From positions 496,001 to 560,000 of the forward strand of contig QNQO01000680.1 of NCBI GenBank assembly GCA_003290165.1: a stretch of 64,000 nt of DNA. Reading direction: 5' to 3'. The DNA comes from Berberis thunbergii. Taxonomy: Eukaryota > Streptophyta > Magnoliopsida > Ranunculales > Berberidaceae. Positions 1 through 64,000 of the stretch are shown here, one piece after another. The notes under the pieces are model-generated. The model had not been told where the DNA came from, ran no database searches, and worked only from the letters and a program-made list of their open reading frames with translations. Numbering within the stretch: position 1 is the first letter of the stretch; each line of letters opens with the position of its first letter. The translations under genes and the position numbers were made by a program.

Positions 1-500
1 TTAAAAGTTAGTAAACTGAGTTACTTAAATCAGATATAGGATAGGGGTGCAGATACATTCTGTGTGGATTAATCAATCCCTTATTGAACTAATCCATCAA
101 TAATCTAGTCAATGGGACCCCATGTTTTTGTTTCTTTACCTGTTTCTTCATTGCTAACCATTTTCTTCTTATTTAGTTATTTATTTTATAATACATAACA
201 TAGGTGGGTAGATATGTACTAAATATTTAATTCTTGAATATTTCTTGAATGGAATGATTGCTTAAAGAGAGTTTGCCAAATCCATAACTTAGAAATACAT
301 CATTGATTACGCCAGCCATTGGCTTGACTACTGCGACATTAATATATGATGTTTTGTGGTGTTCTGCTTTAATAGTTCCATGTCTTCATGCTGCCTGGTC
401 TGACACACATTCATGGTTCCTCATTGTAATTGCTCCATTTTCAATTTTTTTTTTTTTTTTTTTTACATTTCCAGAAAATAATTCATGATTTCTTGTGTAA
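1..500. repeat. Segmental duplication, copy 1 (left part)
   Basis: This low-copy segment has a clearly recognisable but diverged partner at about 21755-22310. Shared landmarks in the same order include 'gataggataggggt', 'ctctagtcaatggg' (as ctagtcaatggg here), 'aaatccataacttagaaata', 'ccattggcttgactact' and 'atatgatgttttgtggt'. The short ORF at 303-488 has an ORF counterpart in the partner, but the two are divergent and carry indels, so I do not call a gene. The duplication brackets the 20 kb satellite A block. Confidence 0.75.
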
Positions 501-802
501 TCTATTGTACTAAGCTTGTCGTTACTTGGCCTTTTCTCTGATTAGCATAAGCAATAATAGTAAATAGACAGGAATATCCCATATCTATTCAACTTAATGT
601 TTCTTGTTTTCATTGAGATTCAAACCATTTTAATTACAAAAATAGTTAAAATTGGTTGTTTGGGGTTAGAGAAGAGTAACCTTTCTTAAGGTGGTTAAAG
701 AAATTGCAATGAATGATTCAGTTATGTGTATGATGTTCCATTGTAGAAATCTACCCTTGCTGTTTGGTGTTTTCTCATAAATTTTTTGTTCTCATTTTTC
801 AG

Positions 803-1061
803 GGACGAGTATTTTGTTGATAGAAAAGGATATGAGGCAAGTGAAAAGTGGAGATGTGAACTAGGCATGCAGTTACTTTTTAGTTTGCATTGACCGAAAA
901 GCTTTAAAATAAATATAAAGTTTTCTATTGCATTCTCAATCATATGTCTTGGTTTTTTTCAGAAACCCCTCAATGAGGAACCTGAGTGAGAAGCTTATGC
1001 TCCAAGCAATATTCATCACAAAAGAGAGCTGAAGAAGAAAAAGGATTGGAATCCCAATTGA
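803..1061 (+). pseudogene. Two exon-like pieces of an unrecognised gene
   Basis: A pyrimidine tract plus AG precedes 803, and 803-872 reads as 23 charged codons beginning DEYFVDRKGYEASEKWR. A second acceptor-like AG at 961-962 precedes 963-1061, which reads KPLNEEPE, a TGA stop, then EAYAPSNIHHKRELKKKKDW and a terminal stop. The lysine-rich end looks like a genuine protein C-terminus. The donor after the first piece is not a GT in the expected phase, and the second piece has an in-frame TGA, so this is likely a decayed 3' gene end. I do not recognise the family. It could also be chance coding potential in AT-rich intergenic DNA. Confidence 0.3.
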
Positions 1062-1119
1062 GGTGATGTCAGGCTTCACGTTTTCCTCACAATTAAAAAT
1101 AGAGTAAGTCTTCCTTTAG

Positions 1120-1250
1120 ACAATGATTACTAATTTTTATGTATATATTTATCAAATGCATGCATCCCTGGTTCCATGACTGGATAGATTTGAATGTTTC
1201 TCACTTACTGTTGTTTCTATGAGTTTTTTTGCTTATTTGGTAATCAATTA
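1120..1250. repeat. Segmental duplication, copy 1 (right part)
   Basis: The stretch around 'tatcaaatgcatgcatccctgg' and 'actggatagattt' is matched at about 24370-24455 in copy 2, again just upstream of satellite A sequence. This shows that the duplicated block included the satellite boundary. In copy 2 the left and right parts are separated by inserted elements (about 22.5-24.35 kb). Confidence 0.65.
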
Positions 1251-1309
1251 TCTTTTTTTTTGAAAGGTGAGCGTGCCACTGGTGGGTATAGAACCCAAGA
1301 CGTGGGAGT

Positions 1310-3490
1310 TAAAGTAATCAATTATCTTTGCTTAACTTTGAGATAAACTACAAGTTGATGAGATAAACTACAATGGATGAGATATCATTGGATGAGATAA
1401 ACTACAATGGATGAGATATCATTGGATGACAAGTTGATGAAAATGAATTATTGAGGTTGAGGCTAAACTACAAAATTCTTAAGGATAAGGGCATTATGCA
1501 ATTTTGAGGTTTCGACTCCATTATGGTTGAGGTGAAACACTATAAAATAGGTGCGCTAACGGGCAATGCTTTACTACGTATAGGAAAATTGCGACAAAAG
1601 TTTGCATTTGCACAACACCGAGTAAATAAGATGTTCTGCACAATATTCCTTTAAACGGATGGTGGTGTAGGATTGAACCACTTCCAGTCGAGTACATGAT
1701 GCAAAATATAGGCCCTTGTCAACTACCAGATGAAATAGATGGTGTAAAACATACCCAAATAAAATGCGTGGCTGAATTGACTCATATCTGGATAAATCAA
1801 TGGTTATGGCAGTATTATGTTAATTTTGAAGTTAAACCACAACCAAATAGGTTTTTTAAGTATCGAGGCTGCAAAATCCCTTGTGCCATGCTCTCCATTT
1901 GAGGTTTCTAATCTATTGTGGTTTTGAGGTTTTCAAGTATCGAGGCTACAAAATCCCTTGTGCCCTGCTATCCATTTGACCATATTGAGGTTTCTAATAT
2001 ATTGTGGTTTTGAAGTGAACACTATAAAATGGACGCATTAGGGCATTGCTTGAATACCTATTTGTAATTGCAAAGATGCAACTAAGATTCATATTGGCAC
2101 AAATTAATTAATTGGAGGGAATATAACAAACTACTTGAAATAACATAATCTACTTAAATCACGATTGTAATGTAGTAGTGAAATCACAATCAATCTAGTT
2201 CACTAATCAAGAAAATCGAGGTTGGGCAAAACCTATAGAGTGTAATACTCCAAATAAGAACATGAGTTAATCAAATCATTTTGTGTCTTAGAAATGTTAT
2301 TGTAATTAATGTTAAAATGGTACTAAATTTGTCCGTGAGTGTTGGGGCTAGACTACAAATTCTTCATGGTGCTCTGGCGTATTCATTTGAAGATTTGGGA
2401 ATGATGCAATTTTGAGGTTTAAAATCCATCACGCTTTTGAGTTATATGCAATTTTGATGTTTCAAATCCATCATGCTTTGAGGTTATGCATTGATTTCAT
2501 AAGTTATGAGGCTAAATTAAATCTTCTCGTGGCATTGAGGTCAAAACAATACCAAATATACCATGGGTGATAGGGCTAAACTACAAATTCTTCATGGTGT
2601 GTTGGCCTATCAATTTGAAAGGTATTATGTAATTTTGAGGTTTAAATTCTATCATGGTTTGGAGGTTAAACAATATGAGATGATAAGAAGAATTTGAGGT
2701 TAAAGCAATACCAAATGATTTCATCAGTGTTGAGGCAAAACAAAATATTTTTCTTGTTGCAGTGATGTCAAAAGAATACGAAATGTGTCCACTGGTGTTG
2801 GGGATAAACTAGATAATTTTACTGATGTATCCATTTATAGAATAAGATATTTTGTGATTTTTGAGGTTTCAAATCTTTCATGGTTTCGATGTTGAGATAT
2901 GAAATGTTTCGAGGAGTACCATGAATTGGAAGTCGAATGGTTTCATAAGTATTAAAGCTTTCTCTTGTGGCGTTATTTTCAAAACAATACATAATGTGTC
3001 CATTGATTTTTGGTCTGTGCACACCCCAATGAATGCATTTGTTATATATAAATATTTTAAGAGGAGCACCACCATTAGTAGATTTGAGTTCAAACTAATC
3101 ATATAGCACATGGTTTTTAGGTGTTGAGGATAACTAAATATTTCTTTGTTGTATCGAGGTCAATAGCCTCTAAGTCCACGAGTTTATGGGTGTGTGTTCG
3201 CTTATCCATTTGAATATAAGGGCATTATGAGATTTTGTGGTTTTGTATCCATTGTTTTGAGGTTAAATAGTACAAAGTGGGTGTTGAGAAATGAAAACAC
3301 TAGAAAAGGAAGCCATGAGAAAAATACTATAACAAGTGGTCCAGTACACACCCTAATAAATGCATGGTTTCGTGATATATAAATATTGAGATGAGTATCA
3401 TCTATAGGGGTTTTGAGGTTAACCAGTATGTAATGAAATGATTTTGTGAGTAATGACGCTAAACTAAACACCGCTCTCGCGACGCGAGGT
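1310..3490. repeat. Satellite A unit 1 (short variant)
   Basis: First unit, about 2.1 kb from marker to marker. It lacks a segment of roughly 165-190 bp present in later units (for example 5180-5335): here 'cattgatttttggtctgtgcacacc' is contiguous near 3000-3025, while in the others a block containing 'tatataaagggtagtgatttg' intervenes. Its left boundary, at about 1310, is eroded. Confidence 0.75.
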
Positions 3491-5800
3491 CAAAATCAAT
3501 TATTGAGGTAATGAGATATCATTGTTTGACAAGTTGGTGAAAGTGAATTATTGAGGTTGAGGCTAAACTACAAAATCCTCAAGGTTTATTGGCACATCTA
3601 TTTCAAGATGAGGGCATTATGCAATTTTGTGGCTTCGATCTTACTATGGTTGAGGTGAAAACACTATAAAATAGGTGCGCTAACGGGCAATGCTGAATTA
3701 ACTATCCGTATAGGAAAAATTGCAACTAAAGTTTGCATTAGCACAACACCGAGTAAATAAGATGTTAAACAGATGGTGGTGTATGATTGAACCACTTTCA
3801 ATCGAGTACATGAGGCAAAAATATAGGCCCTCGTTAACTACCAGATGAAATAGATGGTGTAAAACACACCCAAATAAAATGCGTGGCTGAATCGAGTCAT
3901 ATCAGGATATATCAATGTTTATGGCAGTGTTATGTTAATTACTTAATTTTGAGGTTAAACAACTGCCAAATATGTTTTTTAAGTATCGAGGCTGCAAAAT
4001 CCCTTTTGCCATGCTGTCCATTTGAGGTTTCTAATCTATTGTGGTTTTGAGGTTTTCAAGTATCAAGGCTACAAAATCCCTTGTGCCTTGCTATCCATTT
4101 GACGATATTGAGGTTTCTAATATATTGTTGTCTTGAAGTGAACACTATAAAACGGATGCATTAGGGCAATGCATGAATACCTATTTGTAATTGCAAAGAA
4201 GCAACTAAAATTCATAACGGCACGAATTAATTAATTGGAGGGAATAAAACAAACTACTTGTAAATAACATCATCATCATCATCATCAAAGCCCATTCCCG
4301 AGATTACTTGTAAATAACATAATCTACTTAAATCGCGATTGTTATGTAGTAGTGAAATCACAATCAATCTAGCTCACTAGTCATGAAAATCGAGGTTGGG
4401 CAAAAGCACAAGTGTAATGCTCCGAATAAGAGCATGAGTGAATCAAATCATTTTGTGTTTAAGAAATGTTATTGTAATTTATGTTAAAATTGTACTAATG
4501 TGTCCATGAGTGTTGGGGCTAAACTACAAATTCCTCATGGTGCTCTGGCGTATTCATTTGAGGATAAGGGAATGATGCAATTTTGAGGTTTAAAATCCAT
4601 CACGCTTTTGAGCTATATGCAATTTTGATGTTTCAAATCCATCATGCTTTGAGGTTATGCACTGATTTCATAAGTTATGAGGCTAAATTAAATCTTCTGT
4701 TGTGGCATTGAGGTCAAAACAATACCAAATGTTCCATGGGTGATAGGGCTAAACTATAAATTCCTCATGGTGTGTTGGCCTATCAATTTGAAAGGTATTA
4801 TGCAATTTTGAGGTTAAAATTCTATCATGGTTTGGAGGTTAAACAATATGAAATGATAAGAGGAATTTGAGGTTAAAGCAACACCAAATGATTTCATCAG
4901 TGTTGAGGCAAAACAAAATATTTTTCTTGTTGCAGTGATGTCAAAAGAATACGAAATGTGTCCACTGGTGTTGGGGATAAACTAGATAATTTTATTGATA
5001 TATCCATTTAAAGATTAAGATATTTTGTGATTTTGAGGTTTCAAATCTTTCATGGTTTCGATGTTGAGATATGAAATGTTTCGAGGAGTTCTATGAATTG
5101 GAAGTCGAATGGTTTCATAAGTATTAAAGCTCTCTTGTGGCATTATTTTCAAAACAATACATAATGTGTCTATTGATTTTTTAGCTAAACTACAAAATCT
5201 TCATGGTGTGGTGGCTCGACTTATTTCCTGATAATTTCTGTATATAAAGGGTAGTGATTTGCTAATATTGAGGTTGAACCAATGAAACCATTGCAAATGG
5301 AGGTCTCGAGGAAAATGCTAATTTACAGGTTGGTCTGTGCACACCCTAATGTATGCATTTTTATACATAAATATTTTAAGCGGAGTACCACCATTAGTAG
5401 ATTTGAGTTCAAACTAGTAGTATAGGAAATGATTTTTAGGTGTTGAGGATAACTAAATATTTCTTTGTTGTATCGAGGTCAATAGCCTCTAAGTCCACGA
5501 GTCTATGGGTGTGTGTTCGCTTAATATAAGGGCATTATGAGATTTTGTGGTTTTGTATCCATTGTTTTGAGGTTAAATAGTACAAAGTGGGTGTTGAGAA
5601 ATGAAAACACTAGAAAAGGAAGCCATGAGAAAAATACTATAACAAGTGGTCTAGTACACACCCTAATAAATGCACGGTTTCGTGATATATAAATATTGAG
5701 ATGAGTATCATCTATAGGGGTTTTGAGGTTAACCAGTATGTAATGAAATGATTTTGTGAGTAATGACGCTAAACTAAACACCTCTGTCGCGACGCGAGGT
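3491..5800. repeat. Satellite A unit 2
   Basis: Full-length unit that includes the 'tatataaagggtagtgatttg' block. It is interrupted by a 34 bp LINE stub at 4271-4304. Confidence 0.8.
4271..4304 (-). mobile_element. 34 bp RTE-type LINE stub with 16 bp TSD
   Basis: The insert is (cat)n followed by 'caaagcccattcccgaga', the reverse complement of the LINE 3' end seen at 18325-18353 and 41133-41171 ('tctcgggaatgggctttgatgatgat'). It is bracketed by perfect direct repeats 'tacttgtaaataacat' at 4255-4270 and 4305-4320. The other satellite A units carry only one copy of this target, so they represent the empty site. This is a very severely 5'-truncated target-primed insertion. Confidence 0.85.
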
Positions 5801-8068
5801 CAAAATCAATTATTGAGGTAATGAGATATCATTGTTTGACAAGTTGGTGAAAGTGAATTATTGAGGTTGAGGCTAAACTACAAAATCCTCAAGGTTTATT
5901 GGCACATCAATTTCAAGACGAGGGCATTATGCAATTTTGTGGTTTCGATCTTACTATGGTTGAGGTGAAAACACTATAAAATAGGTGTGATAACGGGCAA
6001 TGCTGAATTAACTATCCGTATAGGAAAAATTGCAACTAAAGTTTGCATTAGCACAACACCGAGTAAATAAGATGTTAAACAGATGGTGGTGTAGGATTGA
6101 ACCACTTTCAATCGAGTACATGAGGCAAAAATATAGGCCCTCGTTAACTACCAGATGAAATAGATGGTGTAAACACACCCAAATAAAATGCGTGGCTGAA
6201 TCGACTCATATCAGGATATATCAATGTTTATGGCAGTGTTATGTTAATTACTTAATTTTGAGGCTAAACCACTGCCAATTATGTTTTTTAAGTATCGAGG
6301 CTGCAAAATCCCTTTTGCCATGCTGTCCATTTGAGGTTTCTAATCATTGTGGTTTTGAGGTTTTCAAGTATCGAGGCTACAAAATCCCTTGTGCCTTGCT
6401 GTCCATTTGACCATATTAAGGTTTCTAATATATTGTGGTCTTGAAGTGAACACTATAAAACGGATGCATTAGGGCAATGCATGAATACCTATTTGTAATT
6501 GCCAAGATGCAACTAAAATTCATAACGGCACGAATTAATTATTTGGAGGGAATAGAACAAACTACTTGTAAATAACATAATCTACTTAAATCGCGATTGT
6601 TATGTAATAATGAAATCACAATCAGTCTAGCTCACTAATCATGAAAATCGAGGTTGGGCAAAACCACTAGTGTAATGCTCCAAATAAGAACATGAGTGAA
6701 TCGAATCATTTTGTGTTTTAGAAATGTATTGTAATTGAGGTTAAAATTGTACTAATGTGTCCATGAGTGTTGGGGCTAAACTGCAAATTCCTCGTGGTGC
6801 TCCGGCGTATTCATTTGAGGATAAGGGAATGATGCAATTTTGAGGTTTAAAATCTATCACGCTTTTGAGCTATATGAAATTTTGATGTTTCAAATCCATC
6901 ATGCTTTGAGGTTATGCACTGATTTCATAAGTTATGAGGCTAAATTAAATCTTCTGTTGTGGCATTGAGGTTAAAACAATACCAAATGTACCATGGGTGA
7001 TAGGGCTAAACTATAAATTCCTTATGGTGTGTTGGCCTATCAATTTGTAAGAAATTATGCAATTTTGAGGTTTAAATTCTGTCATGGTTTGGAGGTTAAA
7101 CAATATGAGATGATAATAGGAATTTGAGGTTAAAGCAATACCAAATGATTTCATCAGTGTTGAGGCAAACTAAATATTTTTCTTGATGCAGTGATGTCAA
7201 AAGAATACGAAATGTGTCCACTGGTGTTGGGGATAAACTAGATAATTTTATTGATATATCCATTTAAAGATTAAGATATTTTGTGATTTTGAGGTTTCAA
7301 ATCTTTCATGGTTTCGATGTTGAGATATGAAATGTTTCAAGGAGTACCATGAATTGGAAGTCGAATGGTTTCATAAGTATTAAAGCTTTCTCTTGTGGCA
7401 TTATGTTCAAAACAATGCATAATATGTCTATTGATTTTTTTGCTAAACTACAAAATCTTCATGGTGTGGTGGCTTGACTTATTTCTTGATAATTTCTGTA
7501 TATAAAGGGTAGTGATTTGCTAATATTGAGGTTGAACCAATGAAACCATTGCAAATGGAGGTCTCGAGGAAAATGCTAATTTACATGTTGGTCTGTGCAC
7601 ACCCCAATGAATGCATTTGTTATATGTAAATATTTTAAGAGGAGCACCACCATTAGTAGATTTGAGTTCAAACTAATCATATAGCACATGGTTTTTAGGT
7701 GTTGAGGATAACTAAATATTTCTTTGTTGTATCGAGGTCAATAGCCTCTAAGTCCACGAGTTTATGGGTGTGTGTTCGCTTATCCATTTGAATATAAGGG
7801 CATTATGAGATTTTGTGGTTTTGTATCCATTGTTTTGAGGTTAAATAGTACAAAGTGGGTGTTGAGAAATGAAAACACTAGAAAAGGAAGCCATGAGAAA
7901 AATACTATAACAAGTGGTCCAGTACACACCCTAATAAATGCATGGTTTCGTGATATATAAATATTGAGATGAGTATCATCTATAGGGGTTTTGAGGTTAA
8001 CCAGTATGTAATGAAATGATTTTGTGAGTAATGACGCTAAACTAAACACCGCTCTCGCGACGCGAGGT
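5801..8068. repeat. Satellite A unit 3
   Basis: Full-length unit of 2268 bp from marker to marker, without insertions. Confidence 0.8.
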
Positions 8069-11000
8069 CAAAATCAATTATTGAGGTAATGAGATATCAT
8101 TGTTTGACAAGTTGGTGAAAGTGAATTATTGAGGTTGAGGCTAAACTACAAAATCCTCAAGGTTTATTGGCACATCTATTTCAAGATGAGGGCATTATGC
8201 AATTTTGTGGCTTCGATCTTACTATGGTTGAGGTGAAAACACTATAAAATAGGTGCGCTAACGGGCAATGCTGAATTAACTATCCGTATAGGAAAATTGC
8301 AACTAAAGTTTGCATTAGCACAACACCGAGTAAATAAGATGTTAAACAGATGGTGGTGTAGGATTGAACCACTTTCAATCGAGTACATGAGGCAAAAATA
8401 TAGGCCCTTGTTAACTACCAGATGAAATAGATGGTGTAAACACACCCAAATAAAATGCGTGGCTGAATCGACTCATATCAGGATATATCAATGTTTATGG
8501 CAGTGTTATGTTAATTACTTAATTTTGAGGTTAAACCACTGCCAATTATGTTTTTTGGTATCCAGGCTGCAAAATCCCTTTTGCCATGCTGTCCATTTGA
8601 GGTTTCTAATCTATTGTGGTTTTGAGGTTTTCAAGTATCGAGGCTACAAAATCCGTTGTGCCTTGCTGTCCATTTGACCATATTGAGGTTTCTAATATAT
8701 TGTGGTCTTGAAGTGAACACTATAAAACGGATGCATTAGGGCAATGCATGAATACCTATTTGTAATTGCCAAGATGCAACTAAAATTCATAACGGCACGA
8801 ATTAATTAATTGGAGGGAATAGAACAAACTACTTGTAAATCACATAATCTACTTAAATCGCGATTGTTATGTAGTAATGAAATCACAATCAATCTAGCTT
8901 ACTAGTCATGAAAATCGAGGTTGGGCAAAACCACTAGTGTAATGCTCCAAATAAGAACATGAGTGAATCGAATCATTTTGTGTTTTAGAAATGTTATTGT
9001 AATTGAGGTTAAAATTGTACTAATGTGTCCATGAGTGTTGGGGCTAAACTACAAATTCCTCATGGTGCTCCAGCGTATTCATTTGAGGATAAGGGAATGA
9101 TGCAATTTTGAGGTTTAAAATCTATCACGCTTTTGAGCTATATGCAATTTTGATGTTTCAAATCCATCATGCTTTGAGTTTATGCACTGATTTCATAAGT
9201 TATGAGGCTAAATTAAATATTCTCTTGTGGCATTGAGGTCAAAACAATACCAAATGTACCATGGGTGATAGGGCTAAACTATAAATTCCTCATGGTGTGT
9301 TGGCCTATCAATTTGAAAGAAATTATGCAATTTTGAGGTTTAAATTCTATCATGGTTTGGAGGTTAAACAATATGAGATGATAAGAGGAATTTGAGGTTA
9401 AAGCAATACCAAATGAGTTCATCAGTGTTGAGGCAAAACAAAATATTTTTCTTGTTGCAGTGATGTCAAATGAATACGAAACGTGTCTATTGGTGTAAGG
9501 GATAAACTAGATAATTTTATTGATGTATCCATTTAAAGATTAAGAGATTTTGTGATTTTGAGGTTTCAAATCTTTCATGGTTTCGATTTTGAGGTATGAA
9601 ATGTTTCGAGGAGTACTATGAATTGGAAGTCGAATGGTTTCATAAGTATTAAAGCTTTCTCTTGTGGCATTATTTTCAAAACAATGCATAATGTGTCTAT
9701 TGATTTTTTGGCTAAACTACAAAATCTTTATGGTGTGCTGGCTTGACTTATTTCTTGATAATTTTGTATATAAAGGGTAGTGATTTGCTAATATTGAGGT
9801 TGAACCAATGAAACCATTGCAAATGGAGGTCTCGAGGAAAATGCTAATTTACTAAAATTAACCTCCAGTGGGGATGGGCAACTATGGATGTCAGACCTTT
9901 ATTACTTATAAAAAAAAAGACTTACAAACGCTACGGGGGTACATTACGACGTTACCCGTATTAAGACCAAAACCAAAACAAAATGCCCGGAAAGAAAAGA
10001 AAGAACTTAAACCATCCAAGGACTAGAGCCAACACAAAATACCAAATCATAGAGCGCACAAGACTGCGCAAGCATCGAGCTTACACACACTGAAAAAGCA
10101 CGCTGAAATCAAAAACCCGCCGAGTCGGCCTTGTGAGCCTGTTTCGCAGCAGCGTGCAAGAACCGTCCACATCACGACACTGATCACAGCAAGAGCTTCT
10201 CCGACAGGCCGCACCATCGCAACAAGCCGAGGCATCGCAGCGACAGGCCGCAGCATCGCAGGCGGCAGCAACTCGCACCCAGCAGAACAGGGTACGCTGT
10301 TTTGCAACAGAGTGCCCAACCAGCCCATGAACTGGCTGTCCAGCCCTTGCAACACTCCCTGTGCTCAATGATCTGCAGCTGCATCGCGACGCTCCTGCAG
10401 ACCGGAACCTGTAATCCTGCTGCAAGACCTCCCAGCAGCAGGTAACTCCCAGCTGAGTCCTGTTTCGCGCATGCCTGCAAGCAGAAGCAGCCTGACTCAA
10501 AACGAGCAGCTGATCGCCATATGTCCCTGACTGCCCCAAGCGCAGCTGACTGCCAACGCAGCTGTTTGCCCCAATTCCTTGCAACCAAAATACAAAATCA
10601 GATAGTTACTCATTCCCATGGCGAATGTACGCCGTATGTAATCTGTCTAGCACAATCAAGCCTGCAACTTTCCTAGGCAATGCTAATTTACAGGTTGGTC
10701 TGTGCACACCCCAATGAATGCATTTGTTATATATAAATATTTTAAGAGGAGTACCACCATTAGTAGATTTGAGTTCAAACTAGGAGTATAGCAAATGATT
10801 TAGAGGTGTTGAGGATAACTAAATATTTCTTTGTAGTATCGAGGTCAATAGCCTCTTTAGTCCATGAGTCTATGGGCGTGTGTTGGCCTATCCATTTGAA
10901 TATAAGGGCATTATGAGATTTTGTGGTTTTGTATCCATTGTTTTGAGGTTAAATAGTACAAAGTGGGTGTTGAGAAATGAAAACACTAGAAAGGAAGCCA

Positions 11001-11175
11001 TGAGAAAAATACTATAACAAGTGGTCCAGTACATACCCTAATAAATGCATGGTTTCGTGATATATAAATGTTGAGATGAGTATCATGTATAGGGGTTTTG
11101 AGGTTAACCAGTATGGAATGAAATGATTTTGTGAGTAATGACGCTAAACTAAACACCGCTCCCGCGACGCGAGGT
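8069..11175. repeat. Satellite A unit 4, split by a retroposed insertion
   Basis: The unit is 3107 bp because 826 bp of foreign GC-rich DNA plus a 13 bp target duplication are inserted at 9853-10691. Removing these gives about 2268 bp, equal to unit 3. Confidence 0.8.
9853..10678 (-). mobile_element. GC-rich retroposed segment (LINE 3'-like) in satellite A
   Basis: The insert is flanked by 13 bp direct repeats 'aatgctaatttac' (9840-9852 and 10679-10691). Read on the minus strand, its downstream end contains 'atgtacccccg', a T-rich run and 'ataagtaataaagg' (AATAAA-like). This resembles the 3' end of the LINE stub at 58785-58882, which shares 'tgtacccccga', 'aagtaataaa' and the orientation. 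There is no poly(A) next to the target duplication; about 50 non-A bases follow the AATAAA. The interior (10080-10590) is markedly GC-rich and carries imperfect repeats such as 'gctgcgatgctgcggcctg'. Overlapping reading frames of 102-167 codons on the minus strand look like compositional artefacts (Cys/Ala/Gln-rich) and I do not call them. I infer a non-autonomous LINE-mobilised element or a truncated LINE 3' region. Confidence 0.7.
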
Positions 11176-13451
11176 CAAAATCAATTATTGAGGTAATAAG
11201 ATATCATTGTTTGACAAGTTGGTGAAAGTGAATTATTGAGGTTGAGGCTAAACTACAAAATCCTCAAGGTTTATTGGCACATCTATTTCAAGATGAGGGC
11301 ATTATGCAATTTTGAGGTTTCGATTTTACTATGGTTGAGGTGAAAACACTATAAAATAGGTGCGCCTAACGGGTAATGCTGAATTAACTATCCGTATAGG
11401 AAAAATTGCAACTAAAGTTTGCATATGCACAACACTAAGTAGATAAGATAAACAGATGGTGGTGTAGGATTGAACCACTTTCAATCGAGTACATGAGGCA
11501 AAAATATAGGCCCTCGTTAACTAACAGATGAAATAGATGGTGTAAAACACACCCAAATAAAATGCGTGGCTGAATCGAGTCATATCAGGATATATCAATG
11601 TTTATGGCAGTGTTATGTAAATTACTTAATTTTGAGGTTAAACCACTGCCAGATATGTTTTTTAAGTATCAAGGCTGCAAAATCCCTTTTTCCATGCTGT
11701 CCATTTGAGGTTTCTAATCTATTGTGGTTTTGAGGTTTTCAAGTATCGAGGCTACAAAATCCCTTGTGCCTTGTGCCTTGCTGTCCATTTGACCATATTG
11801 AGGTTTCTAATAAATTGTGGTCTTGAAGTGAACACTATAAAACGGATGCATTAGGGCAATCCATGAATACCTATTTGTAATTGCAAAGATGCTACTAAAA
11901 TTCATAACGGCACAAATTAATTAATTGGAGGGAATAGAATAAACTACTTGTAAATAACATAATCTACTTAAATCGCGTTTGTTATGTAGTAGTGAAATCA
12001 CAATCAATCTAGCTCACTAGTCATGAAAATCGAGGTTGGGCAAAATCACAAGTGTAATGCTCCAAATAAGAGCATGAGTGAATCGAATCATTTTGTGTTT
12101 TAGAAATGTTATTGAAATTCAGGTTAAAATTGTACTAATGTGTCCATGAGTGTTGGGGCTAAACTACAAATTACTCATGGTGCTCCGGCGTATTCATTTG
12201 AGGATAAGGAAATGATGCAATTTTGAGGTTTAAAATCCATCACGCTTTTGAGCTATATGCAATTTTGATGTTTCAAATCCATCATGCTTTGAGGTTATGC
12301 ACTGATTTCATAAGTTATGCGGCTAAATTAAATATTCTCATATGGCATTGAGGTCAAAACAATACCGAATGTACCATGGGTGATAGTTCTAAACTATAAA
12401 TTCCTCATGGTGTGTTGGCCTATCAATTTCAAAGGTATTATGCGATTTTGAGGTTTAAATTCCAACATGGTTTAGAGGTTAAACAATATGAGATGATAAG
12501 AGGAATTTGAGGTTAAAGCAATACAAAATGATTTCATCAGTGTTGAGGCAAAACAAAATATTTTTCTTGTTGCAGTGATGTCAAAAGAATACGAAATGTG
12601 TCCACTGGTGTTGGGGATAAACTAGATAATTTTATTGATGTATCCATTTAAAGATTAAGATATTTTGTGATTTTGAGGTGCCAAATCTTTCATGGTTTCG
12701 ATGTTGAGATTTGAAATGTTTCGAGGAGTACTATGAATTGGAAGTCGAATGGTTTCATAAGTATTAAAGCTTTCTCTTGTGGCATTATTTTCAAAACAAT
12801 ACATAATGTGCTATTGATTTTTGATCTAAACTACAAAATCTTCATGGTGTGGTGGCTCGACTTATTTCCTGATAATTTATATATATAAAGGGTAGTGATT
12901 TGCTAATATTGAGGTTGAACCAATGAAACCATTGCAAATGGAGGTCTCGAGGAAAATGTTAATTTACAGGTTGGTCTGTGCACACCCCAATGAATGCATT
13001 TGTTATATATAAATAATTTTAGAGGAGTACCGCCATTAGTAGATTTGAGTTGAAACTAGTAGTATAGCAAATGATTTTTAATTGTTGAGGATAACTAAAT
13101 ATTTCTTAGTAGTATCGAGGTCAATAGCCTGTAAGTCCACGAGTCTAGGGGCGTGTGTTCGCCTATCCATTTGAATATAAGGGTATTATGAGATTTTGTG
13201 ATTTTATATCCATTGTTTTGAGGTTAAATAGTTTAAAGTGGGTGTTGAGAAATGAAAACACTAGAAAATGAAGCAATGAGAAAAATACTATAACAAGTGG
13301 TCCAGTACACACCCTTATAAATGCATGGTTTCGTGATATATAAATATTGAGATGAGTATCATCTATAGGGGTTTTGAGGTTAACCAGTATGGAATGAAAT
13401 GATTTTGTGAGTAATGACGCTAAACTAAACACCGCTCCCACGACCCGACGT
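11176..13451. repeat. Satellite A unit 5
   Basis: Full-length unit of 2276 bp from marker to marker, including the 'tatataaagggtagtgatttg' block. Confidence 0.8.
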
Positions 13452-14740
13452 CAAAATCAATTATTGAGGTAATGAGATATCATTGTTTGACAAGTTGGTG
13501 AAAGTGAATTATTGAGGTTGAGGCTAAATTACAAAATCCTCAAGGTTTATTGGCACAAATATTTCAAGATGAGGGCATTATGCAATTTTGAGGTTTCGAT
13601 CGTACTATGGTTGATGTGAAAACACTATAAAATAGGTGTGCTAACGGGCAATGCTGAATTAACTATCCGTATAGGAAAAATTGCAACTAAAGTTTGCATT
13701 AGCACAACATCGTGTAAATAAGATGTTAAACAGATGGTGGTGTAGGATTGAACCACTTTCAATCAAGTACACGAGGCAAAAATATAGGCCCTCGTTAACT
13801 ACCAGAGGAAATAGATGGCGTAAAATACAGCCAAATATAATGCGTGGCTGAATCGACTCATATCAGGATATATCAATTTTTATGGCAGTGTTATGTTAAT
13901 TACTTAATTTTGAGGTTAAACCACTGCCAAATATGTTTTTTAAGTATCAAGGCTGCAAAATCCCTTTTGCCATGCTGTGCATTTGAGGTTTCTAATCTAT
14001 TGTGGTTTTGAGGTTTTTAAGTATCGAGGCTACATAATCCCTTGTGCCTTGCTGTCCATTTGACCATATTGAGGTTTCTAATATATTGTGGTCTTGAAGT
14101 GAATGCTATAAAACCGATGCATTAGGGCAATGCATGAATACCTATTTGTAATTGCAAAGATGCAACTAAAATTCATAACAACACGAATTAATTAATTGGA
14201 GGGAATAGAACAAACTACTTGTAAATAACATAATCTACTTAAATCGCGATTGTTATGTAGTAGTGAAATCACAATCAATCTAGCTCACCAGTCATGAAAA
14301 TCGAGGTTGGGAAAAACCACTAGTGTAATGCTCCAAATAAGAACATGAGTGAATCGAATCATTTTGTGTTTTAGAAATGTTATTGTAATTGAGGTTAAAA
14401 TTGTACTAATGTGTCCATGAGTATTGGGGCTAAACTACAAATTCTTCATGGTGCTCTGGCGTATTCATTTGAAGATAATGGAATGATGCAATTTTGAGGT
14501 TTCAAATCCATCACGCTTTTGAGCTATATGCAATTTTGATGTTTCAAATCCATCATGCTTTGAGGTTATGCACCGATTTCATAAGTTATGAGGCTAAATT
14601 AAATATTCTCTTGTGGCATTGAGGTCGAAAGAATACCAAATGTACCATGGGTGATAGGGCTGAACTACAAATTCCTCATGGTTTGTTGGCCTATGAATTT
14701 GGAAGGTATTATGCAATTTTGAGGTTTAAATTCTATCATG
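13452..14740. repeat. Satellite A unit 6 (partial)
   Basis: About 1.29 kb matches the first half of the unit. Beyond 'aattctatcatggta' (about 14740) the sequence departs from the higher-order register and continues as diverged monomers. Confidence 0.75.
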
Positions 14741-17434
14741 GTATTGTCAATTTGAAAGGTATTATCAAATGAGTGGTTTTGAGGTTGTGATACAACAAAT
14801 TTTGTGTAGTTGTGATACAACAAATTTGAGGTTTGTAAACTATAGTGGTTTTGAGGCCAAACTCAACAATATGATTTTATAAATGTTTAGTCGATACTAA
14901 AATTTATTAAAGTGGTACCAAGGTGAAAACAATACCGAATGAGTCTATTAGTGTTGTGGCTAAACTATGAAACACTCAAGGTTTAATAGGGAATGTTAAC
15001 AAATATATGGGTGCTATGCAATTTTAAGATTTGAATCCATCATCGCTTTGAGGTTAAAAACTATAAATTGGATGGACTATAAGGGAATGCCTGATGCTAG
15101 TTGTTGATATCACAAATTTGAGGTTTGTAATTCATTGTGGTTTTGAGGCCAAACTGAACAATATGATTTTATGATTGTTTAGTCTTAACTTAAATTTTTT
15201 TCATGTGGTACAGAGGTGAAAACAATACCAAATGATTCTATTTGTCTTGTAACTAAACTATGAAGTACTCAAGGCCGAATATAGAGGTGATATGCAATTT
15301 TAAAGTTTGAATCCATAATGGCTTTGAGGTTAAGACCTATAAAATGGATGGACTAAGTTAATGCCTGATTAATTTTCAAATGAGTTTTGAAGCTTTGAGT
15401 TTAAATAATCTATCGCACATCAATCTTGACCAATTGTTGATATCACATATTTCAGGTTTTAAATACATTGTGGTTTTGAAGTCAGACGTGTACATATGAT
15501 TTGATGAATGTCGAGGCTAACGGTATGGAGTGACACCATTGGTATTGATGCTAAACAACAAAATCCTAAAGGTTTATTAACAAATGCATACGTAGATAGG
15601 AATACCTTGCAATTTTGAGGTTTCAAATCTATAACGACTTTTGAGGTTAATAAATAGAAACATGGTCCTCATTAACTATCTAATAAATGCTTAAATTTTG
15701 AGGCTATAGAATCTCTCTCGCAACGATAATTACTATTTAGAGATACCAAATTTGAGGTTTCTAATTACCATTTAGAGATACTAAAAAATTTGAGGTTTCT
15801 AATTACCATTTAAAGATACCAAGATTTAGAGATGCTAAAAATTTGAGGTCTTATATTCTTTTATGAATGTTGAGTCTAAATTAATTATTTTTTCTGATGG
15901 TATTGAACTCAAAATAGTACCAAATGAGTCCATGTGTGTTGAGGCTAAACTATGAAATCTTAAGGCTTTATTGGAGCATCTATTCGAAGATTGAAGATAA
16001 GAATACCATGCAATTTTGAGGTTGCAAATCTGCATAGCTTTGAGGTTTAAAACTAGAAAATTGGTTCACTATGGGCAATTATTTAACTATCACACCTGGG
16101 CACTTAAGTATAAAGGCTATAAAATCCTTCGCCCATTAGTTTTGACCAGCTGTAGATACAACATATTTAAGGTGTTTAATCCATTGTGGCTTTGACATCA
16201 ACCTGTACCATATGATGGCTAAATAGTACGCAATGAGACCATGGATATTGAGGCTAAACTACAAAATCTTAAAGTTTTATTGGTGCTTCTATACGTAAGT
16301 AAGGGTATTTTGCAATTTTGAGGTTTCTATTCCATCATGCCTGTGAGGTTAAAAAACTAGAAAATATGTGCACTAAGGGCAGTGGTCGATTTTTTTCACA
16401 TCAATGCACTAGTATTGATGCTACAAAATTTCTCAGTGATCAATTTTGACCATTTGTAGATACCACTTATTTAAGGTGTTTAATCCATTGTGGTTTTGAC
16501 TTAAACCTGGTCGTTTCATTTTTTTATGTTGAGGACAAATACTACCAAATGAGACAATGTGTTTTGAGGCTAAACTACAAAATCCTAATGATTTATTGGC
16601 GCATCTATATGTAATTCAGAGTATTTTGAAAATTTGAGGTTTCAATAACATTTCATCGTTTTGCGGTTAAACTTTAAATTATGGGTGCACTAATGGCAAT
16701 AATAGAATAACTATCAAATGAATGCTTAAATATTAGGGCTACAAAAATTTCTCGCGAATCAATTTTTTCTAGTTATTGATACCACAAATTTGAGGTTTGT
16801 AAACTATTGTGGTTTTGAGGCCAAACTGAATAATATGATTCTATACTTAAATTTTATTCGTGTGGTACGAGGTGAAAATAATACCAAATGAGTCTGAATG
16901 TTGTGGCTAAACTATGAAATACTCAAGGTTTAATATGGCATGTAAACAAAGATAAGGGTGCTATGCAATTTTAAGGTTTGAATCCATCATCACTTTGAGG
17001 TTAAACCTATGAAATCCCAAGGTTTTATTGGATTATCTATATGAAGATAGGAGTGTTGTTCAATTTTTAGTTTTTCAAATCCATTATGGCTTTGAGGTTA
17101 AAAACAAGAAGATTGGTGCACTATGGGCAATTCGATTAATTATCAAATGGGTGATTAGGTATTAAGGCTACAAATTCCCTCACGCATCAATCTTGACCAT
17201 TGGTAGATACCCCAAATTTGAGGTTTCTAATCCATTGTAGGATGAGATTAAACTTGTACCATATGATTTTATAAATTTGAAAACTAGGAAAGGCAATGGT
17301 CGACTAATTATCACATGGGTGCGTAATTATTGAGGCTACTAAATCCCTCGCACATCGTTCTTTAACATTGGTAGATACCCCAAATTTGAGGTTTCTAATC
17401 CATTGTGAATTCAAGATTGAACCTGTATTGTATG

Positions 17435-18103
17435 TGATGCAGTCGTTTTTCGCTTCCTGCTTTGACCTACTGCTGACCTGTACAAGGAACACACGTGAGC
17501 TACAAACCCTCATTATGGTGGTTGATAGCACTCCAATGCTAGAGGCAGGGATCTGAGAAATGTGTAATGCTATAAACAGACTATTTGTAGCCTACCTTAG
17601 CTTACTAATCTCATGTCTTATTTATAGTGCAAGAGCCCTGGTTCGACCAGGCCATCAATGGCGTAGTTTAGGAAGGAGATCTTCGTGGAGATCCTTCTCT
17701 CTTTATGAGTCATGCTGTAAAAGGGAAGTTTCATGTTAGCCCTGTGTTCCAAGATACGCGAGATAGTTCCCAATCCGAGGGTCATCCGTAAGAGGAAGTT
17801 TCCTGTGTGATATGTACTTTGGTATTTGCTTCCTAGTTGGAAGTGGAGAGCTGCTGTAGTTACCTGTCCGAAGCTGATCCTCGAGATACTTACCTTAGCA
17901 GGGCTTACGAGTATTGAGGATAATTGTGAGACGTATGGTCTTAGAAAGTTGTAAGAGTTTGAGTCTGTTTGGCGGACTGCATTGGGCAGGCTTAGAACCG
18001 CTTGGGCCGGATCAGTGTTGGATTGACGCTAAGGCTCGTAATTCCTCGAGATCATCATGACACGTGTATGTTTTAGGGATAAGACCTTTTTGGTGTATCA
18101 TCA
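17435..18103 (-). mobile_element. Solo LTR, Tat-like gypsy family
   Basis: A 669 bp segment with TGATG...CATCA ends, flanked by perfect 5 bp duplications 'gtatg' (17430-17434 and 18104-18108). Its reverse complement aligns by eye over its whole length with the LTR at 42224-42909: shared 'cacgtgtcatga', 'gcccaagcggttctaagc', 'agtatctcgagga', 'cacgaagatct' and 'tgcactataaataagacatga'. The last item is a TATA-like promoter in the LTR. No internal sequence remains, so it is the product of LTR-LTR recombination. Confidence 0.9.
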
Positions 18104-18211
18104 GTATGATTTTTATCAATGTTGAGTATAAACATTTTTTTTCTGGTATCGAGGTAAAAAATGTAGAGAATAATAAAATAACATTTTTTTCTCGCATTTA
18201 TCTGTAATTAA

Positions 18212-18353
18212 TACTTGGATGAAGACGGTGAATGAAGATATCATTGAGCTTGGATTAGTTGAGGAAATGTGGGAAGATCGCATTGCTTGGAGCCAAAATC
18301 CATGTAGCCTACCCCGAAAATCTCGGGAATGGGCTTTAATGATGATGATGATG
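18212..18353 (+). mobile_element. RTE-type LINE 3' tail with 16 bp TSD
   Basis: A 142 bp insert flanked by perfect 16 bp repeats 'atttatctgtaattaa' (18196-18211 and 18354-18369). It translates, with one frameshift, as the C-terminal end of an RTE-clade ORF2: 'LGLVEEMWEDRIAW' followed by 'KIHVAYPENLGNGL' and a stop. It ends in (gat)n, the usual simple-repeat tail of plant RTE elements in place of poly(A). Severely 5'-truncated. Confidence 0.85.
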
Positions 18354-19868
18354 ATTTATCTGTAATTAACAGTATTTTACTATTTTGAATTTCATCATTG
18401 TTTCGAGATTAAACACTAAAATATTGGTGCACTAATGGCAATGATAGAATGACTATCAAATGAGTGTGTTAAGTATTAAGGCTACAATATATCTGACACG
18501 TCAATTTTGACAAGTTGTAGATACCACTAATTTGAGGTTTGCAATCTATTGTGGTTTTGAGGTCAAACTAAACCATATATGATTTTATGAATGTTCATGC
18601 TAAAGTTATAAATATTTCATGTGGTATCGAGGTGAAAACAATACCAAATGAATCCATGGGTGTTGAGGCTGAACTTTAAAATCCTAAGTGTTTACTGGAG
18701 AGCATCTACAAGAATATAAGAGTATTTTGAAATTTTTAGGTTTTAGTTACATCATTGTTTTGAGGTTAAACACTAAAACATGGGTGCACTAAGGGCAATG
18801 CTCGAATAACTATCAACTAAGTACTTAAGTTTTGAGGCTACAAAATCCCACTAAGTTTTGTGGCTAAAATTCTCTCGCGGTTTTGAGGCTAAACTAAATA
18901 TTTCTCTTGTGACATTGAGGTCAAAATAATAAGATATATCCATGAGTGTTGGAGATAAATTAAAAACTCCTCATAGGGTATTTTGCAATTTTGAGGTTTC
19001 AAATCCTTCATAGTTTTGAAGTTGGGCTCAAAATAATTTCAGGATCAAATAATTTCATTATGTTAGCCTTCACTGAGTGTTTGGCATTATATTCGTAAAC
19101 TATGTAATGTGTCCATTGATTTTGGGACGAAACTACAAAATACTCTGGTGTAGTGGCGTATCCATTTGAAGATTAGGGTATTATACAATTTTGAAGTTTC
19201 GAATACATCATGGTTTGAGGTTACGAACTATGAAATGTTAATTTTGTATGTTTTGTTATCCCATGGATTTGAGGTTAAACCTGTACCAAATGATTTTAAA
19301 AGTTGAGGCTAAACCAAATATTTCTCTTGTGGCATTGAGGTCAAAAAAATGCATAATGTGTATTTGGATTTGGGTCTAAACTATAAATCCTCATGGTATA
19401 ATGGCGTATCCATTTGAAGATAATGGTATTATGCAATTTAGAGGTTTCAAATCCATTAACCACTATGCTGAGTAAATTAGATGTTGCAAAGTGTACCTTT
19501 AAACTGGGGGTTGTGTAGGACTGAACCACTTCCAATCTTGTACATGAGGGTGAAAATAGGCCTTCAGAGCATTGTCAACTATCAACTATCAACTATCAGA
19601 TACAATAAAAGGTGTAAGATACCCAAATAAAAATGCTTGACTGAATCAACCTATTTGTGGATATATCGCAACACTATGCTAAAGTTGAGGTTAAAAAATC
19701 CCTTGTGCCGTGTTGTCCATTTGACCATTTGAATATACAATTTTGAGGTTTCTAATCTATAGTGGTTTTGAGGGGAACACTATAAAACAGATGCATTAGG
19801 GCAATGCTTGAATACATATCTATAAATATGAAGAGGAAACTAATATTCATGGTAGATACTTAGATGTA

Positions 19869-20106
19869 GTGCTCAGGACAAAATTAGAGAAAGGCGTTTA
19901 ACGTGGTTTGATCACGTGCAGAGGAGACCAAACACGACGCATGGCAAGTTAGTAGAGGGTGTAGACGTAGAGGACGACCATTGAAGACTTGGATGAAGAC
20001 ATCCTTGAGCTTTGATTAGGCAAAGATATGGACTGCATTGCTTGGAAAATCAAAATTCGTGTTGCCGACCCCAAGGATATCCGGAGTGGGCTTTGATGAT
20101 GATGAA
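19869..20106 (+). mobile_element. RTE-type LINE 3' fragment
   Basis: Broken frames give a conserved RTE C-terminal pattern: 'KIRERRLTWFDHVQRRPNTTHG', then 'LVEGVDVE', then a W-K-T stretch and 'VADPKDIRSGL'-like codons, ending in 'gatgatgatga'. It is longer than the 18.2 kb stub and contains more of the endonuclease-RT protein's tail. I found no clean target duplication. Confidence 0.7.
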
Positions 20107-20366
20107 TATTTTGCACTTGCTTTTTTATGCTAACGGATAATCTCCTAGAAGTCCTTGCTTGGGAAAATGAGTGTCTGAAAAAGGACAATCATATTTTCAT
20201 GTTCTAGAAACTTCCTGAGTTTGACTTTACTGAAATTGACACAAACACCCCTCTATCTCGGAATTGGTCCGCAGGCGCGGACCTGATTTTAGAAGGGTAG
20301 TATAGGAATTTCAAGAAATGTAGAGAAAATTCCCATCTGAGTTGACTCAATCAAGGCATCTTTTAA
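20107..20366. other. Unexplained AT-rich stretch
   Basis: Between the LINE tail and the MITE I see no satellite phrases and no ORF with recognisable features. A short GC-rich palindrome-like 'gtccgcaggcgcggac' occurs near 20268-20283. Confidence 0.3.
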
Positions 20367-20756
20367 GAGCATCTTCAACGATAAAAGTTAGAATGGGGGA
20401 TCAACCATCTCCCATTTTAACCAAAAGCTAAATTTAGGGGTCCCCTATTTCTTCATCACTCCAACCACATCCCATATTTTTAACTTTTTCATCATTATTT
20501 AAATATATCTTCCACTTTTGTTTCCTTTTGTTTTGATTTTTGGTTTTGTTTTTAATTTAGAAAATTAAAGAATTGGAATATTTTGATGTTATTTCAGATT
20601 TATCGGATGGTATGGTTGCCCCTAAATTTGGGGGAAGTTGGAAGTGAAGCTAAAGTAAGGAATGCTTTAGGGGATCCATTGAAGCATGTGTTTTCTCACA
20701 TGAGCCCCCCTAAAAATAGCTTTTTGGCTATTTTAGGGGATCCATTGGAAATGCTC
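20367..20756. mobile_element. PIF/Harbinger-like MITE
   Basis: A 390 bp element flanked by TAA (20364-20366 and 20757-20759). The ends are imperfect inverted repeats: left 'gagcatcttcaacga', right (reversed) 'gagcatttccaatggatc'. Internal 'ttaggggatccattg' occurs twice (about 20670 and 20733). No coding capacity. TWA-type trinucleotide duplications and GAGCATCTCCAA-like ends are typical of Tourist/Harbinger MITEs; a transposase source is not in the window. Confidence 0.75.
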
Positions 20757-21310
20757 TAAACAAAAACAAAAAATTAGAAACAATCATTTTTCAGTAAATA
20801 GAGGTGACATGGTTGTGATTTCTAGAATGGATAATTACAACAAACCTTTTTGGTTTAAGTTAACATGAAATTAGGGGCTTTTGTGTAATTACTTGTTATG
20901 CTAATGACTAATATATCTAAACAATGAAATCATAAAAGTTTATTAGCACATGTGAACGAAGATAGGTGTACCATGCAATTTTGATGTTCGAATCCATTAT
21001 GGCTTTGAGGTTAACATCTTTAAAATGGACGCACTTAGGGCAATGCTCGATTAATTATAAAGTGATTGCTCAAGTATGAGGCTACAAAATCTCTCGCATC
21101 AGTTTTGACTAGTTGTGGTTATCAAAAACTTGGGTTTCTAATACATTGCGGTTTGAGGTCAAACTTGTATGATATAATTTTATGAATACTGAACTTAAGC
21201 TAAATATTTTTTTTCTGTCATATCGAGGTGAAGACGGTACCAACTGAGACCACGGGTGTTAAGGCTAAATTATGAAATCCAAATGGTTTATTGGTGAATC
21301 TTTACATAAA

Positions 21311-21754
21311 CCAATCGGAGCTCTAATGGGATCAGTTTGTTTATTCTTTAGATTGCAATTGATTGAATGCCCGTGCCCTGCTAGCTGCATCTATCTATCT
21401 ATTTGATTCAGAACAACAAGAATATTTTCAATTCTTTCTTGATCGATCTCAGTTGTATTTGTTCTTAATCTTCAATTTTTTTCTTCATCTCTATTTGCTT
21501 GTGTACCATCTTCAAACAATTTTGAATTGCATTTTATTGGTAAGCTAAGGATTGGGTTTTGTCATTTTTGTATATCTTCCAAACTTTGGTTTTAAAGATT
21601 TATTCTTTTTTTATATCTATCTGATTGCAAAGAAAAGGGAATCAGCTCTTTTTGCCTATTTGGTTTCTTTTGCTTGTTAGGCCTATTTAGCGATAATATT
21701 AAACATGATACTATTTGTGCCGTTGAACATTGTTAGGAAAAAATTTTCATTCCG
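21311..21754. other. AT-rich spacer
   Basis: No satellite phrases or recognisable gene. A 61-codon open frame at 21363-21548 is leucine/phenylalanine-rich and unlikely to be real. It contains a short (tatc)n run near 21392. Confidence 0.3.
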
Positions 21755-22310
21755 TGTAACAATTAGTTAAATGAGTTACTTTTATTAAGATAGGATAGGG
21801 GTAGGGGTGCAGATGCAGTCTGTCAGGGAAGTTCTATGAATTTCTAAACTTATCTGATATATCCTTCTAATCAATCCCTTGTGCATCAATACTCTAGTCA
21901 ATGGGCAAACCCCATGTTTTTTTTCCTTGCTTGTTTCTTCATTGTTACCCATTTCTTCCTTTTAAGTTTTGCTATTATATGTAATATAGGTGGGTACATA
22001 TGGACTTAATATTTAATACTTTGAATATTTTCTTGATTGGAAGAATTGCTTCCTAGGTTTTTCCAAATCCATAACTTAGAAATACATCATAGCTAGCGCC
22101 ATTGGCTTGACTACTACATTGATATATGATGTTTTGTGGTATTTTGTTCATGCTACCTGTTCAGAATTGCATTCATTGTTCCCAATTGTAATTGCTCCAT
22201 TAGTTGCTCTTGTATTTTGGTTATCTAACTTTTGCTCCGGTATTAAAATCACATTAGCTTTTAGACCCCAAACTTGTCCAACGTTTACTTTAGAACCTAA
22301 TTCCAGTTTA
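21755..22310. repeat. Segmental duplication, copy 2 (left part)
   Basis: Partner of 1-500 with the same ordered landmarks ('gataggataggggtagggg', 'ctctagtcaatggg', 'aaatccataacttagaaata', 'ccattggcttgactac'). The copies differ by many substitutions and indels, so the duplication is old. Confidence 0.75.
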
Positions 22311-22565
22311 GGTTGAATAGTAATTTTGACATCACATGTGAAAAGACTTCACTGCCCCTCCATCATATGCAATGCAAAATGACATAACCCCCTCAAAATA
22401 TTTAGAATACGTCACACCTCTTCAACTACCTTGAGATACATCAAAAACACACTTGGGAAAGATGAAAATGATGATTTAAATATTTTGAATATACGTTATA
22501 CGCCGAACGATTAGGAGCTGATGCGGAAATAATAATAAAAGAATACACAATTAGAGTTTTTTTTT
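22311..22565. other. Unassigned AT-rich sequence
   Basis: I see no gene, element end or satellite phrase here. It separates the duplicated segment from the inserted repeats. Confidence 0.3.
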
Positions 22566-22882
22566 TCAATCATTCATCTATATTATTAGAACAAGGATTC
22601 CAACCTCTCACGAACAAACTCTCTTGGGGCAACAACCTCTGCTAACTAACAAAGATTACAACACTCTCGAGAACAAACTTCCGAGCCTGCTTAACTAGCT
22701 CTCCAACCTCTCAAGAACAAACTCCCTTGAGGCTCCAACTACTAAAAAACTCTTATAAGGCTCCAACCTTTGCTATCTGAAAGGCTAACAAATATTACAA
22801 TACTCTTTCGAAAGCAAACTCTTAGTTGGAGAGGCTGCTTAACAAGTTCTCCCTCAAGAAAAAAGTTGGGAGGCTGGAAACA
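22566..22882. repeat. Degenerate short tandem repeats, possible LTR fragment
   Basis: Variants of 'ccaacctctcaagaacaaactc', 'gctaacaaagattacaacactct' and 'cttgaggctccaac' recur four or five times over 320 bp. The origin is unclear; a decayed LTR or MITE interior is possible. Confidence 0.4.
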
Positions 22883-22887
22883 AGGAT

Positions 22888-24330
22888 GCACAGACTCAGA
22901 CTCGGACTCGGACACGACACGGCGACTCGGCGATTTTCAAAAAAATATGATTCGGCGACAAGGTCAAACTTAATTTTTTAATATTTTTTTTGTAACTCAT
23001 ATGAACATAAAACCATAAATAATACTATTAAACAATCCAAATATATCAATAAAACATTCAAATTCATTCATTCAAAATTACAAATGCATCATAAAGTCAA
23101 GCTCAAGTCATAAGCAATATAATTTTATTAACTGGATGATGTAAAATGTAAATTGATAATTTCAAAAACTCACCACCGAGGCGGCTACATCTCTTTTTCT
23201 TCATTAACTGGCGGATTAACTAGAGCTCTAAAGTAAAAAAAAAAAACATTAATCTACACAAGCATTCACCAATGCCAGACATCACAGAAATTTCATAACA
23301 TGAATGAGACTGGCATCACTTCTCCATGCATCATGCTCATTGCAACAAATACAAGGAGAAGATAACATTGCTGTAGCCCTGGGTTAGCATTTTCTAATTC
23401 CTCTAGTCATGGAACTTTTGAATTTTGAAATGGGGTATCCTAATGTTTATAGATTAGTAAATTTTTGTGAACATATGGGGTTTCCGTCACTTTTACATGG
23501 GCATCACAATATGTTGACAGAATGAAACAGAAAAAAGAAAAAAAAAACACGCACAGATCAAAAATCACAGAAAAAAAAGGAAGGAAGATGGAAAAAGGAA
23601 GAAGCAAAATAGAGAATGAAGAAGCAAAGCAAAACAGAGAAGAAGGAAGATGGAAGAAGCAAAAGTGCAAAACTAAAATTACTTACAGAGATCAGCAGCA
23701 GGCAGATCGATCCTTCCTCCTTCTCCATCTTCCCTCATTTTCTCCTTCCCTTCTCTTCCCCTCAAACAGATCAAAGGGAGTGACTAATTTAAGTGGAGCG
23801 TATTTTTTGATTTCTGATTTAAGTGGGCGACATCGCAGAAATCAGTCTCTCCCTCCCTCTCTGTTGATCGATCTCTATCAATCGACCTCCCTCTCTCTTT
23901 GTCGAACCGCGTCGAACGATCTCCCTCTCTGTCGATCGATCTCCCTCTCTGTCGATCGATCTCCGTCTCTCTATCGAACGATCTCCCTCTCTTTGTCGAT
24001 CGATCTCCGTCTCTCTGTCGATCGATCTCCGTCTCTCTGTCGATTGATCTCCGTCTCTTTGTCGATCGATCTCCGTCTCTCTGTCGAACGATCTCCCTCT
24101 CTCTGTTGACGGATCGAAAGTTGCGATCGATTTCCCACTCTGTCGAACGATCTCCCTGTCGAATCGCGTCGAACGTCTCTCTGTCGATCGATTTTTTAGG
24201 GTTTTGTTGCAATCGATCGAAGAGGAAATGAGTTTATATATACACACGTGTCCGGACCGTGTCTGGACCATCTGGACCGAGTCTGGGCCATGTCTGGACC
24301 AAGTCTAAACCGTGTTCGTGCCAGTCAACG
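22888..24330. mobile_element. Non-autonomous hAT-like element with simple-repeat interior
   Basis: The left end is 'gcacagactcagactcgg' followed by 'acacgacacggcgactcgg'. The right end, read in reverse, is rich in 'cagactcgg', 'gacacgg' and 'gtccagac' motifs. Matching GC-rich subterminal motif clusters at both ends around an AT-rich or simple-repeat core are typical of non-autonomous hAT elements. I could not find a clean 8 bp duplication, so the boundaries are approximate. The core has an A/G-rich tract (23522-23665) and a pyrimidine minisatellite. It interrupts duplication copy 2. Confidence 0.45.
23860..24195. repeat. 20-22 bp minisatellite
   Basis: About a dozen or more copies of 'gtcgatcgatctccctctct' with C/G and indel variants. 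All six frames stay partly open because of the repeat, giving Asp/Arg- or Ser/Leu-rich ORFs that I regard as artefacts. Confidence 0.85.
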
Positions 24331-24354
24331 AATGCATCATTGTCCCTACTCAAC

Positions 24355-24460
24355 ATTTTCTCTTATTAGTAGTTATATATTAACTTATCAAATGCATGTA
24401 TCCCTAGTTCCATTACTGGATAGATTGGAATTGTTCTCATTTACTGTTTTTTTTTTTTTT
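24355..24460. repeat. Segmental duplication, copy 2 (right part)
   Basis: Matches 1120-1250: 'tatcaaatgcatgtatccc' and 'actggatagatt' occur in both. A T run of about 20 bases follows. Confidence 0.6.
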
Positions 24461-24899
24461 TTTTGGTGTGTGGTTTCTTTGTGGGTTAATTTGTGTTTGG
24501 GTTCTATAATTTATACCAGCTTTGAGTTTGGGTTACAAGTTTGTGGCTGGTTGAATTAGGAAAATTAGAAGTACAGAAACATGGGTCTCCTTTGGGCATT
24601 GTCACGGTTGAGAAATTATTTATGTATATGGGAAGTCCTATTAGTTGGATGGCATTATTGGGTGCATATACATGGTCAATGATATCCTCTGTATATTTTA
24701 ATCTTAGCAGATTATAAAAACTGCTAGTAAAGATGTTTGGTTAGGTTAATGATAAAATAATTATACATACAAAAACTAAAATAATCATACAAACAAAAAC
24801 TGGTAGTAAAGATTTTTAGTTAGGTTGATGATAAAATAATCATAGATACAAGAAAGAATGCTAGAATCATAAATGGATACATCATTACTTTGGAGATAA
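24461..24899. other. Low-copy spacer
   Basis: AT-rich, with an internal near-repeat of 'aaaactg(c/g)tagtaaagat' at 24718-24736 and about 24797-24813 in which 'ttaggttgatgataaaataat' also recurs. No gene is apparent. Confidence 0.35.
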
Positions 24900-25640
24900 G
24901 GGGGATGCACAACAGCTTGATAATTTGGAGGCTAAATAAGAAATTTGTTATGGGTGAGATATCGCTTATTGACAGTTGGTGAAAAGGGACGATTGAATGT
25001 TTAAACTCGTCGTGGTTTTGAAGTTAACCACTGAAATGTCTAGAGGAGTGCCATGAATTTGAGGTCAAATAATTTCATCAGTGTTGATATTTCTCTTGTG
25101 GCATTTCGGTCAAAACAAGACGTAATGTGTCCATTGGTTTTGGGGCTTAACTACAAATCCTTATGCTTTGGTGGCATATCAATTTGCAGTGTTTTGAGGT
25201 GGAGTCTTTTGAGGTGTACGTGTACCACAGATTAAAGGTTTCATGAGTTACGTGGCTAAACTACATATTTTTCATGTGGCATTGTGGTCAAAACGCTAAC
25301 AAATGAGTTAATGGGTGTAGAGAAAGTACAAATTCCCGAAGGTTATCATGCAATTTTGAGGTTTTGAATCTATCAATGCGTGCTTTTAGGGGAATGCTTG
25401 AATAACTATCAATTGGTGCACTAATTGAAATGCTCGGTCAACTGTCCGTAGAGGCAAAATTGCAAGAAAAAATCAAATTCGCACAACATCGACTAAATAA
25501 GATGGTGTGTGCAGTGTTCCTGTAAACTGATGGTGGTGTAGGACTGAACCCCTTCCAATCCAGTACAAGAGAGCAAAAAATAGGCATCAGGCCATGGCCA
25601 ACTAAAAACAAGATGGCGTAGACTGCAACTGTATCAAAAC
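24900..25640. repeat. Satellite A outlier block
   Basis: Diverged satellite A: 'tttgaggtcaaataatttca', 'cttgtggcatt', 'gtgtccattggttttgggg', 'catgcaattttgaggttt' and a section at 25440-25640 matching unit positions such as 8245-8445 ('gatggtggtgtaggactgaacc'). It lies after duplication copy 2, as the main array lies after copy 1. Confidence 0.8.
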
Positions 25641-26835
25641 TAAATGTCTTGTTTTTGTTATGGATTGAGTTGCTCATGTTATTTACTTATTGGAATTGTG
25701 ACTTATAAATTAGGGTTTATTGTTAGTATGTGTCCATTTTGAATTAAATAGAACAATGTTAGGACCATGACTATCCCAGAAGAAATGGAGGAAGAATGAC
25801 TAACGAGAGAAGAACAAAAATGGTCAGAGAGGGAGAGGAAGATTGAGAAATCTGTATCATTTGCTATTTGTGCTTGATCTTCGAAATGCTGTATCAAGAT
25901 CACGAAATAGTTGATGCTCAGTTGTGTCTCCAAGGCGAGCACATATTTTTTTTGGCGTGTTGAACAGGGTTTGAACAACCTAGATGTAAACATCAGAAAG
26001 GGGAAAGGACATGATTTCAAACGAAAACAGTAAATAGTAGCAAGTTGTTGCTCTTGCACAGTAAAAGCAGTAAAAAAATGGACAGCAGCTGTTAAGCTAA
26101 AACGAAAATAGTCGACAGCAGATGTTAAGCAAAAGCATGCTTACAATACAAGCACATGTGATAGGTGAACTTTCCAGACATACGTATAGAGATCAGCACA
26201 AATGTCGTATATGCATCAACATAAGTCTACATTCATTTTGAGATTATGTTTAACAATAGAAAGGCATCTTGATCTGATTGATATTTGCATCTTCTCATGA
26301 TCATGAATTTGATACATTTACCATTTTGATGTGCTAAACTATGTCCTCTACATAGTTTTGCTTTATTTCTTTGGGTTGGCTAATTGACTTGCTTCCATTT
26401 AACTATATAACAGGGACACTTTGTAATATACACATGTTGGACGCCCTATGTTTAGCATCAACAGTTAAAGATATTTGTCAAGTTTTTATTTTCTTGTATT
26501 GATGGGATATAATCTTATATGAAATCTGCTCTAGACTAAAAACTCATCCTACTACGATAAATTTCAGCAAAATATATGTGAGGATGATCTTTGATCTAGC
26601 TTTTGTTAATTTATTAGGTACATTTGTAAATAGTAATTTTGTTGTATCATGCTAATACCATTGTCTGATAATGTGTTATGCCAGTTGATTGTTGCAGCCA
26701 GACCCGCTAATTGGTTTGCCACTCTTCAAGTCAGCTACCATCCATCAAGTCTTTGGAACTTCATCTGAAACTGATTCAGAGATGTTTATCATTATGATTT
26801 TCCGACTATAAACGGATCTCTGTTAATTCGATTGA
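25641..26835. other. Unassigned low-copy DNA
   Basis: No confident gene. The minus-strand 118-codon frame at 25703-26059 lacks recognisable features. A plus-strand stretch near 25920-26020 ('FFWRVEQGLNNLDVNIRKGK'-like) looks exon-like but is closed by stops and not recognised. The LARP1-carrying element inserted at 26841. Confidence 0.3.
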
Positions 26836-26840
26836 ATGCT

Positions 26841-27130
26841 TAATAGAGACCTTGACCTTTTGATTGGAGATCAAACCACCTAGATCCTTTGATTGGGGAT
26901 CAGCCACCAAATAAATTAAATAAAACTTGTATTGCTTGCCTAAACTCTATTACATCATATGTATTTATAACTGAAAGCAAAGAATAATACTTCCTAATTG
27001 AATTCAATCCTAATTCTAATCAAACAATAACTCCTAATTCAAAACAAGCTAATATTCCTTAAATAGAATATTGTTATAACTAAGACATTCTAATCTCAAG
27101 TAAATACTAAATAGGATTGGTATCCTAACA
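26841..27130 (-). repeat. 3' LTR of the LARP1-carrying element
   Basis: 290 bp, nearly identical to 29517-29806; I see two substitutions (near 27003 and 27060). It begins TGTTAGGATACC on the minus strand. The ORF stop codon (TAG) lies inside this first hexamer-like start. Confidence 0.92.
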
Positions 27131-28795
27131 TCCCACGCCGCCTGAAACAAGGCTTGTCCTCAAGCCTGAAAATCTGAAAACGGACAAGAAACTGCCCGAA
27201 GTCTTCCCAAGTAGCTTCCTCCACAGGACGACTGGTCCCCTTGTTAAGCCAACGTGTAATGGGCTTATTATTGCTTTCAAATAATCCTCAATCAAGTAGT
27301 TGCGCCGGGGCTTATTTGATTGGGAATTGTGTGAATTTGGCTTTGTCAAACAAGAGAGACTCCCAGTGCTAGGTTCAATAAAATCAACAGTTTCAACATC
27401 AGATCCGATACGGAAGTTGGTATCGAACTTCCCAACATGGTCCCGAGCAATTAAATTAGTTGAATCTTTGTCTAATGCATTGCCATCACTGATGTCACTG
27501 GCATCATTGCACCCACTAAGCCTTGTCATAGAAGCCCGTACATCGGCTTGCAGTTTCTGATCATTTGAAGATGCATTTTGTCCAGAAGCCAAAAGCCACT
27601 TCGACCAGCCATCACGCTTTCGAACTCTGTCATCCTGAACTTCTACCTTACTAGAACTATGCATTGCATCCAAAATTAAAGAAATGTCTGTAGTCATTCT
27701 CTTCACTATATTAAAGTCAGCAATGTTGGTTATCGGAACCCATCCTTGGTCATCCATCAAAGAAATCAAGTGGTTGTCCCTTTGCAAATTCTCATTACTG
27801 AAATAATACTCAATTTGCTTAACAATATTAGCCCTCAAAGGCAACGTCTCCGAGGCAGTTGCAGGAATCCAAGGATGGTGAGGATGTTGAATAACGCGAA
27901 GAGGAGGACCTCCTATTGCATATGGATGATGATACATAGGGGTAGGGCTAGAAAAACAAGGGCCCTCCATAAGCCCTGGACTAGGACCAAGATAGGGAGG
28001 GGGCCACACAAAAGGCCGTGGTCCACTTTGATGCATGCTAATATTTTCTCTCGGATTGAATGCTCGATGATGGCGCCGTAATTTATTTAAACGACCAGCA
28101 TGTTCTTGTACAACTTGTCTCCGATTAACAAAATTGGCAGCATATGCATTGGTTTCTCTCGGTGGAGGTTGAAAGCTTCTATTGTAAACCATAGCACCAA
28201 CATGACCAAGTGGTGCACCAAAAGTATGCGCGGGGGTGCCATATGGAGATCTTAACCTATGAGGATCGAAGTTTCCAGGATAATGTTGGTAAGCATATTC
28301 ATGAACTGGAATGTGTGGAACAGGTACAACTGGTTGAAAAATAGGCAGCATTGGTGGCAGGCGATAAGGTATGGTTACAGGAAAGGGTGGCACGCCAATT
28401 GAAGGATGGTTACACTTAAGAATACCCGCTTTTGGATGATGGGGCGGTGAGTGTTTATGGTAAGGATTATGGCTACCAAACCCATCTGTTTTTTGTGGCG
28501 CGAATGGTCTCTGCACAGGAGTGCGCCTTGGAGTGGTGGCCAATGTTGGTGGTGCCTTGGAAACAACAATATCAGAATTTTTGGGTCGAGCGTCATCAAG
28601 GGCCTTGCCAGAAATTGGAATAACTGGACGTTGTTGTTCCGGGTGAACGGATGGTGCCATGCGATATGGCTGGAGAGTCCTTAATGTCTCTAGAATAGTG
28701 GCATGAGTGGTCTCAAGTGTATGAAGGCGGGAAGAGATCCCGGTAACTTGAGTAGTAAGCGCATTGACCTGCTTTTGTAATTCAGCAATCGTCAT
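27125..28795 (-). CDS. Chimeric gag/LARP1-like protein (556 aa)
   Basis: An intron-free ORF of 556 residues. Residues 1-45 are a heptad-like leader (ELQKQVNALTTQVTGISSRL), like the start of a gypsy gag. From about 65 on it follows plant LARP1-type proteins: a Pro-rich region (135-310, e.g. GVPPFPVTIPYRLPPM), then a La motif at about 320-400 with NIVKQIEYYFSNENL, DDQGWVPI and DRVRKRDGWSKW. LARP1 proteins bind mRNA ends and regulate translation and decay of 5'TOP transcripts in the cytoplasm. The C-terminal DM15 repeats of canonical LARP1 are not visible. The last 46 residues are an out-of-frame read of the integrase tail and the stop is supplied by the LTR. The absence of introns points to an mRNA template. 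The ATG at 28795 is the first in the ORF and lies about 700 bp from the PBS. RNA-binding function is possible; expression is unknown. Confidence 0.85.
   Translation of the reverse strand: MTIAELQKQVNALTTQVTGISSRLHTLETTHATILETLRTLQPYRMAPSVHPEQQRPVIPISGKALDDARPKNSDIVVSKAPPTLATTPRRTPVQRPFAPQKTDGFGSHNPYHKHSPPHHPKAGILKCNHPSIGVPPFPVTIPYRLPPMLPIFQPVVPVPHIPVHEYAYQHYPGNFDPHRLRSPYGTPAHTFGAPLGHVGAMVYNRSFQPPPRETNAYAANFVNRRQVVQEHAGRLNKLRRHHRAFNPRENISMHQSGPRPFVWPPPYLGPSPGLMEGPCFSSPTPMYHHPYAIGGPPLRVIQHPHHPWIPATASETLPLRANIVKQIEYYFSNENLQRDNHLISLMDDQGWVPITNIADFNIVKRMTTDISLILDAMHSSSKVEVQDDRVRKRDGWSKWLLASGQNASSNDQKLQADVRASMTRLSGCNDASDISDGNALDKDSTNLIARDHVGKFDTNFRIGSDVETVDFIEPSTGSLSCLTKPNSHNSQSNKPRRNYLIEDYLKAIISPLHVGLTRGPVVLWRKLLGKTSGSFLSVFRFSGLRTSLVSGGVGC
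27126..27270 (-). pseudogene. Remnant of gypsy integrase/chromodomain C-terminus
   Basis: In a different frame from the LARP1 ORF, the minus strand reads PITRWLNKGTSRPVEEATWE, then DFGQFLVRF and RLEDKPCFRRRG directly before the LTR. The pattern W-x-G/K...EEATWED...FP.F.LEDK is the usual end of chromovirus pol proteins. This identifies the parent retrotransposon and shows that the capture junction is just upstream, near 27270-27300. Confidence 0.75.
27131..27143 (-). promoter_or_regulatory. Polypurine tract
   Basis: On the minus strand, 'ggcggcgtggga' abuts the 3' LTR start TGTTAG: a purine-rich plus-strand primer in the expected place. Confidence 0.7.
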
Positions 28796-29502
28796 GATAA
28801 TTGAAATTGAAAGAAATCGGTGAATTCTGGAGTCGAGGAAATCAGGAATCTAAGAAATCGATGAAGCGCTGAAACAGGGAGCGATGAGTATGATGAAGTG
28901 CTGGAAATTGTGATTGATTAAACCTGGAATCAGGGATCGAAGGCGGATGAAGACGCTGAACTGATATAACCTGGAATCAGGGATCGAAGGCGGAAGAAGA
29001 CGCTGGAAGTCGTTGGAAACGTGGCTGCGGAGGCAGATGAAGACGCCGAATTGACTGTGCCGAAACGACGAAACTGGGTCTGCGGAGGTTGGATGAAGAC
29101 GCTGAATCGAATCGAATCGAAGTGCTGAAACTGGGTCTGCGGAGGTTGGATGAAGCTGAATTGAATCGAAGTGCTGAAACTGGGTCTGCGGAGGTTGGAT
29201 GAAGACGCTGAATTGAACGATGTGCTGAAACGGAATCGATGAAGAACCCTGCTCTGAATTGAGGAAGAACGATGAGGACGATGTGTTGAGTCGATTGGGT
29301 AGGTGCTGAAGAGGAAGATGCGCTGAATCGACGAAGATGCTGATGATGAAGGCGACGGCGGTTGCTGCGAAGGGTGGTGCTGTTGCGAGGTAAATTTTTT
29401 TTTTTTTTTTTTTTTTTTTTGAATGAAGATCTGGGAGATCGGAGGTTGTGGTGGAGGGTGAAGAACGAAGTAAAAAGAAAAATTTGGCTCAGAATCGATG
29501 AT
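28796..29502 (-). other. Element 5' leader with imperfect repeats
   Basis: Between the PBS and the ATG, the + strand shows repeated blocks such as 'cggaggttggatgaag' and 'gtgctgaaactgggtctg' (about 29083-29235, units of about 49-57 bp) and 'ctggaatcagggatcgaagg' twice (28923 and 28972). A T23-like run lies at 29392-29420. The long minus-strand Ser/Phe-rich frame across it is a repeat artefact. Confidence 0.65.
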
Positions 29503-29514
29503 GCTCTGATACCA
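29503..29514 (-). promoter_or_regulatory. Primer-binding site, tRNA-iMet type
   Basis: The minus strand reads TGGTATCAGAGC, the canonical plant initiator-methionine tRNA complement, two bases from the 5' LTR. Confidence 0.95.
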
Positions 29515-29516
29515 GA

Positions 29517-29806
29517 TAATAGAGACCTTGACCTTTTGATTGGAGATCAAACCACCTAGATCCTTTGATTGGGGATCAGCCACCAAATAAATTAAATAAA
29601 ACTTGTATTGCTTGCCTAAACTCTATTACATCATATGTATTTATAACTGAAAGCAAAGAATAATACTTCCTAATTGAATTTAATCCTAATTCTAATCAAA
29701 CAATAACTCCTAATTCAAAACAAGCTAATATTCCCTAAATAGAATATTGTTATAACTAAGACATTCTAATCTCAAGTAAATACTAAATAGGATTGGTATC
29801 CTAACA
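29517..29806 (-). repeat. 5' LTR of the LARP1-carrying element
   Basis: 290 bp copy paired with 26841-27130. The right-hand flank 'atgct' repeats the left-hand flank. Confidence 0.92.
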
Positions 29807-29811
29807 ATGCT

Positions 29812-30020
29812 CATTTTGTTTGATCTGTTACTCAAGTTTTGATGTCATCTCTGAACAAGTTTTATTGATTTTCTGACCATAATCTTATTTTATGTGGGGT
29901 ATTTTTCAGATCTGCCTTTTATCAATAAACAAGTCTGCCAAAATTAGTGTCAAACTAAATCTTAATGTGTTTTGCACATGAAAAATTAAGGATGCATAGT
30001 GACTGAAATAGTGAATATTA
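29812..30020. other. Flank of the insertion
   Basis: AT-rich continuation of the pre-insertion locus; no feature recognised. Satellite B begins soon after. Confidence 0.3.
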
Positions 30021-33000
30021 ACTATACACTTGAGCTTTTATTATTGATCTCCCTACCTGTTTGAATGCCTAATCCACAACTTTGGAAGTTTTTTGTATTT
30101 CTTAATTTTGTCGCTTTTATTATTGATTTCTCCACCAGTTATCCTTTCTATTGTTTTTTTTTCCATGTTTTGGCTATAATAAATATACAATTTTATCGAA
30201 AAAATGAGTGTGAAACTGAATTTGCCAATTTTGGCATTATTTCAAAAACTATATTCCACGACTTAGAAGGTTTTAAAAAAAAAATTGTTTTTGTTGCTTT
30301 TATTGTTGACCCCTTACCCGTTCATCCTTTGTTTTTGTTCTTTGCATATTTTTATATAAGTACGTTTTTGTTAGTAGAAATAAGCAAAATTACTAAAATA
30401 TAAGTTTGACATTTTGTTTTATGAGTTTGTTACAAATTTACTCGTTTATCCTTCCTATTATTCTTTCTATGTGGCCATGATTTTTTAGTTTCTTTTTTTT
30501 TTTCTTTTTGATGTTTTTTTTCCTTGATATTCCTTCTCGTTTATCCAACTATTATTCTTTTCATGTGTTTAGTAGAAATAAGCAATTTTATTGAAAGAAT
30601 GAGTTTCAAAATGACTTTAACGATTTTGTCTAAATCTCAAAATCTATAATAAACATTTTTAGGCATACTTCCATTTGCTGTGTTGATGCTTTTAATTTTT
30701 ATCCACACACTCATTCATCATTTCTTTCTTTTTTCTATATTTTTGTTAGTAATAAATTATTTTATCGAAAGAATGTGCATGAAATTGAATTTAACGGTTT
30801 TATTGTAACTTTAAAGGCTATATAAAACATAATTTTAGAAGTTTTTTTTTTCATTTCTTGATTGTCGCCTTTAGTAGTGATTCCCCCACCTGTTCATCCT
30901 TTCTGTAATTCTTTCCATATTTTTTTGTAGAAACAAACAATTTATTGACAAAATGTGCAATAAATTGAATTTACCAATTTTGCCATAATTTCATAGGCTA
31001 TAATTCACGATTTCAAAGGTTTTTAAATTTTTTTTTGTTTTTGTCGCTTTTATTGTTGACCCCCTTACCCGCTCATCCCTTGCATTGTTATTTGCATGTT
31101 TTGTATAAATATGTTTTTTAAAGTAGAATTAAACAAAATTACAAAAGAATAAGTTTGACATTTTGTTTTCCATATTTCTTACAGATTTACTCGTTAATCT
31201 TTTTCTATTATTCTTTCAATGTGTCCATATTTTTAGGGATTTTTTTTTTCTTTTTTTGCTTCATTCTTGACATCCCTTCCTGTTTATCCTTTCTATCATT
31301 TTTTTCCAAAATTTTTGGTAGAAGTATATAATTTTATCAAAAGAATGAGCAAGAAAGTGAATTTACCTATTTTTGCATAATTTCAAAGCTTATAAACCAT
31401 GATTTTGAGGTGTTTTTAAAATTTTGTTTTTGTCGCTTTTATTATAGACCTCATTATCTGTTCATCCTTTGTATTATTATTTGCATGTTTTTGCATAAAT
31501 ATGTTTTTTTAAGTAGAATAAAAAAAATTACTAAAAGAATGAGAGTGACATTTTGTTATCAGAATTTGTTACAATTTTACTTGTTTATTTTTTTCTATTA
31601 ATCTTTCAATATGTCCATGATTTTTTTTATATTTTTTGTTGGTTTTATTCTTGATATCCTTTATTATTCTTTACATGTGTTTAGTAAATAAAAGCAATTT
31701 TACCAAAAGAATGAGTTTTACATTGTATTTACCGATTTTGTCTAAATCTCAAAGATTATGATGAACTATTTTTAGGTTTTCTTCCATGTGCTCTTTTTAT
31801 GCTTTAAATTGTTATCCTCCTACCCATTCATTCAATTTATTTCTATATATATTTTAGGTAAAAATAGATAATTTTATCGAAAGAATGAGCATAATTGGCA
31901 TAACTTCCATATTATTTTTTTGCTGCTTCTATTCTTAATCCCTAGAAACGTTCATCATTTATAGTGTTATTCCTTGTTTTGGTAGAAATAAATAGTTTTA
32001 TCGAAAGAATGAACATGAAACTCGATTTAACTATTTTGCCATAATTTTAAAGGCTATAATCCATAATTTTGAAGGTTTTTTCCACTTCTTAATTTTGCAG
32101 CTTTTATTATTAATTTGCCTACCGTTCATAATTTGTCTATTGTTCTTTCCTTATTTTGGTTATAAATAAGCAGTTTTGTCAAAAGAGTGAGCATGTAAAT
32201 GAATTTACCGATTAACTTATAATTTCAAAGGCTATCCACAATTTCGGAGGTTTTTTTTCGATTTTTTGTTTTTGACGTTTTATGCTTGACCCCCTTACAC
32301 GTTCATCATTTCTACTTTTATTTCCATGATTTTGGTATAAATAAATAATTTTATCGATGGATGGAGCATGAAACTGAATTGAACGATTTTGCCATAATTT
32401 TAAAGGCTATAATCCATATCTCATAGTGTTTTTTTTTTCAATTTTTTATTTTTGTCAATTTTACTATTAGTTCCTTTCCCAACACCCATTCATCATTTCT
32501 ATTTTTTTTTCATTATTTAGTAGAAATAAACAACTTTACAAAAAGAATGAGCATGAAATAGTATTTGCCAATTTTGTCACAATTTCAAAGGCTATCCACG
32601 ATTTCATAGGATTTTTCCTTTTCATACTTTTGTTGCTTTTATTTTTGCTCCCCGTGCTTGTTCATCCCTATTTTTCTTTCTATATTTTGTCTTGAAATAA
32701 GCAACTTTACTGAAAGAATGAGTTTGAAATTGAATTCACTGATTTTGTCATATTTTCAAATGGTATAATCCATGATTTCGGAGGTCTTTTCCATTTTTTT
32801 GGTCACTTTTATGCTTTATCCCCCAACACGTTCATCCTTTATCTATTGTTTTTTTCTATATTTTTTTGTATAAATAAGCAATATTATCAAAAGAATGAGC
32901 ATGAAACATAATCTGCCTACCTGTTCATCATTTCTATTGTTTTTTTTTTTTTTTTCATTTTTAGTAGAAATAAATAATTTTATCGAATGAATGAGCATGG

Positions 33001-34660
33001 AATTGAATTACCAATTTTGACATAATTTCAAAGGTTAATTAACGATTTCGGAGGTGTTTTTTAATTTTTTGTTTTTGTCACTTTTACTGTTGACCCCCCT
33101 TACCCGTTCATCCTTTGTATTGTTCTTTCCATATTTTTGTATAAGTATTTTTTTAAGTAGAAATAAACAAAATTAATAAAAGAATAAGTTTGACATTTTG
33201 TTTTTCGAATTTGTTACAATTTTACTTGTTTATCTTTTCTATTATTCATTCTATGTGTCAATGATTTTTTAGGTTTTTCTTTTCTTTTTTTTGTTGATTT
33301 TATTTATGATATCCATTCCCGTTTATCCAACTATTATTCTTTCCATTTGTTTAACTGAAAAATAAGCAATTTTACCGAAATAATGAGTTTGAAACCAAAT
33401 TTACCGATTTTGTCTAAATCTCAAATGCTTTAATGAACGATTTTTTTAGGTTTTCTTCCATTTTCTCTTTTGGATGTTTTACTTTTAATCCGCCTACCCA
33501 TTCATCCTTTCTTCCATTTTCTATATATTTTGGTAGAAATCAACAACTTTATCAAAAGAATTAACATGAAATTGATTTTTCCAATTCTGGCATAATTTCA
33601 AAGGCTATTTCACGATATTTTTTTGTCGCTTTTATGCTTGATCCCCCAAATTTTCATCATTTCTATTGTTATTTTCATGTTTTTGGTAGAAATAAATCAT
33701 TTTATTGAAATAATGAGTATGAAACTGAATTTACCGATTTTGTCATTATTTCAAAAGCTAATACATAATTTCATAGGTTTTTCCCATTTCTTATTTTTGT
33801 CGCTTTTATTATTAATCCCCCTACTCGCTTATCCTTTCTACTATGTCTTTTCCATGTTTTTGGTAAAAAAAACAATTTTATCGAAAAAATGAGTTAAAAA
33901 CTTAATTTATCCATTTTGTCATAATTTAAAAGTGTCTATAATCCATAATTTCATAGGTTTTTTCAATTTTCTTATTTTTGTCGATTTTATTGTTGATCTC
34001 CTCACATGTTCATCCTTTCAATTTTTTCATGTTTTTGGTGAAATAAACAATTTTATTGAAAGAATTAATTTTAAACAAAATTTACCGATTTGTCATAATC
34101 CACGATTTTGCAAGTTTTTTCATATTTTATTTTTGTCACTTTTATTATTGATTCCCCTACATGTTCATCCTTTCTATTATACTTTCTATGTGTTGAATAG
34201 AAATAAACCAAATTACCAAAAAAAAAAAAAGCTTAATGATTTGTTTTCTGTATTTGTCACAATATTACCCATTTATCATTGCCATTATACTTTTTATGTG
34301 ACTGTGATTTTGGAGTTTTTTGTTGCATATATTTTAGATATATTTTCTCGATTGTCCGACTATTTTTCTTTCCACGTGTTTAGTAGAAATAAGCAATTTT
34401 ACCGATAGAATGAGTTTGAAACTTAATGTTTTCCGATTTTTTCTGAATCTCAAAAGCTATAATGACGATTTTTCAGGTTTTTTTCCATTTGTTCTTTTGT
34501 TGTTGTTATTTATTATGCGGATACCCGTTCATTCTGTTTTTCTTTTCATGTTTTTAGAATAAATAAACAACTTTACAGAAAGTGCTTTTTTGTTGCATAT
34601 ATTCTAGATTATTTTCCCGATCATCCAACTATAATCCACAATTTCGATATTAATATTAAT
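30021..34660. repeat. Satellite B, ~180 bp monomer array
   Basis: About 4.6 kb of diverged tandem repeats. The monomer can be followed by 'tttgtcgcttttattattgat', 'ccccctacccgttcatccttt', 'ctttccatgtttttggtagaaata', 'aaacaattttatcgaaagaatgag' and 'gaatttaccgattttgtcataattt'. Successive 'gtcgcttttat' landmarks near 30109, 30293, 30682, 30862 and 31041 are about 171-184 bp apart, or about twice that across a variant. A monomer variant with 'aagtttgacattttgtttt' and 'gtttgttacaa' recurs at about 30400, 31150, 31555, 33195 and 34240. I estimate about 25 monomers. No relation to satellite A is visible. All ORFs here are Phe/Leu/Ile-rich by-products. Confidence 0.88.
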
Positions 34661-34702
34661 TGGATAATTACTAGCATTTGCAATTTAATTATCTTATATA
34701 TG

Positions 34703-34900
34703 CTAACATGTACAGGCTTGGTTTAGTTTACATAAACTAAAGATACTTGGAGAATTAAGAGAAGTAGCAGTTATTTTTGGGGCAGAGCCAAAGTGCTTAG
34801 CTAAACAAACAGATAATGAAAAATCACCCTCCCCCACCAATAGAATTTTGTGAGAACTACTGTAATGCTTTATAATTTTCTCTCCGCTATATTGATTCAT
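34703..34900 (-). pseudogene. First-exon fragment, BMT5-like (DUF2431) methyltransferase
   Basis: The minus-strand ORF reads MNQYSGEKIIKHYSSSHKIL then LLVGEGDFSLSVCLAKHFGS and ITATSLNS. This is the start of the plant DUF2431/25S rRNA (uridine-N3)-methyltransferase-like family, where VGEGDFSF is the SAM-binding loop. The expected continuation of the Rossmann domain is absent. A possible donor (AAGTATC) follows TSLNSPS, but no second exon appears downstream on the minus strand, where satellite B begins within 100 bp. It therefore looks like an orphan exon left by rearrangement or captured at the satellite edge. Confidence 0.7.
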
Positions 34901-35425
34901 TTTTCTTCAAGCTCGCCTGAAGGAATCGTGCAAGTTGTTGCATTGCTGAGAGGTTGGATATAAATTCCAAAAACTGGAAACTAAGAATGAAGGACAATAA
35001 CGAAGATATTATTGAAACTTTCCAAATAAATGCAAACATATTGGAAATCTACAATGTGTTCGAGTTAATTTACTTGTAGTGTACTTGGTTCAGTAGAAGT
35101 TGGAAAGGTTTTGAAAATAATTAATCCTTCCTATCAAAATGGATTGACATTCAACTTAATCTGGGCGTCTAGAAACTTGTATATCCATGACTACCATACA
35201 AGTTAGCTATATCAAGTGGCTTTCCAATGCTTAAATTGGTAGGATTATTAGAGATAGTTGTGACCTAGCATTCAAATCAATTGCTTTTTGTTTTCGCTTA
35301 ACTTAATCCACTCAAACAACTAGATTCTATACTTTAAGACTAATCAACAACCGAGCACATATATATCGGTGAGAAACTCATTGTTGGCATTCATCATACA
35401 CTAACGTCAATCAAGGTTCCAAATT
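34901..35425. other. Unassigned spacer
   Basis: AT-rich with no gene recognised. It could be the promoter side of the methyltransferase fragment. Confidence 0.3.
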
Positions 35426-35427
35426 AT

Positions 35428-36062
35428 ACCAGCTAGTTGGAAGAGTTATGGCGGTTGGAACCACAGGTTCAAACCCTGTCGCAGTGTTCTAAAAAGCGCT
35501 AGGCAATGGGTGGGCGGCGAGCAGGTGCCTAGCGCCCAGGGGCCTAGGCGGTCTTAGGTTTTGTATTATAACTTTAATAATTTACAAAAGTTAAACATAA
35601 TACCTTATCAATTACATTTAATTTAATGCCAAGATACATATACAAAATTTAAAACATGAAAAATTAACAATCATGAACAAAATTTATTAAAACTCAAATG
35701 ACTGAAGTTGGTCATGATGGATACTTTATATAAAATTGAATTTTTGGAAAAATATCCAAACCTATTCTTTTATTTTTCTTCAAATTGCATGATTAACCTC
35801 AGTCATGTTTGATAAAATCTATATTAGTAAAATTGGTACTGGCAGATCCTTTGATAATTCTATTAAGTAATCATCATTTGCTACAATTAAACATATACTG
35901 AATAAAAAAAACAATAAAATGTTTATTTCTAAAAAAAGAGGAAAGAAAAATAAAATAAGAACACAATCAACCTTATTAAAATAAAATAAAATAAATTGCC
36001 CAGAACTCGCCCGGCTAGGCGACTGCCTAGGCCGATTTTTAGAACACTGCCCTGTCCGAGAC
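35428..36062 (+). repeat. tRNA-like SINE relic split by a MITE
   Basis: 'agctagttggaagagtt' resembles a pol III A box and 'aggttcaaaccctgtc' a T arm/B box, about 35 bp apart. The sequence resumes at 36050 as 'ccctgtccgagac'. It has no good anticodon arm or acceptor stem, so I call it a SINE or tRNA relic and not a functional tRNA. The MITE at 35482-36049 inserted at the 3' side of the T arm. Confidence 0.5.
35482..36049 (+). mobile_element. hAT-like MITE, CTAGGCGG family, copy 1 (complete)
   Basis: A 568 bp element with inverted ends: left 'cagtgttctaaaaagcgc', right reversed 'cagtgttctaaaaatcgg'. It is flanked by 8 bp 'ccctgtcg' and 'ccctgtcc' (7 of 8 match). Both subterminal regions carry 'gcctaggcg'-type repeats; the interior is AT-rich and non-coding. 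CAGTG-type ends and 8 bp duplications fit hAT. Two further copies are at 40866-41490 and 43861-44353. Confidence 0.85.
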
Positions 36063-36985
36063 ATGTTATTTTTGAGATAGTTATGGGATCTTGTTAAAAC
36101 TTAAAAAACCCAGCTCGCCTTAAAAAAAGTTTCCAAATTGTATCAACCCTAAAGTATCTCTATCTGTCATGTCCATCCGTAATCCATTATCTTTCGATTC
36201 TCAAATTGCCCTCGCCATGTTATAAAATTCCCAACCCGTCCTCTTGCCCCTCTATTTAGCAATTAAAAAGTTGGTTGCGTGTGTCTGTGGGCTTTTCAAA
36301 ATCTCGAAAAAGCCCTCACACAACTTACGGAATTTCAAAATTACTCATAATTCTACTTAAAGCCCAATTGAACCCAAAACCCTAATTCAACCCAAACATT
36401 AACCCCCTCTCTAGCAATAATTTTTGTTCATATATATTTTTAAAACCCAACGTAAAGGACAAAAATCAGTTTGAGTGATTTTACAAATTTCAGTTTTACA
36501 TTTAATAGAATTATTGATTTCCAATGTATGTTTCGTAAACCATATGACAAGATGTTTGAATTTTTTTTAATAGTAACCTATAATTTGTTTTCATATTTAA
36601 TAATGTAGTGACCTATTTGGCAAGTACCGAAGGCACGATCCAAAGACCAAGATGACATATGTTGAAGACATGACACTCTACTCATATCGTTGGCACGGAT
36701 ACACACTATGTGAAAAGTGTATGGTCATGCCAACTAATACAATAATTAAGAATAACTTAGCATAAACAAAGTGAATGGCACAGAAACACACAAGTTTAAG
36801 GATAAGTTAGCATAAACAAAATGACGCAACGAGACCAGCCTTGGCCTTGACCCACCACCACCTCCCGAGAATTGTGAGTGGTGTTGTTATCTCTCGCTTT
36901 CGCTTGCTTTCACACTTTTTCACGGGACAACTTAATATATGACATCTGTATCGTTAGTCATATTATAGTGCCACATAACTCTTTC
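36063..36985. other. Unassigned spacer
   Basis: No gene recognised. 'ggcacg(g/a)atacaca' and 'aagtttaaggataagttagcataaacaaa' appear as short local near-repeats around 36745-36830. Confidence 0.3.
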
Positions 36986-37172
36986 CACCCACTGGAGGCG
37001 TCTCTGTCTATCGCTCACTTTCCTTCCCCTTCACTTCCATCTTAATAAAATCTGTTGTTAATCTGAAGGTTTAATTTCTTCTTCTTCTTTTCTCTCTCTA
37101 TATATATACAACATATCTATCTTTGTTTCCATTCATGAGGTTTTTGAAGAAGCTATGGAGAAGTAAGGCCCC
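36986..37172 (+). promoter_or_regulatory. Promoter-like stretch and truncated 5' gene end
   Basis: A pyrimidine-rich leader ('ttcttcttcttttctctctctatatatatac') contains a TATA-like element and is followed at 37135 by ATG reading MRFLKKLWRSKAPT then a stop. The arrangement resembles a plant core promoter, 5' UTR and start codon cut off by the 5'-truncated gypsy element that begins at about 37165. No gene identity can be given from ten residues, and chance is a real alternative. Confidence 0.3.
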
Positions 37173-38626
37173 CACATGATAGCCTACCACGACAAGGTAC
37201 TTGGATTAATGGACAGATTCAAAAGCTGTCAGATCATATAGGGCCCCTGAGACGACAACCAAAGAGCTGACGAGCTAGCAAAAGAAGCCTCGGCTTCTAA
37301 GGAAGTCTCCAGCGGCCTAATTGAATATCAAGAGAAATCAAGCCTCGACGAGAAAGAACACATATATATGCACATCGAAAGCACAACCAAATTGGATGAC
37401 TCTGATACTAGAACATATAGCGACCAGAGCCCTACCAACCAAGATGGTCGAAGCACGAAGACTTAAAAACAGGGCCGCAAGGTACACTCTCCTGAATGAC
37501 AAGTTATGCAGGAGGTCGCTAACATGCACTTGCTTTGATGACTATTGCCTTCAGAGGCAAGCCAAGTCTTGGGCACCATCCACATCTCGACATATGCAGA
37601 AATCACCCAGGCGAGAGAACCCTCGCCTATAAGGCCATGACTCTAGAATATTACTGGCCGACCATGCAGGGAGATGCCAAAGACACTACTTGCATATGAA
37701 CCAAGTGCCAGAGGTTCGCAGCATACACCCATATGCCAGTACAACCACTAACCCCAATGACTAGTCCATGGCCATTAGCACAATGGGGAATGGACATCGT
37801 CGGGCCGCTTCCGGCGTCAGCTGGTAAAAAATTCCTCATTGTCGCCATCGACTACTTCACCAAGTGGATCGAGGTCAAGACCCTATCCAGAATAGGGCAG
37901 GTCCAAATCAAAAAATTCATATGAGCCATCATCGTCTTTAGATTTGGCATCCCCATAACATTGGTCAGTGACGATAGAACCCAGTTTGAAGGTAGCAAGG
38001 TTAACAAACTGTGCAAAAGTCTGAGAATCAAGCACCACTTCTCCTTACCAGGACACCCTCAGGCCAACGACCAAACAAAAGTTACCAACAGGAATTTCCT
38101 AGAAGCCATCAAAAGAAAACTTGATGCAGCAAAAGGAAAATGGGTTCCAGAGCTACCAGGAATACTTTGGGCATATCGAACAACTAAAAGAATCCCTACC
38201 AGAGAGATACCCTTCACCTTAGCATACGGGTCAGAAGCTATGGTTCCGGTGGAACTCGAGTTGCCAACCTTCCAGATAGAAGAGTTCAGACTAGACGACA
38301 ACGATGAAGCCTTGCACGTGGGATTAGACCTTCTCGACAAAAAATGGGATCTAACATCCGCCAAGATAGCCGCCTACCAACAATGGATGGCACAATACTA
38401 CAGCAAGAAGGTCAAGCCACGTGAATTCAAGGTGGGAGACTGGGTACTCAAGAAGACTCAACAAAACACCAAAGAAATTAGAATGGAAAAGCTAAATCTA
38501 AATTGGGAAGGGCTTTATAGAGTTGCCAAAGTCAACAGACCGGGAACATACTGGTTGGAAGACGCTGACGGTGATGGGCTTAAACGACCATGGAATGAAG
38601 AACATTTAAAAAAATATTATCAATAA
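37165..38626 (+). pseudogene. Degraded pol: RNase H tail plus integrase
   Basis: Early codons read MIAYHDKVLGLMDRF and DNQRADELAKEAS (RNase H C-terminus), followed by frameshifts and stops. The integrase core starts at about 37733: WPLAQWGMDIVGPLP and FLIVAIDYFTKWIEVK (first Asp region), an in-frame TGA at 37922 where the family has Trp, then FGIPITLVSDDRTQFEGS (second Asp) and DQTKVTNRNFLEAIKRK, where the usual catalytic Glu is Lys. The C-terminus has GKWVPELPGILWAYRTTKR and KVGDWVLKK and ends YQ-stop. Integrase inserts element cDNA into chromosomes; this copy cannot work, given the stops and the lost catalytic residue. Confidence 0.85.
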
Positions 38627-38710
38627 AATATTTTGCTTTTACCAAAATTTCTTCTTCTGTCCGTTATAACCCTCCACCAGCCCGGCTATGACTAGACTTG
38701 AATATCAGCC

Positions 38711-39470
38711 CAAAGCCTAATACACTTCGCGCAGATCACGACGGTGGAGGAAGTGGGAGTCTAGTCAATGCTGGTCCACTGATGATAACGACTTGCCAAA
38801 GAATCATTGCTCTCAATACAAACAATGATCGCCGAACTTGTCAGGTAAGCTAAGTTAGATTGCGACTGATGGCGACGACTTCTAGTGCACAAAGCCTAAT
38901 CCTCTTCGCGTGGAACCCAATGGTAGAAGAAGTGAGAGTCTAGTCAGCACCAGTCCGCTGATGATGACGATTCTCCAAGGGACCATTGCTCTCAATACAA
39001 ACAATGATCACCAAACTTGCCAAGTAAACTCAGTCAGTTCGCAACTGATGACGACAACTTCTGGTGCCCAAAGCCTAATCCGTTTCGCGCGGATCATGAT
39101 AGCAGAGGAAGTGGGAGTCTAGTCAGCGCTGGTCTGCTAATGACGACGACTCGCCAAAGGATCCTTACTCTCAACACAGACAATGATCGTCGAACTTGTC
39201 AGGTAAGCTCAGTTAGTTCGCGACTGATGATGACGACTTTTGGTGCCCAAAGCTTAATCTGCTTTGCGCGGATCACAACGATAGAGGAAGTGGGAGTCCA
39301 ATCAGCGCTGGTCCACTGATGACGATGACCCGCCAATGGATCATTACTTTCAATATAGACAATAATCACCGAACTTGCGAGGTAAGATCAATCAGTTCGC
39401 GACTGATGACGACGGGTTATGGTGTCTAAAGCCTAATCCACTTCGCAAAAGGAATAAAGAGCAGAAGGCA
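38711..39470. repeat. 179 bp tandem repeat, ~4.2 copies
   Basis: 'caaagcctaat' starts at 38711, 38890, 39069, 39248 and 39427 (some with one change): exact 179 bp steps. Each unit also has 'tgatcgccgaacttgtcagg'-like and 'gactgatgacgacgactt' phrases. Tandem repeats between pol and the 3' LTR are a known habit of Tat-lineage elements. Confidence 0.92.
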
Positions 39471-40865
39471 TTACTAGTCCGCCAACACGTAATGCGTTAC
39501 TACTGGAGAAGTCTGATCAACCCCTGACCAACAGCGGTATCTATTGGTTAAACACTAACCTGCAACAGAACAATCTAAAACATCAATGTATTTTGAATTA
39601 CAAGTACAAGCACTCCACCTGACGATCAAAAAATTCTACGAAGAAATAAAGTAAACATGACAATATGAGACAAAAACAAAACTTTCATTCAAAACATGTA
39701 ATATAGTTTGTCCAAGAGAGAGCGTTACAATCATTCTAAGGAGATGCATCCTCGTCATTAGTAAGCCTCGCGGAGCCCTCCCCTTGATTGATCGGTTCGA
39801 AAGAAGCCACCCTAATCAGCTCCAGTTTGCCACGAACGACCTCTGATGAGATGAACGACCTCCTACCTGGCACGTCGAAGTCCACCTCTCCCAACAAGGC
39901 CTCGTAATGTGAGCACTCTTCGGCCAGCAACCGTTCCACCTCCAGAGTGTGGCGAAACCCCTCATCAATTCTGGCTTCCAGTAGCCGCCTTTTGACAGCC
40001 CATTCTGCCTCCACTCGATTCCTTTCGACCTCCATGCCCCCGCGGTCGGCAACGGTGACAGAAGCCTGTAACCTAGCTTCCAAGGAGTCTGCCCAGTAAA
40101 GAGCATCCGAATAGGACGTTCGCAGATCCACAAAGGCCTTCTTCTAAAGCAAATACCCTTCCATGGGCTTCGGGATGCAACAAAACAAGCACATGCAACT
40201 CCAGGGCCCGAGTAGCCATTCCAAGGTCGCCATGACACAAAACCTTGACGCGCGTGCCAACTTCCTTTACTAGGTCAGCAGGGGGAATCGAAGCACCACG
40301 CGAAAGGCCGTGACCCACCAAGGATGCCACCCGTGCAGACCGTGACCTACTAAGGGGAGAGGTCCCTCTGACATAAGTTTGCCTCTTCCTCGGGACTACC
40401 ATGGGAAGAATGTTTGCCTCCAATTCAACGAGCTCGGAAGGACTGGACAAGGCCAAACCTCTCTTCCTCAGGCAACGAGCAACCATCCCCTCAGCCAGTG
40501 AACTTGACACGGGTTGAGCACCATGAAAACAATGCAACAGACCGCATCGTGAAACATTGCCTGGTATTATGACCTCCTCACCAGGATTCAAAGGAAACTT
40601 AAGAAACTCCTCTTCTATCCGCTTCTTGTCCTTACTAAGAGACGAAATAATGAACCTCGTTGAAACACAAAAAACAATGTCAAAACTAGTATCACAGAAG
40701 GGACATACAGAAATGTGCATATCACGATAGTCGAAAGACTCACAAAGATCAAACTGAAAATATCGAAACACTGTATGACTCCTGAGCTTGAAATAACCAA
40801 AATCCATCGAAGCAAAAAATCATTGCTTCCCCCAAGATTCAGCGTTGCCAGCCGCCAATCACAGA

Positions 40866-41490
40866 CAGTGTTCTAAAAATCGGTCTAGGCGGCCGCCTAG
40901 GCGCTAGAAGGTGGAAAATCGCCCAGATTAATGCCTGGGCAGGCAGTCTGGGCGGTCTGGGCAGTCTGGGCGGTCTGGGCGGGCTAGGCGGACTCTAGGC
41001 GGGGTCTGGCGGTCTGGGAGATTTTTTTATTTTTTTTTATTTTTTTATTTTTATTTTTTAATAAGGTTGATTGTGTTCTTATTTTATTTTTCTTTCCTAT
41101 TTTTTAGAAATAAACTATTTAATTGTTTTTTTAGAAAATCTCGGGAATGAGCTTTGATGATGATGATGATGATATGTCTAAATGTAGCGAAAGATAATTA
41201 CTTAATGGAATTCTCAAAGGATCTGCCGGTACCAATTTTACTAATTTAGATTTTATCAAACATAACTGAAGTTATTTATGCAATTTGAAGAAAAATAAAA
41301 GATTATACAAATTCAAATTTATATAAAGTACCCATCATGACCAACTTCAGTCATTTGAGTTTTAATAAATTTTGTTCACGATTGTTAATTTTTCATGTTT
41401 TTAAATTTTGCATATGTATATTGACATTAAATTGGATGTAATTGATAAGGTATTATGCATAACTTTTGTAAATTATTAAAGTTATAATAC
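40866..41490 (-). mobile_element. hAT-like MITE, CTAGGCGG family, copy 2 (one end lost)
   Basis: Starts with 'cagtgttctaaaaatcgg' and the GC-rich subterminal array 'gcgggctaggcgg', here with several 'cagtctgggcggtctgggcg' variants. The AT-rich body matches copy 1 in reverse. The other terminus (about 75 bp including the inverted end) is missing and 25 bp tandem repeats take its place. It disrupts the antisense gene. Confidence 0.8.
41133..41171 (+). mobile_element. ~39 bp RTE LINE stub inside MITE copy 2
   Basis: 'gaaaatctcgggaatgagctt' followed by 'tgatgatgatgatgatgat' matches the LINE 3' end at about 18318-18353. MITE copies 1 and 3 lack it. The insertion replaced about eight MITE bases and shows no clear target duplication. 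Confidence 0.65.
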
Positions 41491-41565
41491 AAGGAGAACA
41501 ATTCAACACACAGACAAGGAGAACAATTCAACACACAGACAAGGAGAACAATTCAACACACAGAT
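41491..41565. repeat. 25 bp tandem repeat, 3 copies
   Basis: 'aaggagaacaattcaacaca' plus 'cagac' repeats at 41491, 41516 and 41541, almost perfectly. It abuts the broken end of MITE copy 2. Confidence 0.9.
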
Positions 41566-42205
41566 ACCCTTGGAATCCATCTGAACCTTGGTCAGGTGAT
41601 GGATCACCAACGAAGATAAACGAAGGCCAGCGTGATGAGCCCTCAGGAGGATTGCGAGCAGTGTCTTGAACCCGCTTAACGCCATTTGAGCGGGAGGCAT
41701 TCGAAAATGAGTAAAGAAACTCCAGACGTCATCTGGCGTTGGAAGCCGGACGTCGGACTCGAACATGCCTCGGTGAAAGCCTATGCACCCTTGAGGAGGC
41801 ACAATCAGACCCAAAACTCCAAACGCAGGAACAATTTGCAAATCTTTTGGGAGGCGATACAAACTACGAAGCCTGATCAACTCATTTTCGTCGACCAAAC
41901 ATTCTTCAAAAAATTTGATATAAGCAAGCGATAACGAGTTCTTACGAGAAGATTCGACAGTGTCAGACCTTGAAAGATGGAACAAATACTATGGTTCAAA
42001 AAGACAATGCGAATAACCATGAAGAAATACTCGTAAAGACGGTGAATATTTATCGGGAAGGCAAACTGTACTTTCCCTCCTTGAGCAGTCGCGTACCCAT
42101 TAATGTCATATGCTGCTCGAGATGAATGCCTCGAGTCCAATCATCGTGACGGTACAATAATCTTGTCAAAGAGTCAGTGGACCGACTTAATGCCCTACTA
42201 ACTCA

Positions 42206-42223
42206 CGGGGGTGGGAGGATAGC
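42206..42223 (+). promoter_or_regulatory. Polypurine tract of the gypsy element
   Basis: 'acgggggtgggaggatagc' lies immediately before the 3' LTR start TGATGATACA. Confidence 0.75.
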
Positions 42224-42909
42224 TGATGATACATAAAAAGGGTCACACCTCTGAGCCGTACACGTGTCATGATAATCTCAAGGAATACATGCCCCAACAT
42301 CAGCCCAACACTTAACAAGCCCAAGCGGTTCTAAGCTCGATCAATTCAGTCCGTCAGGCAAACCAAGACTCTCACAGCACGTTAGGCCGACGTCTCACAA
42401 CTATCCTCAATACCCGTGAGCCCTTCATAGGCAAGTATCTCGAGGACCTTCTTCAGACGACCAACTACAAACTACTTTTTGCTCCCAACTATGAAGCAAA
42501 CACTAGAATATCTTCCACACAGGGAAATTCCCTTCTACGGAATGCTTTTGGATTGTGAATTATCTCTCGTGTTTCTAGGAGCACAAAGCTAATAGAAAAC
42601 TTTTCTCCTACAACACGACTCCTAATTAGAGAGGGATTTCCACGAAGATCTCCTCCCTAATCTATGCCTACGATGGCCTGGTTAAATCAGAATTCCTTGC
42701 ACTATAAATAAGACATGATGTTGATAAGCTAAGGTACACTACAAATTCCTTGTTACAGCATTGCACCTTTTTCAGAACCCTGTTTCATTTTAGCATCAGA
42801 GTGTCATCGGCCACCACAACGATGGTTCGTGGCTCACGTGTGCTACTTGTGCAGGTTAAAAGGTCAGCAGGAACCAGATCAAAGTAAGAAGCAAAAAACG
42901 ATTGCATCA
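42224..42909 (+). repeat. 3' LTR of the Tat-type element
   Basis: 686 bp with TGATG...GCATCA ends. It is homologous over its length to the solo LTR at 17435-18103. It contains 'gcactataaataagacatga' (TATA-like) about 200 bp before its end. No matching 5' LTR is present in the window. Confidence 0.88.
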
Positions 42910-43560
42910 ATTAATATAAAGGTTAAGGGTCCTTAAACTATGCTTCTTTTCCAAAAGAAAAAACCCTCCAAAGACAGACTTTCTTTCTATTCATGATGGT
43001 AGAAAATAGATACCAGTAACCATGTGTCAACGTTTGGAAAAAATGTGAAATTTGGCTCGGATAATAAAATTATTTTACTATTCTTAGAGATGGAATTTAA
43101 CTCCTTAACTTCGACAGGTGTGAGACGTGTGGATCACCAGCACCCATGGAATAAACTTTCAAGACCAAGAGTGCACTGCTGGGTGCATACTGAGTCGAGA
43201 ATTAGGCCTACTTCACCTGATAATCCCACTAGTCTTAACTTTGATAAATTTCGAGATGGCCATTTGAAGTACAATAAACCAAGCCCAAATGCCCCTTATA
43301 ATATGTCTACGTTCTTGGGCCTCTTGCTCGTCCAATTGTACTCGTTAGACACTGACTTTTTGTTTTGGAAAGCGAGCGAGAGTTATTTAAGATCCCCAAA
43401 TCTAAATAAAATAAATTGGATTACAATATATTATAGACCTTCCCTGTGCTATCCTCATATACAATGTACACGAGGAAATACATAAACAAACTCTCACAAG
43501 AGAGAGTATTTAGTATTCACCAACACAAGCCTAAACTATAGACAAAATTATCCTTTGTAC
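42910..43560. other. Unassigned sequence; 153-codon open frame not called
   Basis: The open frame at 43024-43485 has no recognisable domain or splice context. The end, 'ggaaatacataaacaaactc', is AT-rich. A decayed LTR is possible. Confidence 0.3.
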
Positions 43561-43599
43561 TGTTTGTTTGCTTTCAAAGGACTATAGGATCTTCGGAGG

Positions 43600-44640
43600 C
43601 AGAGGCTAAAGTCTTTGGTGTATGCATTAGAAAACTTCTTTGCTGCCGATTATATAATCACATCATCACGAAAGAGGTCTGGCTCATGCTCTTCTTCAGA
43701 AGCTTGACAATTTCCTTGTCTCCTTACTGTCTGTGCAGTTCTTGACCTCTTCCAATGCATCTTTTACCCACATGCATTCTGCTATCACTGCATCCCTGCC
43801 ACGTTTTGCAATCGCTTCTTGAGTTGTCAAGAGAACTTCATTTTCCTTATCGTATCATAGCAGGTGCCTAGCGCCCAGGGGCCTAGGCGGGTGCCTAGGC
43901 GGGCGCCTAGGCGGCACCTAGGCGGTCTTAGGTTTTGTATTATTACTTTAATAATTTATAAAAGTTAAGCATAATACATTATCAATTACATCCAATTTAA
44001 TGCCAGTATACATATGCAAAATTTAAAAACATGAAAAATTACCAATAGTGAACAAAATTTATTAAAACTCAAATGACTGAAGTTGGTCATGATGGGTACT
44101 TTATATAAATTTGAATGTGTACTCTTTTATTTTTCTTCAAATTGCATAAATAACCTCAGTTATATTTGATAAAATCTACATTAGTAAATTGGTACCGACA
44201 GATCATTCGAGAATTCCATTAAGTAATCATCATTTGCTACATTTAGACATATACTGAATAAAAAATAATTAAATAGTTTATTATTAAAAAGTAGGAAATA
44301 AATAAATAAGAACACAATTAGCCATATTAAAATTTTAAAAAAATTAAAAAAAATTTAAATTCATTAAGGCACTTTCAATCTCAGCAAGAGAGACTTTGTC
44401 TGTCCATGCATTCAATTCTTCTTTGGTGAAATCTTTTACATTGTGTTGGACTAATCTTTAACAGCAGCATTTGGTATGGTCTTTCTTCGCACCTGACCTA
44501 TATTGGCAACTAGCATATTGTTGACTTTCCCGACTACATCTTCCTCAATTGAGTTGGGTGCAATTTCATTTAAATGTTGACTTCCCTATTTTTCTCCCAA
44601 CTCCTTGCAATTCGTTTGTGTTACCCGAGCTTCTCTATCA
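43600..44640 (-). pseudogene. Unrecognised charged-protein pseudogene split by a MITE
   Basis: On the minus strand, about 44355-44440 reads VKDFTKEELNAWTDKVSLAE and IESAL. After the MITE, about 43705-43855 reads ENEVLLTTQEAIAKRGRDAV, IAECMWVKDALEEVKNCTD and ETRKLSSF-stop. The two pieces look continuous (helical, charged, coiled-coil-like), with further decayed frames to 44640. I do not recognise the family. Stops, frameshifts and the MITE insertion make it a pseudogene. Confidence 0.5.
43861..44353 (+). mobile_element. hAT-like MITE, CTAGGCGG family, copy 3 (ends lost)
   Basis: 'caggtgcctagcgcccaggg' followed by repeated 'gcctaggcgggtgcctaggcg' and then the AT-rich body of copy 1 in the same orientation. 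Both 'cagtgttctaaaa' termini are missing. It interrupts the pseudogene of 43600-44640. Confidence 0.75.
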
Positions 44641-45484
44641 TAGTTGTTGCCAGATTTCTTATGTTGATGAATGAAGATAATGAATGAATAAACAGTACTA
44701 TATATATGTATCTTCCTTTACCAAAAGTTGCCCCTAAGCCTGTGGTAAGCTTGCACATAGTATTTGTGTTATGTTAACAAGCATGATCACCTCCACACAT
44801 ACATGTCGACGTTTCTTCTTGCAACATTGTAGTTTTCTCAAGTGCCAGATGTTTCAAGTTCTTCATCAGGACTTTCTAATGATCAAAATGTTACTGTTAC
44901 GGTTAGTCGCGTCTTACTTCCTGCAGAATCAAATTGGATAGCCATGATCTCACCTTCTAGTGCAGAGTAAGCTAAACAAATTGAAATATTATGTGCAAGT
45001 GGTCATGTTTTCTTCCTTTTTTATGTTGAATTGCATGGACAATGTATCAAGTTGCTCATTGAGCACCATACAATATAAACAAACTGGAGATTTTAGTGAC
45101 CTCCCTCTTCTATGTCATTATCCAGTCAAGGTAATCTAACATAAAATTCAAGAGTGAACTAAATTAGTGGTCAATGATGAATGTTCCAATAGTATGATAT
45201 ACGTGTTGTGGTTTCAGGCACAATACATGAGCAAGGATCCAGCATACCTAGGATGTGAAAAGAAGGAATGCAAGAAATACGAGGCAGGTGTTTATGTAGT
45301 ATCGACGTGCTCTGGGTCGTTGACATTTCATGTAGTCAACATTAGAACTGATATTGAGTTTGTGTTCTTTGGTGGTGGAATTGGTGCACCTTGCATTTTG
45401 GAACGGTCCATTGCTCTAAATTTTAGCAATCCGTGTGCACCCTTGTATGGCCATCTCTCCAGTACTGATTCTAGCGGAACTTCA

Positions 45485-46029
45485 GTAAGTTAACTAATTA
45501 TGTTCATATGGAATTTTTTTTTATTAGTCAACAATTGCTCCGACGATGTCTATATCATGTTTCCTTAAGTTCCTACTAAATACAAATTTAGCAAGGACGC
45601 ATTAATATCATACTATGTGATAATTACAACTGATTCTAAAAAAATCACTTGCTCTTAATGGACTATGTCTTATCTTTACTCCTTTAAGACATTCCTAGGT
45701 TTTATCCATGTTGCTTGTAAACATTTTACGTTTTCAAGAGAATTTTTGTTTCTGTCACAGTGTTAAATAAAAAAACATAGTACGACAATGGAATACCATA
45801 TAATATTAGTAATTGTGCCAACCTCATACCTTATCGAAATGAAGTAATGAACCAGAATGGGAGACATCTATATTGGATATCTATATTGGAAAAGCTTAGT
45901 CCCACGGTAGTTTCATTGATTCTGCCTTCATGGCCTCTACTGATTCTGCCTTCTCTTCCTCCTAATACACCTGAAGCCATCGACATTTTAGTTACCCATC
46001 ATGGAGAAGGAACCACCCACCTTAGTTTG
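45485..46029 (+). other. Intron remnant left of the inserted elements
   Basis: The donor 'gtaagt' at 45485 opens the intron. The 61-codon frame at 45847-46032 is not supported. 'atctatattggatatctatattgg' is a small local duplication. Confidence 0.5.
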
Positions 46030-46437
46030 TGATGCAGGAGGGTTCCTGGGGTTCCTAATTTAAGTTTCTAGGGTTCCTAATTTGGGTTTTTAGGGTTCGT
46101 AATTTAGGTTTTTTGGTTCCTAATTTGCTCTTTCAATTTAATTAAGAGTCTTTTTAGTTTTCTTTTAAGATTAAGCTTTATCTTTTCTTTTAGGAATAGA
46201 CTGCTTGTTATTTTAGTATTTGATTCTAATTTTTCTTTTAGGAATAGGAAGTTTTCTTTTAGGATTAGACTTTACTTTTTTTTTAGGAATAGACTGCTTG
46301 TTATTTAGTATTTGGTTCTAATTTTTTTCTTTTAGGAATAGGCTGTTTATTATTCAAGTTATTTGAGCACTATAAATAGAGTTCTTCCTCAATATTGTAA
46401 GAGACCTTTTGATTTGCATAATTTTAATTGACATTAG
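46030..46437 (+). repeat. Left LTR (3' truncated)
   Basis: Shares 'tgatgcaggagggtt', repeated 'agggttcctaatttgg', 'ttttaggaatagactgcttg' and 'cactataaatagagttcttcc' (TATA-like) with the right LTR. It lacks the segment matching 48221-48320. Confidence 0.85.
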
Positions 46438-46976
46438 CAGGATTTCGGTAATCGTGAGATGGAAGATCACGATTCTGATTTCAGTTTCGAAAACTTGTAT
46501 CACTATTGTACTCGACTCTGGGAGCACAGCAATCGAGAGGATCGTCATGGAAACCTCGAATTCATAGTGGATCTACCCGAGTTTTTTGGTACGTTACAGG
46601 CTGAAGGATTCATCGATTAGTTGCATAAAGTAGAACATATTTTTGAGTATAAGGAAGTCCCAGATCATGTCAGGTGAAATTGGTTGCCAAAAAACTCAAA
46701 GGCAAAGCATCTGCGTGGTAGGAGCAGTTGAAGCGAGCACGAGACAGGCAGGGCAAGGCCAAGATCACTGATTGGGAGAAGATGAAGGGTCACTTCCTTT
46801 CTTTCGGCTACACTCAACCCTTATTTCGGGGTCTTCACACATTGATGACTGTTTCTGAAGCATACCAGCATGCGCTTGCTGTGAAAAACAACAGAGCAGG
46901 AGGCTAATAATCAGCAGTGATCAAAGCGGTTGGCCAGTTCACCCTCAAGAATTCCGTCCTGCTCAGCAGCCACCAT
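46438..46976 (+). pseudogene. Degraded gypsy gag
   Basis: Pieces read FIVDLPEFFGTLQAEGFID, a stop, then KVEHIFEYKEVPDH and, in another frame, KLVAKKLKGKASAW and GKAKITDWEKMKGHFLSFGY: the Ty3/gypsy gag (retrotrans_gag) pattern. Several stops and frameshifts, including TAG at 46974-46976 that separates it from the chimeric ORF. Capsid function is lost. Confidence 0.8.
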
Positions 46977-47845
46977 AGGGTAATTCTAACTCAAATATTA
47001 GATGTTTTAGATGTGGTGAACAGGGACATAGAGCGATTGAGTGTAGAAAGCCTGTTAATCAGAAGGGTAACAATCTGCTGATTGAGGAAGACGTGGCAGA
47101 CGAAATTGAAGAGCATGGAGAGCCTGTGTATGACACTGATGAAGAGTTGGATATTGTTAATGCAGATGGTTTGCAGAATGAGGATGTTGGAGTTGTTCTT
47201 GAAGACGGTGAAGTACACGAAGAAACTGATGGGGAAGGAGGTTGGGACCTTGAGGACTTGGAGATGCCCGGAGGTTGGGACCTTGAGGACTTGGAGATGC
47301 ACAACCAGGATCAAAATCCCATAGAAACCAATATAGAGCTCCCAATTCTCGAAGCAAGATCTATAGAAGAAGCTTTGAGGCAAGTGGGGACAGATTTTAA
47401 GTATTATTATGCTCATACATGGTTCAGACAGATGAATAAATTCATTCCTTATGTCAATATGGATGGGCACGTGAATGCCCTTTACTCCACCCCATCGATA
47501 TATACTGATGCAAAGCATGCAGTAAATGAGACATGGTCATTTCACACTGATGACTTCTTCCCATATGCAGCCCGTACAAATGCGTACTGGCCAGGTTATT
47601 TCACCAATAGGCTAGCCATCAAGCGATATGTTAGGATGATGAGTGGTTACTATTTGGCAGTAGACATGAATCCAGATTTTCCAGCGGATGTGCAATTGCT
47701 AGCAGAGTTTTCTGACCTGATACTAGAGGATCTTCATCATGGGCTGTCGCCAGAGGATTCCGATGAAGTTGTTATGAACTCGAGGACGATTTCTTTCCAA
47801 CCCGGGGCGACTGATGCAGGAGGGTTTCTAGGGTTCCTAATTTGA
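46977..47845 (+). CDS. Chimeric ORF: zinc knuckle + alpha-COP-like + GH38 alpha-mannosidase-like
   Basis: Open from the TAG at 46974 to a stop inside the right LTR. In order: a CCHC zinc knuckle CFRCGEQGHRAIEC (about 47006-47047) with the usual gypsy tail GNNLLIEEDV; about 47138-47269 an acidic stretch EELDIVNADGLQNEDV... GGWDLEDLEMP, as in plant coatomer alpha subunit; a 33 bp in-frame duplication (47237-47269/47270-47302); 47384-47662 GTDFKYYYAHTWFRQMNKFI, YSTPSIYTDAKHAVNE, YWPGYFTNRLAIKRYVRMMS, as in plant GH38 alpha-mannosidases; then FPADVQLLAEFSDLILEDL, the linker before gypsy RT; then the pol C-terminus SRTISFQPGATDAGG. There is no ATG near the start. The GH38 piece lacks the catalytic Asp region, so enzyme activity is not expected. 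The frame has stayed open for about 290 codons. Confidence 0.75.
47237..47302 (+). repeat. 33 bp in-frame tandem duplication
   Basis: Two copies of 'ggaggttgggaccttgagga' plus 'cttggagatgc(c/a)c', encoding GGWDLEDLEMP and GGWDLEDLEMH. It lies at the end of the alpha-COP-like segment and differs by one or two bases. Confidence 0.95.
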
Positions 47846-48320
47846 ATTTCTAGGGTTTTTAATTTGGGTTTCTAGAGTTCCTAATTTAGGTTTTTTGGGT
47901 TCGTAATTTGCTCTTTCAATTTAATTAGGAGTCTTTTTAGCTTCCTTTTAGGATTAAGTTTTACTTTTCTTTTAGGAATAGACTGCTTGTTGTTTTAGTA
48001 ATTGATTCTAATTTTTCTTTTAGGAATAGGCAGTTTCCTTTTAGGATTAGACTTTACTTTTTCTTTTAGGAATAGACTGCTTGTTATTTTAGTATTTGAT
48101 TCTATTTTTTTTTTTTAAGAATAGACTACTTATTATTCAAGTTATTTGAACACTATAAATAGAGTTCTTCCTCAATATTGTAAGAGACCTTTTGATTTGC
48201 ATAATTTTAATTGACATTAGAGATAATTCTCTGTGTTTTTGGCGATTCTTTTGTATTCTTCCTTGTGAATTATCTATTAGAACTAGCATACAAGATAATC
48301 GCTATTTCTGCCCGACGTCA
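47812..48320 (+). repeat. Right LTR (complete)
   Basis: 509 bp, TGATGCAGG...CGACGTCA. Includes the 3' part lost from the left LTR ('gcgattcttttgtattcttcc', 'cgctatttctgcccgacgtc'). 'cacccggggcgac'-like purine/G-rich DNA precedes it. Confidence 0.8.
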
Positions 48321-48394
48321 ATTTGTCATTTCTCTAGCCATAAAATATACTGGGCCTCAAGCTCCTTCCTCTTTGCTGCGCAGCAACTCCTGTC

Positions 48395-49800
48395 TTCTAA
48401 CTGGCCTGGGTCGAGCGCTTGGGAGACTACCTCGACCCTCCTGGGCACGTGCGCCTGGGAGGGTCGAGGGCACATGCGGCTCATTTGGAGGCAAAATCAG
48501 CAAGTCTTAATATTTTCATTTTCACTTTTGGTTTTTGGCTCCAAACAAGAAACCAGAGCTCTCCTCCTCCTCACTGCCCAGATTTCCATCGCACAACAGA
48601 AACTCCCTCCCCACCCTCTGCTCATCGTCGAATCCACTGAATCAAGAAAAAAGAAGAAGCTCCCCATCGCACATTCCCTCGAAGAAGAAGTCCCCATTCG
48701 AAAAGCTTCAATCCATCTCTCAACACTACAAAGGTAAGTCCCTCTTTGATTTATTGTTGATTTCTTCTTGTGGGTTTCTAGATCTAGGGTTTCTACTGAT
48801 TTTTCGTGTTGATTTCAAAGGGTGGGGTTCTAGATCTAGATCTAGGGTTCCTGGTTTTTACTCCTTTGAGAAACAAAAACTGTTTTGAAATGCACCAAAA
48901 ATTTTTACTCCTTTGATTTTTCTACTCATCTTGATGTCGAAATAGAAAAAGAAAATATTTCGAAATTGGAAGGATGGGTTTGGGTTTTGAGTTCATTCAT
49001 CACTCCCACTGAAAACCTAGTGACAATGGGGTCTTCTTCTTTGCACTGATAATGTGGGTCTGGGTATTCTTTGATTAGTTGAAAGGTTGCAACTTTACTA
49101 AAAATAGGTGTGGATTCGAACTCATTTTATATATCTGTTGAATGGGGTTCAGGGTTTGGTGCATTTTGTGGGTTGAATTTGTTGAATTTGTATCTTAAAG
49201 ATTCCAACTTTATTATAAACAGTCATAGGTTCAAGTCCATGTTGTAGTTTTTTTGTAATTGTTGAATGGGTTCTCGTTTTGATGCCTTTTGTTGCTTGAA
49301 TTTTCTAAATTTATAGATGAGCTCATAATTTGTGTATATGAGTTGTAATCAAGTATGTGTTCAGTGAGGTTGATTTTAATAGCATCGGTTATTCTACCAT
49401 TCTTTTAATAGCATTCAATTTGTAGGTGGAAGTAGCCTTGTTAATGGGGTAATCAAATGGAGTATCCCATGTGAAAATCATTTACCAAGGCACTAGAATA
49501 TGCTTCTCTTTACCATCCCCAAGGTACATGAATATAAATTGTTGTTAAACTTCAGATTCTACTAAAAGGCACCATTTGAGATTGTTGTCGCTCCAAGAGT
49601 AAGGTGACATCTAGATTTTTTTTTTATAATTTTTTTTATTTTTTTTACGTACTATATATATGTGGATCAATGGCTCTATTGGTTTTTTGATGCATGCATG
49701 TCAAATTTGACATGAAGAAGAAATTCTTAATGTCATTTGTTGATTTCATGTATTGTTTTTATGGCTAAGGCACCACAACAGAAGATCTGGGTTTCGCCAC
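48395..49800 (+). repeat. MULE left TIR with leader exon and intron donor
   Basis: About 1.4 kb. From the outer end: GC-rich 'ctcgaccctcctgggcacgt', a C/T-rich leader, and at 48734 a strong donor in 'ctacaaaggtaagtcc', implying a 5' UTR exon in the TIR and a leader intron running to the transposase start. It ends at 'gatctgggtttcgccac'. Confidence 0.85.
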
Positions 49801-50598
49801 ATTTATCTTGAAATCATAGCTGGAACAGACATTGCATATGAGAGTGTTTAAAGTTTAGTGAAATGTCATAAGACTTGAGAAACTATTGGTTTTTGTGTCC
49901 TAACATCAAAGTCTTGATTTATTGGAAGTATTATGTTAGAACACAAATTTAATTATTGCTTGTGATAGAAATTTAAAAATTCATTAGTGCTAAGTGCACA
50001 TGATGTAGTGGTAGCGGTCAGTGGAATGGTGGGATGACCATAATTTAAAAAAATGCATCCTTTATCGAATTTTTTATCGTATGTAGGAGAGGTTTAACTG
50101 CTGTTTGTGACCTTAAGAAGCCTGAATTGGTTCTCATAGTTCCCAAATCGGCTTTGACTACAACAGAGAGTCTCACATCCAAGGATCATAAGCTCGCTTG
50201 TTGCGTTAGAAGACAAACACATCTCTCGTCTATTCAAGTAAATTGAAATTTTCTCTAAATTTTTTAATGGGGGTTTGTCAGTTATGCTAATTAATGTTTG
50301 AACCAAAGTTTGCTAATTAATTTTGTTAATGACCTCCCTTTTTTAGATCTCATTTGATTTCCATGTGAATTGTTAATGCGGTCGGTTTGTTTCTAAACGA
50401 TACATTGTCATTAGCTTGTATTGTATAGTACTTCTATTGTAGTCTATTTGGCAGGAACTACATGTATAACAACTCTGGTGGATCCTTAGTTGCAACATAG
50501 TTCCCCAAAATAGACTATGGAAGGTAAATATTACTAGGGCTATTAGTTGTGCATTTATGTTTTAACAATTGTTGTAAGTTATAACACATATTTCAGGA
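49801..50598 (+). other. MULE leader intron and possible extra 5' UTR exon
   Basis: A candidate internal leader exon, about 50455-50524, is framed by 'tttggcag' and 'gaaggtaaat'. Otherwise AT-rich and non-coding. Confidence 0.45.
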
Positions 50599-53139
50599 AT
50601 GGATAGTGTAGAAGATAATGAATTGATGGAAAATGAAGAAAATTTAGAAGAGATAATGGATCCTACAGAAGGGATGCAGTTCAGCAGCATTAATCAGTAC
50701 CAACGATATTATCATGATTATGGTAATAAAATAGGATTTCCAGTGAAAATAACGAATACGGAAAAAGATGAAAATGAAAAATCTATATTCATTACGCTTG
50801 CATATGGTCGGTCTAGGCAGCATAAAAGTCAATCAAAAAATGTTGTAAAAAAATGGGGTACAGCTAAATGTGGATGTTTGGCTAAAATTAGAGGTAAAAT
50901 ACGCTCTGATGGAACTGTGTCAGTGACAAGAGTAACACTCGATCACAATCATGAATTGAGCCCTGGAAAATCAAGATTTTATCCGAAAAATAGAATTATG
51001 AGCTCGTAGGTGAAGAAGAAGCTGGATTATAATGATAGGGTGGGTATTAGGCTAAATAAGAGTTTTTCTTCATGTGTGGTTGAAGCTGGTGGTCATGATA
51101 TTTTGCCTTTTTCTCAGAAAGATTGTTACAATTATCTGGATAGAATGAGGAGGTTGAGGCTTGGGGAGGGGGATGCGGAGGCCATTCATAACTACTTCCA
51201 AAAAATGCAAGCTAACAATGCTGGTTTCTTTTATATGTTGGATTTGGACAATAAAGGTAGATTGAGAAATGTCTTTTGGGCTGATGCATGGAGCATAGCA
51301 GCTTACAAGGAGTTTGGAAATGTTGTTACCTTTGACACTACATACTTAACAAATAAGTATGAGATGCCATTTGCTCCTTTTGTTGGGGTGAACCATCACG
51401 GTCAGTCAATTCTTTTGGGATGTGGATTGATATGTGGTGAGACCATCGAAGACTTTGTTTGGCTTTTCCAAACTTGGCTTGTGTGTATGAATGGCAATGC
51501 TTCGACGGCTATAATCACTGATCAAGATAGGGCAATGAAGAGGGCTGTTGAAATTGTATTTCCCAACACACGAGACAGATGGTGCTTGTGGCATATTATG
51601 AAGAAGTTGCCTGAAAAGTTGTCCGGTTGCAATCAATATGTGGCAATAAAGTTTGCAATGCAAAGAGCAGTTTTCGATTCCTTGTCTCATGAAGAGTTTG
51701 AAGTAAATTGGCATGGTTTCATTGAGAAATATTGTCTGCAAGAAAATGATTGGTTGAAAGGATTATATCTTGAAAGAATGCGTTGGGTGCCAACATATCA
51801 AATATCTACTTTTTGGGCGGGGATGTCTTCAACTCAAAGGAGTGAAAGCATGAATGTTTTTTTGATGGTTATGTAAATTCGAAAACCACTTTGAAGCAAT
51901 TCGTTGAACAATATGAGAATGCACTACGAAGTAAGGTTCAAAAGGAAACTGAAGAGGACTTTAAATCGTGTAACCGACAGATCCCTTGCATTACTCTTTA
52001 TGCAATAGGGATAATTTTTCAAACTGCCTATAGTACAAAAAAATTTAAGGAGTTCCAAGAAGATATAGCAGGGAATATATGTTGTACAATTCGTAGTGAA
52101 GTTATAGATGAGAGTGTCTTTGAGGTATACACTGTTAGACAAGACTTGGTGATAAGAGATAGACGACGTTCAGTCAATTATATAGTATATTTTAACGTTG
52201 TCGACTTCAATATCAAGTATAATTGCCAATTGTTTGAGTTCAAGGGGATCTTATGCAGACATGTATTGAAAGCGACATTCATGCTGTACCAGATAAATAT
52301 GTTCTTCGGAGGTGGAGCAAAGATGTGAAGAGGGCTCATACGAAGGTTAAGATTGTTTATTCAGATTGGGGAATGAAGCCTGAAAATCAAAGGTTTGACA
52401 AGATGTGCAGTCACTTCTATGAAATGGCCGACTACGCCGCTGAGGATGAAAATAAGACATGCCAAGTTCATGAATGGATCACTTTGAAAATGGAGCAACT
52501 CAAAACTGATGATGGTGATGATGGTGTTGATTCACATGGGTTTTTGGAAATTGGCTCCAATACTACTAGTTTTGGGATGCAATCCTACATTCATAGTCCA
52601 TTACCGGTTCGTAGCAAAGGCCGACGCTCTAATTCAAAGATGCAATCCACAGTTGAAAAAATATATAACAGAAAAAAAAAAACAAATAAAGATCAGACCC
52701 TTGAGAAGAATGTGGTATGTTTTGCAATATGTGTTTTAGGAATATTTAATTTTTTAAGTCTAGAATATAAAATTTTATGTACACGTCATTTGTAGGGTTG
52801 TTCCCAGATTGGAATTGAAGGGTCAGAATATTTGACACCTCATTCATTAAATCCAAATACACAGGTTTGTTTTTAATATATTTACTGACGCGTACTATCA
52901 CTTATGATTGTTCACTTATGATTTGTAGTTGTCAACTTGAAGGATGAAACAATGGGGTCACAATCTGGTATTCCAATCTCAGGAATGGATCAATATTTTT
53001 CGTTGATGCCACAGGTATATAAACCAAGGGGTCGCACTATTTCTTAGTACTGTTGTTATTTTTGCAGTGCAATTATTTATAGTTTATTTATTTATTTTTG
53101 CAGCCACCACCTTCAAACAATGACTATAGGTGGTTGTGA
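50599..53139 (+). pseudogene. FAR1-related MULE transposase (degraded)
   Basis: The acceptor 'ttcag' then GAATGG gives an ATG at 50599. The N-terminus is a FAR1-type zinc-binding domain (GMQFSSINQYQRYYHDYGNK, WGTAKCGCLAKIRGK, TRVTLDHNHELSPGKSR). After an in-frame TAG (51007-51009) comes the MULE transposase core: FWADAWSIAAYKEFGNVVTF, DTTYLTNKYEMPFAPFVGVN, IITDQDRAMKRAV, RWCLWHIMKKLPEKL, STQRSESMN. A frameshift at about 51865 (T7 run) leads to the SWIM region CQLFEFKGILCRHVLKA, with the first SWIM Cys not evident. A second shift near 52280 leads to VPDKYVLRRWSKDVK. Small 3' exons are likely at about 52797-52862, 52941-53012 and 53101-53139 (PPPSNNDYRWL-stop). The family cuts and pastes DNA in the nucleus. 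At least three lesions make this copy inactive. Confidence 0.88.
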
Positions 53140-54322
53140 ATTGAAAATGTTGCAGATTAGTGGCAGTCATTGTAAGTTTATTAGTGGCAGTCAACTTAAA
53201 TATATACTTAAACCTGACATAAACATTCCCTAAAGGGCTAGTTTCATCATTCTATAAACAATCAGAAAGAACTAAGAGGTTGTGTCAGGACTCATTTTTT
53301 TGCTTCTTCTATGATATATATAGGGGGTCAAACTTCTTGAACACTGAGCATCTGGAATAGTTTCATCATTGACATACCTCAATTCTGAGATTCATTTCAT
53401 TCCAATAATTCTCTGGTTTTGAAAAACAGAACTTTTACTGATTTGCCTTGTTTATTTTTGTTTGAAGGATATCCAACTGAAAATTCTGCATCACTGATGC
53501 TGCTTCTGAGTTGCTGAAAATGCTGTTGGATATGTCATAAATGGAACCCAAGGATGGATCTGTGAAGATGCTGCAGCACTGATGCTTGTTTGCTGAAAAT
53601 GTTGTTGGATCTGTGATGATGTCTTCTTGCAAAGTCGGTATAGACATATTTGAGTCTATTTATGTGTTTATGGTTTGTTGAATGATGGAATTTAGGTATG
53701 TCTGACTTTGTTGATGTTACAATGGATAAATGAAACTTTAGTCATTATATATGTGTTTATAGTTTCAGATTGAGAAATCTGGGATGTAGCATTTCGTGAA
53801 GTTGAGAAATCAGGTTGAGAAATCAGATTGCAACTATAATCTGGGATGTAGCATTTCATGAAGTTGGAAATCAGGCTGTTATTGTGCTCTATTAGTTGCA
53901 AAAAACAAGTGTGAACTGTACTGCTCTACAGGATGGAAGCACCTAACATAATGGAAGCATTACAATTCAGATAAATAGTGTCCAATTTTATCTGAAGGAA
54001 TGGATGATAAATAGTGTACAATTCAATATGCCTCTGATAAGATCAACTGGCAGAATGGAAGCATTACAATTCGGTAAATACTTCAGAGTGTCCCCCTATT
54101 ATTTTCTGCAAAAAATGAGATGCAACTAGTATGATCTGGTGGCATAAACAAGCAAGACAACAAACCACACAAAACAAGCGCATTCTGGTAAGACCCTTTC
54201 ATTCACACGTAATTTCATCAAACACCTTTTCATTCAAAACCAAATAACACAAAACAAAATGAACAAAGAAAAGCTGAGTTCCATCATAACTTTATGTACA
54301 TATTACATCACACATCTTTACA
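53140..54322. other. Intergenic region between convergent MULE genes
   Basis: 3' UTR-like AT-rich DNA with internal near-repeats: 'gttgagaaatcaggttgagaaatcag' and 'ctgggatgtagcatttcgtgaagttg' (53780 and 53844), 'gatgctgcagcactgatgctt'-like copies (53500-53590). No coding sequence recognised. Confidence 0.5.
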
Positions 54323-54688
54323 TCATTCGATCAAGAACTTAAGAATTAATAGTACAATTAAAATAATAATTACTATTATCAAAGTGTTGATTAAGTCCCT
54401 CATCAAAGCCCAAGGATCATTGTTCCCTTGGGTGTCATTTCTTTGATCATTGACTTGAGCGGCTTGATCGTTAACTTTGACATCTTCGTTGTTGTTTAAT
54501 TCTTTCCGGTTTTCTCTCGCCACTTCTGAGCAAACCCCCATCTCGTATGATCTTTCAGCTTCGGCAACTGACATAAACCCCTTATAAACAACACCGCGGT
54601 ACCCTGATACCGCAGATAAACATGTTGGCCAATCCAGATATACTCTGGGTCTACGACCACGATAAACGACATATGCTCTGAATGCCAT
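54323..54688 (-). CDS. MULE second gene: RNase H1 N-terminal-like (hybrid-binding) protein with C-terminal TM
   Basis: 121 residues from the ATG at 54688, which follows an acceptor 'aaatgcag' then GAATGG. Residues 1-45, MAFRAYVVYRGRRPRVYLDW then CLSAVSGYRGVVYKGFMSVA EA, match the RNase H1 N-terminal/Cauli_VI fold: YVV..GR..GVY..W..C...V.G...A.YKGF.S..EA. This domain binds RNA:DNA hybrids or dsRNA in eukaryotic RNase H1. A hydrophilic Asn/Gln/Asp linker follows, then a 20-residue Ile/Leu/Val-rich helix (LINTLIIVIIILIVLLILKF) likely to be a membrane anchor. There is no RNase H catalytic domain. It is intact, unlike the transposase, and transcribed toward it from the right TIR. The position is that of mudrB in MuDR, but the protein is unrelated by eye. 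Its role is unknown. Confidence 0.75.
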   Translation of the reverse strand: MAFRAYVVYRGRRPRVYLDWPTCLSAVSGYRGVVYKGFMSVAEAERSYEMGVCSEVARENRKELNNNEDVKVNDQAAQVNDQRNDTQGNNDPWALMRDLINTLIIVIIILIVLLILKFLIE

Positions 54689-54884
54689 TCCTGCATTTAA
54701 AAAAAATTCATAAGAATAATCATCACACAAAATTCATTCTCACAGCTTTGCTTCAAATTCACCCAAAACCATCCAAAATTCATAAAAAAAAAAAAACTAT
54801 AGAAAACAAAAACTTAATGCAATATGCAAAATGTGTCATCCAAAAGCAAAATCCCAAATGTTCAAAAAACAAAAAACAGTATAA

Positions 54885-55110
54885 GTGGCGAAACCCAGAT
54901 CTTCTGTTGTGGTGCCTTGGCCATAAAAACAATACATGAAATCAACAGATGACATTAAGAATTTCTTCTTCATGTCAAATTTGATATGCATGCATAAAAA
55001 AACCAATAGAGCCATTGATCCACATATATATAGTACGTAAAAAAATAAAAATAAAATAAAAATAAAATAAAATAAAAATAAAATAAAAATAAAAATAAAA
55101 TAAAAATAAA

Positions 55111-55141
<31 letters not shown>

Positions 55142-56394
55142 TTAAAATTAAAAATAAAAAATAAAAAATAAAAAAAATCTAGATGTCACCTTACTCTTTG
55201 AGCGACAACAATCTCAAATGGTGCCTAGTAGAATCTGGAGTTTAACAACAATTTATATTCATGTACCTTGGGGATGGTAAAGAGAAACATATTCTAGTGC
55301 CTTGCTAAATGATTTTCACATGGGAAATTCCATTTGATTACCCCATTAACAAGGCTACTTCCACCTACAAATTGAATGCTATTACAAGAATGGTAGAATA
55401 ACCTATGCTATTAAAATCAACCTCACTGAACACATACTTGATTACAACTCATATACCCAAATTACGAGCTCATCTATAAATTTAGAAAATTCAAGCAACA
55501 AAAGGCATCAAAACGAGAACCCATTCAACAATTACAAAAAAAATACAACATGGACTTGAACCTATGACTGTTTATAATAAAGTTGGAATCTTTAAGATAC
55601 AAATTCAGCAAATTCAACCCACAAAATGCACCAAACCCTGAACCCCATTCAACAGATATATAAAATGAGTTCAAATCCACACCTATGTTTAGTAAAGTTG
55701 CAACCTTTCAACTAATCAAAGAATACCCAGACCCACATTATCAGTGCAAAGAAGAATACCCCGTTGTCACTGGGTTTTCAATGGGAGTGATGAGTGAACT
55801 CAAAACCCAAACCCATCCCTTCCAATTTCAAAATCTTTTCGTTTTCTATTTTGACATCTAGATGAGTAGAAAAATCAAAGAAGTAAAAAATTTTGGTGCA
55901 TTTCAAAACAGTTTTTGTTTGTCAAAGGAGTAAAAATCAGGAACCCTAGATCTAGATCTAGAACCCCACCCTTTGAAATCAACACGAAAAATCAGTAGAA
56001 ACCCTAGATCTAGAAACCCGCAAGAAGAAATCAACAATAAATCAAAGAGGGACTTACCTTTGTAGTGTTGAGAGATGGATTGAAGCTTTTCGAATGGGGA
56101 CTATTCTTCGAGGGAATGTGCGATGGGTGGCTTCTTCTCTTTTCTTGATTCGGTGGAGTCGACGATGGGGAGAGGGTGGGGAGGGAGTTTCTGTTGTGCG
56201 ATGGAGATCTGAGCAGTGAGGAGAAGGAGAGCTTTGGTTTCTTGTTTGGAGCCAAAAACCAAAAGTAAAATGAAAATATTAAGATTTGTTGATTTTGCCT
56301 CCAAATGAGCCGCACGTGCCCTCGACCCTCCCAGGCGCACGTGCCCAGGAGGGTCGAGGTAGTCTCCCAGGCGCTCGACCCAGGCCAGCTAGAA
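54885..56394 (-). repeat. MULE right TIR
   Basis: About 1.5 kb, the inverse of the left TIR, including the leader exon and donor (reverse complement of 'gacttacctttgtagtg' at 56051-56067). It is longer than the left TIR mainly because of an A-rich microsatellite at 55037-55182. Confidence 0.85.
55037..55182. repeat. (AAAATAAAAAT)n microsatellite in the right TIR
   Basis: About 145 bp of alternating A4-5/T units. The left TIR has only a short T-rich equivalent at 49619-49648, so expansion happened after the TIRs last shared sequence. Confidence 0.9.
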
Positions 56395-56885
56395 TTGTTG
56401 TCCCTGATGATAATCATAATATGCAATTATTTTTGGGATTTGACACAAAGACAGATTGTCAACGCTACCACAGACCTCATAAATTCCAAAACACGGCTGC
56501 TTTGCAAAATTCATTTACAATTCAGCTACATTCATCTTTAAATGCTAGGACACCTCAAACATAATCCGCCTTGAAGAGAATAAATGTCCTAATGATTTGA
56601 TCAAATGGACACTAATGAGAACATGGCACACTTTCAATATTATGTTCCAAAAAAAATGAAATATGGAAGTTCTTCTATGCATCCAAAGGTTTTGAATGTA
56701 TGGTGCATCAAGGTAAATTTAGGTTTTCCCAATTGTGACTTTTGTAATTTGGTTGGTAAGTAGTAACTTTTTTCAATTTGGTTGGTAAGTGGTAACTTTT
56801 TATGCAATAATTAGTAATTAAGTGGTAACTTTGGCCACACAATATCTTGTACATACCTAGTAGTAAGTTACTATACCTGAGCCAA
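56395..56885. other. Intron remnant right of the MULE
   Basis: No gene recognised. 'ttggttggtaagtagtaactttt' and 'ttggttggtaagtggtaactttt' form a short local duplication (56750-56801). Confidence 0.4.
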
Positions 56886-56886
56886 T

Positions 56887-57010
56887 GGCATGACAGCTCA
56901 ACGGTTAGAGCTTGGCGGATGGTGTCACTAGGTCATGGGTTCAAATCCAACTTGTGGCATCTTTATGGGCGAAACATTGCTCTTATTTTAAATTCTAGTT
57001 TATTTATCTT
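56887..57010 (+). repeat. tRNA-derived SINE (head region)
   Basis: 'gcatgacagctcaacggttagagc' fits a pol III A box and 'catgggttcaaatccaa' a B box, about 35 bp apart, as in plant SINEs. The body ('ggcatctttatgggcgaaaca') is not tRNA-like. The 3' end and target duplication are unclear. It sits just upstream of phosphatase exon 4. Confidence 0.65.
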
Positions 57011-57439
57011 TCTTCACCGTATTCAAATTCTAGGTGCACTAGGGTCAAATGGTTTGGAAGATGATCAAACGAAACCTTTTGTGGACCAGACCACAATGAT
57101 CAACTATTCTGAGTGTTTATTCTGTAGGAACAGTAAAATAAACATGTACAATTTCTAGTTGATCAAGTATATCTGCAAATTGGTATTTTTCGTTAATTAC
57201 ACACTTTAATCGGATTTTATGTATATTTAGATTATGCTGATGTTGTTTTGTAGATGAGATTGACATGGGTGAGTGGAGATGGAACACCTCAACAAGTTCA
57301 ATATGGGGATGGCAATTCACAGAAATCACAAGCCACCACATTCACACAACATGACGTGTAGTAAGTCCTGTAAAACTGGTTGATAAATTCTTTGGTTGAC
57401 CTTATAACTTGTTTCTTTTCCTGAATAGAACAACTGATT

Positions 57440-58146
57440 TTTTTTTTTTTTTTTTTTTTTTTTGGGATGGTGACCCATTTTATTCATTTAAAAATCAACG
57501 CCCGAAGGCTACATGACTGACCCTATAGGGTTAACTAAAAGGCCGAAACAAAATCTCACAAAAGATAGGATTCACCAAAACAAACCTAGACAAAAAACTC
57601 AGTCTTTGTACCTATTGTTTTCTTTCCTAGTTCTATTAGATTTTCGGGGACAACTGCTGATATCTTTGGTGTAATGCCTCGTATTCGTCTTTCCGCCTGA
57701 CATAGCCCCTAAATCCAAATCACTGTTTGCTGCCTGTGGACCTAGCTCAGATTCTGAGTTGACTTCATCACTATCCTCGCTAGTCATTTCGAGTGTATCG
57801 ATTGTCGGCAGTCGAAGTTGCCCATTTTCTTTGAGGAGAGATATAGCCTTATTCAAGTTGTCGCGGACTCGTTTATAATCTGGGGAATTTTTGATACCGT
57901 ATTTGTCAAAACGTCTCTTGAACCTGATCACAGCATGAAGATCATCATTGTTCTCTGGTGTGATGCAGAGCACTGCCATGGTGCCAGGAGCCGGGTTGGG
58001 GCAAGCCGCGTCCTCTGCCTTGGTGCGGGGCGCTGGCTGGGGCGAGGCCATGGCCTCTGTCTTGGTTCTTGCATCCCTCGGCCTCCCTGAATCGGCATGC
58101 ATCAGTGTATCGCTTGCCGTGTCTCGCGACGCTGCCACAAGAATAT
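57440..58146 (-). mobile_element. Retroposon with poly(A) tail and 12 bp TSD
   Basis: A 707 bp insert in the phosphatase intron between exons 4 and 5. Target duplications 'gaacaactgatt' flank it (57428-57439 and 58147-58158). On the minus strand it ends with 'aaatgaataaaatgggtcacc' (AATAAA) and about 24 A. It encodes a 179-codon ORF. It is probably a LINE-mobilised non-autonomous element or a processed copy of an unknown transcript. Confidence 0.85.
57599..58138 (-). CDS. Unrecognised 179 aa ORF in the retroposon
   Basis: The first half (MAASRDTASDTLMHADSGRP and onward) is low-complexity, Ala/Pro/Lys-rich. The second half is more protein-like: VLCITPENNDDLHAVIRFKR RFDKYGIKNSPDYKRVRDNL and NKAISLLKENGQLRLPTIDT, then an acidic Ser stretch and a basic tail SCPRKSNRTRKENNRYKD. 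The ORF stops about 110 bp before the poly(A), a plausible 3' UTR. I do not know the family. It may be a truncated ORF from a longer retroposon; the true start may be missing because of 5' truncation. Confidence 0.4.
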   Translation of the reverse strand: MAASRDTASDTLMHADSGRPRDARTKTEAMASPQPAPRTKAEDAACPNPAPGTMAVLCITPENNDDLHAVIRFKRRFDKYGIKNSPDYKRVRDNLNKAISLLKENGQLRLPTIDTLEMTSEDSDEVNSESELGPQAANSDLDLGAMSGGKTNTRHYTKDISSCPRKSNRTRKENNRYKD

Positions 58147-58782
58147 GAACAACTGATTGATTGTGTTTTCAATTGATCATAGGTTCTTCTTTAGCAAGTC
58201 CAGCTTCAGATTTTGGATGGCATGATCCCGGATTTATTCACTCAGCTGTAATGACGGGGCTTGAGCCATCAACCAAGTATTCCTACAGCTATGGAAGGTT
58301 AGCATTCAATTCAAATGCATCAGTACGAGATCCAATTTATCATAACCCAGTGATTCAAACTTCAAAGCATGTGTATTTCAAATGCACCAGAGTTAGTAGT
58401 AAAGCGAGCATAACAATTATCATAATGCAGTGATTCCGTTGGTTGGAGCGAAAAAATCCAATTCCAAACGCAACCAGCAGTAGGATCAGATGAACTCACA
58501 TTCCTTGCATATGGTGATATTGGAAAGGCTCCACATGATCAATCTGTTGAGCATTACATTCAGGTCCTGACTTGGCAGTTTTAAAACAAATAATGTTTCG
58601 ATTGTAATATACCTACATGTTTATTAACTTTTAAATGAATGTATAGCCAGGATCCCTCTCTGTTATTGAAGCCATGGCCGATGAAGTAGCATCAGGAAAT
58701 GTTGACTCTGTGTTTCATATCGGAGACATAAGCTATGCTACAGGCTTCTTAGTAGAATGGGATTTCTTCACCTTATCACTCT

Positions 58783-58784
<2 letters not shown>

Positions 58785-58825
<41 letters not shown>

Positions 58826-58882
58826 ATACTAGGATTTTTATTACTTGAAAAAGTCTTTTACATCAGTCGGGGGTACATGATG
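58785..58882 (-). mobile_element. 98 bp LINE stub inside phosphatase exon 7
   Basis: Perfect 15 bp target duplications 'accttatcactctgg' (58770-58784 and 58883-58897). The insert is a T run of about 36 (poly(A) on the minus strand) plus 62 bp ending in 'agtcgggggtacatgatg'. On the minus strand it reads 'tgtacccccgac...aagtaataaaaatcc' then A(n), a LINE 3' end. It interrupts the exon between WDFF and SHVSYMTAIGNHER, separating the GDISYA and GNHE metal-site motifs. Confidence 0.92.
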
Positions 58883-60466
58883 ACCTTATCACTCTGGTTG
58901 CTTCTCATGTATCTTACATGACTGCAATCGGAAACCATGAGAGGTACCTAATCTCCTTTCTTTACTAACAACCCAATTAATAGCACCAAAATGCACTTAA
59001 TTTGGTTTCCGGGTTCTCACCTTGACTAGTCTTTTTGGTCTTGACAGAGATTATATACATTCAGGATCAGTGTACGTTACGCCGGACTCAGGAGGAGAAT
59101 GTGGGGTTGCTTATGAAACATACTTTCCAATGCCAACCTCTGCTAAAGATAAGCCATGGTACTCAATAGAACAAGCAAGTGTACACTTCACTATAATTTT
59201 GACAGAGCATGATTGGTCTGTGAACTCTGAGCAGGTAGGGAAACCAAAATAGTATATTCACTCTGATTAGGTTAGTTATTGTTCGTATCTAACAAACTTT
59301 TTTTTTTTACAGTTTAACTGGATGAAGAAAGACTTGGGATCCATTAATCGATCAATTACACCATGGGTAGTTTTCACTGGTAGGCATGAGAAAACCTGTT
59401 CATTCTTATAATCTGTAGAAAGAGATATTATTTACGAGGTTGAGCTAACCATTGAAAATTTTTATTCTTCAGACATAGACCAATGTATTCATCTCTCTCG
59501 TCAAGTGTGGATCCTGATTTTGTTCAAGCTGTAGAGCCATTGCCACTGCAAAACCAGGTGAACTTTTGTGTGTGTGTGTGTGTGGCGTGGTTAGATCAAA
59601 TTATGTATTGACCCACACTACACCAAATTGACAATATTTGTAAAAACCCAAAAAAAAAATCATTGTTGTGTTGTACACTTCACCAAATGATACTATTCAT
59701 AGTGATCTAATTTATTGTATAACTTTATTTATGATGTTCTCCAAAATTTTGCCTAAATTTAATTGACTTGAAATTTTTGATGGCTTAAGGACTATTACAT
59801 CACAAAAGTGACACTGTTGGGGGTCGTTATAAAAGTGCCCATTTAGTGTAGCTCCACTTTGATCGTCTCTTTTGTTCAATTATCTTTGAAACCTTGATTG
59901 TCTAATCAATACCAACCGCAATCTTCATTTTGTGATACTAAATTAGGTTGATTTGGTTCTATGGGGGCATGTGCATAACTGTGAGAGAACATGTGCTGTT
60001 TATCAAAATGAATGCAAGGGCATGCCCAACAAAGGTGGAGATGGGATTGACACGTACGACAATAGCAATTACACAGCTCCAGTTCATGCTGTGATTGGCA
60101 TGGCAGGCTTCTCATTGGACGATTTTCCCAGTATTGTAAGTCCTTTTCTTTAATTTAAGCTAAAAAATTTATAATTAAATACAATTTATTTCATTGATGA
60201 AATTATTTTTATGAAACTGAACATGAATGCTCTCAGGGTCCTAACTGGAGCTTATCAAGGGTACAGGCATTTGGGTACTTTAGAGTACATGCCACAAGGC
60301 AAAACATGACAATGGAGGTTTATACACAATCTATATACCCTATTTGGTTCAATTATGATTATCAAATAAGATTGTCACCTGATTCATGTATCATTGTTGT
60401 TTATGATTTCAGCTTGTGAACTCGAATACAGGGAAGGTTGAGGATAGCTTCCGCATCACCAAATGA

Positions 60467-60655
60467 TAAGTCATGTAAGATCAGCTTGAAACAGTTGAGT
60501 TGGGTTTATGAAATATATATTTCTCAAACATTGAGTCAAGAAATAAAAATTCTCTTCCTGGTAAAGTATAAGATTATGCAGAGCTATATGGTATAATTTT
60601 GTAATTTGAATGGATGTGGAAATCATTAACAGGGTGTTTTCTTAAAAAAAAAGAG
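60467..60655 (+). other. 3' flank of the phosphatase pseudogene
   Basis: AT-rich DNA after the TGA at 60464-60466. No polyadenylation signal stands out beyond 'gaaataaaaattc' near 60540. Confidence 0.4.
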
Positions 60656-60660
60656 TTGTG

Positions 60661-60803
60661 TTGTAAACATGTTTTGCAACCAGGATGACGTGTCATGATC
60701 TGGAAAGAATGATGAAATCTCCAAAGATTTTATGTGTATCTCAAAATTGTAAAAAAACTCCACTAACGATGCCACATCATCATGGTTACGAAACATGTTT
60801 ACA
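60661..60803. repeat. Foldback (inverted-repeat) element
   Basis: The arm 'ttgtaaacatgttttgcaac' with 'caggatgacgtg' (60661-60692) pairs with 'catcatggttacgaaacatg' and 'tttacaa' (about 60776-60804). The arms are about 30-38 bp with a few mismatches around a short loop. It may be a small MITE; no target duplication was resolved. Confidence 0.55.
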
Positions 60804-60804
60804 A

Positions 60805-61850
60805 AACATGGTTTCCTAGCCTCACTCTTATTTTTTTCATCCATACCATAACATTATTTCTGCTATATAAAAAGCAATGAGTGAATTTTGTGAGAAAATA
60901 TAAGAAAAATAATAGTAAATATCTCAAGTTCATTCTAGACAACTCAGGCGACATGAGCCGAGTTAATCTGTGACCTCAGCATCAGCCACCTCCCCATTTG
61001 GTAGTGTAAGAGCTTACAAATTTTAAATTTGGAATTTAGGCATCTGAATAAAAAAAAAAACACACACACATACCCTGCAGTGCACCAAGAAAGATGTTTG
61101 GAAAAGCCAAGTTCTAGAAATCTGTCTGCAATCAGCAAGTTTGCTAATCTGAAGCTTCCCGAAATCTGAAGTTACAAAATCTGAAACTTGTAAGAATCCT
61201 TGTAATCAGTATCTTAAGTGATAGCAATGTTTCTGGTGGATGTAATTAATTATTGACCCATTGTACATTCAGATCAGTTCGTTTTTTAGTTTGGAGGGTT
61301 GCTCTGCATAACAAGGTGGTATTTGAGCTGTTTGGCACGTTACATCATTACACACCCACACACATGTATATACAGGTTTTGGACCTTCAAGTGAGTAATT
61401 AGATTGACCAACAGAATCATCATAATGGTCATCAATAGAGTCGATGACAGCATGTGTGAAAGCAAATCAATTAAAAAAATAGTATGACGTGTTCCAATTT
61501 TTGAGAAATTGTCGATTTGATGTGTCGTATTTGTGTTCAACACGACACATGTGTCTGTGTCCATCCATCCTTACTCAAACAAATTAAAAATCTAAACTGC
61601 TAGAATATTACCAAAATATTAATTGGTATCTGAAACCCAATAAATACTGAATACAGGCAATTATATTGAAAGAGTTGCACATAGATGAATACATGAGGCT
61701 ACAACCAAAACACCAATAGTTAAACCAACACAAGAAGTACATCCAAGTACCATAATGTAAAACAAATTTAACGAGAAAAAAAACAAACAAAAACTTTATA
61801 GCATGACTCCATCTGCATTCCATTGCCTTGAAGACCTCCTCCATCTGCAC
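60805..61850. other. Intergenic, nothing recognised
   Basis: AT-rich. Contains A10(CA)n at about 61050-61070. Minus-strand frames of 64-94 codons here show no domain. Confidence 0.3.
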
Positions 61851-61854
61851 TCCA

Positions 61855-62216
61855 TTGCCCAACGGGCCTTTTTCCTTATAGAAGAGAGACATTACGAAAT
61901 AGACAAGTCATGACGGAAATCACTCCCCAAGGACGTATCTCAATGAAGGACGAGACCATTGCGAGAAACATCTACCTTCATTGCGCCTTGCATGCTTAAG
62001 TCACGCACCGATTTAATTACTCTCAGTATAAAAGGTAAATGAGAGAGTCCATCAGAGATTTGCAAACACAATATAACTATACTCTGTCCAAGTTCATTCT
62101 CTGATAGTGAACTGATTTAAGCATCGGAGTGCCTTCGGCCACCAAACAAGTGGTCTCTGGCAATCTAACATTGTTTTATAGGTCAAATCTCAAAGAGAGC
62201 AGATTTACATGCATCA
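61855..62216 (+). mobile_element. LTR 3' fragment (Tat-like)
   Basis: Contains a TATA-like 'tataaaagg' (62027-62035) followed by 'aagcatcggagtgccttcgg' and 'ccacca', comparable to 'agcatcagagtgtcatcggc' in the 42.2 kb LTR, and ends 'catgcatca'. The left end is not definable. It is not closely related to the other two LTRs outside that block. Confidence 0.5.
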
Positions 62217-62404
62217 AATATAACAACTGGTATTACAAAATCAAGATATTAAATTAGCTCCATGTCATACACTATCGCACATCTCAAGTACCGAATGTGT
62301 CTCTACCTGACACGCCCCCATCACATGCATCAACGACCACTTCGAGTACATGTGTGCCTCAGATGGGATGCCATCTCTAAAATACACATTCTACCTCAAA
62401 CGGT
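62217..62404. other. Spacer
   Basis: No feature recognised between the LTR fragment and the hAT-like element. Confidence 0.3.
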
Positions 62405-62411
62405 TAATCAC

Positions 62412-63520
62412 TAGGGTTGGCAATGGGGCGGATTTTTACGGATATCCGCCCCACCCAATCCGTATGGGGTGGATTTGGATATGGCTGAATGGGTTTTTGG
62501 GTGGTTTCGGGTATCCAAAAAATATCCATTTACTATTCGGGGCGGATACGATTTTAGCCATATCCGCCCCGCAGGCCCCGCGGATATCCGTTTAACCAAC
62601 AAATTTACAAAAGTACCCTTCATCTATATAAAGGGATTAACTCGTTTTTTCACAAATACAATCACTCCCTCACACCAATCGCTCCCGGCTCCCTCACCAA
62701 GCTCTCCCTCTTCACAGAGCGATATCCCTACTCCCCCTCCCTCACACCGCACGCCACCTCACCCTCCCTCACGCAGCGATCTCTCTCCTTGCTCCCTCAC
62801 GCAGCGAGATCCTCCCTTCTCCCCTCACGCCGCAATCTGCCTCCTTGCTCCCTCACACCGCGAGAGATCTGCCTCCCTGCTCCCTCACGCCGCGATCTGC
62901 CTCCCTCGCAGAGAGATCTCTATTTGAAGCTTGGAGATCGAAAGACAAGAGTTTCTTCCTCTCCCCCATCAGAGATCATGATCAGATCTGAGACCGAGAT
63001 CAAATCTGATCAAGATCAAGATCTGATCTGATCTCAGAGATCGATTTTTTTGAATTTGTTGTAATTTTTTTTTTTGAATTTGTTGTAATTTTTTTTATTT
63101 TTTTTGTTAATTTTTGTATGGTTTGTAATTTTCTGGAATTTTTTGTTAATTTTTGTATGGTTTGTAATTTCTGGAATTTTTTGTAATTTATGTATGATCT
63201 CACAAAACCAAATCTGTTATAATCTGTTTTTTTGCGCAATGGTGGTGTGATTAGATATATTATAATCTGTTTTTTTTTTTTTTGATTATATGAGAATCTG
63301 TTTTTGATATTTGATATTTGAGAATCTGTTTTATTTTTTTTATTTTTTTTTCTCCGGGTATTTTGGGCGGGGCGGATATTCACCAATCCGTCCGGTTCGG
63401 GGATGGTTTTACAAAATATGGTAAACGGATATTCGGGGCGGATTTGGATATCCGTGATCTCCAGCGGGACGGGGATGAATTTGTCCAAATCCGCCCCAAT
63501 TCGCCCCGTTGCCATCCCTA
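62412..63520. mobile_element. Non-autonomous hAT-like element, 1.1 kb
   Basis: Ends: left 'tagggttggcaatggggcgg', right reversed 'tagggatggcaacggggcg'. Flanked by 'taatcac' (62405-62411 and 63521-63527), 7 bp identical, probably an 8 bp site. Subterminal 'ggggcgga', 'ggatatccg' and 'cggggcggat' motifs repeat at both ends. The core has a pyrimidine repeat built of 'ctccctcacgccgcgatctg' variants (62640-62930), a 'gatctgatcaagatc' palindromic run (62985-63050) and T-rich DNA. No transposase. Confidence 0.82.
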
Positions 63521-63529
63521 TAATCACAT

Positions 63530-63838
63530 GGGCTAAGAACCAAATACATAAGCAATTACACGCACCGGAAGAGTAACCACACTCTATTAACTCTTCCTCC
63601 ACCTAAAATCATTGATAGAAAGCAGCATTGATCTCCATATGAGATACACGAACAAAGGCTATAAACCAATTCTTATACATGTTTCAAAGAAAAATTCCAA
63701 AATTCAAGTAGAAAATCTAAATGTTTGGTTTGCAATATGGAAGAAAGACGTGAAGATCTGGTGATCTTGGAAGCAAGTACTATATGGTGGCATGTTCTTA
63801 TGATTCCATCTTATTTAATTAAAATTTGAATAATAGTT
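63530..63838. other. Spacer right of the hAT-like element
   Basis: AT-rich DNA with no gene recognised. Confidence 0.3.
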
Positions 63839-64000
63839 ATAAACAAATACTGTATGGGGTTGTGTTCAACATTTTTTATTTTAGTTATTAATTGCCTATT
63901 TCATCATTTTAGTATATGCTATAAACAAATACAGTATATGGTTGTGTTCAACATTTTTTATTTTATTTTAGTTATTAATTGCCTATTTCATCAGTTCGAG
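63839..64000. repeat. ~82 bp tandem repeat, 2 copies, runs off the window
   Basis: 'ataaacaaatac' starts at 63839 and 63921, each followed by 'gttgtgttcaacatttttta' and 'gttattaattgcctatttca'. The second copy has an extra 'ttttat'. The array may continue beyond the edge. Confidence 0.85.

Follow-up and report, generated by a model that had tools for sequence, protein, structure and literature searches.

Pieces of two unrelated host genes, COPA and a GH38 alpha-mannosidase, share one open frame inside an LTR element (46030..48321, forward strand) of Berberis thunbergii and, judging from the joints and derived bases that the element has in common with its relatives, the two pieces most likely met through recombination between gene-bearing elements. 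The element lies in the window, the 64,000-nucleotide stretch of contig QNQO01000680.1 that was analysed, and would represent a decayed member of a gypsy-type, non-autonomous family.

Structure of the element and its open frame

The outline of the element is set by an LTR pair and a flanking 5-bp repeat, with the 5' LTR and primer-binding site truncated. On the forward strand, a 5' LTR that lacks some 100 bp at its end (46030..46437, from blastn against the 3' LTR) is followed by a degenerate gag, whose translations show stops and changes of frame (46438..46978), the open frame with its cargo, and the 3' LTR (47812..~48321, from LTR pairing), and the two LTR copies are identical in 379 of 410 aligned columns (blastn). 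The window copy is missing both the 5' LTR end and the primer site, and the same 5' LTR truncation occurs in L009-L015 and L018. Paired LTRs with a TG start and a CA end are complete in L026 and other loci, and a tRNA primer-site motif, TGGTATCAGA, absent from the window copy, follows the 5' LTR in five of the seven loci scanned. With boundaries set by eye, and with L020 and L025 outside the comparison owing to their truncated 5' LTRs, the 5-bp target-site repeats are exact in L027 (cttta/cttta) and have one mismatch in L026 (taaag/taagg), L024 (tatac/catac) and the window (gtttg/atttg, 4/5 identical). Among the relatives, a gag domain was detected in L039 (Retrotrans_gag, 5.4e-10) and a protease domain in L065 (Asp_protease_2, 3.5e-7); no reverse transcriptase (RT) was seen in any locus read, and no autonomous relative that would supply one was found among these loci. 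The element is classed, by the similarity of its gag, protease and linker to the gypsy gag-protease protein P0026, as a non-autonomous gypsy-type LTR retrotransposon, and the presence of an LTR pair with no RT in the loci read agrees with the non-autonomous element of the original prediction.

The open frame spans 288 codons from stop to stop (46979..47845), close to the roughly 290 codons predicted, and, by eye, residue 95 is its first Met. It begins with the gag zinc knuckle (CCHC at residues 8-24; Pfam zf-CCHC, 6.8e-5) and a gag-protease linker similar to P0026 (46979..47140). The next 128 nt (47141..47268) are 93% identical over their length to the COPA genes L029-L032 of this genome, in keeping with the COPA origin proposed for this acidic block; by Pfam alone the piece falls below significance (COPI_C, 0.29). 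A 33-nt tandem duplication (GGWDLEDLEM.; 47237..47302), in which 47270-47302 is the second copy of 47237-47269, was identified from the sequence, and the duplicate is missing from 11 of the 21 aligned copies (-33 in L018-L028). Segment X (84 nt, 47303..47386) matches neither COPA nor GH38 and is the terminal part of a longer cargo in L042; a protein search with this segment gave seven candidates, none of them scored, and its source may be a plant protein of great length in which LEARSLEDI-type repeats occur. The GH38 piece (47387..47660) is in spliced form, with the intron places absent, and residues 131-229 match jack-bean alpha-mannosidase (PDB 6b9o) at 2.7e-37, which supports the GH38 origin proposed for the second block. 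The frame then passes into a pre-RT linker and pol tail (47661..47811), assigned from the similarity of the stretch after GH38 to the pre-RT linker of P0026 (by eye) and from the recurrence of the tail motif in the genome.

Between gypsy LTRs, the knuckle, COPA, GH38 and pol tail thus share one frame by Pfam, PDB and blastn evidence, and the linker that normally precedes gypsy RT is recognisable, both as had been claimed; the earlier list of segments holds for COPA and GH38 but had overlooked segment X and the tandem duplication. No complete domain is present in the cargo, which retains some 91 codons of GH38 and 43 of COPA. Upstream, gag (46438-46978) is spread over three frames and interrupted by stops, and the window frame is therefore not one continuous gag fusion.

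A complete-looking FAR1-type MULE (48395-56394) lies about 70 bp from the LTR element, with terminal inverted repeats of ~1.4 kb (48395-49805 and 54880-56394); its FAR1, MULE and SWIM domains are encoded by ORFs at 50578-52328. As a carrier of the gene pieces (a Pack-MULE) it was rejected, its inverted repeats being outside the LTR element. To the left of the LTR element, an ORF at 45158-45490 has a purple acid phosphatase Fn3-like domain (Pfam, 1.6e-12), and a pair of imperfect inverted repeats ~2.4 kb apart (41040-41492 and 43935-44351), partly related to 35561-35995, is possibly another transposon.

Copies in the genome and duplication of the window group

The window's own assembly (2.24 Gb) was searched with an 869-nt query, and the open frame was scored at 40 loci with 87-100% identity, a lower bound drawn from 3953 candidates. 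Thirty-six of these 40, the window included, match nearly the whole query, confirming the sister copies with the same junctions that the original prediction proposed to look for, and the recurrence of the same joints in many loci excludes a chance juxtaposition. An assembly artefact or misjoined reads might be suspected from L009, L010, L015 and L017, each of which has 6-9 single-base indels like those of poor contigs, but identical joints in dozens of loci with differing flanks leave this reading a negligible probability, and an assembly chimera is refuted by the 40 scored loci and the 182 GH38-tail joints described below.

Twenty of the scored loci (L009-L028) were fetched with their flanks. 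The flanks and the truncated 5' LTR are common to the window, L009-L015 and L018, and the downstream side is also common to L016 and L017. LTR divergence within a copy (K2P 0.087-0.092 for the window, L012, L014 and L018; 0.084 for L011, where the left boundary is misplaced) exceeds that between copies (0.010-0.040), which, with the shared flanks, indicates that the window group multiplied as DNA after one insertion and rules out ordinary retrotransposition of the window subfamily. Separate insertions are represented by L020, L024, L025, L026 and L027, with LTR divergences of 0.042-0.082, haplotype twins included, and L016/L017, L020/L021, L022/L023 and L027/L028 are likely haplotype pairs. 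In most window-group loci a larger multi-copy block, corresponding to 42448-52272, is repeated along with the element at 94-99% identity, and two smaller window-type derivatives (L037 and L038) have most of gag deleted with the cargo retained.

The RNA template of the cargo

The proposal that the pieces derive from spliced templates stands for GH38, while the COPA piece carries no information on it. In P0023, P0031 and P0032 (predicted proteins from plant-like contigs) a GH38 exon is followed by a read-through intron and then by DGRVNALYS, and in P0023, P0027, P0029, P0030 and P0031 another read-through GH38 intron occurs after DDFFP (both by eye). The elements are continuous across both places, and the absence of both introns points to a spliced RNA template for GH38. 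The COPA donor region falls in one open exon of 472-1000 codons (best nine of 93 matches), and a donor region within one long exon makes donor introns uninformative. The COPA genes occur as tandem pairs 16-18 kb apart on contigs C3499, C1818, C8180 and C511, and such pairs on four contigs suggest a polyploid or haplotype-resolved assembly.

The state of the GH38 introns bears on the alternative that the gene pieces were inserted as DNA, whether through ectopic recombination, as nested insertions or by way of the neighbouring MULE as their captor. A complete FAR1-type MULE does sit beside the element and the window subfamily did multiply as DNA, but GH38 is without introns where plant genes have them, the inverted repeats of the MULE enclose a region outside the LTR element, and the pieces are in frame with no visible insertion repeats at the joints read, such that insertion as DNA is considered very improbable.

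Sister families and their scale

Searching the genome with plant COPA returned 93 matches, ten long and gene-like and about 80 others, many with stops. All four of the non-gene matches that were fetched (L033-L036) are LTR elements of the window's type, and their gag-COPA joint falls, like that of the window family, at position 1777 or 1778 of the gene. They carry about 717 nt of COPA, and three of the four read to the tail (L035 is short), with L033 open for 393 codons. Among the 104 proteins retrieved from the protein database with the L033 frame at E 1e-5, none pairs COPI_C with a listed gag or protease domain.

The corresponding search with plant GH38 gave 102 matches, of which L039 has the order gag-NOP14-GH38-tail (Pfam Nop14, 4.2e-39; GH38, 2.8e-46), and nineteen further loci were read (L040-L058). 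The NOP14-GH38 architecture is repeated in L044, L049, L050, L053 and L054, and L042 holds NOP14, a long form of X and then GH38. In L046, L051, L052 and L057, 46 nt of COPA and a 626-nt cargo precede GH38, the 626-nt part being identical in L046 and L051. Cargo Y precedes GH38 in L040, L041, L043, L055 and L056, cargo Z does so in L047, a partial protease does so in L048, and L045 and L058 again have the window-type architecture. Selection was partly for open frames both in L040-L045, where they were long, and in L033-L036, which had no stops listed, and L046-L058 were chosen by other criteria. No family beyond GH38 was detected by Pfam in the cargos of L042, L046, L047 and L040 or by NCBIfam in those of L042, L046, L040 and L065, and against PDB two pieces of L046 gave nothing relevant and L064 gave nothing at E 0.01. 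The 626-nt cargo of L046 may be midasin-like.

Genome-wide, a 35-nt tail motif occurs 1,790 times with three or fewer mismatches (877 + 913; reversed control, 0) and the GH38-tail joint 182 times (79 + 103; control, 0). In a small sample of the tail (eight exact-motif loci out of the first 11 matches listed), six loci carry cargo and two (L059 and L066) are gag-protease-tail elements without cargo. The cargo-bearing loci include L060, with a HECT ligase piece (1.3e-10 to TRIP12), a sacsin-like piece (3e-7, just under the Pfam cut-off) and the COPA end; L061, with importin beta-3/importin-5 (1.6e-17) and the COPA end; L063, with OGDH (1.5e-41) and the COPA end; L064, with eIF3c (4.8e-16); L062, of the window type; and L065, in which the cargo lies ahead of the protease. 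Across L033-L066 the same LTR, gag and tail enclose differing cargo, in at least eight architectures with common outer joints, several of which hold two to four donors, and a single LTR element can carry pieces of two unrelated host genes, as COPA with GH38 or as NOP14 with GH38.

Joints, cargo exchange and order of capture

The COPA left joint is common to the COPA-only, window-type and COPA-626-nt-GH38 elements, and the GH38 right joint is common to all GH38 elements read that retain it. In L042, X forms the last part of a far longer cargo and already precedes GH38. Two joints were read by eye for identity between the joined partners: at COPA/X, where COPA reads GACTTGGAGcTGCC and L042 reads AACTTGGAGaTGCCCAACC, the identity is ACTTGGAG (8 nt), and at COPA/tail it is AGCTAGCAG (9 nt). 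Column 125 has a derived base (a) in all 11 window-type copies compared, in none of three COPA-only elements and in none of four genes, and the same base is found in L042, on the X side; taken with the arrangement in L042, this places the COPA/X joint within the shared ACTTGGAG and makes the window family the product of a COPA element and an X-GH38 element. At column 87, a derived base (A to C) is present in 3/3 COPA-only and 11/11 window-type copies and in 0/4 genes, indicating one COPA capture behind both groups. The direction of the COPA/X exchange is suggested by a single L042-like locus. For a different pair of donors, protease sequence continues up to NKGSE before GH38 in L048 and leaves a footprint between NOP14 and GH38 in the NOP14 elements (by eye against P0026), from which it follows that GH38 was captured before NOP14.

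According to the original prediction, one element took a COPA mRNA and then a GH38 mRNA directly, in two steps, and the adjacency of the two pieces in one frame would fit such a history. Successive captures by the window element itself are made less likely, however, by the occurrence of COPA and GH38 in separate sister families, each as a longer capture with the same outer joints, as well as by the pre-existing X-GH38 unit of L042 and by column 125, and the two-step route is unlikely. Recombination between elements that already bore genes most likely accounts for the window arrangement instead.

Reading frame and selection

Frame was counted at the joints in 40 loci, with L051 and L055 left out. 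The gag-COPA joint is in frame in all members of three families (3/3, 24/24 and 3/3), as are COPA-tail (3/3), gag-NOP14 (6/6), X-GH38 (24/24) and GH38-tail (5/5, 24/24, 3/3 and 4/4), both joints of the 626-nt cargo, with COPA and with GH38 (3/3 each), and both joints of Y, with gag and with GH38 (4/4 each). COPA-X, a count that covers 16 of the 24 window-type loci, is in frame in 14, and the two that are off (L009 and L017) are both rich in single-base indels. For NOP14-GH38 the count depends on the reference, with 0/6 in frame against L039, which has an internal frameshift, and 5/6 against L044 (L053 off). The joints of L060, L061, L063 and L064 likewise appear in frame (by eye). Members of a family are related and each joint is therefore counted once, which gives eight of eight independent frame conditions open (gag-COPA, COPA-tail, gag-NOP14, NOP14-GH38, GH38-tail, and X, the 626-nt cargo and Y, for which the condition is zero net shift across the piece), an outcome that random joining would produce with a probability of (1/3)^8, or about 1.5e-4.

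For 11 of the 21 copies, treated as independent, dN/dS comes to 0.73 for the gag end, 0.61 for COPA, 0.96 for X, 1.09 for GH38 and 0.86 for the whole. Strong purifying selection on the cargo is unsupported at these near-neutral values, and those for COPA and gag leave room for weak constraint. Each of the 20 aligned copies besides the window has at least one stop or frameshift in the frame, and some of the single-base indels in these copies may be assembly errors. A host-recruited gene retained for its protein could be proposed from the 288 open codons of the window copy and from the lower dN/dS of its COPA part, but the interruption of all 20 other copies, the values for GH38 and for the whole, the broken upstream gag and the loss of most of the GH38 domain make such recruitment highly improbable. 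With founders that had an open frame and a cargo that is little constrained, a filter on frame fits better than a useful cargo protein, and such a filter would be the cause of the open-frame pattern.

Discussion

The history that we regard as probable is that of a non-autonomous platform whose cargo was gained and swapped by template switching and whose surviving families were filtered for an open frame. The constant arms of the platform would be the LTR, primer site and gag on the left and a short pre-RT/pol-tail remnant with the LTR on the right, the protease-to-integrase region between them having been deleted and largely replaced with pieces of host mRNA. Host mRNAs may have been co-packaged with element RNA, and the reverse transcriptase of an autonomous relative could have moved from one template to another where the two share a short identity; at a later stage cargo could have been exchanged between two cargo-bearing RNAs of the same particle. 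The families that multiplied would be those in which a capture left the gag-to-tail frame open, a pattern observed at the joints and for which the filter is the putative cause, and the window copy would have arisen as a single insertion that was subsequently duplicated together with its flanks. A plausible, if tentative, extension is that a gypsy lineage lacking most of pol acts as a standing exon-shuffling machine in which a translation-linked filter lets only in-frame fusions multiply, the candidate filters being the decay of early-stop RNAs or the need for a continuous Gag-cargo-tail protein.

Pack-MULEs and gene-carrying Helitrons are DNA transposons that copy genomic DNA. Like them, the Berberis elements have many copies with fragments of several genes, but here the ends are LTRs and the cargo is spliced. 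A closer parallel is Bs1 of maize, one LTR retroelement in which fragments of proton ATPase, xylan endohydrolase and beta-1,3-glucanase genes, several unrelated host genes, are joined in a hybrid frame (PMC13317346). Bs1 is a single element, whereas here a whole lineage has at least eight architectures, common outer joints, cargo exchange and a GH38-tail joint found 182 times; Bs1 is reported in that review to be transcribed and translated. The same source gives Veju and BARE-2 as template-switch chimeras of LTR elements, which likewise are new element types formed by switching between co-packaged RNAs, although the partners described there are mostly elements or DNA of uncertain origin rather than host-gene-carrying elements and host mRNA.

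Host fragments in LTR elements, mostly decaying, are also the subject of surveys in rice and sorghum, where single-gene captures were catalogued (PMC3726574), and in maize, where no element combining several nuclear genes was reported among 425 LTR elements with gene fragments under the survey conditions (PMC2774510). The claim that dual capture by an LTR element is rare agrees with that one maize survey, but not with this genome, in which multi-gene elements are common and several architectures have two to four donors. A literature search, largely outside subscription journals, found no description of LTR elements that swap cargo as a lineage. Maize Bs1 is a precedent; what looks new is the scale, the passage of cargo from one element to another and the pattern of open frames.

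LTR gene capture is known mostly from single pieces or single elements, and the window element and its relatives document gene shuffling in nature with unusual clarity, their shared joints retaining in what order pieces were captured, where templates were switched and how cargo passed from element to element. Such a lineage makes it possible to count the jumps of reverse transcriptase onto cellular mRNA, to measure the identity that a jump requires and to tell whether frame is selected. If the frame filter is real, plants would own a permanent source of chimeric coding sequences joined in frame and, if the exon-shuffling reading holds, the genome would keep receiving such sequences whether or not the cargo protein is useful.
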